64,000 nt of DNA from Fibrobacter sp. (GTDB taxonomy: Bacteria > Fibrobacterota > Fibrobacteria > Fibrobacterales > Fibrobacteraceae). Positions 1 to 64,000 of this stretch are shown piece after piece. Location of the stretch: positions 1 to 64,000 of the forward strand of contig JAKSIK010000005.1 in the NCBI GenBank assembly GCA_024398835.1, written 5' to 3'. The notes under the pieces are model-generated. The model did no database searches, had not been told where the DNA came from, and worked only from the letters and a program-made list of their open reading frames with translations. The first letter of the stretch is position 1. Each line of letters opens with the position of its first letter. A program made the translations under genes and the position numbers.

Positions 1-25
1 AGGATCATCTAGCAAGGCTGCCTAA

Positions 26-691
26 ATGCTTCCACACATGTTGATGATGCCTCATGAATTTCAGGATTTTCGAGAATATGACTTTGATTTAATTTGCGGT
101 TTGGCAAAGTATGCAGGTAATGTGATGTTAGTTGGAGATTTTTATCAACATTCGGTTTCTGCAAACAATAATAAAGGCCGCCCTTTTCAAAATCGAAAAG
201 AGGATGTTTCTTATCAAGATTTTATTTCAAATTTAAGAAATATGGATTTTTCTGTTGATGAAAACCTTCTTTTGAAATCAAGACGATGTTCACAAGATGT
301 GTGTGAATTCATTTCGTTGAAATTAGGAATAAATATTGAATCTCAAGGGATAAACACAGGCTCTGTAAAATGGATTGATGAATCGCAATTAGAGGATATT
401 CTTCAGAATAATGGAATTGTTAAACTTGTTTATTCCAAAGCGTCTGATTATACTTTAAAATCTGTCAATTGGTCCTATTCAAAGGGCGATACCATGGATG
501 AGGTTTGTGTGATACTGACTCAAGATTTTGAAAAATTAGATCAAGACGATTTTAACATAGCTAAAATTAGTCAATCAACTATAAATAAATTATATGTTGC
601 GTTGTCAAGGACGAAGGGTAATCTTCATTTGGTGAAAAAGTCGGTTTTTGATAAAGTTAAAAATAATTATAAAAAGGAAGGTGCTCAATGA
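26..691 (+). pseudogene. C-terminal part of a UvrD-type (SF1) DNA helicase, probably 5'-broken
   Basis: This is the C-terminal half of an SF1 DNA helicase of the UvrD/Rep/GajB kind. In order one sees a Walker B-like stretch (PHEFQDF, residues 9-15), motif III (LVGDFYQHS), a motif IV-like SRRCSQ, a motif V-like YSKGDTMDEV and motif VI (LYVALSRTKG). The Walker A half is missing. A TAA stop (23-25) lies in frame directly before the first ATG, and the expected Asp of the DExx motif is His, so the visible frame is probably the tail of a frameshifted or truncated gene; the window edge prevents a check upstream. The DNA is clearly more AT-rich than the core genes that follow, which suggests transfer. 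Helicases of this form occur in phage-defence modules such as Gabija, but nothing here proves that role. Confidence 0.6.
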
Positions 692-819
692 ATATTTGGT
701 TTGGAAAAAATAATATAATGCCTTATTTTTCTATAGGTGATACATCTTACCGCTTCGAAAACCGCGAGGAAAGCGACCCGAATATCCTGATGGGCGACCT
801 CACGTACAAAAATTTTTGA
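688..819 (+). pseudogene. Short hybrid ORF: start of a lost gene joined to transposase remnant
   Basis: A 43-codon frame begins with an ATG overlapping the helicase stop (ATGA), as expected for the next gene of an operon. Its first 19 or so codons are AT-rich (start MNIWFGKNNI). From about 748 the composition becomes GC-richer and the reading (YRFENREESDPNILMGDLTY) looks like the core of Fibrobacter Rpn/PD-(D/E)XK transposase-like proteins, so two unrelated pieces have been joined near 745. The frame stops at 817-819. It is best read as a recombination scar rather than a functional gene. Confidence 0.5.
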
Positions 820-1210
820 GCTGCGCTCCAAAGTTGCTGCGGCTCGGAAATGCCAAAATAAATTTTGTCACTTCACTCGCCTTGCTAACTTTAATATATT
901 TAGGAAGTACGGTGAAATCGAAGACGAATCTACCCGCGAGTACATGCAATACTTTGCCACGCAAAAGTGCGAATCCGAGAAGATGAAGCGGATCCAGGCA
1001 ATCGTGGACAAGTACCGCAAGGACCCAATCACAAGGAAGGCTTACATGACTCTGGAACAAGAACTCAACATAAAGTTCAAGAAAGGCCGTGCCGAGGGTC
1101 GTGCAGAGGCCAATAAGGAAATTGCCAAGGGCCTTCGAGACGATGGCGTTTCTCTTGAAATTATTTCCAAGCGGACGGACCTAACCCCCGAAGAAATCAA
1201 GGCGCTTTAA
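748..1210 (+). pseudogene. Remnant of a PD-(D/E)XK nuclease (Rpn-type) putative transposase
   Basis: The left piece (748-816) reads in one frame. The right piece (about 899-1210) reads in another, with ATG 944 as its first internal Met. The right piece carries the typical C-terminal features of Rpn/PDDEXK family proteins: an amphipathic Lys/Glu-rich region, a KGRAEGRAEANKEIAKGL stretch and the ending SLEIISKRTDLTPEEIKAL. The N-terminal half with the nuclease core is missing and the two pieces are out of frame. The 818-886 stretch between them is not transposase-like but matches a hairpin repeat seen twice more in the window. A terminator follows at 1238. Rpn-family proteins promote recA-independent recombination; this copy should be dead. 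Confidence 0.65.
818..886 (+). repeat. Two-hairpin repeat, copy A (inside transposase remnant)
   Basis: Hairpin 1 is GAGC/GCTC (818-828). A 12-nt spacer follows, then the conserved block GGCTCGGAAATGC (841-853), hairpin 2 CAAAAT-AA-ATTTTG (854-867), and the conserved CACTCGCCTTGCT (874-886). The same conserved blocks recur at 53959-54028 (minus strand) and 54989-55060 with different but still self-complementary hairpins. Here the element interrupts the Rpn-type gene without a stop codon in the downstream frame. Confidence 0.6.
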
Positions 1211-1237
1211 GATTCTTTTTCCCTCCTAAACCAAAAA

Positions 1238-1262
1238 AAGCCAGCTTTCGCTGGCTTCTTTC
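1238..1262. terminator. Bidirectional rho-independent terminator
   Basis: Stem AAGCCAGC / GCTGGCTT with a TTTC loop, preceded by A7 and followed by a T-rich tail. It sits between the convergent transposase remnant (+) and hisC (-) and can serve both strands. Confidence 0.8.
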
Positions 1263-1303
1263 AATGAATTTTGAACAAAGTAACTTGGCGCGGAAGCGTT
1301 AGC

Positions 1304-2404
1304 TTACTTTCCCAAATAGGCCTTGATGTTCTTCAAGAGCCTTTCGTTCTGTTCCTTGGTGCCCACGGTGATGCGGAGGATGTCGCCCATCTGCGGTTGC
1401 GGACGGACGATGGTGCCCATGCGCTGCAAGGCCTGGAAGGCGTCCATCGGATCCTTGAAGCCGCCGACGGAGATGAAGTTCGCCTGGCTCTTCACATAGG
1501 GAAGTCCCATCTTTTCGAAGCCTTCCATGAGCTGCTTGAGACCTTCCTTGTTCTTTTCGCGGACGAAGTTCACGTATTCCTGGTCGTCGATGGCGGCGCA
1601 GGCTGCGGCCTGGGCGATGCTGTTCACGTTGAACGGGTCGCGGACGCGGTTGATGAGGCCGATGATTTCGGGGCGGGCGAGGCAGTAGCCCACGCGGAGG
1701 CCGGCGAGGCCGTAAATCTTACTGAAGGTGCGGCAGCAGATGATGTTCTTGCCTTCGTTGATGCGGCTGCGGAAATCCGGGGCCTGGTCTTCGATGAATT
1801 CGGTGTAGGCTTCGTCCATCACGAGGATGCAGGTTTCCGGGAGGCTGTCCGCGAAGTCCAAAATTTCCTTGGCGGTGAGGTCGCTTCCGGTCGGGTTGTT
1901 CGGGTTCGCGAGGAACACGAGGCGTGTTTTGTCGGTCACGGCGGCGCGCATGGCCTTGAGGTCGCACTTGAACGCTGGGGCGGACATCGGGACTTCCACG
2001 ACTGTGGAGTTTGCGGCCATGGTCGTGAGTTTGTACACGGCGAAGGAGTGCTGGCTCATGACGGCGTTGCAGTCCGGACCGAGGAAAACTTTGCCGAGCA
2101 TGGTGAGGATTTCGTTGCTGCCGTTACCGACGGCAATCTGTTCGCGCTTCATGCCGCGGAATTCCGCAATTTTTCCGATGAGGTCGTAGGCGCCGCCATC
2201 GGGGTAGAGGTTCACGGTCTTCAGGTAATCTTGTGCAGCGGCTACTCCCTTGGGGCTTGGGCCGAACGGGTTCTCGTTGCTGGCCAGTTTGTCAATGGAT
2301 TCCGGGTCGAGGCCGAATTCACGGGCGGTGTAGGCGATGGGCTTTCCGGTCACATAAACCGGCTGTTTCAAAATGTGTGGCTGAGCAAGAGAATTGATAT
2401 CCAT
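1304..2404 (-). CDS. hisC: Histidinol-phosphate aminotransferase
   Basis: A 366-aa, PLP-dependent fold-type I aminotransferase that converts imidazole-acetol phosphate and glutamate to L-histidinol phosphate in histidine synthesis (cytosol). Visible family marks are ASNENPFGPSP near residue 41, the NPNNPTG block (167-173), the MDEAY Asp that contacts the PLP nitrogen (about 197), and the Schiff-base Lys in TFSKIYGLAGLR (K229). Length is normal. No other his gene is nearby, so the gene is detached from a his operon. The start ATG 2404 gives the expected N-terminus. Other class-I aminotransferases share these motifs, but YPDGGAYDL and the NENPFGPSP form favour HisC. Confidence 0.9.
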   Translation of the reverse strand: MDINSLAQPHILKQPVYVTGKPIAYTAREFGLDPESIDKLASNENPFGPSPKGVAAAQDYLKTVNLYPDGGAYDLIGKIAEFRGMKREQIAVGNGSNEILTMLGKVFLGPDCNAVMSQHSFAVYKLTTMAANSTVVEVPMSAPAFKCDLKAMRAAVTDKTRLVFLANPNNPTGSDLTAKEILDFADSLPETCILVMDEAYTEFIEDQAPDFRSRINEGKNIICCRTFSKIYGLAGLRVGYCLARPEIIGLINRVRDPFNVNSIAQAAACAAIDDQEYVNFVREKNKEGLKQLMEGFEKMGLPYVKSQANFISVGGFKDPMDAFQALQRMGTIVRPQPQMGDILRITVGTKEQNERLLKNIKAYLGK

Positions 2405-2492
2405 AATGTTTTCTGTGTTGAGGTTAAAATTCCGTGGTATAAGATATAAAATCTACGCGGTTTATCGTGCGTACAGGTCTGCAAACGTACCC

Positions 2493-4262
2493 TTACTGAT
2501 ACATTTTCTCGATTTCATCTTTATAGCGCGCTTCTGTGGTTTTCCGTCGGATTTTGAGGGTCGGTGTCAAAAGTCCCGATTCAATGGTCAGTTCATCGCC
2601 AATCAAAGTCCACTTGCGGATTTGTTCCCAGTGGCTGAGTTTCTTGTTGATGCGGGTGATGTGTCGGTTGATGGCTTCCTGAATGCGTTCGGATTTCATT
2701 GCCCGTTCTACGGAGAAATCCGCCTTTTCAAACTTCAGCATGCGGCGTGCCCCTTCCGGGTTCATGAACACCAGTGCGGAGGCGAACTTACGGTCATTGG
2801 CGATAACCAGAGCTTGTTCGATGACGGGGTGGCGCCCAATTTCCAGCTCAATGGGGGCGGGGCACACGTATTTCCCGGTGCTGGTCTTCAGGAGTTCCTT
2901 GATGCGGCCCGTAATGGAAAGGAATCCATCTTCATCCAGAGTACCCTGGTCTCCGGTGCGGAAATATCCGTCTTCGGTAAAGATGTCCTTGTTCAGTTCC
3001 GGATGGTTGTGGTACCCGCGAAAAACGCTGTCCCCTTTCACGAGGATTTCGCTATTCTCGCCGATTTTTATGGAGAGGTGGTTCAGGGGTTTCCCTACGG
3101 AACCGGGCTTCAAATCCGTCTTGGTGTTGGTGCTCACAACGGGGGAGCATTCCGTGAGTCCATAGCCCTCATACACGGGTAGCCCGATGTTCAATAGAAA
3201 ACGGCAGATGGTTTTGTTCAGGGCCGAACTGCCAGAGACGATGATGCGGAAGTTCCCGCCGATGGCCTCCCGCATCTTGCGGTAGACGGTTCTGTCGTAA
3301 ATCCGCTGGAACAGACTTTTGCGTTTGAGGGGGTCTTCGATTTTTGCGACCTTGATGGCGCCTTTCACAAACCATCGCTTTACGCCGCGGGTCTTTTCTG
3401 CCGCTCCCGTAATGCTTTCGTATACGCGCTCCAGAATGCGGGGCACCACAATCATCACCGTGGGGCGGATTTCTCGCATGAGTGCCGCGGCATGTTTTGG
3501 ACTGTCGGCAAAATAGATGGTTGCGCCATTCAGAATGTAATAGTAAACCGCCATTCTCTCGAACACGTGGGCTACCGGGAGGATGGTGAGCACGGAATCT
3601 TTTTTCCGGAACATGGGGTAGAAGGGGAGGATGTTCTGGATTTGGGAAAGCATGTTCCGGTGGGTGAGTTCTACGCCCTTGGGCCTGCCTGTGGAACCGC
3701 TGGTATAGATGATGCTGAACAAGTCGTCGGACCGGATACTCAGCAATTGATTCTCAATCCAATCCCCTTCCTCGGGATTCTTCAAAAACTCGATGCCCTC
3801 TTGCACCAGGTCTTTCCAATAAACACCTTGGGGCGGTAGTTCCGATTCCGAATCAATGCAAATCACCGCCTTGAATCGGGGGAGAACTTCTCTCAGGGGG
3901 GCGCTCAAGTCATCAACGCGCTCCACCAGCAAAAACTGGACTTTGGCATCGTCACACTGGTAACTGAAATTCTCGGAGGAAATGTTGGGGAAGAGGGGGA
4001 CCACCTGGCCGCAGTTGATTTGGGTGGCGATATCCGCCATAATCCAGGCCGGGGAACTTGGGGCGATGATGCCGAGGCTTTCGCCGGGGTTTAAACCTTG
4101 ATGCCGAAGCGCCACGCAGAGGGCCTTGGTCTGAATCAGGAGCTCTTCTCTAGAAAAATGGACCCAGTCGTCCCCTTTCCGCTGGTACCACCCCTTAAAA
4201 TCCCGCCGGGTCAGGTTGGAGAAGTACATGGATGGGAGAGATGTGAACTGGAGTGGCTCCAT
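2493..4262 (-). CDS. Long-chain acyl-CoA synthetase (AMP-forming)
   Basis: A 589-aa member of the ANL adenylating superfamily that activates fatty acids to acyl-CoA via acyl-AMP. Seen: the P-loop-like YTSGSTGRPKG (186-196), YEGYGLTE (364-371), FRTGD (434-438) and the hinge region GRIKELLKTSTGKYV (452-466). These are the FadD/long-chain ACS signatures rather than those of acetyl-CoA synthetase. It has no signal peptide or clear membrane segment. It starts at ATG 4262 after a GAGGAAA ribosome site, with a TATAAC -10-like box just before. It is transcribed toward hisC with an 88-bp gap. Substrate chain length cannot be read from sequence. Confidence 0.88.
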   Translation of the reverse strand: MEPLQFTSLPSMYFSNLTRRDFKGWYQRKGDDWVHFSREELLIQTKALCVALRHQGLNPGESLGIIAPSSPAWIMADIATQINCGQVVPLFPNISSENFSYQCDDAKVQFLLVERVDDLSAPLREVLPRFKAVICIDSESELPPQGVYWKDLVQEGIEFLKNPEEGDWIENQLLSIRSDDLFSIIYTSGSTGRPKGVELTHRNMLSQIQNILPFYPMFRKKDSVLTILPVAHVFERMAVYYYILNGATIYFADSPKHAAALMREIRPTVMIVVPRILERVYESITGAAEKTRGVKRWFVKGAIKVAKIEDPLKRKSLFQRIYDRTVYRKMREAIGGNFRIIVSGSSALNKTICRFLLNIGLPVYEGYGLTECSPVVSTNTKTDLKPGSVGKPLNHLSIKIGENSEILVKGDSVFRGYHNHPELNKDIFTEDGYFRTGDQGTLDEDGFLSITGRIKELLKTSTGKYVCPAPIELEIGRHPVIEQALVIANDRKFASALVFMNPEGARRMLKFEKADFSVERAMKSERIQEAINRHITRINKKLSHWEQIRKWTLIGDELTIESGLLTPTLKIRRKTTEARYKDEIEKMYQ

Positions 4263-4453
4263 TGATTTTCCTCGTTATATTTTCAAGATAGCATAAAGTC
4301 CCTCTGATAGGGAGAAAAAAGAGGGAAAAACGGAAATTTAGCGCATACTCCAAGTTGGAATAGTTTTGTTTGGACTAACGCAAAGGTTCCAAAATACTTA
4401 CAGACTATATAGCGTGATGAAAAACACATATAAATGATATAGTTTTAATACGC
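4263..4453. promoter_or_regulatory. Divergent promoter region, acyl-CoA synthetase / EAL protein
   Basis: A 191-bp AT-rich spacer between divergent genes. On the minus strand a TATAAC box lies about 11 nt before the synthetase ATG. On the plus strand there are TATAT, GATATAGT and TTTAAT boxes close to ATG 4454. No clear operator palindrome is visible. Confidence 0.4.
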
Positions 4454-6472
4454 ATGCGTTTATTTGATGAACATGTGATTCTGCGGTTTGCACTCTTGTT
4501 TGCGTGCTTCCTTTTTGCCGCGTTCATTCCCGAGATTGTGGGGTTCACCGATAACTATTTGAATTTTATTCCCTATTTTGCTGCCATCGTCTTTTTGGCG
4601 TATGTCTCCATCTTTTACAAGTTCCCTTCTGTGGGTAATTTGAAGAAGATGCGGAATGATGTCCAGATTCCGGATAAAATAAGCACGGATCACTTGGCCA
4701 GGGATTACCAAAAGGATTTGCTGGAGAAGGATGAGCTTTTTCAACTGATGGTGGATGTTTCTTCCGATGGATTCTGGACCTTCGATGTGCCTACGGGGAA
4801 GGTGTATTGGTCCAATCGGGTGGCGAAACTGCTGGATTTGAGCCTGGTGGAGATGGGGGATTCCTTTGCGGCCATCAAGTCTCAGGTTATGGAAAGCGAC
4901 TGGAATATCTTCCGCAAGGAATTTGCCCGGTCTCTTAATGAAAAGGTCTCCTTCACGCTGGTGCTCCGTCTGATAAAGAAAGTGGACGGCGAGAATGTTC
5001 AGATTTCCATTTCTGGTAGGCCACAGTGCAATGAGGAAGGGCGCCCCATTCGCGTCATAGGCTCGGTCAGTAGCGTGGTGGATCGGGCAGCTCTTGAGAA
5101 GCAGAACTACTTCTATGTTTATCAGGATGCTCTCACGGGAGTATACAACCGCAAGTTCTTCCTGGAAAAATTGAAAGTGGATGTGGACATGGCTGCAGAA
5201 CGGCCGGATTACACGTTCGCTGTGGCATTGATGGATATAGATAGCTTCGGAGCCATCAACGATTCCTACTCTATCAATTTCGGCGATAACGTACTCCGGA
5301 TTATTTCGGACCGCATTAAGACATCCTGCCGCGAAGAGGATTGCGTGGCGCGCATCGGGCCAGACGTATTTGCGGTAATCCTCCACAACATTCAGGGCAT
5401 CAATGCGGATAATGATTTGCTCAGCATTGTTCGCAGACTTCACAACAAAGTAAAGTCCCCGATTGAGGTGGATGGCCGTGAGCTCTACATGAGTGTTTCC
5501 ATGGCGGTTGTGGTGAATCGTGATGTGGACTGCGTGGAAGATATCCTCGCCAATGCGAACGCCGTTTTACGGGACTTGAAGAAGAGTGGTAACCATGGCG
5601 GTGTGCAGTTCTTTGCAGGTGGCATCCGTGAAAAGGCCATGAAGCTTTATAAGCTGGAATATGACATTCGCCGCGCCATCCAGGCTCAGGAATTTTTGCT
5701 GATGTACCAGCCCATTGTGGATATTGATGCTGGCAATTCTGTTGTGGGCTTTGAAGCGCTTGTGCGCTGGAACAATACGGAGCAGGGAATCGTTCCTCCG
5801 GCAGAATTTATCCCCATTGCAGAAGAGACGGGTCTTATTGTCCCCATGGGTGGCCTTATTTTGCGCATGGCTTGCGAGCAGGCCAAGAAATGGGTGGACA
5901 TGGGCTACAAGAATATCCGCGTGGCCGTAAACTTCTCTGCAAAACAGTTTGCGTTGGATAACATGGTGGACGAGGTAAAGCGAGTGCTTACCGAAACCCA
6001 GTTGAATCCGAAAAACCTCAAACTGGAAATTACGGAATATACGGCCATGTGCGAGGTGGAAAAGACGGTGGAGATTATGCGTGCCCTTTCCAGCATGGGA
6101 CTACAGATTTCCATTGACGATTTTGGCACTGGCTATAGTTCGCTATCTTACTTGAAGCATTATCCCGTACATACCCTCAAGATGGACAAGTCTTTTGTGG
6201 ACCATGTGGCAGAAGATGAAGAAGATGCTGCGTTTGCAAGAATGGTGATTGGTATCGCCAAATCGCTACACCTGGATATTATCGCCGAGGGCGTTGAGAA
6301 TAGGGAACAGTTGGAATTCTTACGGAATGAAGGCTGCCATCAAATCCAGGGCTTCTATTTCAGCAAGCCCTTGACGCCGGAAGATGCTCTAGCCTATTTG
6401 CAGGAGCACTATTTGGAGGAACCTGTCGAAGAACTGGTTCCTGCAGAATCGGCTGCGGTTGAGTCGGCTTGA
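4454..6472 (+). CDS. Membrane PAS-GGDEF(degenerate)-EAL protein, probable c-di-GMP phosphodiesterase
   Basis: 672 aa. Two hydrophobic segments (about 8-28 and 37-56) anchor it in the inner membrane. A PAS-like fold covers about 95-210, a GGDEF domain begins at DALTGVYNR (225), and an EAL domain covers about 400-645. The cyclase signature is degenerate (IGPDVF at 301-306 instead of GGDEF), so cyclase activity is not expected. The EAL domain keeps its key residues: EALVRW (434), a Glu in EITE (525-528), DDFGTGYSS (555-563), LKMDKSFV, AEGVE and GFYFSKPL. It should therefore hydrolyse c-di-GMP, possibly tuned by the PAS signal and by GTP binding to the GGDEF remnant. Its 3' end overlaps the convergent DUF218 gene by 64 bp. 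Confidence 0.85.
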   Translation: MRLFDEHVILRFALLFACFLFAAFIPEIVGFTDNYLNFIPYFAAIVFLAYVSIFYKFPSVGNLKKMRNDVQIPDKISTDHLARDYQKDLLEKDELFQLMVDVSSDGFWTFDVPTGKVYWSNRVAKLLDLSLVEMGDSFAAIKSQVMESDWNIFRKEFARSLNEKVSFTLVLRLIKKVDGENVQISISGRPQCNEEGRPIRVIGSVSSVVDRAALEKQNYFYVYQDALTGVYNRKFFLEKLKVDVDMAAERPDYTFAVALMDIDSFGAINDSYSINFGDNVLRIISDRIKTSCREEDCVARIGPDVFAVILHNIQGINADNDLLSIVRRLHNKVKSPIEVDGRELYMSVSMAVVVNRDVDCVEDILANANAVLRDLKKSGNHGGVQFFAGGIREKAMKLYKLEYDIRRAIQAQEFLLMYQPIVDIDAGNSVVGFEALVRWNNTEQGIVPPAEFIPIAEETGLIVPMGGLILRMACEQAKKWVDMGYKNIRVAVNFSAKQFALDNMVDEVKRVLTETQLNPKNLKLEITEYTAMCEVEKTVEIMRALSSMGLQISIDDFGTGYSSLSYLKHYPVHTLKMDKSFVDHVAEDEEDAAFARMVIGIAKSLHLDIIAEGVENREQLEFLRNEGCHQIQGFYFSKPLTPEDALAYLQEHYLEEPVEELVPAESAAVESA

Positions 6473-7248
6473 GACGCTCTCTTTAGCGAATCGATGCGCT
6501 GATCCACTTGCGGAATCAAGGTTTGCAAATCCACCATGGATTCATTGATTTTATCTGCAAGGCAGAATATATTCTCGTAGTTGGCGAAATCAGCAGCGGT
6601 GAGCTCGTGCTCATGCCATAAGTCCAGAAAGGAATTCAGGTAGGCGGCCATTTCGTGAAGCCAAAGCTTGCGTGATTCGCGATTGAATATCCATGATTCG
6701 GGATTGTATTGGAAGAATTGTATATCTGTTGTGAAAAAAACAGGTTTGCTTCCAGAAAGCTTTCTGAAAATTCTAGTTGCGCGCATTGTTGCTTGAGGGG
6801 CTGTTACGATGAGAACGGAATCGGTATTTCTTTTTTTGAACCACGGAATGATTGTCTTGGCTTCTGCAATGGTAGAAGGATCATCGTGATGAACTATATA
6901 GATTCTTTTTGCGTCAAAATCACCAAGATTTAAAAAATCTTCTGCATAAAAATCTGCGTTGCTTTTATCTCTTAATATACGTCGTCCGAGAATGAGAACG
7001 GAGTCGACTTTTCCAGCCTTCATCAATTTTGCAACATAATCGTTCCGCTCCATTTCAGCTGTTTGTCCATCTAATATGACGGCCCATTTTACGTGGTTGA
7101 ATTCCTGGTCTTGAATAAGCCAATGCCCGCTTTCCGTGATAAGAATGTAGAGGACGGTTGTAAGTACTACTATGACAATAGTGAGTAGTACTAAAATTTT
7201 TTTCGAAATTTTGAATTTCTTTTTTTCGTTCATCAAAATTCTAGACAT
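6409..7248 (-). CDS. DUF218 (YdcF/SanA/ElyC-type) membrane-anchored protein
   Basis: 279 aa. A lysine-rich N-terminus is followed by one membrane segment (about 18-40), then a DUF218 domain outside the membrane. Family-like features are VILDG at the domain start, VDSVLILGRR, the acidic cluster in VHHDDPSTIAEAKTI, and SVLIVTAPQATMRATRIF. DUF218 proteins such as SanA and ElyC are linked to envelope integrity and lipid-carrier handling, but the reaction is unknown. The ATG at 7248 overlaps the end of rimI by 8 bp, so it is the last gene of the ddl-tsaB-rimI unit. The last 25 or so residues are a Ser/Ala/Thr-rich tail encoded opposite the tail of the EAL gene. Confidence 0.75.
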   Translation of the reverse strand: MSRILMNEKKKFKISKKILVLLTIVIVVLTTVLYILITESGHWLIQDQEFNHVKWAVILDGQTAEMERNDYVAKLMKAGKVDSVLILGRRILRDKSNADFYAEDFLNLGDFDAKRIYIVHHDDPSTIAEAKTIIPWFKKRNTDSVLIVTAPQATMRATRIFRKLSGSKPVFFTTDIQFFQYNPESWIFNRESRKLWLHEMAAYLNSFLDLWHEHELTAADFANYENIFCLADKINESMVDLQTLIPQVDQRIDSLKRASQADSTAADSAGTSSSTGSSK

Positions 7249-7684
7249 GGCTTACCTTGTACAAAATGGCGTTTTCTCCATCGGCATAGTAGTGGGCGCG
7301 TGAGGCAAACTCTACCCAGCCGTTTTTTTCGTAAAATGCCCGTGCCTTTGCGTTGTGTTCCCGAACTTCGAGGAAACAGATATCGCCAGCATCAAAATTG
7401 AGTTTGGAAAGGCCAGCAAGAAGGAGTTGCTTTCCATAGCCCTTCCGGCCTTGATTTTCGCGGACGGCAATGCTCAGCAGTTCGGAATCTGGCCCCATGA
7501 TGTGGAAGATGGCGTAGCCTAAAATCTTGGCGGAATCAACGTCGTCAGTGTAGACAATGCAGTGGGCGTAACTTGCGTTTATCTCTGCCAGAAATTGCTG
7601 TTCATTCCATGCCTGGAATTGGAGTTCCTCCTGGATGGCGAGGACCTGGGGAATGTCTGATTCAAGCATCTTCCGGATAGGCAT
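7241..7684 (-). CDS. rimI: Ribosomal-protein S18 alanine N-acetyltransferase (RimI-like GNAT)
   Basis: A 147-aa GNAT-fold acetyltransferase. The acetyl-CoA loop is seen in RENQGRKGYGKQLL (motif A), followed by FLEVREHNAKARAFYEKNGW, the classic RimI motif in which Glu, Asn and Tyr participate. It acetylates the N-terminus of ribosomal protein S18 in the model species. Placement directly after tsaB (16-nt gap) is the usual bacterial tsaB-rimI pairing and supports the name. The gene overlaps the downstream DUF218 gene. Confidence 0.88.
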   Translation of the reverse strand: MPIRKMLESDIPQVLAIQEELQFQAWNEQQFLAEINASYAHCIVYTDDVDSAKILGYAIFHIMGPDSELLSIAVRENQGRKGYGKQLLLAGLSKLNFDAGDICFLEVREHNAKARAFYEKNGWVEFASRAHYYADGENAILYKVSHV

Positions 7685-7700
7685 GGCTTGCCTCTAACGC

Positions 7701-8339
7701 TTACTTCTGCAACTTCTCGAAATAGGAGGGCTGGATATAGTTGGCTTCTTGGATGAGGGAGGGCGCGACAGAATCAAAGAGGGTAGCCCACGCGGTGAGG
7801 GGCTTGCCTACATCTAAAGTGCAAGCGATGGAATTTTCAGAAGCAAATTTCTGGACCGCTTCATCCTTCATGGCGGCGTCATCCATCACGATTTCTCGGA
7901 TGCCTGCTTGCCGCAATTCCGCCAACGCGTCTTCCGTTTCGATGAATTTTTCCGAATCGTTGAGGCGGAGGTACCAGTAGCCATTGCGAGCCCGGATGAG
8001 AACCGCGACCTTGGATTTGTCAGCTTCCTTGGCGAAGCAGCCGAGAGCATGCAGGGTGGAAACGCCATAGAGCTTTCGGGCACCCGAGAAGCAGATGCCC
8101 TGGCAGAAGGCGACGCCTGTGCGAAGACCGCTGAAGGAACCGGGCCCAACGGTGACCATGACTCTCAAAATATCATCCAGTTTTGCGCCTGCTTTTGCGA
8201 GAATGTCGTCGAGGGCCTTGCTCAAGGTTTCTCCCTTTGCCTCAGGATTGATGATTTCTTCATAGAGCGAAGAATCGTTCCCTGCGAGAGCGATGGAGAT
8301 TCCCTTTCGGGAGGTATCGACGAACAGGTCTAAACTCAT
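7701..8339 (-). CDS. tsaB: tRNA threonylcarbamoyladenosine biosynthesis protein TsaB
   Basis: A 212-aa ASKHA-fold protein and partner of TsaD and TsaE in making N6-threonylcarbamoyladenosine at position 37 of ANN-decoding tRNAs. Seen: the N-terminal LFVDTSRKGISIAL and the family block GPGSFSGLRTGVAF. It is slightly shorter than E. coli TsaB, as is usual. It lies between ddl (6-nt gap) and rimI, so it is probably co-transcribed with both. It has no catalytic role alone; TsaD carries the active site and is not in this window. Confidence 0.9.
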   Translation of the reverse strand: MSLDLFVDTSRKGISIALAGNDSSLYEEIINPEAKGETLSKALDDILAKAGAKLDDILRVMVTVGPGSFSGLRTGVAFCQGICFSGARKLYGVSTLHALGCFAKEADKSKVAVLIRARNGYWYLRLNDSEKFIETEDALAELRQAGIREIVMDDAAMKDEAVQKFASENSIACTLDVGKPLTAWATLFDSVAPSLIQEANYIQPSYFEKLQK

Positions 8340-8345
8340 AAAGGC

Positions 8346-9380
8346 TTAGCGCTTGATGGAGAGGCTCTTGTCGATAATCATATCGATGAGCTGGGAATAG
8401 GTGATGCCATTGCAGGCGGCTTGTGCCGGGAGAATGGATGTGGGTGTCATGCCAGGGAGGGTGTTGGTCTCGATGGCATAGATGGAACCATCCTTAGCAA
8501 TGCGGACGTCGGTGCGGCTGTAGCCTGCGCCACCCAGGCCGTAGTGAGCCCTCTTGGCCAGGTCCTGAATGCGTGCGGTAAGTTCCGGAGCAAATTCTGC
8601 AGGCGTGACTTCCTGGCATTCTCCGTTGTACTTGGCTTCGAAATCGAAGTATTCGCGGGTGGTCATGCGCATTTCTGTGGGTGGCAGAGCCTTTTCGCCT
8701 TCGATGTAGCCACAGCTGGCTTCGCCGCCGGCAATGAACTTTTCGCAGAGAAGACGGTTGGAATCCTTGAACAAATCCTGAGCGATTGTGCCGGCTTCGT
8801 CAATGTTTTTCGCAATGCCGATGCCGATGCTGGAGCCGCCCAGAGGGTCCTTGATGACCAGAGGGAATCCGAGTTTGTCGGAAACCTTTACCAAGGTGTC
8901 GCCTGTGAAATCGTGCTTCCAGATGACTTCGTATTCCGGAGTGGGAATGCCGTTCGCCCTGTAGATTTCCTTGGTCTTGATTTTATCCATGGCGAGGGCG
9001 CTTGCGAGAAGGCCGCAGCCCGTGTAGGGAATGTGCCAGTTTTCAAGCATGGCCTGGATGTGTCCGTCTTCGCCCCATTTGCCGTGTAGGGCGAGGAACG
9101 CAATGTCAGCATCCGGCAGTTCCGAAAGCGCAGGAGACTTCTTGGTGTTGGCGGCAGTACCTTCCAGAGCGCGGAAGTAGTTTACGGAGAAGTTGTCCTT
9201 CTGGTAAGGGGAGAGTTCTCGGGAAGACCAGTGCCAGGTTCCGTCTTTATCGATAAGAACCGGATGGATGTTGTATTTTTCCGGATCCATGGCGCGGACC
9301 ACACCAGTACCACTCACCACAGAGACATCGTGTTCGGTAGAAGGGCCGCCCATGAGAACGAGAACGCGTAAACGAGCCAT
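8346..9380 (-). CDS. ddl: D-alanine--D-alanine ligase
   Basis: A 344-aa ATP-grasp ligase joining two D-Ala for peptidoglycan (cytosol). Seen: MGGPSTEHDVSVVSG near the N-terminus, LALHGKWGEDG (residues about 95-105), the ATP-binding loop DPLGGSSIGIGI, YSRTDVRIAKDGSIYAIETNTLPGM split over the catalytic and Mg-binding residues, and SYSQLID-like C-terminal helix. Length is normal. It is the first gene of the minus-strand unit with tsaB, rimI and the DUF218 gene. It starts at ATG 9380 after an AAAGGA site with a TAATTT box further up, i.e. a conventional leader. Confidence 0.92.
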   Translation of the reverse strand: MARLRVLVLMGGPSTEHDVSVVSGTGVVRAMDPEKYNIHPVLIDKDGTWHWSSRELSPYQKDNFSVNYFRALEGTAANTKKSPALSELPDADIAFLALHGKWGEDGHIQAMLENWHIPYTGCGLLASALAMDKIKTKEIYRANGIPTPEYEVIWKHDFTGDTLVKVSDKLGFPLVIKDPLGGSSIGIGIAKNIDEAGTIAQDLFKDSNRLLCEKFIAGGEASCGYIEGEKALPPTEMRMTTREYFDFEAKYNGECQEVTPAEFAPELTARIQDLAKRAHYGLGGAGYSRTDVRIAKDGSIYAIETNTLPGMTPTSILPAQAACNGITYSQLIDMIIDKSLSIKR

Positions 9381-9498
9381 AATAAAATCCTTTTGAAATT
9401 ACACGGGAAATCTAGCATTTTAGTGCTGGAAAAATACATTTATTCCAACAAAGAATGCCATTTATCGGATTGGTATGGTTTTGGCGGCCAAATAAATC

Positions 9499-9504
9499 TA
9501 CATT
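9499..9504 (+). promoter_or_regulatory. -10-like box TACATT, 7 nt before thiD start
   Basis: Sequence CTACATT, then 7 nt, then ATG 9512. It is one of ten occurrences in the window of yTAnATT placed 6-7 nt before a start codon. If it is a true -10 box, the mRNA would begin at or next to the ATG. Confidence 0.45.
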
Positions 9505-9511
9505 GAGTGTT

Positions 9512-10270
9512 ATGGAAGAGAAAATGATTAGGGCTTTGACCATCGCAGGTTTTGATGGTAGTGCTGGGGCAGGAGTCCTGGCGGATATTAAGGCTATGGC
9601 CTATTTTGGGGTCTATGGCGAGGCGGTTTGTACCGCACTTACGGAGCAGAATTCTACGGAGTTTTTGAAGCCGGGCTGGGTCATCTGGGACCGCATTGAA
9701 GCCCAACTCGAAACCCTCTATCGCGAATACAGCTTCAAGTTTGTAAAGATTGGCCTCGTGAAGAGCGCCAAGGTGCTGGGAAAGATTGTGGACTACATTC
9801 GGGCAAAAGCGCCGGATGCCTTTATCGTGTGGGACCCGGTGGCTAGCGCTACGGCGGGCTTCAACTTCTTGCGCGATGTGGAAAAGGATGCCTTTATGCC
9901 GGTCATGAAGAAGATAGATTTGGTGACGCCCAATCAGGACGAGTTTGCTTTTCTCGGTCTCGGACTCTCCGCTTGCCGCGGCGAAGTAGAGCTGGGTCAG
10001 GATTTCGCACTGCTTTTAAAGGGCGGCCATGCTGCGGGCAAGGATTCCGTAGATACGCTCTGGTACGGGAATAAGCAGTACAAGTTTGCGTCTCCTCGCA
10101 TTCCGGGCAATGGAAAGCATGGCACTGGCTGCAATCTCTCTTCAGCAATTCTCGCTAACGTAGCGCTAGGCAAACCTCTGCCAGAAGCGTGCCAAGCTGC
10201 CAAGGATTACATGGACAAGTTCCTGGTCAGTGGGGAAGGCCGGCTCGGATTTTTACACCAACATCATTAG
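9512..10270 (+). CDS. thiD: Hydroxymethylpyrimidine/phosphomethylpyrimidine kinase
   Basis: A ribokinase-fold kinase of 252 aa that phosphorylates HMP and HMP-P in thiamine synthesis. Seen: ALTIAGFDGSAGAGV at the N-terminus (usual form AGSDSSGGAG), VWDPVASAT, VTPNQDE and the anion-hole/catalytic GNGKHGTGCNLSSAI region. Two starts are possible. ATG 9512 fits the TACATT box 7 nt before it. ATG 9524 has a GGAAG site and gives the textbook MIRALTIAG start. An upstream in-frame ATG at 9455 is unlikely. No TPP riboswitch is visible and no other thi gene is adjacent, so salvage of pyrimidine or vitamin B6 substrates is also possible. Confidence 0.85.
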   Translation: MEEKMIRALTIAGFDGSAGAGVLADIKAMAYFGVYGEAVCTALTEQNSTEFLKPGWVIWDRIEAQLETLYREYSFKFVKIGLVKSAKVLGKIVDYIRAKAPDAFIVWDPVASATAGFNFLRDVEKDAFMPVMKKIDLVTPNQDEFAFLGLGLSACRGEVELGQDFALLLKGGHAAGKDSVDTLWYGNKQYKFASPRIPGNGKHGTGCNLSSAILANVALGKPLPEACQAAKDYMDKFLVSGEGRLGFLHQHH

Positions 10271-10440
10271 TTTTTTCAAAATCATGTGGGGTGAATCAAT
10301 GTTTTTAGTTCAATTTGTATCATAAAAACTTGTTGAAATGCACGAAATTAGCGAAAAATATAAATGTTTTGCATAAAAATCTATGTTTTGTATCTCAAAA
10401 ACTAACTTTTTGCAAAAATAAAGGTTATATTTGATATTGT
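10271..10440 (+). promoter_or_regulatory. AT-rich upstream region of the TIGR02147 operon
   Basis: 170 bp of strongly AT-rich DNA. It has two ATGTTTTG repeats (10364-10371 and 10383-10390, 19 bp apart), a related ATGTTTTTAG further up, and a TATATT box 9 nt before ATG 10441. The repeats could be binding sites for a regulator, perhaps the TIGR02147 protein itself; this is inference. Confidence 0.35.
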
Positions 10441-11280
10441 ATGAAACCTGTGATGGAATACCAGAATTTTCGCCTCTATATCCGCGATTACTATGCGGAA
10501 CAGAAGCGGATGTCTGCATTTACCTGGCGTGACTTTGCCAAGGCGGCTGGTTATTCCTCTCCGGTTTTCTTGAAATTGGTCTGTGATGGTCGTGCGAATT
10601 TAAGTAGTGTAGGGGTAGAACGTGTAGCCTCTGCCATGGGCCTAGTCGGGGTTTCGCTCCAGTACTTCCGCACCTTGGTGGCTTTCAACCAAGAGAAGGA
10701 TTCTGGGAAGAAAAAACTCCACTTCAAGGCATTACGGGAGTTGGCAAAAGACAACGCCTTTGCCATTGTGGGTGAGGAACAGTACGACTATTATGAATCC
10801 TGGTTGAATCCAGTGGTTCGCGAGCTTGCTCCGAAGATGCCGGGCGTTTCTGCTGCAGGGATGGCTGCGGAAATGACTTTCGGGGCTTCGGCAAAGGAGG
10901 TGCGTAAGGCTCTTGCTTTGCTTGAACGGGTGGGATTCCTGGAGCAGGCGGCTGATGGTGCCTACGTGCAGAGCAGCAAGGCTCTCACGACCGGGAATCT
11001 GGAAGTCGCCTCCATGGCGGTTCGGGATATGCACCGCCAGATGGGGGAACTTGCCGTTCGTGCTCTGGATGAGGTTCCTGTTCGGGAAAGGGATATCTCG
11101 GGCATGACCCTCGGCCTTTCGGAAGTGGCGTACCAGAAGGCTGTAAAAGAGATTGAGGAATTTCGCCGGCGGATTGCTTCCATCGCTATGGAAGATTCTG
11201 CCGCGGAGAAGGTTTACCGCATGAACGTGCAGCTTTTCCCGCTGACGAAGAATGCGCACAAAGGAGGCGAAGATGCTTAG
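10441..11280 (+). CDS. TIGR02147 family (DUF4423) putative transcriptional regulator
   Basis: A 279-aa protein of the TIGR02147 family, known as a paralogous family in Fibrobacter and also present in Bdellovibrio-like bacteria. It has the family start EYQNFRLYIRDYYAEQK, a helix-turn-helix-like segment at about 30-60 (FAKAAGYSSPVFLKLVCDG), a middle DUF4423 region with YYESWLNPVVREL, and a winged-helix-like segment at about 150-180. No membrane segment is seen, so it is probably a cytosolic DNA-binding regulator. Its stop overlaps the following lipoprotein start by 8 bp, and the PAS gene follows with another overlap, so the three are surely translated from one mRNA. Its target is unknown. Confidence 0.75.
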   Translation: MKPVMEYQNFRLYIRDYYAEQKRMSAFTWRDFAKAAGYSSPVFLKLVCDGRANLSSVGVERVASAMGLVGVSLQYFRTLVAFNQEKDSGKKKLHFKALRELAKDNAFAIVGEEQYDYYESWLNPVVRELAPKMPGVSAAGMAAEMTFGASAKEVRKALALLERVGFLEQAADGAYVQSSKALTTGNLEVASMAVRDMHRQMGELAVRALDEVPVRERDISGMTLGLSEVAYQKAVKEIEEFRRRIASIAMEDSAAEKVYRMNVQLFPLTKNAHKGGEDA

Positions 11281-12655
11281 TTACAAAAAGTGCGGCTTTG
11301 CGCTTGCCTTATGTTGCTGCGTTCTTCTTGCCATGATGGCTTGCTCCAGCGAAAGCGACGTGGCGGGCGGCGTAAGCGAAGAGACGAACACGCTTGCGGG
11401 AATCTTGGTGGATCAGAACGGAAAGCCTGCAGCAGGCATTGCTATGATGGCCCGGTCTGTTCAGGTGGATTCCATCGTGGAGGAAGATACCACGGGTAAG
11501 GACGGCTCCTTTGCGTTTGAAGTCTCCCATCGCGGTTTGTATGGCATTTCTGCTATGGCGGATTCATTGGCTTTCTTCCAGCTGGTGGATTTCCAGGGCA
11601 AGGATATGGATGTTTCCGGAAAACTGATGAAGGCTTTCGATTTTGCGGGGCAGGTAGGCTCTCGTGAAAATATGCCGGCAGAAGGAATTGCGGTTGGAAT
11701 TTCTGGCTCCAACTGGAAGACGAATGTGGCTGAGGATGGCTCCTTCAAACTGAATTCCGTGCCGGAGGGCAGCTTTGTACTTAAGGTTGCTTCTCCAGAT
11801 AATGTCCATTTTGCCGATGGCTTCTACATGGTTCATGTTTCTGCTAAGGAAAATTCTGTATTCGGGCCGATTCCTGCAGACAAAGTAACTGGTGAGAAAC
11901 CTGTTAAAAATTCTCTCCTTGGGGTCGTAAAAGATGTGGTGCAGTTTATGCTTCCCATGTCTCCGGAATACGAGCTGAAAAGCTGGTGGCCGTTGGATAA
12001 CTTGGAAGAAAAAGGCTCGCTCCTCATTGCCGCGGATGCGCGCAGTTGGACAGAGGGTGTGGAATTCTATGGCAGGCCCAGTCTTGTAGATGGTATGGAT
12101 GAAAAAGCGGTAGCTTTGCTTGGACCAGATCAGTTTGGGGTGGTGGAAAGCGACAATCACATGCTGGATGATGTTTCCGCTTTCACGCTGGAAGCCTGGG
12201 TTTGGGTGGATTCCGTCACGGACGAAGCAAAGCCTTATCGCAAGAACATCGTGGGTAAGCTTGGCTTTGGTGAAGAGGGCGATAAGGATGTGTTTAGCCT
12301 TGCCTTGGTGAATGGTGATTGTGGTGCTGTAAAGCCATCCATTGGATTCTTTGTGGCTAGCGGCGAAGGAGATTCCCTTTCTTGCGAGAATGGGATCGTG
12401 ACGGAAGATTTTGCGATGAAGGCATGGACCTACGTGGTGGCCAGCTGGAATAATGGCAAGTTGGATTTGTATTTGAATGGTGAATTGTCGGATTCCAAAA
12501 CAGTAGGCATCCAGAAGATGGGCAAGTCTCCAGAGTCCATCTTCTTTGGAAAGGAATCCCTGAATGTCAAACTGGACGATGTGCGGATAAGCACTACGGC
12601 CGTGAATGCGGCAGATGTGCTCTACCGCTACTATCTCAAGGGAGGTGCAAAATGA
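11273..12655 (+). CDS. LamG/concanavalin-like domain lipoprotein
   Basis: 460 aa. The start at ATG 11273 has a perfect AAGGAGG site 5 nt away. A lipoprotein signal follows, with the lipid-accepting Cys probably C24 (LAMMAC). Residues about 35-120 and 125-190 look like small beta-sandwich, carboxypeptidase-regulatory-like repeats (GILVDQNGKPAAGI; PAEGIAVGISG). The C-terminal 200 residues are LamG-like (SAFTLEAWVWV; WTYVVASWNNGKLDLYLNGE; SIFFGKES), a fold used for carbohydrate or protein binding. It is exported and anchored to a membrane. It sits between a TIGR02147 regulator and a PAS protein in one operon, which suggests a surface or periplasmic sensor or binding role; ligand unknown. Confidence 0.72.
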   Translation: MLSYKKCGFALALCCCVLLAMMACSSESDVAGGVSEETNTLAGILVDQNGKPAAGIAMMARSVQVDSIVEEDTTGKDGSFAFEVSHRGLYGISAMADSLAFFQLVDFQGKDMDVSGKLMKAFDFAGQVGSRENMPAEGIAVGISGSNWKTNVAEDGSFKLNSVPEGSFVLKVASPDNVHFADGFYMVHVSAKENSVFGPIPADKVTGEKPVKNSLLGVVKDVVQFMLPMSPEYELKSWWPLDNLEEKGSLLIAADARSWTEGVEFYGRPSLVDGMDEKAVALLGPDQFGVVESDNHMLDDVSAFTLEAWVWVDSVTDEAKPYRKNIVGKLGFGEEGDKDVFSLALVNGDCGAVKPSIGFFVASGEGDSLSCENGIVTEDFAMKAWTYVVASWNNGKLDLYLNGELSDSKTVGIQKMGKSPESIFFGKESLNVKLDDVRISTTAVNAADVLYRYYLKGGAK

Positions 12656-13158
12656 TGGACAATCAGAAAACTCTCGAAGTGGCTTGCTTTGATGTGAATG
12701 AGCATGGCCGCATCCTTTTTGGAAATAAGCGCTTCTGCCGGATGTTTGGCTTCGCGGAAGACGAAGTCACCTGGCACTACATGACGGATTTGTACCGCCA
12801 TCCGGAAGATTGGGCCCGCTATAAGGCCAATGCGAATGGCGCGGAGGTCAAGTTCACGGTAAAACTTCGCAACCGGAAGGGCCGTAGTTTTGAATGCCAT
12901 ATTTCCCGTGTACCGGAGATGGACGGGGAGGGAAGACTGGTGTATCACAATACGGTTTATAAGACCAGCGAGGCGAAGGCTGTGAATCCTGTGGTGGCGG
13001 TGGCTGCACATTCCATTGTGTTCCTCGCCAAATGCGCCCATTGCGGTAGCCAGATTCCGGTGCATAATGCCGCTGAGGCTCACATGCGCATGCTGTGCGA
13101 TGAATGTGCTGCCACGGCATATCCGGAGGCTTTCAAGATGAAGGCCGCTCACTCCTAA
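12652..13158 (+). CDS. Soluble PAS domain protein with C-terminal zinc ribbon
   Basis: 168 aa. A PAS domain covers about 8-105 (ACFDVNEHGRILFGNKRF, then VKLRNRKGRSFECHI). A C-terminal CAHCGS...LCDEC pair of CxxC motifs (about residues 125-150) predicts a small zinc ribbon. No kinase, GGDEF or other output domain and no membrane segment. It overlaps the lipoprotein stop (ATGATG) and has a GGAGG site. A stand-alone PAS plus zinc ribbon may act as a signalling adaptor. A strong terminator follows 24 bp downstream, ending the three-gene unit. Confidence 0.7.
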   Translation: MMDNQKTLEVACFDVNEHGRILFGNKRFCRMFGFAEDEVTWHYMTDLYRHPEDWARYKANANGAEVKFTVKLRNRKGRSFECHISRVPEMDGEGRLVYHNTVYKTSEAKAVNPVVAVAAHSIVFLAKCAHCGSQIPVHNAAEAHMRMLCDECAATAYPEAFKMKAAHS

Positions 13159-13181
13159 AGTTTCATCATAGAACGCAACAA

Positions 13182-13217
13182 GTCCGGTGGTGCTTCGGCA
13201 TCGCCGGACTTTTTAAT
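13182..13217 (+). terminator. Rho-independent terminator after the PAS gene
   Basis: Stem GTCCGGTG / CGCCGGAC around a TTCG-containing apex, followed by T5. It closes the TIGR02147-lipoprotein-PAS operon. Confidence 0.85.
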
Positions 13218-13224
13218 TCGTTAC

Positions 13225-13230
13225 TACATT
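13225..13230 (+). promoter_or_regulatory. -10-like box TACATT, 7 nt before FISUMP lipoprotein start
   Basis: CTACATT followed by 7 nt and ATG 13238; same spacing as the other yTAnATT boxes. It lies only 8 bp past the terminator T-run, leaving little room for a leader. Confidence 0.45.
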
Positions 13231-13237
13231 TAGTATT

Positions 13238-13855
13238 ATGAAAGTTGGTAAATGTATTCGTGTAGGTGCCTTTATTGATATTTTCTTTATGGTTGGCTTT
13301 TTGCTTGCCGGTTGCTCTGAATCCTTCACGGATGAACGCAACGGTCAAAGTTACAACATTGTAGAGATTGGAGGCAAAGTTTGGATGGCTTCGAACTTGA
13401 ACTTTGAAACCGCAGGAAGCTTTTGCCCTGATGGGGAGGCAAAAAACTGCAAGAAGTTCGGACGCCTGTACACCTGGGCTGCTGCCATGAAGGCCTGCCC
13501 CGAGGGGTGGCGCTTACCCTACAAAGAAGATTATGAATCCCTTGTGAATGCGGGTGGCGGTGCGGCTGTTGCTGGTTCTGCACTTAAATCTGGCAGTGGC
13601 TGGTTTAAAAAGGGGAATGGAACGAACATGTTGGACTTTGGGGTGCTGCCTGCGGGCTATCGCGGTAGTGACGGCAAGTTTGATGGCATTGGCGGCTACG
13701 GCTATCTCTGGACCGCTACCTCAGGAACAGCGGAGGATTCCTCAGACGAAAACTTCGCCTTCTATCTATATCTCGATTTCAGCAGCGATGCGGCCAAGCT
13801 GAATTCCTTTGATAAGGCGGATGCCCGCTCCGTGCGCTGCGTGCGGAACCCATAG
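13238..13855 (+). CDS. FISUMP-domain lipoprotein
   Basis: 205 aa. A lipoprotein signal ends at LLAGC (C26). One FISUMP (Fib_succ_major, TIGR02145) domain follows, with its usual marks: NIVEIGGKVWMASNLNFE, KFGRLYTWAAAMKACPEGWRLP written in parts as GRLYTWAAAM and CPEGWRLP, FGVLPAGYR, YLWTAT and the terminal SVRCVRN. These domains are abundant in Fibrobacter cell-surface proteins and their function is unsettled. This is a minimal form: lipid anchor plus domain, no linker. It has its own promoter-like box and no partner gene. Confidence 0.9.
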   Translation: MKVGKCIRVGAFIDIFFMVGFLLAGCSESFTDERNGQSYNIVEIGGKVWMASNLNFETAGSFCPDGEAKNCKKFGRLYTWAAAMKACPEGWRLPYKEDYESLVNAGGGAAVAGSALKSGSGWFKKGNGTNMLDFGVLPAGYRGSDGKFDGIGGYGYLWTATSGTAEDSSDENFAFYLYLDFSSDAAKLNSFDKADARSVRCVRNP

Positions 13856-13910
13856 GGTTCATGGTTCGCGCGAAACCCTCTTCTGTAAAATAACTCAACC
13901 TGACGGTTGA

Positions 13911-13940
13911 AAAAAAGCCCGCCGCAAATGACTTTGCGGC
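13911..13940 (-). terminator. Terminator of tRNA-Glu
   Basis: Stem GCCGCAAA / TTTGCGGC with a 4-nt loop. On the minus strand it is followed by a T7 run, immediately downstream of the tRNA-Glu gene. Confidence 0.85.
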
Positions 13941-13948
13941 GAGCTTAG

Positions 13949-14021
13949 TACCCCCAAGCAGACTCGAACTGCTGTTGCGGGAATGAGAATCCCGAGTCCT
14001 AGGCCACTAGACGATAGGGGC
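13949..14021 (-). tRNA. tRNA-Glu (anticodon CTC)
   Basis: Cloverleaf on the minus strand: acceptor GCCCCTA / TGGGGGT (G-T at the end), D-arm GTCTAGTGGCCTAGGAC, anticodon stem CGGGA/TCCCG with loop TTCTCAT giving anticodon CTC, and T-arm AGCAG/CTGCT with TTCGAGT. The CCA is not encoded. A TATATT box lies about 10 nt upstream, which supports TAnATT as a -10 element here. Confidence 0.93.
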
Positions 14022-14081
14022 GAGTGGCGCAAATATATAAAATTCTGGAGAATTTCAAAGGTTCTTTCTTAATGAACGCAC

Positions 14082-14113
14082 AAAAAAGCCGGGAATGCGT
14101 TTGCAATCCCGGC
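14082..14113 (-). terminator. Terminator of putP
   Basis: Stem GCCGGGA / TCCCGGC followed by T6 on the minus strand, 27 bp past the putP stop. Confidence 0.85.
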
Positions 14114-14139
14114 AGGAATTTATTGCTGTAAGTGGCGAA

Positions 14140-15678
14140 TTACTTGATGTCGCTCAGGTGGAGGTGTTCCACGGCATCGAATTCGTCTGTGATTTCCTTG
14201 GCAGGCTTCTTGGTTAGTGCGCTTACCACCACGATGGTGATGAAGGAGAGCACGAAGCCAGGAACCAGTTCGTAAATCTGGAAGATTTCAGCACTGAGGC
14301 CGGAGAGATAGAACTTCCAGACGAAGGTGGTGATACCGCCCACCAACATACCGCTGATGGCACCGGCGAGGGTGGTGCGCTTCCAGAAGAGGGCCAGGAG
14401 AACGATAGGACCGAAGGTAGCGCCAAAGCCACCCCAGGCGAAGCTCACGAGGCTCATCACCACATCCAGGAAGCTCTTGCCCTGCTTCACGCCATCGGCG
14501 CTGGGTGCACCCTGCATGGCAACGATGACGGCGACGATGGCGATGACAGCCACGATAATGCGGCTCACCCACATCACTTCCTTGTTGCTTGCGTTCTTGC
14601 GGAAGATGTTCTTGTAGAGGTCGTTACTGAAGGCAGATGCGGAAACCAGCAGCTGGGAGTCTGCAGTACTCATGATGGCGGCGAGAATGGCGGCCATGAG
14701 GATGGCGGCTACAGCCGGATGGCAGAGGGACTGACAGAGAATCATGAAGATGCGTTCCGGGTCGGTGACAGAAATGTGGTTCACTTCCACATAGTAGCGG
14801 CCAAGGAGGGCGATCATGATGACAGCGCCGAGGCAGACGATAACCCAGGTCATGGCAATGCGGCGAGAATGCTTGATTTCTTCTGCATTCTTGATGGACA
14901 TGAAGCGAACCAGGATGTGAGGCATGCCAAAGTAGCCAAGGCCCCAGGCGAGGCTAGAAATGAGGGAGATGAGACCGATGGCCTTGCCCGTTGTAGCGTT
15001 GGTGAAAAGGCTCATGAGGTAGGGGTTTTGGGCGTTCACGGCGTCCATGGTAGAAGCAAAACCGCCAGAGCCAACCATAATCATCACCGGAACGATAATC
15101 ACGGCAAGGAGCATCATGGAAGCCTGGATGAAGTCCGTCCAGCACACAGCGAAGAAACCACCCATGAAGGTGTAGCTCACCACCACAACGGCGCCGAGGA
15201 TAAGGCCCGTGGTGTAGTCCATGTTGAAGATGGTACCGAAGAGTTTGGCGCAGGCAACGAAGCCAGAAACGGTGTAGAAGAGGAAGAAGGCGAGAATGAA
15301 GATGGAGGCGATGATGCGGATGATTCCCTTGTTGTCGCGGAAGCGGTTGGAAAGGAAGTCCGGCAATGTAATGGAATCGCCACAGACGTGAGAGTACTTG
15401 CGGAGGCGGCGGCCCACAATCTTCCAGTTGAAGTAGGTACCGATGACAAGGCCGATGCCAATCCAGGCTTCCGAGAAGCCGCTGACGAAGATGGCGCCAG
15501 GGAGACCCATCAGCATCCAGCCACTCATGTCGGAGGCCTGGGCGGACATGGCCACCACCCACTTGTTCATGCCGCGGTTGCCCAGGTAATAGGCGCTAAG
15601 GCTGTTTGCTTTCTTGGAGAAGTAGGCTCCAATGCCAAGCATCATCAAAAGGTAAAGAACGAAAACTGTTAAGACCAT
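14140..15678 (-). CDS. putP: Sodium/proline symporter
   Basis: A 512-aa sodium:solute symporter (SSS family) with about 13 membrane helices. Seen: YYLGNRGMNKWVVAMSAQ, SDMSGWMLMGLPG (the conserved SSS segment in TM2 with the Ser/Asp region), the loop YSHVCGDSITLPDFLSNRF and the C-terminal helices. Length and order match PutP, which takes up L-proline with Na+. No putA gene is nearby. It is divergent from sfsA and both share a short region with an inverted repeat. It starts at ATG 15678 after a GAGG site. Confidence 0.88.
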   Translation of the reverse strand: MVLTVFVLYLLMMLGIGAYFSKKANSLSAYYLGNRGMNKWVVAMSAQASDMSGWMLMGLPGAIFVSGFSEAWIGIGLVIGTYFNWKIVGRRLRKYSHVCGDSITLPDFLSNRFRDNKGIIRIIASIFILAFFLFYTVSGFVACAKLFGTIFNMDYTTGLILGAVVVVSYTFMGGFFAVCWTDFIQASMMLLAVIIVPVMIMVGSGGFASTMDAVNAQNPYLMSLFTNATTGKAIGLISLISSLAWGLGYFGMPHILVRFMSIKNAEEIKHSRRIAMTWVIVCLGAVIMIALLGRYYVEVNHISVTDPERIFMILCQSLCHPAVAAILMAAILAAIMSTADSQLLVSASAFSNDLYKNIFRKNASNKEVMWVSRIIVAVIAIVAVIVAMQGAPSADGVKQGKSFLDVVMSLVSFAWGGFGATFGPIVLLALFWKRTTLAGAISGMLVGGITTFVWKFYLSGLSAEIFQIYELVPGFVLSFITIVVVSALTKKPAKEITDEFDAVEHLHLSDIK

Positions 15679-15687
15679 GAGGTCCTC

Positions 15688-15710
15688 CTAAATTTGTAAG
15701 GTAAATTTAG
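15688..15710. promoter_or_regulatory. Inverted repeat in putP-sfsA intergenic region
   Basis: CTAAATTT and AAATTTAG, perfect 8-bp arms 7 bp apart. Each arm contains a TAAATT box, so this may be two back-to-back promoters, an operator, or both. Confidence 0.4.
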
Positions 15711-15729
15711 TAAGATGTTCCAAATTTTT

Positions 15730-15735
15730 TAGATT
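15730..15735 (+). promoter_or_regulatory. -10-like box TAGATT, 7 nt before sfsA start
   Basis: TTAGATT, 7 nt, then GTG 15743. It fits the yTAnATT/6-7-nt pattern with a GTG start. Confidence 0.4.
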
Positions 15736-15742
15736 AGGGGGC

Positions 15743-16534
15743 GTGAAATACGCGCATATCGTTGAAGGAAAGTTTATTTCGAGGCCAAACCGCTTTATCG
15801 CCCATGTGGAGATTGCGGGGAAGGATACTGTTGTCCATGTGAAGAACACTGGCCGTTGCCGGGAACTTCTGGTGCCTGGCTGCAGAGTCTATCTGGAAAA
15901 GTCCACAAATCCAGAGAGAAAAACGCCCTATGACTTGGTGACTGTGGAAAAAGAGGTGGAGTGGACGCGGGGAAGAAAACGGAAAATCCTCGTGAATATG
16001 GATAGTCAGGCTCCCAACAAGGTGGCGGAAGAGTGGATCAGGGCGAATCGGGAGCGGTTCCCCAACATCACTTTCTTGAAGCCGGAATATACTTTCGGAA
16101 ATTCTCGGTTTGATTTCTACATCGAATATAAAACCTCGGGCCGCAAGGGAGCCTCAGACCAAAACCGCGCCTTGGGCCGCGGCCAAAAACTGCACAAGAT
16201 GTTTCTGGAGGTGAAGGGCGTCACTTTAGAGAATCAGGCTGCGGCCACATTTCCGGATGCCCCGACGGAGCGTGGCGTGAAACATCTGACAGAACTGGCG
16301 AACATTCTGGAAGAAAAAATCTGCGCAGAGGATGGCACTCCCTATGAATGCGGAATTCTTTTCCTTATACAGATGAAAGGCTGTAAGACCTTTGGCCCCG
16401 CTGCAGAAATTCATCCGGATTTTGCGACTGCGCTTCGTCGTGCCCGAGATGCCGGCGTCAATATATTTGTAGTGGATTGCAAGGTGACTCGGGATGAACT
16501 TACCGCCGATGCTCCCGTCCCGCTGATTTTATAG
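15743..16534 (+). CDS. sfsA: SfsA family DNA/RNA nuclease (sugar fermentation stimulation protein)
   Basis: 263 aa, GTG start. The SfsA fold is recognised from FISRPNRFIAHV, the OB-like part with VKNTGRCRELLVPGCRVYLE, the nuclease-like part with EYTFGNSRFDFYIE and FLEVKGVTLE, the TERGVKHLTEL helix and the end VDCKVTRDEL. E. coli SfsA was first described as a maltose regulator and its family has a PD-(D/E)XK-like core with nuclease activity. It carries an insertion of about 22 residues (KTSGRKGASDQ... near 130-150) between two core strands that is not usual for the family. It is monocistronic. Confidence 0.9.
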   Translation: MKYAHIVEGKFISRPNRFIAHVEIAGKDTVVHVKNTGRCRELLVPGCRVYLEKSTNPERKTPYDLVTVEKEVEWTRGRKRKILVNMDSQAPNKVAEEWIRANRERFPNITFLKPEYTFGNSRFDFYIEYKTSGRKGASDQNRALGRGQKLHKMFLEVKGVTLENQAAATFPDAPTERGVKHLTELANILEEKICAEDGTPYECGILFLIQMKGCKTFGPAAEIHPDFATALRRARDAGVNIFVVDCKVTRDELTADAPVPLIL

Positions 16535-16570
16535 CGCGAGGCTCCTTTGACTATGGTCCTGCGCGAAGAT

Positions 16571-17416
16571 TTATCTCTTCCTAAAATTCTCAATTAAACA
16601 GCAGCTGATGCTCACATCCGTCTCATAAGGCGGAATGTCTTCCCGCTTGACCCACAGCGCTTCTGAAAGTTCGTCTTCCTGCATGTGAATGGTGGGGTCG
16701 CCGTCAAGTTCTGCGGTAAAGCCCGCAATCATGGAGTCCGAGAAGGGCCACGGCTGGCTTGCGAAGTAGCGGATGTTCTTCACATTGATTCCCACTTCCT
16801 CTTTCACTTCCCGAGCGACGGCCTGCTCCAGCGATTCGCCCACTTCAACAAAGCCGGAGATGAGGAAACGCCTGGGGTTTGGATTGTCCCGATTGTGGGC
16901 CATCAAAAGCTTATCGCCATCACTAACGGCGACGATGACTACTGGCGAAATCCGCGGGTACACGGTATTCTTGCAATGGGGGCAGACCATGGCCCGCTCT
17001 ATTTTGCTCCGCTCCATCAAATTCCCGCAAGCACCGCAATGCTTGTTTAGGCTTTCCCAGTGGGCGATGTGGGTGGCTACGGCTCCGCCTAAGCGCTCGC
17101 AGCGATTCTCTAAAGTGCGGTAGGTGCGGTTGCCGCAGAATTGAAATTTCGATGCATCAAATTCTGGACAATCACCATCCAAAAGGAAATAGCCGCGGCC
17201 GTCAATGTTAAACAGATAATGCGCGTTAGATTGAGCGACAGTATTTGTCGTCAAAAAATCCTGCGAAAAGTCGTAGAAATGGGGAACCACAAAATTGTCC
17301 CCCTCCTTTTTCAGGAGCGTCTTTCCCTTTTCATAGACAATCAGAAAATCTTCCGGCTTTGGCGCTTGAATCCGGAATTGGAGGTCCAGCTTGTGGGGGA
17401 AGATTTCGTGAATCAT
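16571..17416 (-). CDS. nudC: NADH pyrophosphatase / NAD-cap RNA decapping Nudix hydrolase
   Basis: 281 aa. An N-terminal domain is followed by a zinc ribbon (CGACG ... CPHC, about residues 112-133) and a Nudix domain whose box reads GFVEVGESLEQAVAREVKEE with the catalytic glutamates intact. After it comes SQPWPFSDSMIAGF, the SQPWPFPxS signature that separates NudC from other Nudix enzymes. It cleaves NAD(H) and removes NAD caps from RNA in model bacteria. It lies 3 nt after the end of speA, so it is probably co-transcribed. Confidence 0.92.
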   Translation of the reverse strand: MIHEIFPHKLDLQFRIQAPKPEDFLIVYEKGKTLLKKEGDNFVVPHFYDFSQDFLTTNTVAQSNAHYLFNIDGRGYFLLDGDCPEFDASKFQFCGNRTYRTLENRCERLGGAVATHIAHWESLNKHCGACGNLMERSKIERAMVCPHCKNTVYPRISPVVIVAVSDGDKLLMAHNRDNPNPRRFLISGFVEVGESLEQAVAREVKEEVGINVKNIRYFASQPWPFSDSMIAGFTAELDGDPTIHMQEDELSEALWVKREDIPPYETDVSISCCLIENFRKR

Positions 17417-17419
17417 TTC

Positions 17420-19315
17420 TTATTCCAGGTAGGTGTAGCCGTAAAGGCCGCCGCGATAGATGTTCAGGAATTCCTTTCCTTCCTTCACGGTGATTTTTCC
17501 TTCCTTCACGGAGCGGGTCACCCAGTTTTCCATGGTGCGGACAAGGGCCTTGTCGCTGAAGTTCACGTAGTCCAGCACGTCTTCCACAGTTTCGCCGTCG
17601 ATAATCTTGTCAATTTCGTACTTGTCGCCATCGCAGACGATGTGTACGGCGTTGGTATCGCCGAAGAGGTTGTGGAGGTCGCCCAAAATTTCTTGATAGG
17701 CGCCTACCAAATAGACCGCAAGGTAGTAGGGCTCGTCCTTCTTCAACTTGTGGAGGGGAAGCGTGCGTGCCACTTCGCCACCGCGGGCGAACATGTCAAT
17801 CTTACCGTCAGAATCGCAGGTCACATCTTGCAGCGTGGTCTCTACTGTGGGCTCTTCATCTAACCGCTGGATAGGCATGATGGGGAATATCTGGTCGATG
17901 CCCCAGCTGTCGGGCAGGCTCTGGAACAGCGAGAAGTTGCCGAAGTATTTCTCGGCCAAAAGCTTCGGGAGTTCACTCAATTCATAAGGCGGATGGCGAA
18001 GTTCCTGAGCCATGTGGTTCACTTCTCGGGCGATGGTCCAGAAAAGGCGTTCGCTCAAGGCGCGGGTCTGCAAATCTACAGTGCCCAGCTTGAAACCGTT
18101 CAGCACGTCATCGTTAATTTGCATGGCATCGTGCCAGCTTTCCAAAAGGTTCCGCGGCGTGAGTCCCTTGTAGATGGCGTAAAGATCTTTCAAGAACACT
18201 TCTGCATCATCGGGAATCTCGTCTTCGTTGTCGTCGAAGAAGGGCTGGCTTGCATGCTCCAGAATGTTGAAAACCAGGATGGAATGGTGTGCGGCCAAGG
18301 CGCGTCCAGATTCCGCAATCACATTGGGGTGTTCCACTTCGCCCTTTTCGCAGGCTTCGTACATGGCGTAAATCACGTCGTTGGCGTATTCCTGGATGGA
18401 GTAGTTCACGGAACTGCCGTTACTGCTGCGGGTGCCGTCGTAATCCACGCCGAGTCCGCCGCCCACATCCACAAATTCTAGGCCCATGCCCATCTTTTTC
18501 AGTTGCACATAGAACTGGGAGACTTCGCGAAGGCCGTCCTTGATGTTCCTAATGTTGGTAATCTGGCTGCCCAGGTGGAAGTGGATGAGCTTGAGGCAAT
18601 CCTCCATTTCTTCTTCGCGGATGTAGTCCAGGGCTTCCAGGAGTTCGGAACTGTTGAGACCGAACTTGCTGTGGTAACCGCCGGATTCCTCCCACTTGCC
18701 GGCGCCATTGCTGGCAAGCTTCACGCGGATACCGATGTTGGGGCGCACCCCGACGCGGCGGGAGACTTCCACCACCAGGTGGAGTTCGTTCATCTTTTCC
18801 ACCACAATGAAAATCTGCTTGCCCATCTTTTGGGCGAGGAGCGCGAGCTCGATGAAGTCCTCATCCTTGTAGCCGTTACAAATGATGAGGGAGTCGGGGT
18901 TGTCCATGTTGGCAAGAACGGCATGGAGTTCCGGCTTGGAACCGGCTTCTAGCCCGATGTTGAACTTCTTTCCGTGGCCGACGACTTCTTCTAGAACGGC
19001 GCGTTGCTGGTTCACCTTGATGGGGAAGATGTTATAGTAGCTTCCCTTGAAACCGTATTCTTTTTTGGCGTTGGCGAAGCACTCGTTGATTTTTTCCAGA
19101 CGATTGTCCAGAATGTCGGGGAAGCGGAGAAGTACCGGAGTGGATACATCCCGAATGGAGAGCTCCTGTACCAGGTCGTACAGGTCGATGATAGGGCCGT
19201 TTTCCTTTACGGGACTAACGGTGGCGTGGCCCTTTTCATTGATGTCGAAGTAGTTTACACCCCAACCCTTGATGTTGTAAAGGTCACGAGAATCGTCGAT
19301 GCGCCATTTTTTCAT
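17420..19315 (-). CDS. speA: Biosynthetic arginine decarboxylase
   Basis: 631 aa, a PLP-dependent fold-III decarboxylase making agmatine from arginine for polyamine synthesis. Seen: the PLP-Lys motif FPIKVNQQRAV, NIGLEAGSKPEL, ICNGYKDEDF, HFHLGSQI, FVDVGGGLGVDYDG, and the second active-site segment CDSDGKIDMF. The length and the C-terminal end match SpeA. It has a leader with AGGAA before ATG 19315 and a TATATT box further up. No speB or agmatine deiminase gene is adjacent. Confidence 0.92.
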   Translation of the reverse strand: MKKWRIDDSRDLYNIKGWGVNYFDINEKGHATVSPVKENGPIIDLYDLVQELSIRDVSTPVLLRFPDILDNRLEKINECFANAKKEYGFKGSYYNIFPIKVNQQRAVLEEVVGHGKKFNIGLEAGSKPELHAVLANMDNPDSLIICNGYKDEDFIELALLAQKMGKQIFIVVEKMNELHLVVEVSRRVGVRPNIGIRVKLASNGAGKWEESGGYHSKFGLNSSELLEALDYIREEEMEDCLKLIHFHLGSQITNIRNIKDGLREVSQFYVQLKKMGMGLEFVDVGGGLGVDYDGTRSSNGSSVNYSIQEYANDVIYAMYEACEKGEVEHPNVIAESGRALAAHHSILVFNILEHASQPFFDDNEDEIPDDAEVFLKDLYAIYKGLTPRNLLESWHDAMQINDDVLNGFKLGTVDLQTRALSERLFWTIAREVNHMAQELRHPPYELSELPKLLAEKYFGNFSLFQSLPDSWGIDQIFPIMPIQRLDEEPTVETTLQDVTCDSDGKIDMFARGGEVARTLPLHKLKKDEPYYLAVYLVGAYQEILGDLHNLFGDTNAVHIVCDGDKYEIDKIIDGETVEDVLDYVNFSDKALVRTMENWVTRSVKEGKITVKEGKEFLNIYRGGLYGYTYLE

Positions 19316-19402
19316 TTACTGTTCCTATAAAAGAAAAAATTGTTGTGGCTGAAAAATATAGTTAATGGGGGAGTTTGTTGTAAATGGTGGGGGGCAATTT
19401 TC

Positions 19403-19408
19403 TAAATT
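19403..19408 (+). promoter_or_regulatory. -10-like box TAAATT, 6 nt before radical-SAM gene
   Basis: CTAAATT, 6 nt (GGGGTC), then ATG 19415; same pattern as the other leaderless-type starts. Confidence 0.45.
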
Positions 19409-19414
19409 GGGGTC

Positions 19415-20407
19415 ATGATTGTTTCTTGGATGACCACCAACAAGTGTAATTTGACCTGCAAGCACTGCTACCAGGATGCAGGGGAGTCTAAAAGTAGGGA
19501 ACTCAGCACGGCAGAGGGCCTCAAGCTTATTGATGAAATTGCCCGTGCCGGCTTCAAAATCATGATTTTTAGCGGTGGAGAGCCTTTGACCCGCCCCGAT
19601 ATTTGTGAACTGGTGGCTCACGCGGCAAGCAAGGGCCTGCGACCGGTTTTTGGCACCAATGGAACCCTGATTACCCGGGAAATGGCGGAGAACTTGAAGA
19701 AGGCGGGGGCTTGTGCCATGGGCATCAGCATCGATAGCATCGACCCTAAAAGCCATAATGAATTCCGCGGTCTCCCGAACGCCTTTGAACTCACCATGGC
19801 GGGTATTGAAAACTGCAAGGCTGTGGGACTTCCGTTCCAGATTCACACGACGGTGATGGACTGGAACCAGTCTGAAATTTTTGACATCATGGATTTTACC
19901 GCAAAGATTGGAGCGGTGAACCACCAAATTTTCTTCCTCATTCCCGTGGGTCGCGGAAAAGAGATTGAAGACCACGCCCTCCGTGTGGCGGAATACGAAA
20001 AGCTGCTCCGTGCCATCATGGAAAAGAGCCGTACCTTGCCAATTCCCGTAAAGCCCACGTGCGCGCCCCAGTTCCTCCGCATTGCAGACCAGCTCGGCAT
20101 CAAGACCCGCTATAGTCGCGGATGCCTCGCCGGCTTGGATTACTGCATTGTAAGCCCCATCGGGAAGGTGCGCCCCTGCGCCTACATGATGGAAGAGGCG
20201 GGCGATGTTCATGACACGCCGTTCGATGAACTCTGGGCCAATGCAGAAGTGTTCCAGAAGCTCCGCACCAAGGCGTACGAAGGCTTCTGCGGAAAGTGCA
20301 AGTTCAATGACCGCTGTGGCGGTTGTCGCGCCCGTGCCGCCTACTATCACGATGGCGACTACATGCACGAAGACAACAACTGCGCTTACGGCCGCGGATT
20401 GAAGTGA
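19415..20407 (+). CDS. Radical SAM/SPASM protein, NirJ/AhbD-like
   Basis: 330 aa. The radical-SAM cluster motif CNLTCKHCY is at residues 11-19, with FSGGEPLTRPD downstream (SAM binding). A SPASM-type region near the C-terminus has C-x6-C (CLAGLDYC), RPCAYM and CGKCKFNDRCGGCRAR plus a final Cys, enough for extra Fe-S clusters. The close form TTNKCNLTCKHCYQDAG with FGTNGTLIT resembles NirJ2/AhbC/AhbD heme-synthesis enzymes. No other heme gene is adjacent, so a peptide-modifying or heme-related role are both open. Cytosolic. Confidence 0.78.
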   Translation: MIVSWMTTNKCNLTCKHCYQDAGESKSRELSTAEGLKLIDEIARAGFKIMIFSGGEPLTRPDICELVAHAASKGLRPVFGTNGTLITREMAENLKKAGACAMGISIDSIDPKSHNEFRGLPNAFELTMAGIENCKAVGLPFQIHTTVMDWNQSEIFDIMDFTAKIGAVNHQIFFLIPVGRGKEIEDHALRVAEYEKLLRAIMEKSRTLPIPVKPTCAPQFLRIADQLGIKTRYSRGCLAGLDYCIVSPIGKVRPCAYMMEEAGDVHDTPFDELWANAEVFQKLRTKAYEGFCGKCKFNDRCGGCRARAAYYHDGDYMHEDNNCAYGRGLK

Positions 20408-20414
20408 ACGTTCC

Positions 20415-20981
20415 TTACCCCACCAAGTCCATCAAATCAAAATACATTAACCGCGTCGGTTCCCTTTCATCGTCATCGGAATTCAACATTTGAAATCCGT
20501 TCTTGGCGTAAAATGGTATGGCGTTGATGTAGGCGTCCACTGTAATGAATCTGCATCCTGTGCGGTTGTTGGTGATGAACATTGTCTTTAGATAATTGAG
20601 CACCTTTGTGCCAATTCTTTTATTCTTTGCTTGGTTCATTACTCCGAGACGGCAGAGTTTTACCGCAGGGTAGCTTTTCAGTCGCTTCTCGTTCGGAATC
20701 CCTTGCATCTTGCGGAATCGGTTGAACTCCGTCTTGTTTTCAAAATCCGTAATGGCGATTTTGTCGTTAGCGAGGCTGCAGTAGGCATAAATTTTACCAT
20801 AGTCTTCTTCATCGACAAAGGCATAACTCACAGCAAGGAGGTTTCTGTCGAAAAGACTTGCCTTGTGCAAAATGAAATCATTCAGGTCAGCATCGCCACA
20901 ATCGAAGACATCGATGGTTTCTGAATTTTTGACGCGAATGAATTTAAGTTGAGGTATTTCGCTTAGATTTGCTTGAACCAC
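20415..20981 (-). CDS. GNAT-family acetyltransferase with small upstream partner
   Basis: 188 aa. GNAT fold: N-terminal strands with IDVFDCGDADLNDFIL, the central YAYCSLANDKIAI strand, the acetyl-CoA motif RLGVMNQAKNKRIGTKVL and the end FYAKNGFQML. The opening (a short charged stretch, then DLNDFIL) resembles TacT-like toxin acetyltransferases and their relatives. The gene overlaps the 72-aa ORF upstream by 19 bp, the layout of a toxin-antitoxin pair. Substrate cannot be read from sequence. Confidence 0.72.
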   Translation of the reverse strand: MVQANLSEIPQLKFIRVKNSETIDVFDCGDADLNDFILHKASLFDRNLLAVSYAFVDEEDYGKIYAYCSLANDKIAITDFENKTEFNRFRKMQGIPNEKRLKSYPAVKLCRLGVMNQAKNKRIGTKVLNYLKTMFITNNRTGCRFITVDAYINAIPFYAKNGFQMLNSDDDEREPTRLMYFDLMDLVG

Positions 20982-21181
20982 GGGTCAATACCTCCATTGG
21001 CTGCTTCGCGGGCACGCTTGTGCGCCATGCCCTCTTCAAAGGATTTCTGGACTTCTTCGTAGTCCTTCAATCGCTGGGCGCGAGCCTCCGGAGTCTCTGG
21101 GTGCCGTTCGTTCATACGGGCCAAGAACCGGCGAGCATCTTCGCCGAACAAGATAGGTGTTTCTCTAATTGGAAGACACAT
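20963..21181 (-). CDS. Small charged protein, possible antitoxin or partner of the GNAT
   Basis: 72 aa, rich in Arg and Glu and mostly helical. It begins PIRETPILFGEDARRFLARM, which resembles small proteins found ahead of GNAT genes in Bacteroidetes and Chlorobi (start pattern PTPxLxGxDAxRF). It is not a ribbon-helix-helix of the usual DUF1778 antitoxin type. An AGGGAAAT ribosome site precedes ATG 21181. The 19-bp overlap with the GNAT implies coupled translation. Confidence 0.6.
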   Translation of the reverse strand: MCLPIRETPILFGEDARRFLARMNERHPETPEARAQRLKDYEEVQKSFEEGMAHKRAREAANGGIDPWFKQI

Positions 21182-21291
21182 ATTTCCCTACATTGTTTTG
21201 TTCATATAATAAGCCCGGAAAACCGGAACGCCAAACCCACTTCGTGGTTACGGTGCAAATATATAAAATTTTTGAGAGGAATTCTAGCCCA

Positions 21292-21918
21292 CTATTCCAG
21301 CGGCATCGGGTCCGTCATAATTACGATGAACGCAATGATTAGCCAGAAAATCAAGGTGCTGATGGCTGTGTAGATTCCGCCAAGCAGGTCATCTGCCATG
21401 ACGCCCCAGCCCTTGGGCAATTTTTCCAACTGGTGTATGCCCAAAGGTTTTAGAATATCGAAGAACCGGAAAATCCCGAAAGCTACCAAGAGAATCCAGG
21501 GGTATTCAAGTATGTTCCTAAGGTCAAAAAAGGCGAGCCCCATCCAAATGCCGCAAACCTCGTCAATCACAATCCATCCTGGATCTTCCGTACCAGTGTC
21601 CTTCATTGCCTTGTTCACAAAGGGGATTGCCACAAAAAACAGGGCGATGGCCGCGATGGAGAAAAAGTGGTAGAAGAATTCATGGAGATAGGGGCCGAGC
21701 ACCGTTCCCTCTCCTAAATGCAATCCGTAATGGTAGCAGAACCAGGCGAAGGGGTAGGCAACAATGGCTGCGGCAAGGCTTCCCATGGTGCCGGGGGCCT
21801 TCGGGCTCATTCCCGAACCGAAGAAGGTGCAGAACATAGTGGTGAACCAGTCCGTTTTACGCCATTCGTGAGGGACCTTGGGCTTCGAGTATTTTTCCTT
21901 AATTTCTTCGCGATTCAT
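21292..21918 (-). CDS. pgpA: Phosphatidylglycerophosphatase A
   Basis: 208 aa from the preferred ATG 21918, which sits 2 nt after the hflX stop; an in-frame start 45 nt earlier lies inside hflX. The soluble N-terminal part is followed by the PgpA core: GSGMSPKAPGTMGSL (near residues 35-50), the acidic motif DPGWIVIDEVCGIW with catalytic-type Asp/Glu residues, FRFFDILKP and the DD pair in GVMADDLLGG. There are about four membrane helices. It dephosphorylates phosphatidylglycerol phosphate. It is co-transcribed with hflX. Confidence 0.9.
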   Translation of the reverse strand: MNREEIKEKYSKPKVPHEWRKTDWFTTMFCTFFGSGMSPKAPGTMGSLAAAIVAYPFAWFCYHYGLHLGEGTVLGPYLHEFFYHFFSIAAIALFFVAIPFVNKAMKDTGTEDPGWIVIDEVCGIWMGLAFFDLRNILEYPWILLVAFGIFRFFDILKPLGIHQLEKLPKGWGVMADDLLGGIYTAISTLIFWLIIAFIVIMTDPMPLE

Positions 21919-21920
21919 GC

Positions 21921-23117
21921 TTATACCTCGTATATGCCGGGTGCGCGTTTTTCTTCGGGCCACGGCTTTTCGGCTTCTTCCTTGATTTTTGCAGCTGCGT
22001 CTTCACGCTTTTTGTGCCAGATTTCAAGCTGTTCCTTGAAGGTGGAACGGAGCCGTTCCATCCCGATATTCTCTCGAGCGCTAATTTGTATGGCTTCCGG
22101 ATAGTTCTGCAACAGTTCGGTCCGGCGGGCTTCATCGCAGACTTCCACCTTATTGAAGACCCGAAGCCGCGGCGTCTCCGGCGCAATAATGCCTTCCAAG
22201 GTCTTGTGGGTCACTTCTAGATGTTCGCGGTAATCTGGTGCGCTTCCGTCCACGACTTCCAAAATGCAGTCGGCGTGGGCGGCTACGCCCAAGGTGCTCT
22301 TAAAAGTCTCAATCAGGTTGTGCGGGAGTTTCCGGATAAATCCCACCGTGTCGGAGAGAATGATGTTCTCGCCATCCAGAAAAAGTTTGCGGGTAGTGCT
22401 GTCGAGGGTTGCAAATAGTTTGTCTTCAACGTACACGTCGGCACCAGTCAATCGGTTCGTGAGGGTTGATTTTCCGGCGTTGGTGTAGCCCACAATTCCC
22501 ACTTGGAAAATGTCGTTCCGCTTTTCCGCCTGGCTTTCCCGGGCATCCTCGATTTTCGCCAGTTTTTTCTTCAGTTCCTGGATGCGTTTGCGGATCATGC
22601 GGCGGTCCGTTTCCAGCTGGGTTTCGCCAGGGCCCTTTGTCCCGATACCGCCATTGTGCTGACGGCAAAGGTGCGTCCAGGCGCCTGTGAGGCGAGGCAT
22701 CATGTATTGCAGCTGCGCCACCTCCACCATGAGGCGGCTTTCCGCCGTTACTGCGTGCTTTGCAAAAATGTCGAGAATGAGACCTGTGCGGTCCAGCACC
22801 TTGATGCCGGGCAGCCGTTCTTCCAGATTGCGCACCTGCGATCCGCTCAAATCGTCGTCAAACACCACCATCTTGGCGTTGTCTTCTTCCAAAGCGTGCC
22901 TGACTTCGTTCACCTTGCCTTCGCCAATGAGAGTGGCTGGGCTGAACTGCTGTACCCGCTGCAGAAAACTGCGGGTCACCTCGGCGCCGGCGGTTTCTGC
23001 AAGGCGGCCAAGTTCCGCTAACTGCTCGCTTGCCAGCCAGTGATGCACCTTGGGCGTTGCAATTCCCACAAGAATGCAACGCTCCTTCACCGGCTTATGT
23101 TCGACGTTTTCGCGCAT
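21921..23117 (-). CDS. hflX: Ribosome-splitting GTPase HflX
   Basis: 398 aa. An N-terminal HflX domain (LAELGRLAETAGAEV; DDDLSGSQVRNLE) is followed by a linker coiled coil with GPGETQLETDRR, and a GTPase domain: G1 GYTNAGKST, G3 DTVGFI, G4-like NKVE. It rescues stalled ribosomes in model bacteria. It starts 7 nt after the acyltransferase stop, so it belongs to the same minus-strand transcript, followed by pgpA. Confidence 0.92.
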   Translation of the reverse strand: MRENVEHKPVKERCILVGIATPKVHHWLASEQLAELGRLAETAGAEVTRSFLQRVQQFSPATLIGEGKVNEVRHALEEDNAKMVVFDDDLSGSQVRNLEERLPGIKVLDRTGLILDIFAKHAVTAESRLMVEVAQLQYMMPRLTGAWTHLCRQHNGGIGTKGPGETQLETDRRMIRKRIQELKKKLAKIEDARESQAEKRNDIFQVGIVGYTNAGKSTLTNRLTGADVYVEDKLFATLDSTTRKLFLDGENIILSDTVGFIRKLPHNLIETFKSTLGVAAHADCILEVVDGSAPDYREHLEVTHKTLEGIIAPETPRLRVFNKVEVCDEARRTELLQNYPEAIQISARENIGMERLRSTFKEQLEIWHKKREDAAAKIKEEAEKPWPEEKRAPGIYEV

Positions 23118-23124
23118 GAAAACT

Positions 23125-24381
23125 TTATACGGGCCTCATAATGCCATGGGTCTCCATTTTTTCAAACTCGAAACGGATGGCTTCTTCGGTGAGAACTTCA
23201 GTAATCTTCTTGACGAGAATGTCATTCTTGCTGCTCTGACTGATGGAAAGGTTAATCCAGCCGCCAAAGGTGTTGCCGATGATTTCCATGTACCGCATGC
23301 ATTGCGGGAAGTGGTAGGCGCCATAGTTTTCCATGTACTGCGCCATCTCGCCAAAACTGTGGGCATTTGTAGCCTGGGAGTAAGAAATTCCGGCATTCAT
23401 GGCGTTGCAGCCTTCGTCAAATGCCTTGGCCATTTCGTCCAACTTTTCGGGGTGCGCCATCAGGTTCTGCGTGGATTCGACCATCTGGTTACAGCCTTCG
23501 ATGGCGTTCACCTTGTCGGAGAGGAGGAACAGCTGGCTTTTGAAAATGGTTTCCACCATTTTTCGACGCAGGCCTCCCATGAGCTTGATATCATAGCAGA
23601 GATGCGGAATGATGATGCTCTTTCTATCGGAAATACTTTTGAATGTGCCGCGAAGGCTTACGGGAATGCGAATGTTGACAATGCCTTCGTTTTTTCCCAT
23701 TGCCCGCTCCATGGCTTTGGCGATGACGTAGGCTACCACGGTGAAGTTGGAGGTTTCACTTTCCATGGAGAGCTTTTTTACATCCGGCAGCTTGAGGCTG
23801 ATGCGGTAGGTTGAAATCTTGGCGGAATCCGTCTCGTAAAATTCCGGCGGAAGGGGAGCCGCTTCTCCAAAATCAGGCTTGGGAAGTCCTTGTACCGCGG
23901 GGTTTGCGTTGACTTCGAACATGTTGTCCATGGTCCGCTCCACATTTTCGGGAGCCACCAAGCCGATTTCCGTTTCGAACTTCACGCCCAGCAATTCCAG
24001 GTACTGACGCGTTACGGCGAACAAGAAGCACAGCGTTCCACCGCCATCCGTGAGGCAGTGGTAGGCGGAAAACACGATTTGCTTACCCGTATAGGTGATG
24101 ACCCAGGGGAAGAAGTTGTAATCCTCGCCACCGTAGCGGATTTCATCGCTCCATGCGCTTTCTTTGACAATGGGCTTTCTTTCGTTTTCCACCAGTTTGA
24201 ACAGCCCGTCTTCCTTAATCAACTGGGTTTTGAAGTGGGGGTGGTAGGAGAGTGCGCGCTGGACAGCCTCTGCTAATGTATTTCCGTCAATCTCTTCTTT
24301 CAGGGTTACCGTGAAACAGGGGAGAATGGCCTTTGTGGCGGCATACATCTGTTCCGTATAATTCAAGGTGTACTTGTACAA
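23125..24381 (-). CDS. CoA-dependent acyltransferase of the condensation/alcohol-acetyltransferase fold
   Basis: 418 aa. The fold is suggested by the HxxxDG active-site motif in AYHCLTDGGG (residues about 112-121), preceded by a first half typical of condensation-type proteins (LSYHPHFKTQL) and followed by IRIPVSLRG and the second half. Such proteins include alcohol acetyltransferases and polyketide-associated PapA enzymes. No signal peptide and no carrier-protein domain. The start is a TTG at 24381 with a GAGGG site 7 nt upstream and a stop codon just before it; the next Met (24348) would cut the first strand. The acceptor is unknown. Confidence 0.7.
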   Translation of the reverse strand: MYKYTLNYTEQMYAATKAILPCFTVTLKEEIDGNTLAEAVQRALSYHPHFKTQLIKEDGLFKLVENERKPIVKESAWSDEIRYGGEDYNFFPWVITYTGKQIVFSAYHCLTDGGGTLCFLFAVTRQYLELLGVKFETEIGLVAPENVERTMDNMFEVNANPAVQGLPKPDFGEAAPLPPEFYETDSAKISTYRISLKLPDVKKLSMESETSNFTVVAYVIAKAMERAMGKNEGIVNIRIPVSLRGTFKSISDRKSIIIPHLCYDIKLMGGLRRKMVETIFKSQLFLLSDKVNAIEGCNQMVESTQNLMAHPEKLDEMAKAFDEGCNAMNAGISYSQATNAHSFGEMAQYMENYGAYHFPQCMRYMEIIGNTFGGWINLSISQSSKNDILVKKITEVLTEEAIRFEFEKMETHGIMRPV

Positions 24382-24495
24382 ATTCGAGCCCTCTTAGTTT
24401 TGTCTGTCCAAAATATAGAATTGAAAATGGGTTGGTGCGAAAATCTTTCGGGGAGATGTTATATTTGCGAAAGAATTTTAACATTGAGGCCTTCA

Positions 24496-24792
24496 ATGAC
24501 GATTACAAAGACTGTTACTGAAAACCTGGCGAACCTCGCTCTGGATGGTGAATTGGATTCTCTCGCATCTACGGATTTGGAAGCGGCATTGGAGGAGTGC
24601 ATCGGACAAAATCTCTCTGTTTGTCTGGATTGTGCCAAGGTGCCCTTTGTTTCATCGGCAGGCCTTCGTGTGTTGTTGTGCGCCTACAAAAAAATTGCGA
24701 AGTATGGTGAACTTACTTTGGTGAATATAACGGAGGATGTTCACACCATCATGTTCCTTTCGGGATTCACGAAGATTTTGAGGATAAAGTAA
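24496..24792 (+). CDS. STAS-domain anti-anti-sigma factor-like protein
   Basis: 98 aa from ATG 24496 (GAGG site 6 nt upstream); longer in-frame starts are poorly placed. A single STAS domain: LALDGELDSLAS at the first strand, LDCAKVPFVSSAGLRVLL with the Ser that is phosphorylated in SpoIIAA-type proteins (VSSAGLR), and LVNITEDVHTIMFLSGF. Partner-switching proteins of this kind bind an anti-sigma kinase; none is visible in this window. It is immediately followed by an aminotransferase gene. Confidence 0.85.
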   Translation: MTITKTVTENLANLALDGELDSLASTDLEAALEECIGQNLSVCLDCAKVPFVSSAGLRVLLCAYKKIAKYGELTLVNITEDVHTIMFLSGFTKILRIK

Positions 24793-24793
24793 G

Positions 24794-25990
24794 ATGCAGC
24801 CACTGAGCAGTCGTACATCTACGTTTACGGATTCCGTCATCCGCCGCATGACGCGGGTTGCAAACGCCTGCGGTGCGGTAAACCTCTCTCAAGGCTTTCC
24901 CGATTTTGACCCGCCTAAGGCTTTGACGGACCGGCTTGCCGAAATTGGTCCCAAGGGCCCGCACCAGTACGCCATCACTTTTGGCGCAGAAAACTTTCGC
25001 GAGGCGTTGAGCGATAAGCATTTTCATTTTAGCGGCCTCAGGTATAATCCCCAGAAAGAGATGGTGGTGACCTGCGGTAGCACGGAAGCCATGATGGCGG
25101 CTATGATGTCCGTCTGCAATCCGGGCGAGAAGGTGGTGCTGTTCTCTCCCTTCTACGAGAACTACGGCGCCGATACCATTTTGTGCGGTGCGGAACCCAT
25201 CTATGTGCCCCTGGACCCGGACACTTTGAAGTTTGACGCGGATGTGCTGGAGTCTGCCATGAAGCAACCCCACGTGAAGGCATTGGTGCTCTGCAATCCT
25301 TCGAATCCTAGCGGAAAAGTCTTTACCCGCGAAGAGCTTCAGGTTATCGCAGATTTGGCCATCAAGTATGATTTGTATGTGATCACGGATGAGGTCTACG
25401 AGCACATTGTTTTTGAACCCCACAAGCATACCTACATCGCCACTTTGCCAGGCATGTTTGAACGCACCATTGAATGCAGCAGCTTGAGCAAAACCTATTC
25501 CATTACAGGTTGGCGTTTGGGTTATGTGTTGGCGGTGGAGCCCATTATGGACCGGCTGAAAAAAGTACATGACTTTTTGACGGTGGGTGCTGCGGCCCCT
25601 TTGATGGAAGCGGCTGTGACGGCGCTTCGTTTCGGTGACGATTACTACCAGGAACTTCAGGACCACTATACCCATATGCGGAACATGTTCATGGAGGGCC
25701 TCCGCAATCTGAATCTCAAGTTTATGGAGCCACAGGGTACCTACTTTGTGCTTCTGGACATCCGCGAATTTGGCTACGAGCAGAAGTTTGCAGGGAAACT
25801 GGCGGAAGGCGAATACATCGACGAAAAGTTCTGCATTGATTTGGCCCAGAAAGTGGGTGTTGCCGCAGTGCCTGGCTCCAGCTTTTTCAGGGAGCCGGTG
25901 AATCATTTGATCCGCCTCCATTTTGCGAAAAAAGATGAAACGCTAATTGAAGCGTTGAACCGCTTGGAAGGCATCGGAAAATTGAAGTGA
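24794..25990 (+). CDS. Class I/II PLP aminotransferase (methionine/aromatic type)
   Basis: 398 aa, fold-type I. Seen: NLSQGFPDFDPP, GSTEAM (phosphate-binding area), NPSNPSGKV, DEVYEH, the PLP-Lys in SLSKTYSITGWRLGY and RLHFAKKDETL. NLSQGFPDF is typical of methionine aminotransferases (YbdL-like) and kynurenine aminotransferases. It starts 1 nt after the STAS stop and overlaps tcdA by 4 bp, so the three are co-translated. The exact substrate is not decidable here. Confidence 0.82.
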   Translation: MQPLSSRTSTFTDSVIRRMTRVANACGAVNLSQGFPDFDPPKALTDRLAEIGPKGPHQYAITFGAENFREALSDKHFHFSGLRYNPQKEMVVTCGSTEAMMAAMMSVCNPGEKVVLFSPFYENYGADTILCGAEPIYVPLDPDTLKFDADVLESAMKQPHVKALVLCNPSNPSGKVFTREELQVIADLAIKYDLYVITDEVYEHIVFEPHKHTYIATLPGMFERTIECSSLSKTYSITGWRLGYVLAVEPIMDRLKKVHDFLTVGAAAPLMEAAVTALRFGDDYYQELQDHYTHMRNMFMEGLRNLNLKFMEPQGTYFVLLDIREFGYEQKFAGKLAEGEYIDEKFCIDLAQKVGVAAVPGSSFFREPVNHLIRLHFAKKDETLIEALNRLEGIGKLK

Positions 25991-26673
25991 GCGAACGCCT
26001 TAGCCGCATAGAAAGCTTGATTGGCGCCGATGCCTTGGAACGCTTGGGAAAACTCCGTGTGGCCATTTTTGGTGTGGGCGGTGTAGGCAGCGTGTGCGCA
26101 GAGTCGTTAGTTCGCAGTGGCGTTTGTCATTTGACGCTTGTGGATAGCGACTGCGTTGTGGAAAGTAACATCAACCGTCAATTGCCGGCCATGATTCCTA
26201 CCATTGGGTGCCCGAAAGTGGATGTGCTGGCGGAACACTTCGCCGATATTAATCCTGAGGCGGAAATTGTGCCAGTGCAGGCCCTGTATTCTATGGCAGA
26301 TCGCGACCAGTTCAACTTCGCGAATTTTGACGTGGTTGTCGATGCCATCGATAGCCTTGCCCATAAGATTGATTTGCTGGCGACCGCAAGTGAGGCGGGT
26401 TGCCAAGTGTTCTGCAGTCTTGGTGCCGCAGGGAAGTTGGACCCTACGCAGGTCCGTACTGCAAGCATTTGGGAAACCTCTGGCTGCCCCTTGGGTAAGC
26501 TAGTGCGGAATGGTCTTCGCAAGCGCGAGTTCAAGGGCGATTTTCAGGCGGTTTACAGCCTGGAGAAAAACATCAAAACCTCAGACCTCGGGAGCGCCAT
26601 GCCCGTAACGGCTGCGTTTGGCCTTGCCCTCAGCAGCCTTGTGATTCGCTCGGTACTGCCACCTGAAAATTAG
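25987..26673 (+). CDS. tcdA: tRNA threonylcarbamoyladenosine dehydratase (E1-like)
   Basis: 228 aa, GTG start overlapping the aminotransferase stop (GTGA). ThiF/MoeB/HesA E1-like fold with the nucleotide loop FGVGGVGSVCAE, LVDSDCVVESNINRQ, VDAIDS and TSGCPLGKLVRNGLRKR near the C-terminus. Length and the absence of the two CxxC zinc pairs of MoeB/ThiF favour TcdA (CsdL), which cyclises t6A37 to ct6A. That links it in function with tsaB in this window. No csdA/csdE neighbours. Confidence 0.85.
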   Translation: MSERLSRIESLIGADALERLGKLRVAIFGVGGVGSVCAESLVRSGVCHLTLVDSDCVVESNINRQLPAMIPTIGCPKVDVLAEHFADINPEAEIVPVQALYSMADRDQFNFANFDVVVDAIDSLAHKIDLLATASEAGCQVFCSLGAAGKLDPTQVRTASIWETSGCPLGKLVRNGLRKREFKGDFQAVYSLEKNIKTSDLGSAMPVTAAFGLALSSLVIRSVLPPEN

Positions 26674-26706
26674 CCAAGTCTAACTTTTATTAGCCTAGGC
26701 TAACTT
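26674..26706. other. Short intergenic with palindrome between convergent genes
   Basis: A perfect 14-bp palindrome TTAGCCTAGGCTAA (26691-26704) is flanked by two copies of CTAACTTTTAT (26680 and 26700 areas). It may act as a weak bidirectional terminator between tcdA and the AlkD-like gene. Confidence 0.4.
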
Positions 26707-27408
26707 TTATCGTTCTACTTTCAGCGTTCGCAGATACGCCTTCTGCTCGTCGGTAATGCGGTAGCTTTCGCAGGCCTTCTGGATGGTCTTGTTGTGAACC
26801 CAGGGGGAGAACTTCTTCTTTTCAATGTAGGGAATGGTGGCGTCCCATTGCTTGGCGAGCGCTGTCGCGAAGAACCAGGCAATCATCATGTTCACATAGT
26901 ATTCGTCGCTTTTCACCACAGCGGGAATCTTCAGATACTCGGGCTTGAAATCGGCATCCAGAAAGTGGCTCATGAGCATCTCTATTCCAAAACGGCAGGT
27001 GTAGGTTTCTTTGGAGGCCGCCCACTCCCGAATCTTGGGCAGAAGTTCGGCTTTGTGTTTGGCAAAAATCTTGGGACTCATGATGTCGCAAACCGCCCAG
27101 TTATCAACGTATGGCAAAAACTTGTCCGTCTCTTCCACCGCTTCCGCAAAATCCTTGATAGCGGAAATCAGAAGCCCGTGAAGCATGTTCTCGTCGTAGT
27201 ACTTGTGGGGAAGTGCCTTCAAGAAATCCTGGTGACCCGCATCCTTGATGTATTCTTTGGCAATGGCCCGCACTTCGGGAACTCGCACGCCGATGAAGGT
27301 TTCTGCGGGAATGGTGGGAGTGAGTTTTGCCTGAAACGCGGCGTATGCCTCGTCCCGATGACCAAAGAGAATCTTTTGGACTTTTGCAACTTCTTTTTTG
27401 TTTGCCAT
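26707..27408 (-). CDS. DNA alkylation repair protein, AlkD-like (HEAT-like repeats)
   Basis: 233 aa from ATG 27408, which has a GAGG site; the earlier in-frame start is in the ispG promoter area. Built of helical HEAT-like repeats. Family marks: FIGVRVPEVRAIAKEY, YYDENMLHGLLI, the core VDNWAVCDIMSPKIF (Trp and Asp that contact the lesion in AlkD), and FGIEMLMSHFLD. It probably excises N3/N7-alkylated bases by AlkD-type glycosylase action. Together with the ogt gene further on, the window carries two alkylation-repair genes. Confidence 0.85.
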   Translation of the reverse strand: MANKKEVAKVQKILFGHRDEAYAAFQAKLTPTIPAETFIGVRVPEVRAIAKEYIKDAGHQDFLKALPHKYYDENMLHGLLISAIKDFAEAVEETDKFLPYVDNWAVCDIMSPKIFAKHKAELLPKIREWAASKETYTCRFGIEMLMSHFLDADFKPEYLKIPAVVKSDEYYVNMMIAWFFATALAKQWDATIPYIEKKKFSPWVHNKTIQKACESYRITDEQKAYLRTLKVER

Positions 27409-27553
27409 AAATTCCTCTGTTTTGTTCCGGCGCCCGCGCAGAATAGCATGAGTATGACGACCGTATTCCAATCCATTATCCAAAAAATAGCAAAATGTGG
27501 CGAAATTGCATAATTTGCCCGTTTTGAACCAGTTCGGGCCAACCCATTTTACC

Positions 27554-27559
27554 TACATT
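27554..27559 (+). promoter_or_regulatory. -10-like box TACATT, 6 nt before ispG start
   Basis: CTACATT, 6 nt, then ATG 27566. It fits the leaderless-type pattern and decides the ispG start. Confidence 0.45.
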
Positions 27560-27565
27560 TTAGGC

Positions 27566-29305
27566 ATGCAAGATTTTATGAAATTCCCCTATGTTGACGA
27601 CCGCTTCAAGGCGGTGCGCAGGGAGACGGTGCAGGTCCGCGTTGGCCGTGCCCTGATTGGTGGCGATGCCCCTATTTTAGTTCAGTCCATGACCACGACG
27701 AAGCCGAAGGATGTGGATGAGACTGTGCGTCAGACTTTGGCCTTGGCCGCTGCGGGTTGCGGGCTGGTACGTATTACGGCCCCCACATTTGCCGATGCCT
27801 GTGGTTTGGAAGAGGTGATGAAGCGGGTTCGCGCTGCCGGTTGTGATGTTCCCGTTTCTGCAGATATTCATTTCCAGCCCAAGGCCGCTTTCGAGGCCCT
27901 CAAGTGGGTGGAAAAAGTCCGCATCAATCCCGGTAACTTCGTGGATACGGGCATTCTCACTCTCGAAAATCAGACGGACAAGATGTTTGATGAGGGGAAG
28001 GAAAAGGTGGCGGAGGCATTTACGCCTTTTGTGCAGGAGGCGAAGCGCCTCGGTCGTGCCATTCGCATTGGCGTGAACCACGGCTCCCTTTCGGCCCGCA
28101 TGATTTACCGCTATGGCGACACCGTGGAAGGCATGGTGGAAAGCGCCATCGAGTATTTGGCGGTTTGCGAAGCGGAACATTTTGACCAGGTGGTGCTGAG
28201 CCTTAAGTCCAGCAATCCCCGTGTGGCCATTGCGGCTTACCGTTTGCTGGCGGCCCGCTTGAAAGAGGAAAAGTTTAAGCCGTACCCGTTCCACGTGGGT
28301 GTGACGGAGGCTGGCGCTGGCGCCGATGGACGTTTGAAGTCTGCTGCCGGTATCGGAGCGTTGCTGCTCGATGGTCTTGCCGATACGATTCGCGTTTCCT
28401 TGACGGAAGACCCTGTGGCGGAAGTGCCCGTGGCTCAGGAGCTGATTCGGGTTTGCGCTTTGGATGCAAATGCGCCCAAGTTTGATGTGCCGGCCTGGAA
28501 GAAGGACCCGTACCACTATGCTCGTCGTGAATCCACGCCTGTGGTTTTGTCTGGGGTGGAGATGGGCGGCTCTCAGCCTGTGAAGGTTGGCGTGAAGGCC
28601 GCGGCCTTGAGCTCCACAAAGGAGCGTCGTAGCCCGGAATTTGCTTTGGCTGGCTTTGAAAACAAGCCTTTGGTCACCATTAAGGATGCGATGGATGTGG
28701 CGGGTTTTGCTGCAAATCCTTCTGCAGTGCCGGAAAACAGCCTTTTCTGCTATACGGGTGCAGATCTGGTGCCCGGTGTTCGAGCCTTGGCTTCTGCTTT
28801 GGATGCTGCAGGACGCAAAGACCCCATTCTCCTCTATGCAAAAATTGACAAGAGCGAGGGTGCGCAGCTGAAGGTGGCTGCAGAGTTGGGAAGCCTTTTG
28901 ACCGATGGTCTTGGCGATGCCGTCTGCATTGAGGGTGGCGAGTCTGAGACCGCAACTGTGGCCTTGACGTTTGACATTCTGCAGGCCGCCGCGTGCCGCC
29001 GCAGCAAGACGAACTTCATTAGCTGCCCGGGTTGCGGCCGCACGCTGTACGACATTCGCACGGTGCTGGGGAAAATCAAGGAACGCTTTGGCCACTTGCA
29101 GGATATCTCCATCGCCGTGATGGGCTGCATCGTGAACGGCCCGGGCGAAATGGCGGACGCCGACTTCGGCTACGTCGGAGGCGGCCCCGGCCGTATTACT
29201 CTTTTCGAAGGCAAGACTGCTGTCAAAAAGAACATCCCCGAAGAAAACGCCATCGAGGAACTCGTGAATTTACTCAAGGAGAAGGGCCGCTGGCAGGAAC
29301 CGTAA
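27566..29305 (+). CDS. ispG: 4-hydroxy-3-methylbut-2-en-1-yl diphosphate synthase (large form)
   Basis: 579 aa; the MEP-pathway enzyme that converts MEcPP to HMBPP. An N-terminal TIM barrel (ILVQSMTTTKPKDV; VSADIHFQP; VRINPGNFVD; NHGSLSARM) is followed by an insertion domain of about 200 residues, then the Fe-S domain with CPGCGRTLYD, MGCIVNGPGEM and the Cys ligands of a 4Fe-4S cluster. The three-domain form matches IspG of plants, Chlamydia and Bacteroidetes, longer than E. coli IspG (372 aa). The start ATG 27566 follows the TACATT box; 27578 is the alternative, and the track's earlier start is inside divergent promoter DNA. Confidence 0.92.
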   Translation: MQDFMKFPYVDDRFKAVRRETVQVRVGRALIGGDAPILVQSMTTTKPKDVDETVRQTLALAAAGCGLVRITAPTFADACGLEEVMKRVRAAGCDVPVSADIHFQPKAAFEALKWVEKVRINPGNFVDTGILTLENQTDKMFDEGKEKVAEAFTPFVQEAKRLGRAIRIGVNHGSLSARMIYRYGDTVEGMVESAIEYLAVCEAEHFDQVVLSLKSSNPRVAIAAYRLLAARLKEEKFKPYPFHVGVTEAGAGADGRLKSAAGIGALLLDGLADTIRVSLTEDPVAEVPVAQELIRVCALDANAPKFDVPAWKKDPYHYARRESTPVVLSGVEMGGSQPVKVGVKAAALSSTKERRSPEFALAGFENKPLVTIKDAMDVAGFAANPSAVPENSLFCYTGADLVPGVRALASALDAAGRKDPILLYAKIDKSEGAQLKVAAELGSLLTDGLGDAVCIEGGESETATVALTFDILQAAACRRSKTNFISCPGCGRTLYDIRTVLGKIKERFGHLQDISIAVMGCIVNGPGEMADADFGYVGGGPGRITLFEGKTAVKKNIPEENAIEELVNLLKEKGRWQEP

Positions 29306-29361
29306 CTCCGCCCACCCGACTCGCAAAAAATTTTAAAACTCAAAAATAAGGACAAAATATC

Positions 29362-30528
29362 ATGGCAACTATCAAGACTATGAACAACATTTCCAAGAAA
29401 GGCCTGAGCCTGTTTGGCTCGTTCTACCAGGTTTCCGACTCCGTCGAAAATCCGGATGCCATCTTGGTGCGTTCTGCCCAGGTCGATACGGACAACTTCC
29501 AGAACCTTCTCGCCGTGGCCCGTGCTGGTGCCGGCGTGAACAACATCACCATCGACAAGGCCAGTGCAAAGGGCGTCTGCGTGTTCAACACTCCGGGTGC
29601 CAACGCCAACGCTGTTGCAGAACTCGTGATGACCGTGCTCGGCATGGCTGTGCGTAACGTTGCCCAGGCCGCCAATTGGGTCAAGGCTCTCGACGTGAAC
29701 GACCCGGACATGGCCAAGACTGTTGAAAGCGGCAAGAAGAAGTTCGCCGGTATGGAACTCGCTGGCAAGACCCTCGGCGTGATTGGCCTTGGCAAGATCG
29801 GCGTGCTCGTCGCTAACTATGCCCGTTGGAAGAACATGCGCGTGCTCGCTTACGAACCGTATCCGAATGCTGCCAACATGCACGAACTTTCCAACAAGGT
29901 TGAAATTGCCGACCTCGACACCGTCATCGCCAATTCCGACTTCCTCACCGTGCACGTTCCGTTCATCAAGGGCGTTACCGAAAACCTCCTCAACCGCAAG
30001 AACCTTGCCAACTTCAAGGGTTCCTACATCATGAACTTCGCCCGCGGCGGCCTTGTGGAAATGGATCCGATTTACGAAATGCTCGCAAACGATACCTTGA
30101 AGGGCTACCTCTGCGACTTCCCGGATGCCAAGCAGATCCAGAACGACAAGATCATGTGCTTCCCGCACCTCGGCGCTTCCACTGAAGAAGCCGAAGAAAA
30201 CTGCGCCGTGATGGCCGTCGAAGAATTGAAGGACTACATCGAATTCGGTTGCGTCCGCAATTCCGTGAACTTCCCGGCCCTCGTCGATCACCCGCACATG
30301 GGCGTCAAGAGCCGCGTTGTGGTGATTAACGAAGACGTGCCCAACATGATTTCTGAAATCACGAAGGTGTTCGGTGCCGAAGGCATCAACATTGCTTCCT
30401 TCAGCAACAAGAGCAACGGCAAGATTGGTTACAACCTTGTTGACGTCGAAAGCAAGGTGGATGATTCCATCGTCGAAAAGCTTTCCAAGCTCGACAAGGT
30501 CATCAAGGTCCGCGTCATTCATTTCTAG
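29362..30528 (+). CDS. serA: D-3-phosphoglycerate dehydrogenase
   Basis: 388 aa. First step of serine synthesis. NAD-binding Rossmann part with GVIGLGKIGVLVANYA, then FLTVHVPFIKGVTENLLN, MNFARGGLVEMD, and the catalytic-type His in FPHLGASTEEAEENCA; a C-terminal ACT domain (VINEDVPNMISEITKVFG) offers serine feedback. Its codons are strongly biased to C-ending forms compared with its neighbours, the mark of a highly expressed gene. An AAGGA site lies before ATG 29362. The stop TAG is followed by an open frame that leads straight into rsgA. Confidence 0.92.
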   Translation: MATIKTMNNISKKGLSLFGSFYQVSDSVENPDAILVRSAQVDTDNFQNLLAVARAGAGVNNITIDKASAKGVCVFNTPGANANAVAELVMTVLGMAVRNVAQAANWVKALDVNDPDMAKTVESGKKKFAGMELAGKTLGVIGLGKIGVLVANYARWKNMRVLAYEPYPNAANMHELSNKVEIADLDTVIANSDFLTVHVPFIKGVTENLLNRKNLANFKGSYIMNFARGGLVEMDPIYEMLANDTLKGYLCDFPDAKQIQNDKIMCFPHLGASTEEAEENCAVMAVEELKDYIEFGCVRNSVNFPALVDHPHMGVKSRVVVINEDVPNMISEITKVFGAEGINIASFSNKSNGKIGYNLVDVESKVDDSIVEKLSKLDKVIKVRVIHF

Positions 30529-30615
30529 TCCGCTGGCGCAGAACTCCTGCGCGAAAATGGGTGCATTATAGACGAGTTTGGTGAAAATCTTGAAGAAGAG
30601 ACGCCGCTGAGAAGT

Positions 30616-31737
30616 GTGCGCCCTACTCGTCGTGACCATCGTAGCCGTCGCATCGATGTGATGCGGGAAATGGAATCCGGAGTGGTGGATGAACGCCCCA
30701 CGAAGGAGCGCTTCAGCCGCGAATTCAAGAAGGCAAAAATCAAGCGGGTCAAGAATCCGGTAGAAAATATCGGAGAGGAGAACTGCGTCGAAGGCTTGGT
30801 GCTGGAAGTGCACCGCCGCACCTGCGAAGTCCGCCTTGATGATGGGTTGGTTGTTACTGCCATGTATCGCGCCACAACTTCCAAAACTTTGGGCGAATTC
30901 CCTGCAGTCGGTGATCGTGTCCTCCTCGGGCTGGTGAATGACGGTGAAGATGCGGGCGATGGCGTCGGCTCTCAAAAATACTGCGTGGTGCGGGTTCTTC
31001 CGCGTAAGAGTGAACTCAAACGCCCTGGCCCGCGGGACAGTTTCCATCGGGAGTTGACTCTTGCCGCCAATGTGGACCAGGTCGTCATTGTCGCAAGTGT
31101 TGCGCAACCGGAATTCAACTACGGGTTCATGGACCGCTATCTCCTGGCTGCAAACTTGAACAACTTGCCCTTTGTCCTCGTCCTCACGAAAATGGACTTG
31201 CTGGAAAATCCCTCTATGGAAGCTCTTCCAGAATCCATTCGGGACTTTGCCTCCATTGTAGACAAATGCATCCCGGTCAGCGTGAAGACAGGCGCAGGCC
31301 TAGCGGAACTCCGCCTAGAACTGGACGGCAAATCCTCCGTATTTAGCGGCCAGAGCGGGGTAGGGAAGTCAACGCTTGTGAATGCATTAGTTCCTGATGC
31401 GGAACTCGCCACAGGCGAAGTCCGCGAACGCGATGGCAAGGGCCGCCATACTACGACTTCCTCCAGCCTCTTTGATTTGCCGCTGGCGGATTTCCCCAAG
31501 GGCGGTAACGTCATCGACACGCCGGGCATCCGCTCCATCGGCCTTATGGAACTGGAAAGCGAAACGCTGGCGAAAATCTTCCCGGGATTCTTTGAAGATG
31601 ACCGCTTCACCTGCAAGTACAGCAACTGCATTCATTTGCGGGAGCCGGGCTGCGCTGTCCGCGAGGCCGTCAATGCTGGCCGCATTACAAAGGCGCGCTA
31701 CGCCAGTTACTGCCGCATCTTGAACGCGAAGGATTAA
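30616..31737 (+). CDS. rsgA: Ribosome small-subunit maturation GTPase RsgA
   Basis: 373 aa from the GTG at 30616. A basic N-terminal stretch and an OB fold (GLVLEVHRRTCEVRLDDG; PAVGDRVLL) are followed by a circularly permuted GTPase: LVLTKMDLL (G4), SVKTGAG (G5), SGQSGVGKSTLVN (G1), DTPGIRS (G3). A zinc site has CKYSNCIHLREPGC. It matures the 30S subunit. The frame is open upstream back to the serA stop without an ATG, so a longer or non-canonical start is possible; ATG 30661 would also leave the OB fold intact. Confidence 0.9.
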   Translation: MRPTRRDHRSRRIDVMREMESGVVDERPTKERFSREFKKAKIKRVKNPVENIGEENCVEGLVLEVHRRTCEVRLDDGLVVTAMYRATTSKTLGEFPAVGDRVLLGLVNDGEDAGDGVGSQKYCVVRVLPRKSELKRPGPRDSFHRELTLAANVDQVVIVASVAQPEFNYGFMDRYLLAANLNNLPFVLVLTKMDLLENPSMEALPESIRDFASIVDKCIPVSVKTGAGLAELRLELDGKSSVFSGQSGVGKSTLVNALVPDAELATGEVRERDGKGRHTTTSSSLFDLPLADFPKGGNVIDTPGIRSIGLMELESETLAKIFPGFFEDDRFTCKYSNCIHLREPGCAVREAVNAGRITKARYASYCRILNAKD

Positions 31738-31740
31738 GGC

Positions 31741-32148
31741 ATGGGTGTCGTTGCAAAAATAATGCTGGTGGCATCCATTCTCATGATGGGGTATCAGATT
31801 TCCCAGGCCCTCATGTCGTACAAGACTTTGTGCGAAAAGGCAGAGGAACTGAAGAAATTGGCGTCAGAAAATACGGCTTCGGAGTCGGAACTTCGTCGCT
31901 CCAATTTTCTCCTTTCCTTCCTCTTGTCCCTGGTTTATGTGGTTCTTGCCTATTTTTCTGATTTTACTTATTGGATTGTGGCCCTCGTGACCGCAAAACT
32001 AGCCCTTACCCTTTACTTATCCGATGTTTTCTTGGTGCAGATTCTCCGCTGCGATACGGTGTCTCAAAAATTTTATATACTTTCAAAGTGGGATGCCGTG
32101 CTGAATAGCTTGGTGAGCCTAGCGTTGGCACTGCTTCTCGTTTTATAG
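31741..32148 (+). CDS. Small hydrophobic membrane protein, unknown
   Basis: 135 aa. Not recognised. Hydrophobic segments at about 5-25, 55-72, 75-98 and 118-135 suggest three or four membrane helices, with a charged loop (KTLCEKAEELKKLASENTASESELRR) between the first two. It starts 3 nt after rsgA and ends 9 nt before a beta-barrel gene, so it is part of a plus-strand operon with rsgA, the barrel and nadD. Confidence 0.55.
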   Translation: MGVVAKIMLVASILMMGYQISQALMSYKTLCEKAEELKKLASENTASESELRRSNFLLSFLLSLVYVVLAYFSDFTYWIVALVTAKLALTLYLSDVFLVQILRCDTVSQKFYILSKWDAVLNSLVSLALALLLVL

Positions 32149-32157
32149 GATTTGGTA

Positions 32158-32736
32158 ATGAAGTCTGGTTTTTATGCCTTTTTGATGTGCTTTGGCCTTC
32201 TCTTTGCGGGCCTTGGTCACGCGCAGGAAGTGGTTCCCGGCGGTGGTGCCGGAACTGCGATTTCCACCCCGATTTTTTTAGGGGCGGCCCTTGGCTTTGG
32301 CTCTGGTACGGGTGTTGGAAACGATAAGGGTTTGGGCTTCCGTCAGATTGAGCCCATGATTGGCGCGTGGCTTCCGGGACTGGGTTTCCTTCGCATTGGC
32401 TATGGCTTCTTTGATTATTCCGAAGAAGCGGATAACGGTAAGGATGTAGAAGTGGACCATTCCGATTTTGATGTGGAATTGGGGGCTCATGTACTTGGCA
32501 CGCTTTATTTGGAAGGCGGTTATTCCAGAGTCAAGGAGCTTTCTGATTTGGGAGACGTTGCCTGGAATGAATGGTATGCGGGTTTTGGCACAATCTTTAA
32601 CATTTTTGCGAAGACAATGCTCTTCACGGATATTACCTACCACTGGGTTTTGGACCATTATGATCCTTTCCAGAGCAAATCCGTTTCCGGAAGCCGCTTG
32701 CAGTTGAACTTAGGTTTTGCTGCCTATGTCTACTAA
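32158..32736 (+). CDS. Outer-membrane beta-barrel-like secreted protein, unknown
   Basis: 192 aa from ATG 32158, with an AGGA site. A clear signal peptide with likely cleavage after LGHAQ (about residue 23). The mature part has alternating aromatic/Gly-rich strands (GAALGFGSGTG, FLRIGYGFFDY, LEGGYSRVKEL, LQLNLGFAAYVY) and ends in an aromatic, which fits a small outer-membrane barrel of about eight strands. It overlaps the start of nadD by 11 bp. No homologue is named from sequence alone. Confidence 0.6.
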   Translation: MKSGFYAFLMCFGLLFAGLGHAQEVVPGGGAGTAISTPIFLGAALGFGSGTGVGNDKGLGFRQIEPMIGAWLPGLGFLRIGYGFFDYSEEADNGKDVEVDHSDFDVELGAHVLGTLYLEGGYSRVKELSDLGDVAWNEWYAGFGTIFNIFAKTMLFTDITYHWVLDHYDPFQSKSVSGSRLQLNLGFAAYVY

Positions 32737-33361
32737 AAACGTAGCCATTCTCGGGGGAGCTTTCGACCCCGTTCATCAAGATCATGTGACGGTGGCAAAG
32801 ACTTGCCTTGACCGCGGTTTTTGCGATGAAGTATGGTTCATGCCTAGTCCGGATCGCTGGGACAAGACTCTCCACGCAAGCCCGGAAGACCGCTTTGCCA
32901 TGCTGGAAATGGCATTCTCGGGTGATAAGCGATTGGTACTTTCAGACCTGGAGATTCAGCAAGGGGATTTTCGCGGTTCCTACGTCTTTCTGATGGGCGT
33001 GAAGGAGAAGTTTCCGGATATAAACTTCCGCTTGCTGGTTGGCGCCGACAGTTACGGCAACATCCCGCATTGGCGTGACCCCATGAATTTTTACGGCACG
33101 AACTACAACGGCCCGATGCTATTGCGGGATATTGAACTGATTGTCTTTGCCCGCAATGGATACCCCAAGCCCGACGTGGAAGCCCACAATGCAAACGGCT
33201 ATGCTCCGCTGCTGTGGCTTGGGCCCGAGGAAGGCTTCAACGGCGTCTATTCCAGCACCAACATCCGGAAGAGCCTGCTTTGCAACCGTAGCGAATGTCC
33301 CGCGGGCCTGCTGCCCGAAATTTACCAGTACATTCTGGAGCGGGATTTGTATAAGGAATGA
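32726..33361 (+). CDS. nadD: Nicotinate-nucleotide adenylyltransferase
   Basis: 211 aa from ATG 32726. Nucleotidyltransferase fold with GGAFDPVHQDHV (the GxFxPxHxGH motif, Gln for the Gly), WFMPSPDRWDK, GADSYGNIPHW and the ISSTxIR-type YSSTNIRKSL. It makes NaAD (deamido-NAD) from NaMN and ATP in NAD synthesis. An earlier TTG reading is unlikely. The gene overlaps the barrel gene by 11 bp and is followed by a DUF2914 gene after 6 nt. Confidence 0.88.
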   Translation: MSTKNVAILGGAFDPVHQDHVTVAKTCLDRGFCDEVWFMPSPDRWDKTLHASPEDRFAMLEMAFSGDKRLVLSDLEIQQGDFRGSYVFLMGVKEKFPDINFRLLVGADSYGNIPHWRDPMNFYGTNYNGPMLLRDIELIVFARNGYPKPDVEAHNANGYAPLLWLGPEEGFNGVYSSTNIRKSLLCNRSECPAGLLPEIYQYILERDLYKE

Positions 33362-33367
33362 TTCCTG

Positions 33368-34534
33368 ATGCAGTTTGCGGATAAACTTCTGGCACTTCCC
33401 ATCGTGGTGAAACTGAAAAAGTTTTTCCCGGCGATTGCGTTCCTGGCGGGCTTTGGCTGGGATTCCTGGACTCTTGGCCACAAGGTTTACGGGACGGACT
33501 TGTTGTTCCTTTTGGCCTACTATTTGGGCGCTCTCGTTTTTGTAGTGCTGCTTTCTGCGCGATTGGAACATCCTGAAGGTTGGACTCCCGAACGCATCCA
33601 GGCAGAATCCGACCATATGAAAACGGTCAAGGGAAAGCAAGCCCTTGTGGTGCGCCACCGCTTTCTAGATAGGGAATGGAGTGAAGTCTGGAAGAACCGC
33701 TTCAGTTGGGTGGTGCAGTTCTGTTTTGGTAGCTTGTTCAGCGCTCTTGTCGTGTGCTATTTCAAGAGCAGCGGCTCTCTCGCATCCTTCGTTTTGGTGC
33801 TGGTCCTTGCCTCCCTTTTGGTGGGGAATGAATTCCTTCAGAAGAAGTATGAAAGTTTCGGCTTCACTTTGGCGTTCTTCTGCCTTCTGGGAACCATGTT
33901 CATGAATTTCACCATTCCTCACTTGGTCCATCGCATTGGCTTTATCTGGTTCTTCGTCAGTACGCTTTTATCTTTTGGCGTCTGCATTCTCATTCAGAAG
34001 ATTTCCCATCGCAGTTGGAAGGTGCTGATTGCTCCTGGCATGATTAGCACCCTTTTGGTAATCGCCTACATTTTGAACTGGGTGCCGCCGGTTCCCCTGG
34101 TTTTGAAGCAGCGCATGGTTTGCCAGAATTTTGACAAGGCGACTTATTCCTGCGATGTAGATGCCCCTGGTTTTCTACAAAGGGTTGGCCTGAAAATTCC
34201 CTCGGTCCATAGAATTGATGGGAATGAGATTTATGTGGTCAGTTCCGTCTATGCTCCGGCGGAACTGAAGGCGGAGCTGGAATATCGCTGGTATTACCAG
34301 AATCCGGAAACAGGCAGTTATAGCCTAACGGACAAGATTTCCTCTGGCCGCATGATCATTCGCGGTGGCCGTGATGATGGATTCCGCAGTTTTAGCAAGA
34401 AGAGTAAGGTCCCTGCCGGCAAGTACCGCGTGGAAACTGCCTACAAGGGGGGCGCGGTTATTGGGGCTATCGCATTCGAGGTTTTTAACGAGGCTCTAGC
34501 TCCCTCGGCGTACGTCCGCGACTCGCTGAAGTAG
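33368..34534 (+). CDS. DUF2914 membrane protein
   Basis: 388 aa. About six or seven membrane helices in residues 18-235, then a soluble C-terminal domain with the DUF2914 pattern (YYQNPETGSYSLTD, MIIRGGRDDGFRSFS, PAGKYRVETAY). DUF2914 domains lie outside the membrane in several Gram-negative proteins. Function unknown. It is the last gene of the rsgA-nadD run, directly after nadD, with a non-coding AT-rich stretch following. Confidence 0.75.
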   Translation: MQFADKLLALPIVVKLKKFFPAIAFLAGFGWDSWTLGHKVYGTDLLFLLAYYLGALVFVVLLSARLEHPEGWTPERIQAESDHMKTVKGKQALVVRHRFLDREWSEVWKNRFSWVVQFCFGSLFSALVVCYFKSSGSLASFVLVLVLASLLVGNEFLQKKYESFGFTLAFFCLLGTMFMNFTIPHLVHRIGFIWFFVSTLLSFGVCILIQKISHRSWKVLIAPGMISTLLVIAYILNWVPPVPLVLKQRMVCQNFDKATYSCDVDAPGFLQRVGLKIPSVHRIDGNEIYVVSSVYAPAELKAELEYRWYYQNPETGSYSLTDKISSGRMIIRGGRDDGFRSFSKKSKVPAGKYRVETAYKGGAVIGAIAFEVFNEALAPSAYVRDSLK

Positions 34535-34667
34535 ACATAATTATGAATTGTGAGCGTTTCCAGCTTGCGATATAATTTTGCATTTTGAATTATTAATTGT
34601 GAATTGACATACCCTTTTCCTTTGTGATTATGTATTTTTCTATCGAGTAAAATTTAATGGAGTTCTT
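34535..34667 (+). promoter_or_regulatory. AT-rich promoter region before the GH5 gene
   Basis: 133 bp of AT-rich DNA with an ATTATGAATTGTGAG stretch (related to the ATTATGAATTATGAG repeats), a TTGACA at 34604-34609 and several T-rich boxes. A GGAG site lies 5 nt before ATG 34668. Confidence 0.35.
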
Positions 34668-36284
34668 ATGAATTTCTCGTCGGTAAAACCCGGTTTTTTT
34701 GTCCAAGATGGTTCCCTCTACAGTAAGGATAACGAAAAGGTCATCCTTCGCGGCGTGAACAAGATGTTCATCTGGACGGATAGGGAAGGAAAGACCATCC
34801 CGGAAATTGCAAAGACGGGCGCCAACTGCGTTCGCATTGTGTGGAATACTCGTGGCCGCGTGAGCGATTTGGATAACATCATCACCCTTTGCATCACTAA
34901 CGGCATGATTCCCATTCCGGAAATTCATGACACCACGGGCAACTGGGATCGCCTTGCTGAGGCTTTAGAATTCTGGACTCGTGATGAGACCCTGCAGCTG
35001 ATTTCCAACCATCAAGAATACCTGATTGTGAATGTAGGGAACGAGCCTGGCGCTACGGAGCAGGATCCAGAAGAATTCTTTGGCGCTTATAACCTCATTG
35101 TCACCAAGATGCGTGCGGCTGGGATTCGCGTGCCCATTATGATTGATGCGGATTTGTGGGGCCAGAATGAGAAGAACCTTTTGAATGTTGGTCCAAGGCT
35201 TTTGCAGGCAGACCCGGAACACAATCTGCTGTTCTCCATCCACATGTGGTGGCCCTCCGAAAAGCACGATGCTGAGGCGACAGGTTTTGCTACGGTTCAG
35301 GAACGCGTTACTGCCACTTTGGAAACCGCAGTGGAGAAAAAGGTGCCTCTCATTGTGGGCGAGTTTGCTCCCATGGCTGTAGGCGGAGTCCGTGAGATTC
35401 CGTACAAGCACATCATGGCGGAATGTGAGCGCCTTGGCATCGGCTGGATGGCCTGGAGTTTCGGACCGGGCAACTTCGACAGCCCAGAAATGGACATGAC
35501 GGTTCATGGCTCCTACAATACTTTGGTGGGCTGGGGCAAGGAAGTTGCTGTGGATAGCCCTCTCGGTATTCAGAACACTAGTGTCATTCCCACATTTATC
35601 CAGAACAAGAATTTCACTATTGGCTCTCAGGGTAGTGGCGTTAGTCTCATTCAGAATGGTGATTTTTCTGGTGAGAATCCGCTGGAGGGCTGGACCACGG
35701 ACTTCTGGGGTGGAAAGACGAACGTCTCTGTGGAAAATGGCGAGGTTTGCTTTGATATCGAGCAGGCCAGTGCCGAAACTTGGGGCCTTCAGTTCAAACA
35801 GCATCTTTCTCTTATCAATGGCGTGACCTACGTGTTCAGCATGCGGGCCAAGGCCGCAAAGCCGCGCACCTTGAACGTGAACATCAAGAAGGATGTGGAT
35901 GCCTATACGCCATACGCCAACGGCCGTATTCTGGACTTGAGTACCAGCTGGCAGAACTTCAGTTGGAAGTTCACCATGAAGGAAGATACCGACATGGATG
36001 CGCTCCTGATTTTTGATATGGGTGGCACTCCTATTTCTTGGTCTCTGGCTAATGTGCAACTGGTGCAGGCCCGTAGTGTGGCGGATCGTTTGAACCGCAC
36101 TTTCCAGCGCAACGTGCAGAAGAACTCTGGTTATTTTAACGCGCCTAATGGCCCCTGGCAACTGGTGCTCTATTCCGTGAATGGTGACCACCAGGAAGTT
36201 TTGGACCAGGGCAAGGGTGGCGAAGGTATGCGCGCCTACCCCAAGATTGAAAAGAGCGGAATCATGGTGGTGAAGGACCTCTAA
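34668..36284 (+). CDS. GH5-family glycoside hydrolase with C-terminal carbohydrate-binding-like domain, no signal peptide
   Basis: 538 aa. The catalytic (beta/alpha)8 domain covers about 1-320: acid/base Glu in VNVGNEPG (E126) and nucleophile Glu in LIVGEFAP (E232), as in clan-A GH5 cellulases/mannanases, with ILRGVNKMFIW at the start. Residues about 345-480 look like a CBM4/9-type beta sandwich (LIQNGDFSGENPLEGWTTDF; TYVFSMRAKAAKP; LLIFDMGG). The last part lacks an obvious domain. No signal peptide is seen and the 60 bp upstream contain no in-frame start, so it is either cytosolic or exported by another route. A secreted protein gene follows 22 bp later. Confidence 0.75.
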   Translation: MNFSSVKPGFFVQDGSLYSKDNEKVILRGVNKMFIWTDREGKTIPEIAKTGANCVRIVWNTRGRVSDLDNIITLCITNGMIPIPEIHDTTGNWDRLAEALEFWTRDETLQLISNHQEYLIVNVGNEPGATEQDPEEFFGAYNLIVTKMRAAGIRVPIMIDADLWGQNEKNLLNVGPRLLQADPEHNLLFSIHMWWPSEKHDAEATGFATVQERVTATLETAVEKKVPLIVGEFAPMAVGGVREIPYKHIMAECERLGIGWMAWSFGPGNFDSPEMDMTVHGSYNTLVGWGKEVAVDSPLGIQNTSVIPTFIQNKNFTIGSQGSGVSLIQNGDFSGENPLEGWTTDFWGGKTNVSVENGEVCFDIEQASAETWGLQFKQHLSLINGVTYVFSMRAKAAKPRTLNVNIKKDVDAYTPYANGRILDLSTSWQNFSWKFTMKEDTDMDALLIFDMGGTPISWSLANVQLVQARSVADRLNRTFQRNVQKNSGYFNAPNGPWQLVLYSVNGDHQEVLDQGKGGEGMRAYPKIEKSGIMVVKDL

Positions 36285-36306
36285 TCGTTTTATTTGGAAT
36301 TCTTAA

Positions 36307-37029
36307 ATGACTTTATCTAGAATTGTTGGAATTGCCCTTGTTGGCGTAGCCTCTCTTTTTGCAGACGACATCATTCGTTTTGTTCCAGAGCCTTATCCCA
36401 TTGGTTCTGTGGAACAGGGCGAGGTGAAGCATGTGGTTATCAAGGGTGCGAATGTGACCTCCAAGGAAATCGCTTTGGAAAATGTTATGGGTCAGGGTGT
36501 GGGAATGAGTAACTTCAAATTCCCGCAGAAGATTGCACCTAACGCTGCGGTGACCATCGAATTCGATATGGATTTTTCTGGCATGGAAGGCGAGGTGAAT
36601 CCTGTGGTGGTGATGGTGGGGACAGATGGAACGCCCTATACCGCACAGCTTACGGGAATGGTGAATGCCCCCTTCTTCTTTGGAGAAAAAATGTTCGACG
36701 CAGGCTTTTACAAAACGGGTGAAAAGCGGGAGTGGACGTTTTATGTGTGGTGCACAAACAAGCGTGAGCGGCCGGACTTGACTCTAGATTCCCTTGCTTC
36801 TCGCGAGTTCTCCATGAAGGCGAAGCCCGTGATGCTGAATGTGGACAAGCTAGACCAGATTAAGGAAGGTGGAAAGGTTCCTGGCATGAAAATCACCCTC
36901 AGTACTAAAGGCCTTCTGCGCGAGGGCTTTGAGCTGAAGCAGAAGAGCATCCGAAAAATTGTGGGCTTCAAGAGCAAGATGCACCCCAAAGCCACGCCGG
37001 AGGTGCTGGTCATTGGCTACTGGCAGTGA
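36307..37029 (+). CDS. Secreted DUF1573-like Ig-fold protein
   Basis: 240 aa. An N-terminal signal peptide (about 1-20, ALVGVASLFADD) is followed by a beta-rich region with DIIRFVPEPYPIGSVEQGEV and FKFPQKIAPNAAVTIEFDMDF, which resembles DUF1573 or similar Ig-like secreted modules. The C-terminal part is positively charged and unlike known domains. It is likely periplasmic or surface-associated. It lies downstream of the GH5 gene (22-bp gap), perhaps co-transcribed. Confidence 0.6.
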   Translation: MTLSRIVGIALVGVASLFADDIIRFVPEPYPIGSVEQGEVKHVVIKGANVTSKEIALENVMGQGVGMSNFKFPQKIAPNAAVTIEFDMDFSGMEGEVNPVVVMVGTDGTPYTAQLTGMVNAPFFFGEKMFDAGFYKTGEKREWTFYVWCTNKRERPDLTLDSLASREFSMKAKPVMLNVDKLDQIKEGGKVPGMKITLSTKGLLREGFELKQKSIRKIVGFKSKMHPKATPEVLVIGYWQ

Positions 37030-37098
37030 TAATTTGGCTTTTTTTGCCTAAATCCCTTGATTTTTTAGGCTGATTTAACTAACTTTTGCCCCACAAAA

Positions 37099-37172
37099 CG
37101 GGATGTAGCTCAGCCTGGTAGAGCGCTTGAATGGGGTTCAAGAGGTCGCTGATTCGAATTCAGTCATCCCGA
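37099..37172 (+). tRNA. tRNA-Pro (anticodon GGG)
   Basis: Acceptor CGGGATG / CATCCCG, D-arm TAGCTCAGCCTGGTAGAGC, anticodon stem CTTGA/TCAAG with loop ATGGGGT giving anticodon GGG, T-arm with GATTCGAATTC. The CCA is not encoded. A terminator follows at once. Confidence 0.93.
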
Positions 37173-37180
37173 TAAAAGAA

Positions 37181-37206
37181 AAACCGTAGCGATGCTACGG
37201 TTTTTT
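37181..37206 (+). terminator. Terminator of tRNA-Pro(GGG)
   Basis: Stem ACCGTAGC / GCTACGGT with loop GAT, A-run before and T6 after. Confidence 0.88.
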
Positions 37207-37234
37207 GCTTATACGCTTCAGTTAAAATTACAAG

Positions 37235-37924
37235 CTAGAACTCAATCAATCCTTTCTCGGCATCGGCCAGAATGACTTTGGTTGCCATCCCGATGAAGAG
37301 GCCGTGGCCCACGATGCCCACGATGTGCTCCAGGTCTCGGGCAAGTTTGTCCGGGTTCTCAATGATGCCAAAGCGGGCGTCTGCAATGAGGTTTCCGCTA
37401 TCGCTGATGACGGGGCCATCCTTACCGGGAGCGCCCATGCGGACCTTGAGTTCTCCGCCCAACTTCTTCACGCGCTCGGTAACGACTGCGATGGCACCGG
37501 GGATGATTTCCAGAGGTACCGCGAATTTCTCGCCCAATTTGTTCACCTTCTTGCCGGAGTCGGCGATGATGACATAGTTGTCTGTCATGGAGGCGACAAT
37601 TTTTTCCAGAAGATGGGCAGCACCGCGGCCCTTGATGAGGTTGCGGTCGCTGTCAATTTCGTCGGCGCCGTCAATTACCATGTCCAGGTGGGAAACTTCA
37701 CCCATTTCCTTGAGAGGAATTCCGAGACTGCGGCATTGGAGGGTGGTGCTCCAGCTGGTGCTGACGCCCGTCACCTTGATGCCTTCCTTCTGGATGCGTT
37801 CTGCCAAACGGTTCACCATGTGGGCGGCGGTGCTTCCGGTACCGAGACCGACGGTCATGCCGTCCTTGATCATGTCGGCGGCGCGAACACCTGCAGCCTT
37901 CTTCAGTTCATCCATGTTAGCCAT
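37235..37924 (-). CDS. rpiA: Ribose-5-phosphate isomerase A
   Basis: 229 aa from ATG 37924, whose A overlaps the slyD stop (TGATG); an AGGAG site lies 9 nt upstream. Seen: VGLGTGSTAAHMV, GVSTSWSTT, VIDGADEID with the catalytic Asp and ISDSGNLIADARF. It interconverts ribose-5-phosphate and ribulose-5-phosphate in the pentose phosphate pathway. An earlier Met (37933) has no usable ribosome site. Normal length. Confidence 0.92.
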   Translation of the reverse strand: MANMDELKKAAGVRAADMIKDGMTVGLGTGSTAAHMVNRLAERIQKEGIKVTGVSTSWSTTLQCRSLGIPLKEMGEVSHLDMVIDGADEIDSDRNLIKGRGAAHLLEKIVASMTDNYVIIADSGKKVNKLGEKFAVPLEIIPGAIAVVTERVKKLGGELKVRMGAPGKDGPVISDSGNLIADARFGIIENPDKLARDLEHIVGIVGHGLFIGMATKVILADAEKGLIEF

Positions 37925-38535
37925 CAGTTCCATCTCCTGTCGTTGTTGGGGTTGAAATTCTCGTCAAAGTTGTTGAACTCTTCGTCTTCCGGGTCGGGGT
38001 AACCAGTCTCCAACTCCGTAATGCTGGGAGATTCAATGGACACCACTTCCACTTCAAAAATCAGGTCTTTTCCTGCAAACGGGTGATTCCCGTCTACCAC
38101 CACGGAATCCTTGTAGATTTCCTTCACAATGTAGATGCCGTCGTTCTCGTCCTCGTCATCCCTATCCAGATTGATTCCGTCCACGAACTCGTCGGCGGTA
38201 TCCGGCAGCTGGAATTCCCGCATGTCCTCTTCCTGGAACATCTCCAGTTCCATGCCAAGCCAGAGTTCGCCCACATCCCGCAGTTCCTCCTTGGGGACAT
38301 CGATGACCAGGTCCGCCCGATAGGGACCGTAGCCTATGTCGGCGGGAATGTCGAGGGAGAATTTTTCGCCCAGGGCGCGGCCGGCAAGTCCGTCTTCCAG
38401 CCCGGGAATAATGTTGTTGTAGCCGTGGATGTAGACAAAGGGGTGGCTTGCAGGGATTTCTTCCAGAATGCGTCCGGATTTTTCCTTGAGCACGTAGGCG
38501 ATTGCCACCTTGGTTTTGTCTTGAATGACTTCCAT
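37924..38535 (-). CDS. slyD: SlyD-like FKBP-type peptidyl-prolyl isomerase
   Basis: 203 aa from ATG 38535. FKBP fold with an inserted flap: VAIAYVLKEKSGRILEE, HPFVYIHGYNNIIPGLEDGL and the second half LWLGMELEMF ... VVDGNHPFAGKDLIFEVEVVSI, as in SlyD chaperone-isomerases. The insert after about residue 115 is acidic (DRDDEDEN). The C-terminal tail is acidic/Asn-rich and lacks the His-rich metal tail of E. coli SlyD. It is translationally coupled to rpiA. It is divergent from the phosphoesterase gene with 39 bp between starts. Confidence 0.88.
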   Translation of the reverse strand: MEVIQDKTKVAIAYVLKEKSGRILEEIPASHPFVYIHGYNNIIPGLEDGLAGRALGEKFSLDIPADIGYGPYRADLVIDVPKEELRDVGELWLGMELEMFQEEDMREFQLPDTADEFVDGINLDRDDEDENDGIYIVKEIYKDSVVVDGNHPFAGKDLIFEVEVVSIESPSITELETGYPDPEDEEFNNFDENFNPNNDRRWN

Positions 38536-38562
38536 ACGGCACCCAAATCTAGAAAACTTTGT

Positions 38563-38568
38563 TAAATT
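38563..38568 (+). promoter_or_regulatory. -10-like box TAAATT, 6 nt before phosphoesterase start
   Basis: TTAAATT, 6 nt, ATG 38575. The divergent slyD start is 40 bp away, so both promoters overlap here. Confidence 0.4.
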
Positions 38569-38574
38569 ACGGCT

Positions 38575-39303
38575 ATGCTCTACGGTATTTGTTCTGATAT
38601 TCATTCCAACGGCACGGCTTTCGAGGCGGTGCTTCATTCTATGGATGATAATGGTGTTGATCGTCGTATTTGCTTAGGTGATTTGGTGGGTTATGGTGTG
38701 GATGCTGATGAATGCGTGCAGATGGCCAAGGAAAATATGGACATTTGCCTCATTGGTAACCACGATAGCGTGGCCATCAAGTATGAATCCAGTGTTGGGT
38801 TCAATCCGTATGCCAAGCAGGCCATCGAGTGGACCCAGGAACATCTATCTGCAGATTCCCTGAGCTACATGAAGAATTTGGCGTTCCTCCATGAGGAGAA
38901 CGATATTACGTTCGTTCACGCATCGCCCCTTTCACCGGCGGATTGGATTTACATCACCGATTTGGAAGATGCTCTAGACGCTTTTGATCATTTTGAAAAC
39001 CGCTACTGTTTTGTAGGGCATACCCATAGTCCCGTGATTGTGGCGAGTCGCCCCATGGCCATTCCCAAGATTCTGGATGAATACGAGTATTCCATTGTGG
39101 ATACGGAGCGCCTCTTGGTGAATGTGGGTAGTGTGGGGCAGCCCCGGGACCGCGACCCGCGCGCCAGTTGGTGCCTTTTGGATACGGAAAAGAAGAGTGT
39201 GCGCATTGTTCGGGTGGAATACGATGTGTTCAAGACCCAGGAACGGATGCGCAAGGCTGGAATGCCGGACTTTCTCGTTGAACGCTTGGCGGTTGGCCGC
39301 TAA
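38575..39303 (+). CDS. Metallophosphoesterase (calcineurin-like, YfcE-type)
   Basis: 242 aa. Metal-site motifs in order: CSDIHSN (7-12), CLGDLVGYG, LIGNHD, then FVHASP, VGHTHSP and VNVGSVGQPRD. These are the binuclear-metal ligands of the calcineurin-like family, complete. The closest families act on nucleotides, phosphodiesters or Ap4A. It overlaps rlmH by 1 nt (TAATG). Confidence 0.85.
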   Translation: MLYGICSDIHSNGTAFEAVLHSMDDNGVDRRICLGDLVGYGVDADECVQMAKENMDICLIGNHDSVAIKYESSVGFNPYAKQAIEWTQEHLSADSLSYMKNLAFLHEENDITFVHASPLSPADWIYITDLEDALDAFDHFENRYCFVGHTHSPVIVASRPMAIPKILDEYEYSIVDTERLLVNVGSVGQPRDRDPRASWCLLDTEKKSVRIVRVEYDVFKTQERMRKAGMPDFLVERLAVGR

Positions 39304-39764
39304 TGAAGTGGGTTTTAGCGGTTTTCGGCAAGGCGGGCTCTCCATTCATTGCTGATGAAGTTGAAAAATACGTGAAGCGGTTGCGCGGTTCCGCCATGCC
39401 TTTAGAAGTGGTGGAGTTGAAGGAATCCAAACTGGATGACCGCGTGCAGTCCCTGGCCCAGGAAGCGGTTCTTTTTGAAAAGAAATTCCCAAAGCACGAG
39501 TACAAGCGCGTTATTTTGTCTGAAGAGGGCAAACTGATGGACACGGTGAAACTCTCCGACACCTTGCGGGACCGTTTTCAAGGGAACATTGTTTTCCTCA
39601 TCGGTAGCGCCTATGGCATTGATGAAAATTTGAAGAAGTCTGCCGATTTGCTCCTGTCGCTTTCGCCACTCACGTTCACTCACGACCATGCGCGGGTGAT
39701 AACGGTGGAGCAACTGTATAGAGTCCAGATGGTGATGCAGAATCACCCTTATCACCACCGCTAG
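39303..39764 (+). CDS. rlmH: 23S rRNA (pseudouridine-1915-N3)-methyltransferase
   Basis: 153 aa SPOUT-class enzyme. Seen: the SAM-binding knot loop VFLIGSAYGIDENL, LLLSLSPLTFTHDHARVITVEQLYRVQMVMQ split across the end, and the family C-terminus NHPYHHR. It methylates pseudouridine 1915 in helix 69. It is co-translated with the phosphoesterase. Its last codons and stop lie in the first copy of a 47-bp direct repeat. Confidence 0.93.
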   Translation: MKWVLAVFGKAGSPFIADEVEKYVKRLRGSAMPLEVVELKESKLDDRVQSLAQEAVLFEKKFPKHEYKRVILSEEGKLMDTVKLSDTLRDRFQGNIVFLIGSAYGIDENLKKSADLLLSLSPLTFTHDHARVITVEQLYRVQMVMQNHPYHHR

Positions 39765-39802
39765 CGCTAGAATCATAAAATTTCGTCTGGCCTGCGCTAG
39801 CT
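39756..39802 (+). repeat. 47-bp direct repeat, copy 1
   Basis: Identical to 39850-39896. Its ends are inverted repeats GCTAGCGC (39760-39767) and GCGCTAGC (39794-39801), so it can form a hairpin of 8 bp with a 26-nt loop. It begins inside the last codons of rlmH, whose TAG lies in the left arm. Confidence 0.85.
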
Positions 39803-39849
39803 CTCGCTTCAATGGCTCGTTAATACTCGCCATATTCAGCTCACGGCAT

Positions 39850-39896
39850 CACCGCTAGCGCTAGAATCATAAAATTTCGTCTGGCCTGCGCTAGCT
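39850..39896 (+). repeat. 47-bp direct repeat, copy 2
   Basis: Perfect copy of 39756-39802 at a 94-bp step, with 47 bp of non-repeated sequence between the copies. Same GCTAGCGC / GCGCTAGC ends. Confidence 0.85.
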
Positions 39897-39910
39897 TTTA
39901 CCGCATTTTT

Positions 39911-39989
39911 CTATATTATGCCGCCGTCAGGGCCTATCATCCAGGTAGGTTCCTAGTCCGGCCCGACATGGCCGTAAAGGATATTTGAA
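39911..39989 (+). promoter_or_regulatory. glyS promoter and structured 5' leader
   Basis: CTATATT (39911-39917) is a -10 candidate, giving a leader of about 65 nt. Two pairings are mutually exclusive: GGGCC (39930-39934) with GGCCC (39960-39964), or the local hairpin CGGCC/GGCCG (39959-39974). No T-box motif and no glycine-riboswitch pattern is seen. Confidence 0.4.
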
Positions 39990-41402
39990 ATGGCAAAGAA
40001 AGTTCAAGATGCTCTCAAAGACATCATCTCCCTCTGCAAGCGCCGCGGATTCATTTTCCCGGGTTCTGAAATTTATGATGGCCTCGCCAACACATGGGAC
40101 TACGGTCCGTATGGCGTGGAACTGAAGCGCAACATCAAGAATCTCTGGTGGAAGAAGTTTGTGACTTCCCGTAAGGATGTGCTGGGCCTCGATAGCTCCA
40201 TCCTTTTGAATCCTCGCGTTTGGAAGGCCTCTGGCCATGTGGGCAATTTCAGTGACCCGCTGGTGGACTGCCTCGATTGCCATGAACGCTTCCGCGCTGA
40301 CCACCTCTTGGAAGACAAGTTGGGTGAAGGTTGTGTCGCTGGCAAGAACTTTGACGAAATCCACCAGATGATGATGGACAACAAGATTGAATGCCCCACA
40401 TGCGGTAAGGTCAACTGGACCAAGCCTCGCGCCTTCAATCTCATGTTCCAGACGGAAATCGGCGTTATCGAAGGCGAAGGCAACAAGGTCTACCTCCGTC
40501 CGGAAACAGCCCAGGGCATTTTCGTCGACTTCAAGAACATCGTTGACAACGTCCGCCCCCGCATTCCTTTTGGCGTGGGTCAGATTGGTAAGAGCTTCCG
40601 CAATGAAATTACTCCGGGTAACTTCATCTTCCGCACTCGCGAATTCGAACAGATGGAACTGGAATTCTTCTGCGAGCCGGGCACGGAACTGGATTGGTAC
40701 AACTTCTGGCGCAAATACTGCTTCGACTGGCTGGTGAACGACCTCCATGTTACAAAGGAAAAACTCCGCCTCCGCGAACATGCCAAGGAAGAATTGAGCC
40801 ACTACTCCAATGGTACCACCGATGTGGAATACGACTTCCCGTTTGGTTGGGGCGAACTCTGGGGCATTGCAAGCCGTACCAACTACGACCTCACGCAGCA
40901 CCAGAATGAATCCAAGGTGAAGCAGGAATTCATCGACCCGGTGAACAACAAGCGCTATATCCCGTATGTTGTGGAACCGTCCCTCGGTGTGGAACGCTTG
41001 CTCCTCGTGCTCCTCTGCGACGCCTACGAAGTCCAGAAGCTTGAAAACGATGAACGCACCGTTCTCCACTTTGATCCGAAGATTGCTCCGGTGAAGGTTG
41101 CAGTGCTTCCTCTGGTGAAGAAGGGCAAGGTGAAGGAACAGGCTGAAGAAATTTACAACAAACTTCTCGGTCGCTGGAATGTGGAATATGACGAAACGCA
41201 GTCCATCGGTAAGCGCTATCGCCGTCAGGATGAACTGGGAACTCCGTTCTGCGTCACAGTGGACTTCGACACTGTTGGTGAAGGCGAATGCGATCCGGCC
41301 AAGCTTGGCTTTGTGACGGTTCGTGAACGTGATTCCATGAAGCAGGAACTGGTGAAGATTGACGAACTGGAAGCATACCTGGCTGCAAAGCTCGGTTGCT
41401 AA
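39990..41402 (+). CDS. glyS: Glycyl-tRNA synthetase (homodimeric type)
   Basis: 470 aa, class II synthetase of the alpha2 type used by Gram-positives, archaea and eukaryotes. Seen: RRGFIFPGSEIYDGLANTWDYGP split at the N-terminus, a zinc-like pair CLDCHE and CPTCGK, motif 2 RTREFEQMELEFF, EYDFPFGWGELWGIA, and motif 3-like PYVVEPSLGVERLLL, with an anticodon-binding domain at the end (AVLPLVKKGKVKEQA). Codons favour C-ending forms, in line with high expression. It follows the 47-bp repeats. Confidence 0.95.
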   Translation: MAKKVQDALKDIISLCKRRGFIFPGSEIYDGLANTWDYGPYGVELKRNIKNLWWKKFVTSRKDVLGLDSSILLNPRVWKASGHVGNFSDPLVDCLDCHERFRADHLLEDKLGEGCVAGKNFDEIHQMMMDNKIECPTCGKVNWTKPRAFNLMFQTEIGVIEGEGNKVYLRPETAQGIFVDFKNIVDNVRPRIPFGVGQIGKSFRNEITPGNFIFRTREFEQMELEFFCEPGTELDWYNFWRKYCFDWLVNDLHVTKEKLRLREHAKEELSHYSNGTTDVEYDFPFGWGELWGIASRTNYDLTQHQNESKVKQEFIDPVNNKRYIPYVVEPSLGVERLLLVLLCDAYEVQKLENDERTVLHFDPKIAPVKVAVLPLVKKGKVKEQAEEIYNKLLGRWNVEYDETQSIGKRYRRQDELGTPFCVTVDFDTVGEGECDPAKLGFVTVRERDSMKQELVKIDELEAYLAAKLGC

Positions 41403-41522
41403 GTTGATTGGCGTGAGCCAATCAACAGTTATGAATTATGAGTTATGAGATAAAGTAAGGCGCCAGAGTCTCTACTATAATTCTCGTAATTCGTACTTCA
41501 TAATTAAAAAGGTCTCTCGGTG
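41403..41522. repeat. Intergenic with ATTATGAATTATGAG-type repeat
   Basis: The 20-mer TTATGAATTATGAGTTATGA at 41429-41448 recurs at 59137-59156. A partial, imperfect inverted relative lies at about 41478-41506. The sequence is AT-rich and non-coding. Confidence 0.5.
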
Positions 41523-41948
41523 ATGAAGCATTTTGTTTGTAATTTGTTGCTTTTGTGCCTTATTTTAGTTGGGTGCGGAACAGAACCTGAGAAGGCTGAT
41601 TTTACCGCTGAGGAATTGAAGGCTCTCACGCCAATCGAAAGATTTCGTGGAAATCCCATTCCGGAAAAGTGTTTTACGGACAGTACTGAAACATTTAATG
41701 ATTACGAACCCTACTATCGCATCTATTGCCACTTCTATTTTGAACATTATGGTGAATTATATAATGCTGTTTCTAAAATGGGGTGGAAATACGATGATGA
41801 AGAGGGTGACCGCGGTGATTGTGGTCCCAAGCGTGAGTTCACTAAAACGGTAGATCACCGAAAATTACGGCTCTACATTAAAACGTGCGAATATGATGGC
41901 TGGTTTGTTAAAGACGACCGCTTCTATTTCTGGGTCAACTACGACTAG
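41523..41948 (+). CDS. Small lipoprotein, unknown
   Basis: 141 aa from ATG 41523. Lipoprotein signal with lipobox LILVGC (C18). The mature part is acidic/aromatic with four further Cys (CFTD, YCHF, DCGP, TCEY), perhaps two disulfides. Not recognised. It is AT-richer than its neighbours. It sits alone between glyS and the convergent ogt gene. Confidence 0.6.
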   Translation: MKHFVCNLLLLCLILVGCGTEPEKADFTAEELKALTPIERFRGNPIPEKCFTDSTETFNDYEPYYRIYCHFYFEHYGELYNAVSKMGWKYDDEEGDRGDCGPKREFTKTVDHRKLRLYIKTCEYDGWFVKDDRFYFWVNYD

Positions 41949-41961
41949 GGTACACGCCAGT

Positions 41962-42507
41962 TTATTCTAGTGCCAGTTCCTGGGGAATAGCTCCTTCCAT
42001 GCAGAGAAGGCGCCGCTTCAAATCTTGCCCAAGGGTGTAACCGCCAATGTCTCCGCTGCTGCTCACCACGCGGTGGCAGGGGAGGATGATCTGTACGGGA
42101 TTCTGGTGGAGTGCGTTTCCGACGGAGCGCTCCGCATTGGGGTGCTTGACGTAGTTTGCCAGTTCCTTGTAGGTCCAGGTCTTTCCGTAGGGAATGTCGC
42201 GGATGGCTTCCAGAACATCCCGCTGGAATTCCGTGCCGTAGATTTTCACCGGCACGGTGAATTTCTTCAGCTTTCCTTCCAGATATTGATTCAGTTCCTT
42301 CACCACCTTGCGGTAGGCGCGGACAACTTTTGTTGGGAGGCCCTTTTCCACATCGGCGCCAGAGTAGACGCTTGCCTTCACGCTGCTGGGAACCACGGGT
42401 CCCGTAAACTTCAAACTGCACAAGTCCGACCCTTCGAAAACGAAGGTCCATTCGCCCCACATGTTGCGGTGGTGTATCGTAGTGAATTCGGGTGCGCTGA
42501 AGTCCAT
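41962..42507 (-). CDS. ogt: Methylated-DNA--protein-cysteine methyltransferase
   Basis: 181 aa. An N-terminal domain is followed by the catalytic one: GTEFQRDVLEAIRDIPYGKTWTYKELA read in parts as FQRDVLEAIRDIPYG and TWTYKELA, and the suicide Cys in LPCHRVVSSSG (C144). It removes alkyl groups from O6 of guanine. Its own promoter-like TATATT box lies 6 nt upstream on the minus strand, so it is probably transcribed on its own. Confidence 0.92.
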   Translation of the reverse strand: MDFSAPEFTTIHHRNMWGEWTFVFEGSDLCSLKFTGPVVPSSVKASVYSGADVEKGLPTKVVRAYRKVVKELNQYLEGKLKKFTVPVKIYGTEFQRDVLEAIRDIPYGKTWTYKELANYVKHPNAERSVGNALHQNPVQIILPCHRVVSSSGDIGGYTLGQDLKRRLLCMEGAIPQELALE

Positions 42508-42513
42508 AGCCTT

Positions 42514-42519
42514 AATATA
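42514..42519 (-). promoter_or_regulatory. -10-like box TATATT, 6 nt before ogt start
   Basis: On the minus strand CTATATT, 6 nt (AAGGCT), then ATG 42507. It is the only clear minus-strand case of the pattern in the window. Confidence 0.45.
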
Positions 42520-42522
42520 GCA

Positions 42523-43443
42523 CTAATGTTCGGCGGGTTTCAACGTCTGTTCGTTGAACTTCAACTTCTTGAGCAAGAAATTTCGGGTGTGTTTAGTGGC
42601 TTTTTTGGAAGAAGCCTTGTAAATGCCTAAAATACGGCTTTTGGGGAAATATCCCAGCTCTCTCGAGTCGGGGCAGTGGGCTCCTCTTTCGCAGGCCAGA
42701 AAGTAGTAGTCCTCCTGAGGGACGATGAATTCAATTTCCGTTGAGTCGGTCGCATTGAAAAATTTTCGTTTGATTTTATAGGGTCGTGTTCCTGACTCGC
42801 GTCTGAAAATCTGTAGCTCCAGCAGATAGCGGTCCTGCCAGGGGAGGGTGCTCACCTCCTGCAGGCTCACCTGGCGGTTTCCCAGTTTGCATGCACCGAT
42901 TTTTTCCAGAGGCATTTCCTTCTCGCCTTGCCACAGGCTGGTTTGGATATAGAAGTCTTTGCCCTGGTCGGCGAGGATGCTGAAGAAGTAATCTTCCTCG
43001 ATGTCGTTGAGCTTGTTGTGCCAAAGCGTGTCCCCTTTTTGTGGAACGCGGAAGACTCTGGATTCGATGAAGATGTTCTCCTCTTTCCAGCGGAAGCTGG
43101 TGCGCTTGGACTTCAGGCGTCCTTTGCTGGAAATGGAAATCGTATCGCCAGGTAGCCCCGCTATTTTTCGAATCATGGATTCTTCGTTGCGGAGTTCTGC
43201 CCATACAATGTCATTCACGTTTAGTTTTTCTAGGCAGAGCGGAAGTTTGCACATCCATACAATCTCGTGCTCGTGAAATTTCGGATACATGGAGCTGTCG
43301 TTCAGGCGAAGCGGCTCGAAAGCGTAGTAACGCATCGTCATTGCCACCCCAAAAAACAACATCACTAGAAGTCCCAAAAAGAACACATAGGATTTGGAAC
43401 TTTTATGCTGGAGTTTCTTGACAATGCGCTTTAAACTGGCCAT
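42523..43443 (-). CDS. lepB: Signal peptidase I
   Basis: 306 aa, type-I signal peptidase (S26). One membrane helix (about 19-37), then the catalytic Ser in NDSSMYPKF (S51), the general-base Lys in MIRKIAGLPGDTI (K93), and the late box PDSRELGYFPKSRILG. It is longer than minimal SPases through an insert between these (about 110-225). It follows lepA by 23 nt, the common lepA-lepB order, so it is probably co-transcribed. Confidence 0.9.
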   Translation of the reverse strand: MASLKRIVKKLQHKSSKSYVFFLGLLVMLFFGVAMTMRYYAFEPLRLNDSSMYPKFHEHEIVWMCKLPLCLEKLNVNDIVWAELRNEESMIRKIAGLPGDTISISSKGRLKSKRTSFRWKEENIFIESRVFRVPQKGDTLWHNKLNDIEEDYFFSILADQGKDFYIQTSLWQGEKEMPLEKIGACKLGNRQVSLQEVSTLPWQDRYLLELQIFRRESGTRPYKIKRKFFNATDSTEIEFIVPQEDYYFLACERGAHCPDSRELGYFPKSRILGIYKASSKKATKHTRNFLLKKLKFNEQTLKPAEH

Positions 43444-43466
43444 AAAGGAACGCTCCGCACAGGCTA

Positions 43467-45287
43467 TTAATCGCCGCTACCGTTGGAATCGTCGGAGAGG
43501 GAGAGAACTGCCAGGAATGCTTTCTGCGGCACTTCCACGCTGCCGATGCTCTTCATGCGCTTCTTGCCTTCTTTCTGCTTTTCAAGGAGCTTCCTCTTAC
43601 GGGTGATGTCGCCGCCATAGCACTTGGCAAGTACGTCTTTACGCACAGCTTTCACGGTACTGCGACTGATGATTTTACCGCCGATGGCGCCCTGGATTGC
43701 AACGTCGAACTGCTGGCGCGGAATGAGGTCCTTCAGCTTCACGCAGATGGCGTTGGCGTAGGTGGTGGCCTTGTCCCGATGGATGATGACGGAGAAGGCG
43801 TCCACTGGATCCCCGTTCAGGAGAATGTCCAGCTTCACCAGGTTGTTCTGGCGGTACTCGCTGGGAGCGTAGTCCAAGCCTGCGTAACCGCGGCTTACGG
43901 ACTTGAGCCTGTCATAGAAGTCGAACATGATTTCGGCCAGGGGAAGATCGTACTTGAGGATGACCTTCTGTTCGTCGATGTATTCCATGGTCTCGAACTC
44001 ACCGCGCTTTTCGGTGCAGAGCGTCATGAGTGCACCCACGTAATCCTTGGGTGTGAAAATCTGAGCTTTCACATAAGGCTCTTCAATGTGGTCGTAGCGG
44101 CTGGCGTCGGGGAGCTTGGAGGGGCTTTCGATGCGGACCATAGTTCCATCGCTCATGTACACATGGTATTCCACGTTGGGGACGGTGGTGATGATGTCCA
44201 CGTTGAACTCCCGGTCCAGGCGCTCCTGCACGATTTCCATGTGGAGGAGTCCCAGAAAGCCGGTACGGAATCCAAAGCCCAAAGCCTCGGAGGTTTCTGG
44301 CTCCCAAGTGAGGGCGGAGTCGTTTAGACGGAGCTTCTCCAGAGCCTCGCGCAAGTTTTTGTAATCTTCCGGATCGATGGGGTAGATGCCGGAATAGATC
44401 ATGGGGAGGATGTCTTTATAGCCGGGGAGAGCTTCTGTTGCCGGGTTGGCGGCATCCGTCAGGGTGTCGCCGATTTTTACATCGCTGATGGTCTTCACGT
44501 TGGCAAGCACATAGCCTACCATGCCTTCTGTCAGTTCCTGCCTTGGATCTCGGCGCATGCTGAAGGTTCCCACCTCGGTCACCACATACTCGCCGCCGGT
44601 CTTCATCATGCGGATTTTCATGCCGGCCTTGAGGCTGCCTTCTACAATGCGGATGTAGTTAATCACGCCGCGGTAGCTGTCGTAGACGGAGTCGAAAATC
44701 AGGGCCTTCAAGGGCTTCCCGCTATCGCCCTTGGGTGCGGGAATCTCGTCCACAATCTTGTTCAGCACGGATTCCACGTTGAGACCCGTCTTTGCGGAAA
44801 TGCGCGGGATGGAATCCGGGTCATAACCCAGCAAATCTCCCACCAATTGGGCCACATGGTCAGGCTGTGCACCTGGCAGGTCCACCTTGTTCAAAACAGG
44901 AATGATGGTCAAATCGTTTTCGATGGCGAGGTACAGATTACTGAGGGTCTGGGCCTCGATGCCTTGGCTCGCGTCCACTACCAGGATTGCTCCTTCGCAG
45001 GCCGCCAGGGAGCGGCTCACCTCGTAGGTGAAGTCCACATGCCCCGGAGTGTCAATCATGTTCAGGATATATTCCTGCCCATCTTTCTCGTACACCATAC
45101 GGATGGCGTGAGCCTTGATGGTGATGCCCCTTTCCCTTTCCAAATCCATATCGTCCAGGAGCTGGTTGGTCATTTCGTTTTTCGAAACGGTCTTGGTCAG
45201 TTCGATAAGGCGGTCGGCCAGGGTGGATTTGCCATGGTCGATGTGGGCGATAATGCTGAAATTTCGAATGTTGTTGTTCTGGGGCAT
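43467..45287 (-). CDS. lepA: Elongation factor 4 (back-translocating GTPase LepA)
   Basis: 606 aa. GTPase domain with [10 protein letters not shown] (G1), DTPGHVDF (G3), NKVD (G4); EF-G-like domains II, III and V; and the LepA-specific C-terminal domain ending in [21 protein letters not shown]. Length is exactly that of the family. It has a leader of about 25 nt after a TATATT box. It is divergent from the cyclophilin gene. Confidence 0.95.
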
Positions 45288-45335
45288 AAGATAACGCTAG
45301 AATTTTTCTCCAAATATAAAAAAAGCTATATTCTG

Positions 45336-45364
45336 TTGACATTTTAGGAATCCATTTCGATAAA
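45336..45364 (+). promoter_or_regulatory. Sigma70-like promoter before the cyclophilin gene
   Basis: TTGACA (45336-45341), 17 bp, then GATAAA (45359-45364), 11 nt before ATG 45376. Confidence 0.5.
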
Positions 45365-45375
45365 AAAGTAGGATT

Positions 45376-45915
45376 ATGATTTTATTGAGAAGAACGTTGG
45401 TTACTTCGGTGCTTTTGCTCTCACTGGGGTGCTCTTTGGTTTTTGCCGAGGGGAAGGTCTTCAATAAGGACTATTCCGGCGTTTCTGAAATTCAGGCAGT
45501 CATCACCACCCATGAAGGGGAGATTGTGGTGAGTTTGGATTTTAAGGCGGCGCCCAATACGGTTGCGAATTTTGTGGAGCTTGCGAATAAGGGATTTTAT
45601 GATGGGCTCACGTTCCATCGCGTGATTCCAGGGTTTATGATTCAGGGGGGTGACCCGGAAGGAAATGGCACCGGTGGCCCAGGATATACGATTGATGACG
45701 AGATTAGCGAATTGAAGCATGAGACTGGTGTGATTGCTATGGCCAATCGCGGCCCCAATACCAACGGCTCCCAGTTCTATATTACCCAGACGGCTCAGCC
45801 TCATCTGGATGGCAAGTATACCGTTTTCGGCAAAGTTTTGAGCGGTCATGATGTTGTTTGCCGCATTGAGCCGAACGACCCGATTTTAACAATCAAGATA
45901 GTGGAAAAGAAGTGA
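45376..45915 (+). CDS. Exported cyclophilin-type peptidyl-prolyl isomerase
   Basis: 179 aa. The N-terminal signal is either a lipoprotein signal (LSLGC, C19) or a type-I signal (VFAEG). The cyclophilin fold includes [15 protein letters not shown] (catalytic Arg), [17 protein letters not shown] and [11 protein letters not shown]. It folds proline-containing proteins outside the cytosol. The next gene starts 1 nt after its stop region, so it is co-transcribed with the DksA-like gene. Confidence 0.88.
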
Positions 45916-45916
45916 T

Positions 45917-47038
45917 ATGAGTTCTAAGAAAGTGAGTCCTGCAAAGAAACCCGCAAAGGCAGTGCCGAGTAAGAAGGCCGCTCCTGCAAAGAAAGCTCCT
46001 GCAAAAGCTGCTGCAAAAACTGCGCCAGCTAAGAAGGCTCCGGCTAAGAAGGCTGCTCCTGCAAAATCTGCTCCGGCCAAAAAGGCTGCGGCAAAGACTG
46101 CTCCGGCGAAGAAGGCTCCGGCAAAGGTCGCTCCTGCAAAAAAGGCTCCAGCTAAGAACGTTGTTGCTCCTGCAAAAAAGGTTGCAACTCCGGTGAAGAA
46201 ATCCGCCGCGGTGAAGGCTGCTCCGGCAAAAAAAGTTGCTGCAAAGCCTGCGTCGGCTAAAAAGGCTCCTGCGAAGAAGCCTGCCGTGCCCGCCAAGAAG
46301 GCTGCTCCTGCAAAGGCAGTTCCTGCGAAAAAGACTCCGGCAAAGGTTGCTCCAGCAAAAAAAGTAGTGGCTCCTGCTAAGAAGTCAGCTCCGGTCAAGG
46401 CAGTACCTGCGAAGGTTACTCCTGTCAAGAAAGCTGCTGCAAAGGTGGCTCCAGCTAAAGCTGCTACAGTTGAGGAACCCGTCGTAGACAATAAGGATAA
46501 GGCTGGCAAGAAGGCTCCCAAGGTTCTTCCTCCGTTCTCTATCTTGCTGGAAGGTTCCAACTACAGGCTTGCAAAGTCCATCATGTTCTATGAAGTGGAT
46601 GAGCACGAAGATGGTGCCAACAAGAAGAAGGTTTCTTCCGAACTGAAGCAGCTTGAAAAGAAGCCTACGTCTTCCATCCGTCGCAAGGCCTCCCTTGCCG
46701 AAGAAACTCAGGAAGAGTTGACGGAACGTATTCTTAAGGAATTGGAAGAACAGAATTTGGCTTTCACTCGCGAAGCTGCAACTCAGATTTGCACGCGTTG
46801 CAACAAGAATCTTGTTTCTCCGGAATTCTGGGTGGACAAGCACTTGGGCTATTGCGAAGAATGTGCCGCCATCCTCAAACTCGGTCAATCCAAAGAAGCT
46901 CGCAAGGTGGAATACCAGTTGGGTGCCATGAATGGTGATTCTCTGGATGAAGCTGAGGATGAAGAAGATTTCGGCGCAGGTCCTGATGCTGCAGATTTGA
47001 GAGAAGCGGAAGAGGATCTGGAAGAAATGGACGATTAA
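45917..47038 (+). CDS. Histone-H1-like Lys/Ala/Pro tail fused to a DksA/TraR-type zinc finger
   Basis: 373 aa. Residues 1 to about 190 are almost only Lys, Ala, Pro and Val in PAKKA-type repeats, as in bacterial histone-H1-like proteins (AlgP, Hc1 relatives). Residues about 200-280 are a helical linker rich in Glu/Lys. Residues 292-316 are a four-Cys finger (CTRC ... CEEC) as in DksA/TraR. The last 50 residues are very acidic ([10 protein letters not shown], ending EEDLEEMDD). A DNA-coating tail joined to an RNA-polymerase-secondary-channel fold suggests a nucleoid-linked transcription factor. It overlaps the cyclophilin gene closely and has a terminator after it. The acidic tail may control the basic one. 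Confidence 0.8.
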
Positions 47039-47103
47039 TCGTCATGCTTTAATGCCGCGCGATATTCTGTGCGATATAGCATGCGTTAGTTTAGATAAAA
47101 TTT

Positions 47104-47140
47104 AAAGACCGGGCAGTTGATTACTGGACCCGGTCTTTTT
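47104..47140 (+). terminator. Rho-independent terminator after the DksA-like gene
   Basis: Stem AAAGACCGGG / CCCGGTCTTT around a 14-nt loop, followed by T5. Confidence 0.85.
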
Positions 47141-47172
47141 GTGTTGTGGAATGACGCAAGCGGCTTGGGTTG

Positions 47173-47202
47173 CCGCAGCGACATTTAGTTTAGTTGCTGC
47201 GG
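47173..47202 (-). other. Hairpin downstream of lexA
   Basis: CCGCAGCGAC / GTTGCTGCGG, ten pairs with two G-T, loop ATTTAGTTTA. It lies 2 nt past the lexA stop on the minus strand. It lacks a clear T-run, so it may be a stability hairpin rather than a terminator. Confidence 0.45.
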
Positions 47203-47204
47203 AG

Positions 47205-47852
47205 TTAGTTTACCTTGCGCATCACGCCGATGACTCGCCCGGCAATGGAGAAATCCTTCTCCTTGTTCACGATGATGGGGCGGTATTTGGGGTTTGCAGG
47301 ACGCAACTCAATATGGTCGGAGAGAGGCTGATAGTATTTGACCGTTGCCTCGTTGTCGATCTGGGCAACAATGATTTCACCCCGTTCAGCGGACTTCTGC
47401 TGGCGTGCAAAAATCAAGTCGCCATCAAAAATACCGGCGTTGATCATAGAATCACCGCGAACGCGGAGGGCGAACACATCGCTACGGCAGGCGAGGAAGT
47501 CTCTGTCGATGGTGACGGTGCCTTCCAGGTTCTGTACTGCGAGAATGGGCGTACCTGCGGCCACGCGGCCCACGATGGGAATCTCGATGGTGTTGGTGGG
47601 AGTCTGGGCGGCCTTTGCGTCTTCTTCATTCACGATTTCGATGCCGCGGCTCAGGCGAGGGGAGCGGTTGATGTAGCCCTTCTTGATGAGGGCGGCGAGA
47701 ATGGAGCGGACGCCATTGGTGGAGGAAATTTCGAAGCGGTTGCCGATTTCGCGGACGGTAGGCGGCATCCGGTTTTCCTGGGAATACTGTTTGATGTATT
47801 CGTAGATTTCTTCCTGGCGAGCGGTGAGCTCTTTCTTTTTGTTCTGTTCCAT
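47205..47852 (-). CDS. lexA: SOS-response repressor LexA
   Basis: 215 aa. N-terminal winged helix-turn-helix ([20 protein letters not shown], residues 29-48) binds operators. The Ala-Gly cleavage site is A99-G100 (VAAGTP), and the self-cleavage Ser/Lys pair is S135 (VRGDSM) and K172 (EATVKYY). RecA-dependent self-cleavage releases the SOS genes. Its own promoter has two matching operators, so it is autoregulated. An SD GGGAGG lies before ATG 47852. Confidence 0.95.
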
Positions 47853-47893
47853 GCTGAACCTCCCAAAATAGGGCTAAATTGTTGTCATTTATA

Positions 47894-47945
47894 AATATAG
47901 TGCATTTTTGTGCAAATGTCAATAGGTTCACTGCACAAAAATGCA
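47894..47945 (-). promoter_or_regulatory. lexA promoter with two LexA-box-like operators
   Basis: On the minus strand TTGACA (plus 47917-47922), a 17-bp spacer, then TATATT (plus 47894-47899). A 14-mer TGCATTTTTGTGCA (47901-47914) fills the spacer, and its inverted copy TGCACAAAAATGCA (47932-47945) lies 31 bp away, about three helix turns. Each differs at one position from the TGCNCN4GTGCA motif reported for Fibrobacter LexA. Confidence 0.75.
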
Positions 47946-48044
47946 TTTTCTTGGGTAGCGTCGCTGTTTGACATGCAATTTTGAAGAATTATGAAGAAAA
48001 ATGGGAATAAAGAGTTATTTTATGTGTAGCCCTGGGAGGTGAAA

Positions 48045-49802
48045 ATGAGGAATAAAATCCTACTTGCTTTAGGTTTTGCGCTGGCGGCCGCTCAGGCGTT
48101 TGGTTCCGTCTATTATGTGGCGACCGACGGTGACGATAGCGCGGCGGGTTCAAAAGATAAACCCTTCGCGACCCTCAATAAGGCAAATGCTGTTGTTCAT
48201 GCCGGCGATACGGTTTGGATCCGTGGGGGAGTCTACAACCTGAAGGACACGGTTTACTACCAGCGCTACCAGATGACGGCGGGCATTCTTTTGACCGCGA
48301 GTGGCGAAAGCGACGACAAGCGAATTTATTACTTCGCCTATCCTGGCGAGCGTCCGATTTTTGACGGGGCAAATCTCCTCATCGGGCAGGCCTGCAAGAA
48401 TAAGGGGACTATTGATAGCGTCATGACGACTTCGCCTATCGTTGTTGCAGCAAAGTACCTGCATCTGAAAGGTTTCGAAGTCCGTAACACCCCCATGAAG
48501 TGCAACTCCAATTCCGGAATTTTCCTTTACGCAAGTAAGCATATTATTCTGGAACAAATCGACAGCCATCATAATGCGGGCCCGGGAATTTTCATTCATG
48601 ACGGCGCCTCTGGTGGCGGCGGCCATCTTGTGTTGAACTGTGACGCCCACGACAATTACGACCCAACGGGCTGGCAGGGCGATGGCGAAAACGCCGACGG
48701 CTTTGGCGTGCATTATCAGTACGATGGCGATACTACAAGATTTGTGGGATGTCGTTCCTGGTGGAACAGCGACGATGGCTATGATGTTCTTGCACAGGAA
48801 TTCCCGGTCATTGTAGAAAATAGCTATGCCATGGGTAATGGTTATATCGAGTATGGAACCAAAATGCCCCTGGGAGTAAATGGTCACGGCTTTAAGATGG
48901 GTTACAGTCGCACTGGTGCCGGCCATCATATCATTAAAAATTGTGTGGCCTGGAATAACGTAGCTAACGGTTTCTATTCCAATTATACCAATGCAGGAAG
49001 CACTTGGATCAACAATACTGCTTATAAAAACGGGGACCGCTCATTCGGTATGGCCTCCACTACTTATGATGCGGACCTAAATCGCACCGCAGATGTGATG
49101 CCCTTGTTTGGTGATAATGCCCACGTGCTGAAAAACAACATTGCTTTCCCGAATAAGAATTCCCAGATTGAATCATGCTGGATGAAGGATGCCACACATG
49201 ATGTGTATGTGGATTGTCCTGCCGGCGAGAACAATACTTGGAATTTTAACTTGAATCTGGATAAATCTGATTTTGAAAGTCTCGATGACCCGAGCATGAC
49301 AGTGACGGGCGAAGACCTTTCCAAGATTCCAGGAATCCTAGGCCCCCGCAATGCGGACGGCAGCATCCCCAATGTCGGCTTCTTGAAACTGAAGGAGGGA
49401 AGTCGCGCCATCGACAAGGGCGTAGACGTGGGCATGCCTTTTGCTGGTGCCGCCCCGGATTTGGGCGCATACGAATTCGGGATGCCGGTTTCGAGCAGTT
49501 CGCAGGAGCCGGAGAGCAGTTCCGTTGCGGAATCCAGTGGTTCCGTTGCGCCGAATAGTTCTGCCGCGGGATTGAGCAGTTCTTCGAATGGAACGGAATC
49601 CATTGCCTCAAAACTTGTGCTGCCTGCGGAATTCTCGGGCAAGGTTGTTGTGTTCGATATGCAAGGACGCTTTTTGGGAACTTTGCAGGCGGAAGAACTT
49701 CGCAATGGAGACATTGCTGATGTTCTACGGCGACATTTCCATAATCCTGGTGTTTATCTGGTACGCTATGGGAATAGACTGCTGAGAGTGAACGCGATTT
49801 AG
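48045..49802 (+). CDS. Secreted right-handed beta-helix protein, pectate-lyase-like (PL9-type)
   Basis: 585 aa from ATG 48045 (GGGAGG 5 nt upstream). Signal peptide (cleavage near AQAFG|S). Then YYVATDGDDSAAGSKDKPFATLNKA, a pattern of PL9-type or DUF1565 enzymes, and a long beta helix with short repeated strands (IFIHDGASG, FVGCRSWWNSDDGYDV, IIKNCVAWNNVANGFYSNY). A Ser-rich linker (SSSSQEPESSSVAESS) is at about 485-525. The end VVVFDMQGRFLGTLQ ... HNPGVYLVRYGNRLLRVNAI resembles a C-terminal sorting domain. Pectin or polygalacturonate is the likely substrate by family; a Ca-binding site is not provable here. Confidence 0.75.
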   Translation: MRNKILLALGFALAAAQAFGSVYYVATDGDDSAAGSKDKPFATLNKANAVVHAGDTVWIRGGVYNLKDTVYYQRYQMTAGILLTASGESDDKRIYYFAYPGERPIFDGANLLIGQACKNKGTIDSVMTTSPIVVAAKYLHLKGFEVRNTPMKCNSNSGIFLYASKHIILEQIDSHHNAGPGIFIHDGASGGGGHLVLNCDAHDNYDPTGWQGDGENADGFGVHYQYDGDTTRFVGCRSWWNSDDGYDVLAQEFPVIVENSYAMGNGYIEYGTKMPLGVNGHGFKMGYSRTGAGHHIIKNCVAWNNVANGFYSNYTNAGSTWINNTAYKNGDRSFGMASTTYDADLNRTADVMPLFGDNAHVLKNNIAFPNKNSQIESCWMKDATHDVYVDCPAGENNTWNFNLNLDKSDFESLDDPSMTVTGEDLSKIPGILGPRNADGSIPNVGFLKLKEGSRAIDKGVDVGMPFAGAAPDLGAYEFGMPVSSSSQEPESSSVAESSGSVAPNSSAAGLSSSSNGTESIASKLVLPAEFSGKVVVFDMQGRFLGTLQAEELRNGDIADVLRRHFHNPGVYLVRYGNRLLRVNAI

Positions 49803-49804
49803 TT

Positions 49805-50260
49805 ATGGAAACGGAATACAGCGTAAACGGACGAATTGTTTTTGAAGATAAGGAGGCGTTCCTGCGGCACCTCCGCGATAGGGGTTTCATCAGCCAACCC
49901 AATCATGGAACGGAAACATTCGAAATTCCTTACAAAGGCTACCAATTCATCTTAAAATTTGGTGAAAAAACGACCATCACCCTCACCAACGCATACGAAT
50001 CCGGCAAGCCGGGCGATTCATGTAAGGACTTGTCAGAAAAAGAGTTAGAAGAATTTTGTCGCGATTTTTCCGAGAAAAATTCCGGCAAGATTTTCATGTG
50101 CAAAGGGGCCGAAACCTACGGCAACGCCAATGTGTTCAACGGGGGCTCCGACTACGAAATCGTGAACGAGGAATGGTTCCTCTGCGGCTTCCAAAACGGT
50201 GCAAAAATCCTCTCGGAAAAGACCTTCTACTGGAACCCCAAAATCGGCGAACTTCTGTAG
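49805..50260 (+). CDS. Conserved small cytosolic protein, unknown
   Basis: 151 aa. Not recognised. No signal, no membrane helix. The sequence is mixed alpha/beta with Gly/Asn loops (ETYGNANVFNGGSDYEI) and a C-terminal FYWNPKIGELL. It starts 2 nt after the lyase stop, in a poor ribosome-site context, so translation may be coupled. It precedes purF by 70 bp. Confidence 0.5.
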   Translation: METEYSVNGRIVFEDKEAFLRHLRDRGFISQPNHGTETFEIPYKGYQFILKFGEKTTITLTNAYESGKPGDSCKDLSEKELEEFCRDFSEKNSGKIFMCKGAETYGNANVFNGGSDYEIVNEEWFLCGFQNGAKILSEKTFYWNPKIGELL

Positions 50261-50330
50261 ATTTTCCGCAATAGATTTCTATCTTATCGAGCAGCTGAGA
50301 ACACAGCATCCTCTATTTTAGGAGTCTTTT

Positions 50331-51809
50331 ATGGGCGGCTTTTGCGGCGTTATTTCCAAAGATGATTGCGTATGCGATCTCTTCTTCGGCACTGATTATC
50401 ATTCACATCTTGGAACACACCGCGGCGGTCTAGCCGTCTTGAAGCCCGACGGAAGCTTCCACCGCTCCATCCACAACATCCAGAACACTCCTTTCCGCAG
50501 TAAGTTTGAACACGACCTGGCTAGTTTCGCCGGCAATGTGGGCATCGGCGTCATCTCGGACACCGACCCGCAGCCTCTTGTAATGTGCTGCAAACTGGGC
50601 ACCTTCGCCATCGTGACCCTCGGCCTCATCACCAACATCGAGGAACTGAAGGACGAACTCTTCAAGAACAACTGCATGCAGTTGCAGTATTCCACCACCA
50701 GTGGAATGGTTGGCCCCACGGAAGTGGTTTCCGCCCTCATTGCGACACAGGATTCCATCGTCGAAGGTCTCAAGTACGTTCACGAAAAAGTGAAGGGCAG
50801 CTGCTCCGTGCTCCTGGTTGATAAAAATGGTAAGTTCTACGCCAGCCGCGACAAATGGGGCCGCACGCCCATCATTCTGGGCAAAAAAGATGGTTCCATG
50901 ATTGCCCTGCAGGAAAGCTGCGCTCTCTACAATCTGGGTTACGAATATGTGCGCGACCTGGGTCCTGGAGAGGTGGTCGAACTCACGCCCGATGGAGACA
51001 CAACTCTTGTTGAGCCGGGGAAGAAAATGGCCATCTGCTCCTTCCTCTGGGTGTACTATGGCTTCCCCGCCTCCAGCTACGAAGGCCGCAATGTGGAGAT
51101 GATGCGCTACCGCTGTGGAAGTGCACTTGCAAAGCGCACACCTACGGAAGCAGACGCCGCCTGCGGTATTCCGGATTCTGGAACTTCTCACGCCCTCGGC
51201 TACGCTCACGAGGCAGGCATCAAGTTCGCCCGCCCCTTCGTGAAGTACACGCCGACTTGGGCCCGCTCTTTTATGCCTCAGGACCAGCGCCAGCGCGAGC
51301 ACGTGGCCTCCATGAAACTCATTCCGGTTCCTGGCCTCATCAAGGACCGCCGCCTGGTATTCTGCGATGATTCCATTGTCCGCGGAACACAGCTTGGCAA
51401 GCAGGCGAAGAAGCTCTATTCCCTCGGCTGTAGCGAGACCCACATGCGCATTGCATGCCCGCCGTTAATTTATCCGTGCAAGTTCATCAACTTCTCCCGC
51501 TCCAAAAGCGAATACGACCTCATTACCCGCCGCTACATTCGCGAAATGGAAGGGGAAAATGCCGACATTGCCAAATACACGGACCCGGATAGTGAAGCCT
51601 ACAAGGGAATGGTGGATTACATCCGCAAGAACCTGAACTTGACAACACTTGCCTTCCAGCGGATTGACGACTTGGTTCACGCCATCGGACTCCCGGAAGA
51701 TCAGCTTTGCACCTACTGCTGGAGCGGCAAGGACTACGCCGTGAATGGCGATTGCTACCACTGCCCCTGCGAAGGCGGCGAGTGCCCCTGCCATAAAGAA
51801 AAAAAATGA
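50331..51809 (+). CDS. purF: Amidophosphoribosyltransferase-like protein
   Basis: 492 aa. N-terminal Ntn glutaminase domain and C-terminal PRTase. The nucleophile Cys would be C5 (MGGFCGV), so a 4-residue propeptide must be removed, as PurF of the B. subtilis type also does (longer propeptide). Also seen: THRGGLAVL (RG-G loop), the glutamine-site region and the PRPP loop VFCDDSIVRGTQL. Cys residues in ACPPLIYPC, CTYC and the tail CYHCPCEGGECPCH may hold an Fe-S cluster. It catalyses the first step of purine synthesis. An AGGAG site precedes ATG 50331. Confidence 0.88.
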   Translation: MGGFCGVISKDDCVCDLFFGTDYHSHLGTHRGGLAVLKPDGSFHRSIHNIQNTPFRSKFEHDLASFAGNVGIGVISDTDPQPLVMCCKLGTFAIVTLGLITNIEELKDELFKNNCMQLQYSTTSGMVGPTEVVSALIATQDSIVEGLKYVHEKVKGSCSVLLVDKNGKFYASRDKWGRTPIILGKKDGSMIALQESCALYNLGYEYVRDLGPGEVVELTPDGDTTLVEPGKKMAICSFLWVYYGFPASSYEGRNVEMMRYRCGSALAKRTPTEADAACGIPDSGTSHALGYAHEAGIKFARPFVKYTPTWARSFMPQDQRQREHVASMKLIPVPGLIKDRRLVFCDDSIVRGTQLGKQAKKLYSLGCSETHMRIACPPLIYPCKFINFSRSKSEYDLITRRYIREMEGENADIAKYTDPDSEAYKGMVDYIRKNLNLTTLAFQRIDDLVHAIGLPEDQLCTYCWSGKDYAVNGDCYHCPCEGGECPCHKEKK

Positions 51810-51824
51810 TGGAGTGAGGTTCCA

Positions 51825-53957
51825 ATGAAAAACATTCTCCCTTGTTTCGTGCTTGTCGCCTTATTGGTTGCTTGTGGCGACCATGCGGGGGATTTTTCTG
51901 CGGACTACCTTGATTCAAATCCAGTTCAGATTGGCGATGAGAGCCAAGACAAGGATAGCGTTGATGTGGAGGTCGTCGCTTCTGAGGAAGACATCCCCAA
52001 TTGCACCTCTACGCGGGAGGGAGGCGTTTTTTATGTCGCGGAACTGGAGCAAAAATTCGTCTGCAGGGATGGGGAATGGGTAGAATACGAACCGGATTCT
52101 GATGAGGGTGAGGAATGCGGTGAAGATGAATGCGAAGCGTCTGAAAAGTCCAGCTCCAGCAAGAGAAGGCGTTCTTCTTCGTCTACGGAAGATGAGGAAG
52201 ATGATGGGGATGGTGACTTTGAAGAGGATGAAGATAATGACGAATCTTCGGATAGCGGGGAAGATCCCGTATCCAGTAGTTCCAGAGAAAAGGGGAAAAG
52301 CAACTCTTCTGCAGTAAGCCCCACGGGTGCCATTGGCGGCATTTGTGTTGCTTCCGATAGCGTGATTGAGAAGGGCGAATCTGTGCAATGGAGCTACAAG
52401 AGGATTGGCCCTGTGATTCCCTCCACGTACAGTTGGACGTTTGAGGACGGGTCCATTGCTTCTAGCCAGGATTCCCTGCCCGCTCCGGTAACCTATGTAA
52501 CCGCTGGTATTCATGGTGTGACATTGGTCTTGGACAAGGGGAAGGAGCATGAGGAGTTGAGAACCTGCTCCGTGCGAGTGCACGGAACGCCTGTGACCTC
52601 TTGTGAATGTACGAGTAATGTATCTGGCAACTATGTCGTTCTTCCCGATGATGATGAGGTAACTGTAACATGGTCAGTGAGCGGTTGTGAAGGTGCCGCC
52701 CCCTTTACCTATTCCTGGGGAGGAGTTGCTGCAGGGACTAGTACATCTTCGACCGTGGCCTTCTCCACAACGGGAAACTTTGCGCCGACGGTGAGGGTGG
52801 AGAATAGCCAGGCCGAGCATGTGAATATTACCTGTTCATCGGTGACAGTTGTTTTGCCTATATCTGGAATTTGTGGCTTGGATAAGGCATCTTATGGTAC
52901 AGGAATGAATCCCGTTACGGCGAAACCCGGTGAGACATGGTATTTTATTGGACCTAGAAGTATTTCGGGATGGAATACAAGCGTGTATGGCTCAAATCCA
53001 TTGTCTATGAGTTTGGAGGGAGAGGGGGTAAATAAGACTGTATCGATTCCTTATTATGGATCTACTTCTTATTTGTCTACAATTGTAGCGCCTACAGCGC
53101 CAGGAACGTATGTGTACAAAGTTAAGTATCTTGATTCAGATGTTTGCTCAACAACGATGACTGTTGTTGGGTCAAGTAGTTCCTCCAGCGTCATTGCGAG
53201 CAGTTCGTCTGCGAATGAGTCCAGTAGCAGCGAGGCCGTGGCGGAGGTGAAGTCGGCGGGGTACTATGAGAATCACTGCCCTGCGGGCCATACTTGCAAG
53301 GATGCCGCCCCGTCCACCTACCTGAAGAGTGGCATCACTTATGGCGAAATCCTGGACACCCGTGACGACCAGGTGTACAAGGTGGTGACCATCGGCGACC
53401 AGACCTGGATGGCGCAGAATCTGAACTATGCGCCAGACGAGGATTACGTATCCACTCTGGGTTCCTATGCCTGGAGCGGCTGCTACAACAATTCTGCGGA
53501 TTCCTGCGCCAAGTACGGTCGCCTGTACACCTGGGAAGTGGCCATGGACAAGGCTGGTTGTGGCTATGGAGAATCTTGCAACAACAGTTACAAAGGCACT
53601 CAGGGTATTTGCCCCAGTGGCTGGCACCTGCCGACATACGCAGAATGGGACACCTTCTTCACGAACGTTGGAGGAGAAAATGTTGCTGGTAGAATGTTGA
53701 AGTCGGAGGAAGGATGGAACTATTACTCCGAGTCAACCAAGGGTATCGACTACTACGGCTTTTCCGCTCTCCCTGCAGGCTACAGGTACGATTATGGCCA
53801 TTTCGACTATGCCGGCTACTACGCCTACTTCTGGTCGTCTAGCGAGGACTATAGCTTCAACGCCTTCAGCATGTACTTGCTCTACTACGTCGAGAATGCT
53901 GAGCTGCACGGCTACAGTAAGAACTACGCGTTCTCTGTTCGTTGCCTCAAGGACTGA
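51825..53957 (+). CDS. Large FISUMP-domain lipoprotein with acidic Ser-rich linker and PKD-like domains
   Basis: 710 aa. Lipoprotein signal ends at LLVAC (C16). Residues about 90-160 are an acidic/serine linker with several Ser runs. Residues about 170-470 hold three Ig/PKD-like blocks (WSYKRIGPVIPSTYSWTFEDG; VTWSVSGCEGAAPFTYSWGG; KPGETWYFIGP). A second Ser-rich linker (SSSSSVIASSSSANESSSSEA, read in parts) leads to a C-terminal FISUMP domain (about 500-710: VVTIGDQTWMAQNLNY, GRLYTWEVAM, GICPSGWHLPTYAEW, FSALPAGYRYDYG, SVRCLKD). The 52900-53170 DNA is AT-richer than its flanks. A cell-surface protein of unknown role. Confidence 0.88.
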   Translation: MKNILPCFVLVALLVACGDHAGDFSADYLDSNPVQIGDESQDKDSVDVEVVASEEDIPNCTSTREGGVFYVAELEQKFVCRDGEWVEYEPDSDEGEECGEDECEASEKSSSSKRRRSSSSTEDEEDDGDGDFEEDEDNDESSDSGEDPVSSSSREKGKSNSSAVSPTGAIGGICVASDSVIEKGESVQWSYKRIGPVIPSTYSWTFEDGSIASSQDSLPAPVTYVTAGIHGVTLVLDKGKEHEELRTCSVRVHGTPVTSCECTSNVSGNYVVLPDDDEVTVTWSVSGCEGAAPFTYSWGGVAAGTSTSSTVAFSTTGNFAPTVRVENSQAEHVNITCSSVTVVLPISGICGLDKASYGTGMNPVTAKPGETWYFIGPRSISGWNTSVYGSNPLSMSLEGEGVNKTVSIPYYGSTSYLSTIVAPTAPGTYVYKVKYLDSDVCSTTMTVVGSSSSSSVIASSSSANESSSSEAVAEVKSAGYYENHCPAGHTCKDAAPSTYLKSGITYGEILDTRDDQVYKVVTIGDQTWMAQNLNYAPDEDYVSTLGSYAWSGCYNNSADSCAKYGRLYTWEVAMDKAGCGYGESCNNSYKGTQGICPSGWHLPTYAEWDTFFTNVGGENVAGRMLKSEEGWNYYSESTKGIDYYGFSALPAGYRYDYGHFDYAGYYAYFWSSSEDYSFNAFSMYLLYYVENAELHGYSKNYAFSVRCLKD

Positions 53958-53958
53958 A

Positions 53959-54028
53959 GCAAGGCGAGTGTAGCGGCAGCAAGCATGCTTGCTGACATTA
54001 CCGAGCCGCAGCGTAGTGCGCTCTGCGC
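53959..54028 (-). repeat. Two-hairpin repeat, copy B
   Basis: Read on the minus strand: hairpin GCGC-AGA-GCGC, a 10-nt spacer, GGCTCGGTAATGT, the perfect 18-bp palindrome CAGCAAGCATGCTTGCTG (53977-53994), then CCGCTACACTCGCCTTGCT. The blocks match copy A (818-886) and copy C (54989-55060) while the hairpins differ. Confidence 0.7.
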
Positions 54029-54190
54029 CACAACTAGGAGGCGAACGATTCCCAAGTGAGGGTCGCAAGAGACTGAGTGCAGGCTCTTATGACCGAACGA
54101 AAGAATCCTGCGCAAAGCGCAACCCTGCACAGAAATGCTTGCATTTCTGTATAGGTGAGCCGAACTGTTGTGCACTTTGTGCCACTCCAA

Positions 54191-54219
54191 CTAGGGAAAC
54201 GCCACAGGCGTTTCTCTAG
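54191..54219. other. Long perfect hairpin
   Basis: CTAGGGAAACGCC / GGCGTTTCTCTAG with loop ACA (13 pairs, one G-T). Confidence 0.65.
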
Positions 54220-54220
54220 T

Positions 54221-54247
54221 AAGCCCCAGCCCTAAGGGCTGGGGCTT
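54221..54247. terminator. Strong hairpin, possible terminator of the FISUMP gene or of minus-strand RNA
   Basis: GCCCCAGCCC-TAA-GGGCTGGGGC (10 pairs), then TTCAAATTC. The T-run is short, so termination is only likely. Confidence 0.5.
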
Positions 54248-54395
54248 CAAATTCACCTTTCCCCAAGGGCGAAGCCTGCGGTGCTGACCACAAAGGAGGA
54301 AAGGCGGACTCTTGGTCGCTAATTAGAAAATCACATGCTCGCGGAGGTATAAATCGAATCAGCTTTCGCGAATGCAAAAGCTCGTAGGAAAGATA

Positions 54396-54848
54396 TTATT
54401 CCAATTGACTTCCTATTGCAAAAAATAAAGCAATCGCGGCAATTGTGCATAACATGCCGAATATTCCAATAACCAGGTAGAGGATGAACAACATTTTGGC
54501 GGAATTCGTGCTGCCAACTAGTCGTTTGTTGGTTGTGGGGTAGGTTTGTTTCCAAATGTGGTACAGGTCGACCATAATCCAAATCATTAGGGCAAAGATT
54601 GGAAAGAAAGTGAGGGCTCCAACAAGCCCTAGAATGATTTTTGAAATTCCGCGCCCAGGCCTTTCAAGAAGAAAGTCGTGTATTCCAAAATAGCCAAGAA
54701 AGAACGCAAATAGCGCGGCATGGGTTGTTTCGACTGTCGCAACCTCGTTTGACTGGGAAACGCTGTTTGTTCCTGTTAGGCTTGATCCGCAATAAGCGCA
54801 AAAATCGCCCTCGCCAACGTGCTCTTTTCCACATTTCGGACAGAACAT
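54396..54848 (-). CDS. TM2-domain protein with N-terminal zinc ribbon
   Basis: 150 aa. It begins MFCPKCGKEHVGEGDFCAYCG, a zinc ribbon of two CxxC pairs. Then come a Ser/Asn linker and a TM2-type membrane domain: ALFAFFLGYFGIHDFLL, a second helix with GLVGALTFFPIFALMIWIMVD and a third near the C-terminus. TM2 proteins are common but of unknown role. It lies between repeat copies B and C, which point outward from it. Confidence 0.75.
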   Translation of the reverse strand: MFCPKCGKEHVGEGDFCAYCGSSLTGTNSVSQSNEVATVETTHAALFAFFLGYFGIHDFLLERPGRGISKIILGLVGALTFFPIFALMIWIMVDLYHIWKQTYPTTNKRLVGSTNSAKMLFILYLVIGIFGMLCTIAAIALFFAIGSQLE

Positions 54849-55155
54849 ACTACTCCTATCAAAATACGTTGATATGTATAAGATAAATTATTTATTTGAA
54901 TTTAGGAGCTTTTGGAGCGAGATGAGACAAAAGTCTCACTTCGTTTCACATTTTGCCCTACGGGTTACGGCTTTTGAATGGCGAGATTGATGCCCTACGG
55001 GCATCCGCAACTTCGGCTCGGCAATGTCGGTGAGCAAGCTCACCGCCGCTGCGCTCGCCTCGTGTGCTTTCGAACTCACTCCCTACGGTCGTGAATTCTC
55101 ATAATCTCGCGTTATGACGATACGAAAAGGGACCCATAAAGGGTCCCTTTCCGTA
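54849..55155. other. Intergenic region with hairpins and repeat copy C
   Basis: About 300 bp without a gene. It holds a TGAGAC/GTCTCA hairpin (54923-54938), GCCCTACGGG-type hairpins, repeat copy C (54989-55060) and the tRNA-Pro terminator (55118-55158). Confidence 0.5.
54989..55060 (+). repeat. Two-hairpin repeat, copy C
   Basis: Hairpin GATGCCC-TAC-GGGCATC (54989-55005), a 9-nt spacer, GGCTCGGCAATGT (55015-55027), hairpin CGGTGAGC-AA-GCTCACCG (55028-55045), then CCGCTGCGCTCGCCT. Compare copies A and B. Confidence 0.7.
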
Positions 55156-55158
55156 TCG
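55118..55158 (-). terminator. Terminator of tRNA-Pro(CGG)
   Basis: Long hairpin AAAGGGACCC / GGGTCCCTTT, extended by flanking GATACG/CGTATC pairing. It overlaps the tRNA 3' end by 2-3 nt and has T-rich sequence on the minus strand. Confidence 0.8.
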
Positions 55159-55229
55159 GAATAGCGAGATTCGAACTCACGACCTCTTGCTCCCGAAGCA
55201 AGCGCTCTACCAGGCTGAGCTATATTCCG
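55156..55229 (-). tRNA. tRNA-Pro (anticodon CGG)
   Basis: On the minus strand: acceptor CGGAATA / TATTCCG, D-arm TAGCTCAGCCTGGTAGAGC, anticodon stem CTTGC/GCAAG with loop TTCGGGA giving anticodon CGG, T-arm with AGTTCGAATCT. Its body resembles the tRNA-Pro(GGG) at 37099. The CCA is not encoded. Confidence 0.93.
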
Positions 55230-55284
55230 TTCCGTGAGGCCAATAATAGTTAAAAAACGGCCTTTTTTAAAGGGGAATGGGGAA

Positions 55285-55737
55285 TTATTTCCGTTTTTTG
55301 TCAATTTGGGGCCTTGGTTTCCCGATTTTTAGAATGCTGGACCCCGCGTTATCGGGTTCTGTGCGGTAGTAGACCACCTTGTTGCTCCACTCGGACCGGA
55401 CTTTACGGTCGATGATTTTTTTCACGTTCCCGTAGCTTGGATTTCCGCCGCCATGGATGATGCGGAGTACGGAAAGCCCTGCGATAATCAGGTCGTCGAT
55501 GCGTCGTTCTACGGCTTCGGCGGCTTCATCGGCAGTCATGCCATGGAGGTCGATTTCGTCCTCCGGATTCGGCATTTCCCAGGCTGCTGGATTCCGGCCC
55601 ATTTTCCGCCCTTTTTGCTTTATTTTCGGATTGTTTTCGAATTCCTTTGCATTTTTAGCGGCTTCGGCGTCCTTGTCCACAATATGGTGGTTCTTGAGCC
55701 ACTCCAGCTGCAGGGATTCTTCTTCATTGTATTCCAT
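55285..55737 (-). CDS. Smr-domain protein
   Basis: 150 aa. A charged helical N-terminal part (about 1-55) is followed by a Smr (MutS2 C-terminal-like) domain: DEIDLHGMTADEAAEAVE, VLRIIHGGGNPSYGNVKK (HGxG motif) and VVYYRTEPDNAGSSILKI. Smr domains bind or nick branched DNA or RNA. It follows the lpxL-type gene by 14 nt on the same strand, so it is probably in the mraY unit. Whether it acts on DNA or on stalled-ribosome mRNA cannot be told. Confidence 0.85.
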   Translation of the reverse strand: MEYNEEESLQLEWLKNHHIVDKDAEAAKNAKEFENNPKIKQKGRKMGRNPAAWEMPNPEDEIDLHGMTADEAAEAVERRIDDLIIAGLSVLRIIHGGGNPSYGNVKKIIDRKVRSEWSNKVVYYRTEPDNAGSSILKIGKPRPQIDKKRK

Positions 55738-55751
55738 ATCGCAATTATACC

Positions 55752-56633
55752 TTAATTTTCAATGCAGAAATTTCGATGGTAGTTCCAGCACCACTGCTCG
55801 GGATGTTCCTTTATCCAGCCTTCGATTTCCCGCGCGATGCCTTGCACGAGATCCATTTCGCCTGCTTCCGAGGCTGCGGTTTTGGGCGGGTAGTAGTTTT
55901 CGAACCGCACCACGTGCTGCCGGATTTTTTTGCCCTTTTCGTCAGTCGCCATTTCGCTGAAGGTGCGGAAGGTGACGATGCCAGCGCCCATCTGGTTCGC
56001 CTTGACGGGGAGTCGGAGGTAGAGGGTGGTTTCTCGCCCGAACAGTTCGACGGTGTTTCCGCGGGCGTCCTTGGCCTGATCCACCACCATGGCCAGGATT
56101 CCCTTGGTCTTGAAGAGGCTTCGGAGAACGGAGGAAACTTCGTCGGTGCTGTACTCGTGAAGGTTTGAATCTTGCCGAAAATTTTGGAGGGTGCGGGTGA
56201 GAGCCTTGTTTTTGAATGGGTTAGTAATTAGGTGCACATGCTGGCTGTAGCGGCAAAGGCTCCGGTGGAGGTTCTCAAATGCTCCTTGGTGGATACTGAG
56301 GGCAACAATGGGCCCTTGGGTGAGGGCTTCCCGAATCACATCCTCATTTTCATAACGAACCCGCTTTGTGGCGCTTTGCATCCGTGTAAGCAATCGGTAG
56401 CTATCGATTCCGTTCCAATAAAGAGAATTGAAGACTTCTTTTGCAGAAACTCTTTTTTTCGCGGAATCTGTTGCAAAACCGCAATTTTTTAAGTGCTTTT
56501 CTACACGGCCGTAGGCACGTTTTTTGTGGGTGGCTTTATAGATGGGGTGAAAAATCGCAAAAAGAAGATTAAGAATGGCGTCGGGTAGCCTCAGAAAGAA
56601 ATGAAATGTTAATTTGTACAAAATCCATTTCAT
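55752..56633 (-). CDS. Lipid A biosynthesis acyltransferase (LpxL/HtrB-type)
   Basis: 293 aa. A hydrophobic N-terminus (about 5-30), then the acyltransferase core with SIHQGAFEN (the HX4D/E-type catalytic motif, here H-x4-E), ILAMVVDQAKDARGNTVELFGR and the end CWNYHRNF. It transfers a secondary acyl chain to lipid A or a related glycolipid, fitting an outer membrane. Its ATG overlaps the pyrophosphorylase stop, implying coupled translation. Confidence 0.85.
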   Translation of the reverse strand: MKWILYKLTFHFFLRLPDAILNLLFAIFHPIYKATHKKRAYGRVEKHLKNCGFATDSAKKRVSAKEVFNSLYWNGIDSYRLLTRMQSATKRVRYENEDVIREALTQGPIVALSIHQGAFENLHRSLCRYSQHVHLITNPFKNKALTRTLQNFRQDSNLHEYSTDEVSSVLRSLFKTKGILAMVVDQAKDARGNTVELFGRETTLYLRLPVKANQMGAGIVTFRTFSEMATDEKGKKIRQHVVRFENYYPPKTAASEAGEMDLVQGIAREIEGWIKEHPEQWCWNYHRNFCIEN

Positions 56634-57967
56634 TCATCGAATTCCAGAATGCCTCTTCCCAGTTCTCTCTCGAACAAGCGGCGGGTCAATCCTTCGCCAG
56701 CGTAGCTGAGGGAAGGAGAAATCTCGTAGAGCTTGTGGGGGTTTACTTCCACATGGGCCTTCTCCAGCCATTCCCGATGGAGTTTTCCAATCATGACGCG
56801 GGCGGTCTTGGGAGAATCTACGCCCTCGGCATTTTTCACGGGGGAGAATTCCTCTTCGCGGACTACACCAAAGGGCAGCATGGACCCGAGAAGCGGGAAT
56901 GCGTCGAACAGGAACTGCTCGAACTTCCAGCAGTTCTCGATGCCGCAGACTTTTTTGCGGGCGGTGTGCCACGGGAGGCGAGAGGTCTGGAGTTTCCGGA
57001 GGCCTTCAATCTTGAAGAGATGCACAGCGATGTTGCCGCCATCAAACGTGAGGCTTCCGTCGGCGTTTGTCATGTCGCGGAAGTTGTCGGGAAGGTCGCT
57101 GTATTCCACAACGCCGGGCTTCCCATCCTGGAAGGCGAAAATGCCCACCCGTTCCTGAGGGCCGGCCTTGTGGACAACTTTAGAGGCACTGATGGCGTGG
57201 CCGTCGGCAGCGAGAGCGCCAATGAATGCTGGGTCGCAGATACGGCAGAGGGCGTTATCCACGCTGTAGAGGAACAGATAGCGGATACCTTTCTCTACAA
57301 GCCAGGCGAGAGTTCCGCTTTGGGCGAGAGCCCGGAAACATCCACCGTTTCCATCGGGCACCAGTGCCAGATGGTCTTCCGATTCCAGAACCGCTTTCCC
57401 ATTGGGGTCCAGAGCGCAGATGGTTCCCTGCTCGAAGAATCGAATGTCATCCCGGTCCATTCCGAAGAAGGCGTTTTCTTCAAAGAAGTTGACGGTAGCC
57501 TTGTGATTCAGAGGGCTTGTCATGATGCACCAGGGAATGGGGTGACCTACTTGTGCTCCCAGATTCTTGATGCGTTCCGCCTGCAACTGGAATAAACTTT
57601 TGTGGCTGGGAAGACCAATGTCGAACATGCCCTTGGGACCTTCAAAGCCGAGTCGGGAACCTTGGCCGCCAGCCACCAGGAATGCTGCCACCTGACCCTT
57701 GCCTAAAACAACTTCTCCGGTCTCTTTCCAAAAATCATAACGGAGGTCGTCTTCTGCGATTTTCCAAGGCATGGGGCGAAGTTCGCCTGCTACATTCTTG
57801 CTTAAATCTGCAGTGGATTTTTCTGCATGGAGTTGCTTCAGTTCCATCCAATCCTGGGAGGCGATGTCCCGTTCCAAGTTTGCGCGGGCGTCTCCACTTA
57901 ATGTCTCTAAATGAGCCGCCAGAGCGTCTTGCCCAGCCGCTTTCAGGGTTTCAATCAAATCATTCAT
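56630..57967 (-). CDS. UDP-sugar pyrophosphorylase, UDPGP/AGX-type (likely UDP-GlcNAc)
   Basis: 445 aa. Nucleotidyltransferase of the UDPGP family common in eukaryotes and present in some bacteria: AAFLVAGGQGSRLGFEGPKGMFD (read in parts as LVAGGQGSRLG and GPKGMFDIGLP) is the UTP-binding loop; QLQAERI, IPWCIMTSPLNHKAT, FEENAFFGM and PDGNGGCF follow. These are typical of AGX1/UAP1-like enzymes making UDP-GlcNAc or UDP-GalNAc rather than of bacterial GlmU. It is co-transcribed with mraY and the acyltransferase, so UDP-GlcNAc for cell wall and lipid A is the likely use. Substrate is inference. Confidence 0.82.
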   Translation of the reverse strand: MNDLIETLKAAGQDALAAHLETLSGDARANLERDIASQDWMELKQLHAEKSTADLSKNVAGELRPMPWKIAEDDLRYDFWKETGEVVLGKGQVAAFLVAGGQGSRLGFEGPKGMFDIGLPSHKSLFQLQAERIKNLGAQVGHPIPWCIMTSPLNHKATVNFFEENAFFGMDRDDIRFFEQGTICALDPNGKAVLESEDHLALVPDGNGGCFRALAQSGTLAWLVEKGIRYLFLYSVDNALCRICDPAFIGALAADGHAISASKVVHKAGPQERVGIFAFQDGKPGVVEYSDLPDNFRDMTNADGSLTFDGGNIAVHLFKIEGLRKLQTSRLPWHTARKKVCGIENCWKFEQFLFDAFPLLGSMLPFGVVREEEFSPVKNAEGVDSPKTARVMIGKLHREWLEKAHVEVNPHKLYEISPSLSYAGEGLTRRLFERELGRGILEFDE

Positions 57968-57979
57968 AAATAAACTCTA

Positions 57980-59128
57980 CTACCGGATGCCGAAGAAGAT
58001 GACCATGCTGAAGATGAGTGCGAAAACACTCACCAGGTGCATGCGCCACACGATTTTGGAATTCATCAGGGGCTTGCTGGGGAAGTTGCCTTCCCACTTT
58101 TTCTGATAATGGTGGTGGAGCGGGGCGCAGAGGAAAATGCGCCGGCCGGTTCCCGTGGTCTTCTTGGTGAACTTGAACCAGAGAATCTGAAGGAGCACGG
58201 AGCAAGCCTCGGCAATGATGATGATGCACACGATGGGAAGGAATAGCCCGGCTTGAACTAGAATGAACATGATGCCGATGGCGGCACCGAAGCCTACGGA
58301 ACCTGCGTCACCCATATAGATTTCGGCTGGAGGACTGTTGAACCACAGGTAGGCAAGGAGAGCCCCTGCAATGGACATGGCAAGTGGGAACAATTCGTCA
58401 CAGCCTGGGAGGTAGGGAACGCTCAGGTATTGTGTGAAGATGAAGTTTCCGCTGACATAAGCCACTGCGCCAACAAATACCATGCTGGTAAGAATTGGCA
58501 CGGAAACAAGGCTGTCCAGACCATCAGTAAAGTTTGTTCCATTGGCGGAAGCTGCGATGACGAAGGTCATGAATGCGACGAAAATCCAGTTGGGGAGGTG
58601 CAGCTGGAATACTTCAATGGGGCAGAAGGGGATGGTCAAATCGCCCTTGAGTTCAGGGATGAACTTGTAGCAGAGAATGGCTACCACTAAACTGAACAGG
58701 AAATAGAGGAAAAGGCGCAAACTGCTTGAAATGCCGTCCGCTTTGTCCATGTAATCGGCGGCTTTCAGTTTTCCAAGCTTAATCAGGCGTTTTGCTTTCA
58801 CTTTGGCAATGTCATCAATGGCACCGACGGCGCTAAACAACGCGAGAATCACTAGCGTTGGGATGGTGTAGTTGTTCATCTGGCACACCAGCAGAGACAC
58901 GACTTCTACAACCACAACCAGGAGGAGCCCGCCCATAATCGGAGGAGACTTTGTTTTCCCATCCTTATCAAAATCGCTGGTGGCGTCCAGTTTTTGCAGG
59001 CAGCGGATGTATTTGGGCATAAAAAACAGCACCAAGACGATAGAGAGCATGGCTGCCACGCCGGCACGGAATAGACGGCCATCGAAAAGATCAATACTTG
59101 TGATATGATAAAGCCAATGACAGAGCAT
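57980..59128 (-). CDS. mraY: Phospho-N-acetylmuramoyl-pentapeptide-transferase
   Basis: 382 aa, about ten membrane helices. Seen: SPPIMGGLLL, GAIDDIAKV (aspartates), NGTNFTDGLDSL (Mg-binding Asp), MGDAGSVGFGAAIG and LHHHYQKKW (the HHH motif). It transfers phospho-MurNAc-pentapeptide to undecaprenyl phosphate, making lipid I. It is separated from the division/cell-wall (dcw) cluster, where it usually sits. Its start is ATG 59128. Confidence 0.93.
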   Translation of the reverse strand: MLCHWLYHITSIDLFDGRLFRAGVAAMLSIVLVLFFMPKYIRCLQKLDATSDFDKDGKTKSPPIMGGLLLVVVVEVVSLLVCQMNNYTIPTLVILALFSAVGAIDDIAKVKAKRLIKLGKLKAADYMDKADGISSSLRLFLYFLFSLVVAILCYKFIPELKGDLTIPFCPIEVFQLHLPNWIFVAFMTFVIAASANGTNFTDGLDSLVSVPILTSMVFVGAVAYVSGNFIFTQYLSVPYLPGCDELFPLAMSIAGALLAYLWFNSPPAEIYMGDAGSVGFGAAIGIMFILVQAGLFLPIVCIIIIAEACSVLLQILWFKFTKKTTGTGRRIFLCAPLHHHYQKKWEGNFPSKPLMNSKIVWRMHLVSVFALIFSMVIFFGIR

Positions 59129-59136
59129 AATACCAA

Positions 59137-59156
59137 TTATGAATTATGAGTTATGA
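59137..59156 (+). repeat. TTATGAATTATGAG-type repeat, second copy
   Basis: The same 20-mer TTATGAATTATGAGTTATGA as 41429-41448, in AT-rich DNA upstream of mraY. Confidence 0.5.
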
Positions 59157-59226
59157 ATGACGAATTGTTTTCAAGTAAAAAATAAAATAAAGCTGTTTTT
59201 TTGGCTTGTTTTGGGCCTGGATTTGC

Positions 59227-59232
59227 TAAATT
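59227..59232 (+). promoter_or_regulatory. -10-like box TAAATT, 7 nt before small zinc-ribbon gene
   Basis: CTAAATT, 7 nt, ATG 59240. Confidence 0.45.
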
Positions 59233-59239
59233 ATAGGGT

Positions 59240-59590
59240 ATGAGTGAATTGCATATTGATTGCCCCCACTGCGGCTCCAGTTTTAATGTGGATATTGACG
59301 GGGAACCCTCCAGCATGATGGTGTTTTCCTGCGCAAAATGCCAAACTCCGTTGATGTACTTTAACGGAGAGACTGCGGAACTGGATCGGGAGGAGTTTGC
59401 TCACCTGCGGAAGCGGCTTTCCAAGGTGCTGGATGTGGTGATGCGTCAGGATGGCTCCGTTAGCGAGGTCGCTCAGTCCCTGAAGAAGATGGTGGATGCG
59501 TCCAATCACGAAATTACGGATGAGGCTCTGGAAAAACTCCAGAAGGACTTGGCCGAGATGGATGCGGACAGTTTTTTGGAAAAACTGTAG
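59240..59590 (+). CDS. Small zinc-ribbon protein with helical C-terminus, unknown
   Basis: 116 aa. It opens with DCPHCGSSFNVD and CAKCQTPL, a two-CxxC zinc ribbon, and continues with a charged, mainly helical part (LRKRLSKVLDVVMRQDGS; LEKLQKDLAEMD). It may be a small DNA- or protein-binding adaptor. No neighbour gives its role. Confidence 0.6.
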   Translation: MSELHIDCPHCGSSFNVDIDGEPSSMMVFSCAKCQTPLMYFNGETAELDREEFAHLRKRLSKVLDVVMRQDGSVSEVAQSLKKMVDASNHEITDEALEKLQKDLAEMDADSFLEKL

Positions 59591-59637
59591 AATTTATGAC
59601 GGCGCTGTAAATTGCGTCGCACAGATGGTTCGTCAAC

Positions 59638-60315
59638 ATGATTGAATTTTTTATTGCGGCTCTTGTTGTGGCCATCGCGCCTGGACCGGACAATCTTTTT
59701 GTCTTGGCCCAAAGTGCTACCTACGGCGCCAAGGCCGGATTTTCCATCATTGCGGGGCTTTGTACCGGGATTTTCTTCCAGACGTGTTTTTTGGTGGCGG
59801 GCGTTTCTGCACTACTTGCCGCAAGTCCCAAGGCTTTTTTTGCGCTCCAGTGCCTCGGTGCCGCATACCTTCTATATCTTGCCTACAAAAGTTTTACGGT
59901 GCGCACAGGAACCATCAGCAGCGATAGAATGACTGTGGGCGAGACGTCTACTGCGGGCGTGGCTGCCGCGCCGGATGTTGATACCACGCAGGACAGTGCT
60001 GCTGCGGAGATTTCAAAATGCCGGCTTTACGCTCGCGGAATCATCATGAACATGACGAACCCGAAGGCGGTCCTCTTTGTGCTTTCCTTCATTCCACCGG
60101 CAGTAAATTTGGACCGAAAAATCCATCCGGCTCTTCAGACGTTTATTTTGGGCGGGGAGTTCATCTGTGCCACATTCATCGTCTTCGGAAGTGTGGCTCT
60201 GTTGGCCGGTGCTGTGAAAAGGTTCCTACTGAATAGCCCTAAGGCGAACCGCAATCTGAACTGGTTCAGCGGTGTCGTCTTTATTTTCCTGGCTGTAGCA
60301 CTGTTCGTGTTGTAG
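59638..60315 (+). CDS. LysE-family amino-acid exporter
   Basis: 225 aa. About six membrane helices with APGPDNLFVLAQSATYG at the start (LysE/RhtB signature PGP) and GIIMNMTNPKAVLFVLSFIPP in the middle. The central loop (about 93-130) carries an unusual Ser/Thr/Ala/Asp-rich stretch (TISSDRMTVGETSTAGV). Exports amino acids or similar; substrate unknown. Its ATG at 59638 lies 47 bp after the previous gene. Confidence 0.82.
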   Translation: MIEFFIAALVVAIAPGPDNLFVLAQSATYGAKAGFSIIAGLCTGIFFQTCFLVAGVSALLAASPKAFFALQCLGAAYLLYLAYKSFTVRTGTISSDRMTVGETSTAGVAAAPDVDTTQDSAAAEISKCRLYARGIIMNMTNPKAVLFVLSFIPPAVNLDRKIHPALQTFILGGEFICATFIVFGSVALLAGAVKRFLLNSPKANRNLNWFSGVVFIFLAVALFVL

Positions 60316-60381
60316 AAGGAATGGCTTCGGGACAGATTTTGCCAGAGGCTTTGCTGCTTTCTGCTTGAGTTATTGTGGATT

Positions 60382-61443
60382 TTACAGTTGTTTGGCTACT
60401 AAATCCAGAATTTTCTGGATGGCTGCTTCTGGCGCTTCCTCGGTATCACCGCCGGCAGCGCGGGTATGGCCGCCACCGCCGAATTCCTTGGCAATGGCGT
60501 TCACATCCACCACATAGTTGCTGCGGAGGCTGATTTTATACTTCCCGTTTACGGGATAAAGGAAGATGGTGACTTCTGTGCCGCCCACTTCGCGCAAGGT
60601 GTCGATGACATTGCTGAGTTCCACTGGAGTGACGCCGAAACGGTCCATGTCTGCTTGGGAGATGTAGCTGTAGACGACCTTTCCATCTAGGCACAGTTTG
60701 CAATTTTGCAGGACGAAGCCCGTGACCAACGTTTGTTTGTAGGTGCGGGTGTAGTAGGTTTCGTTCACGATTTTTGCGAAGTCCACGCCCTTTTCGATGA
60801 GGTCTCCCACGACCTGCATGGTGCGTTTCCCTGTGCAGCTGTATTTGAATGCGCCCGTATCGTGAACGATGCCGAGGTAGAGGCAACTGGCGGTTTCCTT
60901 GCTGATTTTTGCAGGGTCTAGCTGGAAGTAGAGAACTTCGCTTGCGGAACTTGCGTTTGGCTCCACGATGTTTGTGTTGCAGAGATTTAGCGGGTTACTG
61001 ATGTGATGGTCGATGTTGCAAGTGATGCGGGCATTTTTGATACATTCCGCACCATTAGCGCCAACCCGTTCAAAAGATGGCGTATCCAGAAGGAATGCCA
61101 AATCATAAATTCCGTCTTTGCTGGCACAAATTTCGCCACCGTCGCAACTTTTTTCGCCGCAGTCGCTTGCGCTGTTTATGCCGACGTACAATTTTTTGAC
61201 TTGATCAAAGCCCCGCAATATCTTGTACGTGTCGCTGCAAGGTTCCAGAAAAATATCTGCTTTGATTTGCGGATAGTTGTCGCGGATGTAGTTCCAGAGG
61301 GCGAGAGTGGAACCTGCGCAATCCCCGTCAGGACGGACATGACCAAAAATCGCTACAGACTTGATACTTGCAGCGCCATCATTAATTTTGCCATCGTTCC
61401 CTGAACCGTAATGCCAACCCAGTAAATCATCAATCTTAGACAT
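60382..61443 (-). CDS. DHH-family phosphoesterase (NrnA/RecJ-like)
   Basis: 353 aa. DHH fold: GHVRPDGDCAGSTLALWNY (first Asp motif), LDTPSFERVG, NIDHHISN (the DHH motif), a DHHA1 end with YISQADMDRFGVTPVELS and the Gly-rich GGGHTRAAG that binds substrate. Typical of NrnA-type nanoRNase/pAp phosphatase or c-di-AMP phosphodiesterase enzymes. Its leader has a GGAG site, and a TATATT box is seen about 27 nt before ATG 61443. Confidence 0.85.
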   Translation of the reverse strand: MSKIDDLLGWHYGSGNDGKINDGAASIKSVAIFGHVRPDGDCAGSTLALWNYIRDNYPQIKADIFLEPCSDTYKILRGFDQVKKLYVGINSASDCGEKSCDGGEICASKDGIYDLAFLLDTPSFERVGANGAECIKNARITCNIDHHISNPLNLCNTNIVEPNASSASEVLYFQLDPAKISKETASCLYLGIVHDTGAFKYSCTGKRTMQVVGDLIEKGVDFAKIVNETYYTRTYKQTLVTGFVLQNCKLCLDGKVVYSYISQADMDRFGVTPVELSNVIDTLREVGGTEVTIFLYPVNGKYKISLRSNYVVDVNAIAKEFGGGGHTRAAGGDTEEAPEAAIQKILDLVAKQL

Positions 61444-61510
61444 TTAAACTCCAATTTTATTTCCCGATTCAATATAGCTTTTTACCTGTGACAGAAGATG
61501 TCAAAATGAC

Positions 61511-61516
61511 TAAATT
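61511..61516 (+). promoter_or_regulatory. -10-like box TAAATT, 7 nt before HAD gene, with GTGACA 17 bp upstream
   Basis: CTAAATT, 7 nt, ATG 61524. GTGACA lies 17 bp before the box, a fair -35, which supports this one as a true promoter. Confidence 0.55.
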
Positions 61517-61523
61517 GTGAGGG

Positions 61524-62378
61524 ATGAAAATACTTTTTACGGATTTGGATGGCACGCTTCTGATGGATGACAAGTCTATCAGCGCAGTGGATTTGACGGC
61601 GGTGCAGAAGCTGATTGCCGCGGGCCACAAGTTCGTCATGACTACGGGCAGGCCCCTCGCGGCGGTGATTCCGCTGGCAGAAAAATATGGCTTTATGGAA
61701 GAGGGCTCCTTCCTCGTGAGTTTCAACGGCGGACTCATTTACGATTGTGGTCGTCGGGAGTCCATTCTCAACCGCTTCATCTCGCCTGCGGATGTGAAGT
61801 TCATCATGGACGAGGCCCACAGGCGGGGCATGCACGCTCATACCTACGCGGGCGATTTGGTTGTTAGCGAGTATGAGACGGAGCAGTTGAAGACCTATTG
61901 CCGCATTATGAACATGGATTACCTCATTGTGGACGACATCTGCAAATTTTTCGAGCAGGGTGCCGCGGGCGGTGCTCCGGAAAAGCCCATCAATGTGGTG
62001 GTGAAGCCGCCCATCAAGGTGAACATCATTACGCCTTTCGAGCATTCCAGCTTGGAAAGTTTCCGCTCGGATATGCGGAAGCACACGGAAGGCAAACTTT
62101 TCGACGTTTTCAGCAAGCCGGAGATGCTGGAATTTTCGCACCTGCAGAGCAACAAGGGAGATGCCCTCCGTTTTATGGCGAATCTTTTTCAGGTGCCCAT
62201 CGAAGATACTTTGGCGGTGGGGGATGAGGAAAACGATTTGCCCATGATAGAGGCGGCAGGCGTCGGGGTGGCCATGGCCAATGCTTCGGATGTTGTTCGC
62301 GAAAAAGCGGACTATGTGACGAAATTGGACAATAACCACGGCGGAATTGCGGAAGTCATCGCAAAATTCGTGCTGTAA
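61524..62378 (+). CDS. HAD-IIB (Cof-type) phosphatase
   Basis: 284 aa. HAD motif I FTDLDGTLL (residues 4-12), motif II in MTTGRPLAA, a C2-type cap domain (about 85-200), and motif IV GDEENDLPMIEAAGVGVAM. Cof-type enzymes dephosphorylate sugar phosphates or HMP-PP/FMN-like substrates. Cytosolic. It is monocistronic with its own promoter box. Confidence 0.88.
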   Translation: MKILFTDLDGTLLMDDKSISAVDLTAVQKLIAAGHKFVMTTGRPLAAVIPLAEKYGFMEEGSFLVSFNGGLIYDCGRRESILNRFISPADVKFIMDEAHRRGMHAHTYAGDLVVSEYETEQLKTYCRIMNMDYLIVDDICKFFEQGAAGGAPEKPINVVVKPPIKVNIITPFEHSSLESFRSDMRKHTEGKLFDVFSKPEMLEFSHLQSNKGDALRFMANLFQVPIEDTLAVGDEENDLPMIEAAGVGVAMANASDVVREKADYVTKLDNNHGGIAEVIAKFVL

Positions 62379-62434
62379 TCTATGGAAATTGCCGCATTTG
62401 CGTGGAAATGACCGCGCCCAGCATGGATGTTTTC

Positions 62435-62440
62435 TAAATT
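62435..62440 (+). promoter_or_regulatory. -10-like box TAAATT, 7 nt before cimA
   Basis: CTAAATT, 7 nt, ATG 62448. Confidence 0.45.
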
Positions 62441-62447
62441 TGCACCC

Positions 62448-64000
62448 ATGAAAGTTTTCTTATACGATACGACCCTCCGGGATGGCAATCAGGACCGCAA
62501 AATAAGCCTTTCTTTGGCTGACAAAATCCAGATTGCAAAACTCTTGGATCAATTTGGTTTTGATTACATCGAAGGTGGCTGGCCTAACCCCAGCAACCCT
62601 ATGGACGAGGAATTCTTCAAGAAGATTCGTGAAGTGAAGTTGAAGCACGCGAAGATTGCGGCCTTCGGCAGCACCCGTCGTCCGGGAATCCTTCCCGAAA
62701 AAGATCCTCTCCTCCAGGCATTGGTGAAGAGCAAAGCTCCCGTCAAGACGATTTTCGGCAAGAGCTGGGACCTTCATGTGACGGAAGTGATTCGTACCAC
62801 CTTGGAAGAAAATCTCGATATGATTGAATCCTCCGTGGCGTATCTGAAGGAGCACTCGGAAGAGGTCATCTATGACGCAGAGCATTTCTTCGATGGCTAT
62901 AAGGCCAATCCGGAGTATGCGCTGGAGACACTTCGTGCGGCAGAGCATGGCGCTGCGGATTTCATCGTGCTGTGCGATACCAATGGCGGGACCATGCCTT
63001 GGGAATTGGAATCCATTTTGAAGGATGTGCGGAAGTTCGTCTCTACTCCGGTGGGCATTCATGTGCACAACGATGCGGGCTTGGCCGTCTGTAACAGTAT
63101 TTTCGCCGTGAAGAACGGCTGCACCATGGTACAGGGTGTTGTGAACGGTTATGGCGAGCGCTGTGGAAATGCGAACCTCACCACCATTCTTGCGGATTTG
63201 CACTTCAAGATGGGCGCGAAGTTCTTTGCCGCGAAAAATGTGGCGGGACTTCGCAAGCTGAGCGGTCGTGTGGATCAGATTGTGAATTTGCCCAGTGATG
63301 CCCATGCTCCATACGTTGGGGATGCGGCCTTTGCCCACAAGGGGGGCGCCCATATTGATGGGGTGATGAAGGTTTCCCGCAGTTTTGAGCATGTGGACCC
63401 CCACGCCATCGGTAATGACCGCGTATTTGTGACCAGCGACCAGGCAGGTGGTTCTCTCGTAGTTGAAAAACTGAAGGTGATTAAGCCGGGTATTGACAAG
63501 AAGGATCCGCTGGTGTCGAGCCTTCTTTCCCTCATCAAGGAAAGAGAAAATGCGGGTTGGCATTTTGATTCCGCAGAAGCCAGTTTCAAGCTTCTGGTGT
63601 ACCGCCATTTGAAGATGGTGGAGGAACCTTTCAAGGTGCTGAACTATCGCGTCATTGAAGACAAGACTCCTCAGGGAATCTCTGTTTCCCAGGCTACGGT
63701 GAAGCTCCAGATTGGGGATAAGATCAGCTATCAAGTGAGTGAAGGCGATGGCCCGGTGAATGCTTTGGATGAAGCGCTTCGCAAGGCGCTCATCCCGTTC
63801 TTCCCCTGCATGAAAAATGTCCGTCTGGACGACTTCAAGGTTCGCGTGCTGGGTAGCAATGTGGCTTCCGATGCACTCGTTCGTGTGTGGACCGCTTTTG
63901 GCGATGACAAAGGCCACTGGAATATGGTTGGCGTTAGCAGTAACATTGTGGAAGCCAGCTGGATTGCCTTTGTGGATGGTCTCACTTACAAGATTCTAGC
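62448..64000 (+). CDS. cimA: (R)-citramalate synthase, 3' end outside window
   Basis: At least 517 aa and open at the window edge. DRE-TIM metallolyase: YDTTLRDGNQD (residues 5-15, catalytic Arg and metal Asp), YIEGGWPNPSNPMDEEFF, LCDTNGG, HVHNDAGLAVCN (metal His pair), VNGYGERCGN, then a LeuA-type C-terminal regulatory domain (from about residue 370). The GGWPGSNP-type substrate loop and this domain layout are those of CimA rather than 2-isopropylmalate synthase. It makes citramalate from pyruvate and acetyl-CoA on the threonine-independent isoleucine route. Confidence 0.9.
   Translation, partial: MKVFLYDTTLRDGNQDRKISLSLADKIQIAKLLDQFGFDYIEGGWPNPSNPMDEEFFKKIREVKLKHAKIAAFGSTRRPGILPEKDPLLQALVKSKAPVKTIFGKSWDLHVTEVIRTTLEENLDMIESSVAYLKEHSEEVIYDAEHFFDGYKANPEYALETLRAAEHGAADFIVLCDTNGGTMPWELESILKDVRKFVSTPVGIHVHNDAGLAVCNSIFAVKNGCTMVQGVVNGYGERCGNANLTTILADLHFKMGAKFFAAKNVAGLRKLSGRVDQIVNLPSDAHAPYVGDAAFAHKGGAHIDGVMKVSRSFEHVDPHAIGNDRVFVTSDQAGGSLVVEKLKVIKPGIDKKDPLVSSLLSLIKERENAGWHFDSAEASFKLLVYRHLKMVEEPFKVLNYRVIEDKTPQGISVSQATVKLQIGDKISYQVSEGDGPVNALDEALRKALIPFFPCMKNVRLDDFKVRVLGSNVASDALVRVWTAFGDDKGHWNMVGVSSNIVEASWIAFVDGLTYKIL

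Follow-up and report, generated by a model that had tools for sequence, protein, structure and literature searches.

Controller (C) proteins autoregulate from paired sites, and in the Rgg/RRNPP systems (ElrR, ComR) a cytosolic helix-turn-helix (HTH) regulator is encoded beside the gene of a surface protein. The TIGR02147/DUF4423 (Fsuc_second) family, to which the regulator described here belongs, has been named without a function. Across 5.39 million open papers TIGR02147 is not mentioned, and DUF4423 occurs only in a Bdellovibrio proteome table. No description of the pairing with a partner gene, the partner tag, the operators or the recognition residues was found in the same literature.

The unit analysed here lies in a window of 64,000 nucleotides of a Fibrobacter sp. 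contig, to which all positions refer, and consists of three overlapping open reading frames on the forward strand: a TIGR02147/DUF4423 regulator of 279 aa (10441-11280), a LamG lipoprotein (11273-12655) and a soluble PAS protein with a C-terminal CxxC...CxxC segment (12652-13158). The best lipoprotein start, chosen by eye, is the ATG at 11273, which has AGGAGG just 5' and is followed by a hydrophobic signal and the lipobox LAMMAC. With this start the regulator and lipoprotein genes overlap by 8 nt (ATGCTTAG), whereas the alternative longer frame from 11252 would give an overlap of 29 nt. The lipoprotein and PAS genes overlap by 4 nt (ATGA, within ATGATG). A hairpin at 13180-13211 (+) with a subsequent T tract forms 14 pairs at -25.3 kcal/mol (z -6.5; none of 200 shuffles was equally stable), and the overlapping genes closed by an intrinsic terminator that an earlier note had described are thus confirmed. 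The first gene beyond the terminator (13238-13855) encodes a separate FISUMP (TIGR02145) protein, FISUMP also being the body of nine of 34 tagged partners named below.

The cysteine of LAMMAC at the signal end agrees with the sequence criterion for a bacterial lipoprotein, and the protein is predicted from signal and lipobox to be exported. It continues with the tag CSSESDVAGGVSEETNTLAG, carboxypeptidase-regulatory-like stretches and a C-terminal LamG/ConA-like domain (CarboxypepD_reg 35 bits; Laminin_G_3 53.4 bits, gathering score 27.6; both above cut-offs). The third protein had been called PAS/zinc-ribbon. Its PAS domain (PF00989, 42.3 bits, cut-off 22.6) and CxxC pairs are present, but no Pfam zinc-ribbon model exceeds its cut-off over the CxxC segment (LysW type 15.2 against 27). 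The AF2 model of this protein (mean pLDDT 77.4) has a fold closest to FixL/LOV sensor chains (E ~1e-7 to 1e-6).

The regulator is a full-length member of its family, matching TIGR02147 with 280 bits (curated cut-off 50) over 1-271 of 272 positions. DUF4423 (PF14394; 114 bits, gathering score 30, residues 103-268) is the sole Pfam family listed with E up to 1, and no Pfam HTH family matches. The AF2 model (mean pLDDT 83.7) comprises an N-terminal five-helix HTH (~10-84; helices 10-25, 29-36, 43-48, 56-65 and 70-84, the third being the predicted recognition helix), a winged-helix-like domain (~105-180) and two long helices. In the rows shown by Foldseek and VIA-align, the HTH part and the remainder find separate matches and none extends over the full length; absences from these lists, such as that of RRNPP proteins from among close matches, exclude nothing. 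A PDB sequence search with the regulator and PAS profiles returned nothing convincing.

The predicted five-helix HTH may correspond to that of XRE-type regulators (C.BclI, C.AhdI, ClgR, DdrO, P22 c2). In this lambda-repressor-like comparison Foldseek probabilities are 0.99-1.0 (C.BclI, C.AhdI) but E is ~0.1, and VIA-align Z is mostly below 8 (~6.9-7.7 for DdrO, P22 c2 and C.AhdI). The window regulator differs from these proteins in its winged-helix-like C-terminal half, its dozens of paralogues with separate sites, and the lack of a Pfam HTH match. Rgg/RRNPP proteins (ElrR, ComR) appear only as weak Foldseek rows (probability 0.20-0.25), and their TPR peptide-binding domain is not seen in the AF2 model, which has the winged-helix-like unit and two long helices instead. 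The top VIA-align row is the HTH-PAS fusion Caur_2278 (3pxp; Z 8.8, rmsd 3.0, 81 residues), matched in the HTH only; it carries HTH and PAS in one protein, whereas the PAS protein of the window is separate and bears a CxxC segment. A toxin-antitoxin pair of the HigBA type was rejected: the HTH does resemble HigA, but the partner is a LamG/CarboxypepD_reg lipoprotein and not a RelE-like toxin.

The three genes form a conserved operon in relatives and do not stand together by chance. A scan of genome contigs kept 80 regulator relatives, among which 39 loci (L166-L204; regulator identity 49-71%), selected by the regulator, served as orthologs. The contigs of L175 and L199 stop at the regulator, which leaves 37 loci. 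At one step the rows of L202 and L204 were dropped ahead of counting. A PAS match is next in order at all 37 loci, and regulator, lipoprotein and PAS occur together at 36, in some with only a partial lipoprotein match. In the remaining locus, L188, the lipoprotein has been lost and regulator and PAS lie ~35 nt apart, as they likewise do in L119 and L120, two loci picked for having PAS without a good lipoprotein match. The CxxC pairs are retained in most PAS orthologs; since the match ends by about residue 110 in five of the 37 (L198, L200-L203), the CxxC tail is optional. The PAS protein is present in 44 of 61 genomes of the same genus, never in two copies. Upstream of the cassette, many orthologs (L166-L197) share a gene of ~540 aa, where the window has a phosphomethylpyrimidine-kinase-like gene.

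TIGR02147 matches were found in 140 of 150 Fibrobacterota genomes (38 of 40 genera), with up to 85 copies per genome (G146), and in none of 14 control genomes; a search of plasmids with the regulator gave no match. The ten genomes lacking the family belong to two genera (G098 and G121 of g18, and eight of g21), apparently through lineage losses. We surveyed the neighbours of 130 TIGR02147 genes in eight genomes with a simple gene caller and codon models for each genome, covering 87 of the 88 copies in five Fibrobacteraceae genomes (G017:C1:2008155 was dropped as its gene was not called) and a sample of 32 of the 85 copies in G146. A same-strand gene lies directly 3' of 126 of the 130, and 120 of these genes look exported. 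In the five Fibrobacteraceae genomes 83 of the 87 copies are followed by a same-strand gene, 48 of these junctions overlap, and the 83 partners have a lipobox signal (63), another signal-like start (11), a hydrophobic start (6) or none of these (3). For comparison, the other genes of these loci have 200 closely spaced same-strand neighbours, which divide into 16, 61, 28 and 95 (lipobox 63/87 versus 16/200; Fisher p 3e-28). Distant members follow the same rule in G097 (9/9 exported) and G146 (31/32), though not in G102 (0/2). Three exceptions (L056, L076, L110) have a lipoprotein with a tag-like start upstream on the opposite strand.

The window unit is therefore one copy of a phylum-wide cassette in which a TIGR02147 gene directly precedes an exported partner. 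The earlier expectation that lipoproteins would recur beside other TIGR02147 genes is borne out by the 120 exported partners and their shared tag, and local chance is decisively disfavoured; PAS genes do not recur in this way, as this PAS protein occurs at most once per genome and beside this one cassette only. The PAS protein is not a general TIGR02147 partner and is best read as an add-on of the window-type cassette. Partner bodies vary: among 34 of the 36 listed partners of G000 and G001, Pfam names CarboxypepD_reg (11), FISUMP (9), LamG (4), CBM_4_9 (2) and pectate lyase (1). Mantel tests show regulator and partner similarity to be correlated in some genomes and parts, not in all.

Although their bodies differ, most partners share a tag right after the anchor cysteine, approximately CSxxxxVAGGxSEETNxIA, as judged from a list of 125 of the 130 partners (those below 100 aa or on the opposite strand were omitted). 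A strict hand-written pattern matched only 32 of 96 lipobox-type partners, and we turned to an HMM for which 44 partners from G001 and G012 served as training set; at a threshold of at least 8 bits in other genomes it still misses divergent tags recognisable by eye. It found the tag in 21 of 29 partners versus 1 of 294 other genes in G000, G017 and G004, in 8 of 9 versus 0 of 33 in G097, in 19 of 32 versus 2 of 142 in G146, and in neither the 2 partners nor the 10 other genes of G102. Scanned at the DNA level (3 bits plus lipobox; training genomes included), the tag lies downstream of 83 of 130 TIGR02147 genes versus 2 of 389 others. In 400 kb of G001 taken without selection, two of the three TIGR02147 genes have a tagged partner, both partners being from the training set, and none of the 300 other genes, including 32 lipobox-type ones, carries the tag. 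The tag is thus specific to TIGR02147 partners. As it directly follows the lipid anchor, it probably serves to route the lipoproteins within the envelope or to anchor them there. Both non-partner matches in G146 are short remnants of a tagged gene (L145:211-378 and L146:5124-5291) near intact tagged cassettes, which suggests duplication and decay of cassettes.

Upstream of the regulator gene we recognise two putative operator half-sites on the forward strand, a distal TGTATCAT (10316-10323) and, 73 bp from it, a proximal TGTATCTC (10389-10396). The latter, assigned by eye, starts 14 nt before a weak -35 box TAACTT (10403-10408), itself assigned by eye 17 nt before the -10 box TATATT (10426-10431); the automatic promoter script instead worked with a spacer length of 18 and a TGT lying upstream, and a generic sigma-70 scan does not list this -35. 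Of 40 ortholog upstreams, the window's among them, 37 have two copies of TGTATCNN, with the half-site TGTATC, at a distance of 73-74 bp. The proximal copy is mostly 14-16 nt 5' of the -35 in promoters with TATATT, the -10 of most ortholog upstreams. Exact TGTATCAT occurs upstream of 12 of 130 TIGR02147 genes versus 1 of 867 others. Five whole genomes contain nine matches to the pattern TGTATC-N63-69-TGTATC, of which seven lie directly 5' of TIGR02147 genes; the sole one in the window's own genome is the window site. Read backwards as a control, the pattern gives three matches.

Further paralogues use words of their own in a like geometry (TGTTGCAT, TGTAGCAT, TGTATAAT, TGTTTCAT, TGTACTTT). TGT stands 14-16 nt before the -35 in 24 of 86 TIGR02147 promoters versus 5 of 244 others, the most enriched of all 64 trinucleotides at this place. 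Of 53 promoters, 36 have a distal direct copy of their own box where 5.3 would be expected, and 34 of the 44 distances fall at 70-74 bp. Inverted copies occur in 19 of 53 (3.9 expected), 15 of their 22 distances being 80-83 bp, and thus form distal palindromes. The box geometry is found in 22 of 73 versus 12 of 235 promoters in the survey genomes, where it was chosen, and in 16 of 37 other paralogues versus 5 of 130, a set from the same genus and hence not fully independent. The signal emerged only with position and spacing fixed, and a generic test for direct repeats found no excess (17 of 110 TIGR02147 versus 45 of 308 other promoters with a score of at least 11). Among 68 further genes (of 70 new loci), many from distant subfamilies, only 14 promoters follow the TGT rule, which suggests that distant subfamilies use another arrangement or that sites were missed. 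Repeats of other kinds were also observed: one with a 47-bp period upstream of L004 (G000:C10:35000-45500), and an exact direct repeat (39770-39792 and 39864-39886, 94 bp apart) 5' of another window gene, for which the repeat script gives 33 bases per repeat, 23 of them searched.

The half-sites co-vary with the regulator. In a set of 104 regulator-operator pairs (~43 effective, 258 columns), the strongest covariation of half-site base 4 is with residues 41 and 46, in this order, and that of base 5 with residues 46 and 44. A structure alignment of the regulators covered 61 of the 80 scan loci. The best window of eight residues is 39-46, and the three residues lie in or at the predicted recognition helix. 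The observed maximum was reached in 0 of 300 permutations for base 4 and 2 of 300 for base 5, phylogeny being ignored, and the top two columns never both fell inside 39-49 (0 of 300 for each base). P41/L46 goes with TGTAT, S41/V46 with TGTTG, A41/Y46 with TGTG, R41/D46 with TGTTC and, in L284, P41/V46 with TGTAG; exceptions are A41/Y46 with TGTATTCC (L276, L288), S41/V46 with GTTTC (L286) and P41/V46 with TGTATC (L271). Together with the paired sites and promoter geometry, this pattern supports the earlier proposal that the AT-rich region 10271-10440 may be the DNA target of the regulator.

We consider it fairly probable that TIGR02147 proteins are local, mutually insulated autoregulators of a repertoire of tagged surface lipoproteins. 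Pairing, tag, operator geometry, residue-base covariation and locality support this interpretation in silico. The cytoplasmic regulator would bind its private half-site, here TGTATC, through the N-terminal HTH, both beside the -35 and at a second copy seven helical turns farther upstream (in paralogues often a palindrome), and would control its own operon, i.e., itself, the co-translated tagged lipoprotein and, in this cassette, the PAS protein. Own half-sites for each paralogue would keep the cassettes largely insulated, and the cell could choose which surface lipoprotein is made. The sign of autoregulation is most likely activation, since the site sits just upstream of a weak -35, with positive feedback and possibly on/off switching. 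An extension, in which up to ~85 cassettes form a switchboard of insulated self-activating on/off switches, residues 41/44/46 and the half-site have diverged jointly into a readable specificity code and cells within one population differ in their surface repertoire, is rather doubtful.

The main rival to activation is a negative circuit, in which the regulator, bound at both in-phase sites, would loop out the DNA between them and repress its operon, so keeping lipoprotein levels low until a ligand releases it. The spacings of 70-74 bp (one of 63 bp) are near whole DNA turns, and the palindromes at distal sites, seen as inverted copies at 80-83 bp, would suit such a loop, as would two DNA-binding-type domains per regulator. 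Many paralogue promoters have good -35 boxes (TTGACT), several with near-consensus -35/-10 pairs, which repression fits equally. The proximal site, however, lies just upstream of the -35 and not over it, and the -35 is poor in the window and many orthologs; we regard looping repression as unlikely, though a serious contender. The earlier note saw the three genes as a signalling module linking the envelope to transcription; on such a model the lipoprotein or the PAS protein would sense something and signal to the regulator. The functional unit stands as a conserved operon, and both the FixL/LOV-type PAS fold and the persistence of PAS beside the regulator in loci that have lost the lipoprotein (L188, L119, L120) speak for a relay. 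Its envelope part found no support: no evidence was found of feedback from the lipoprotein to the regulator, nor any sign of a route between an envelope lipoprotein and a soluble regulator; the data rather fit an output arrangement with the regulator acting on its own operon. Most cassettes moreover lack this PAS gene, which never exceeds one copy in a genome, and the complete relay is improbable. Its PAS-to-regulator half is possible for the window cassette, where the PAS protein probably tunes the regulator.

Were the lipoprotein the main target of TIGR02147 proteins, say in a cytosolic export or quality role with an incidental HTH fold, this would agree with the one-to-one pairing with tagged lipoproteins and the overlapping genes; the covariation of operator and recognition helix and the paired upstream sites make this highly improbable. 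Functionless inertia of gene order might account for an arrangement common to related genomes and for partly co-diverged regulators and partners (the Mantel tests being mixed), but the same pairing recurs at many unrelated loci and in genomes of different families of the phylum, with a partner-specific tag, and we give this explanation hardly any credence.

Autoregulation of tagged surface lipoproteins would bear on the lifestyle of Fibrobacterota, which degrade cellulose by close contact. The S85 genome paper treats the regulation of cellulase genes as an unanswered question, with few recognisable regulators near them (PMC3079729). According to a Fibrobacter proteome study, 40 of the 49 putative lipoproteins that it quantified are lower on cellulose, and several of those listed have carboxypeptidase-regulatory-like domains (PMC6851124). 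These lipoproteins may include members of the tagged repertoire. CBM, pectate-lyase or FISUMP domains are present in some of the partners. With dozens of paralogues per genome and matched sites, the family offers natural material for the study of protein-DNA specificity. A very large paralogous family without known role thereby gains a testable one, the local control of tagged surface lipoproteins; if this holds true, its regulators may select, from a large set of surface proteins, those that a cell produces.
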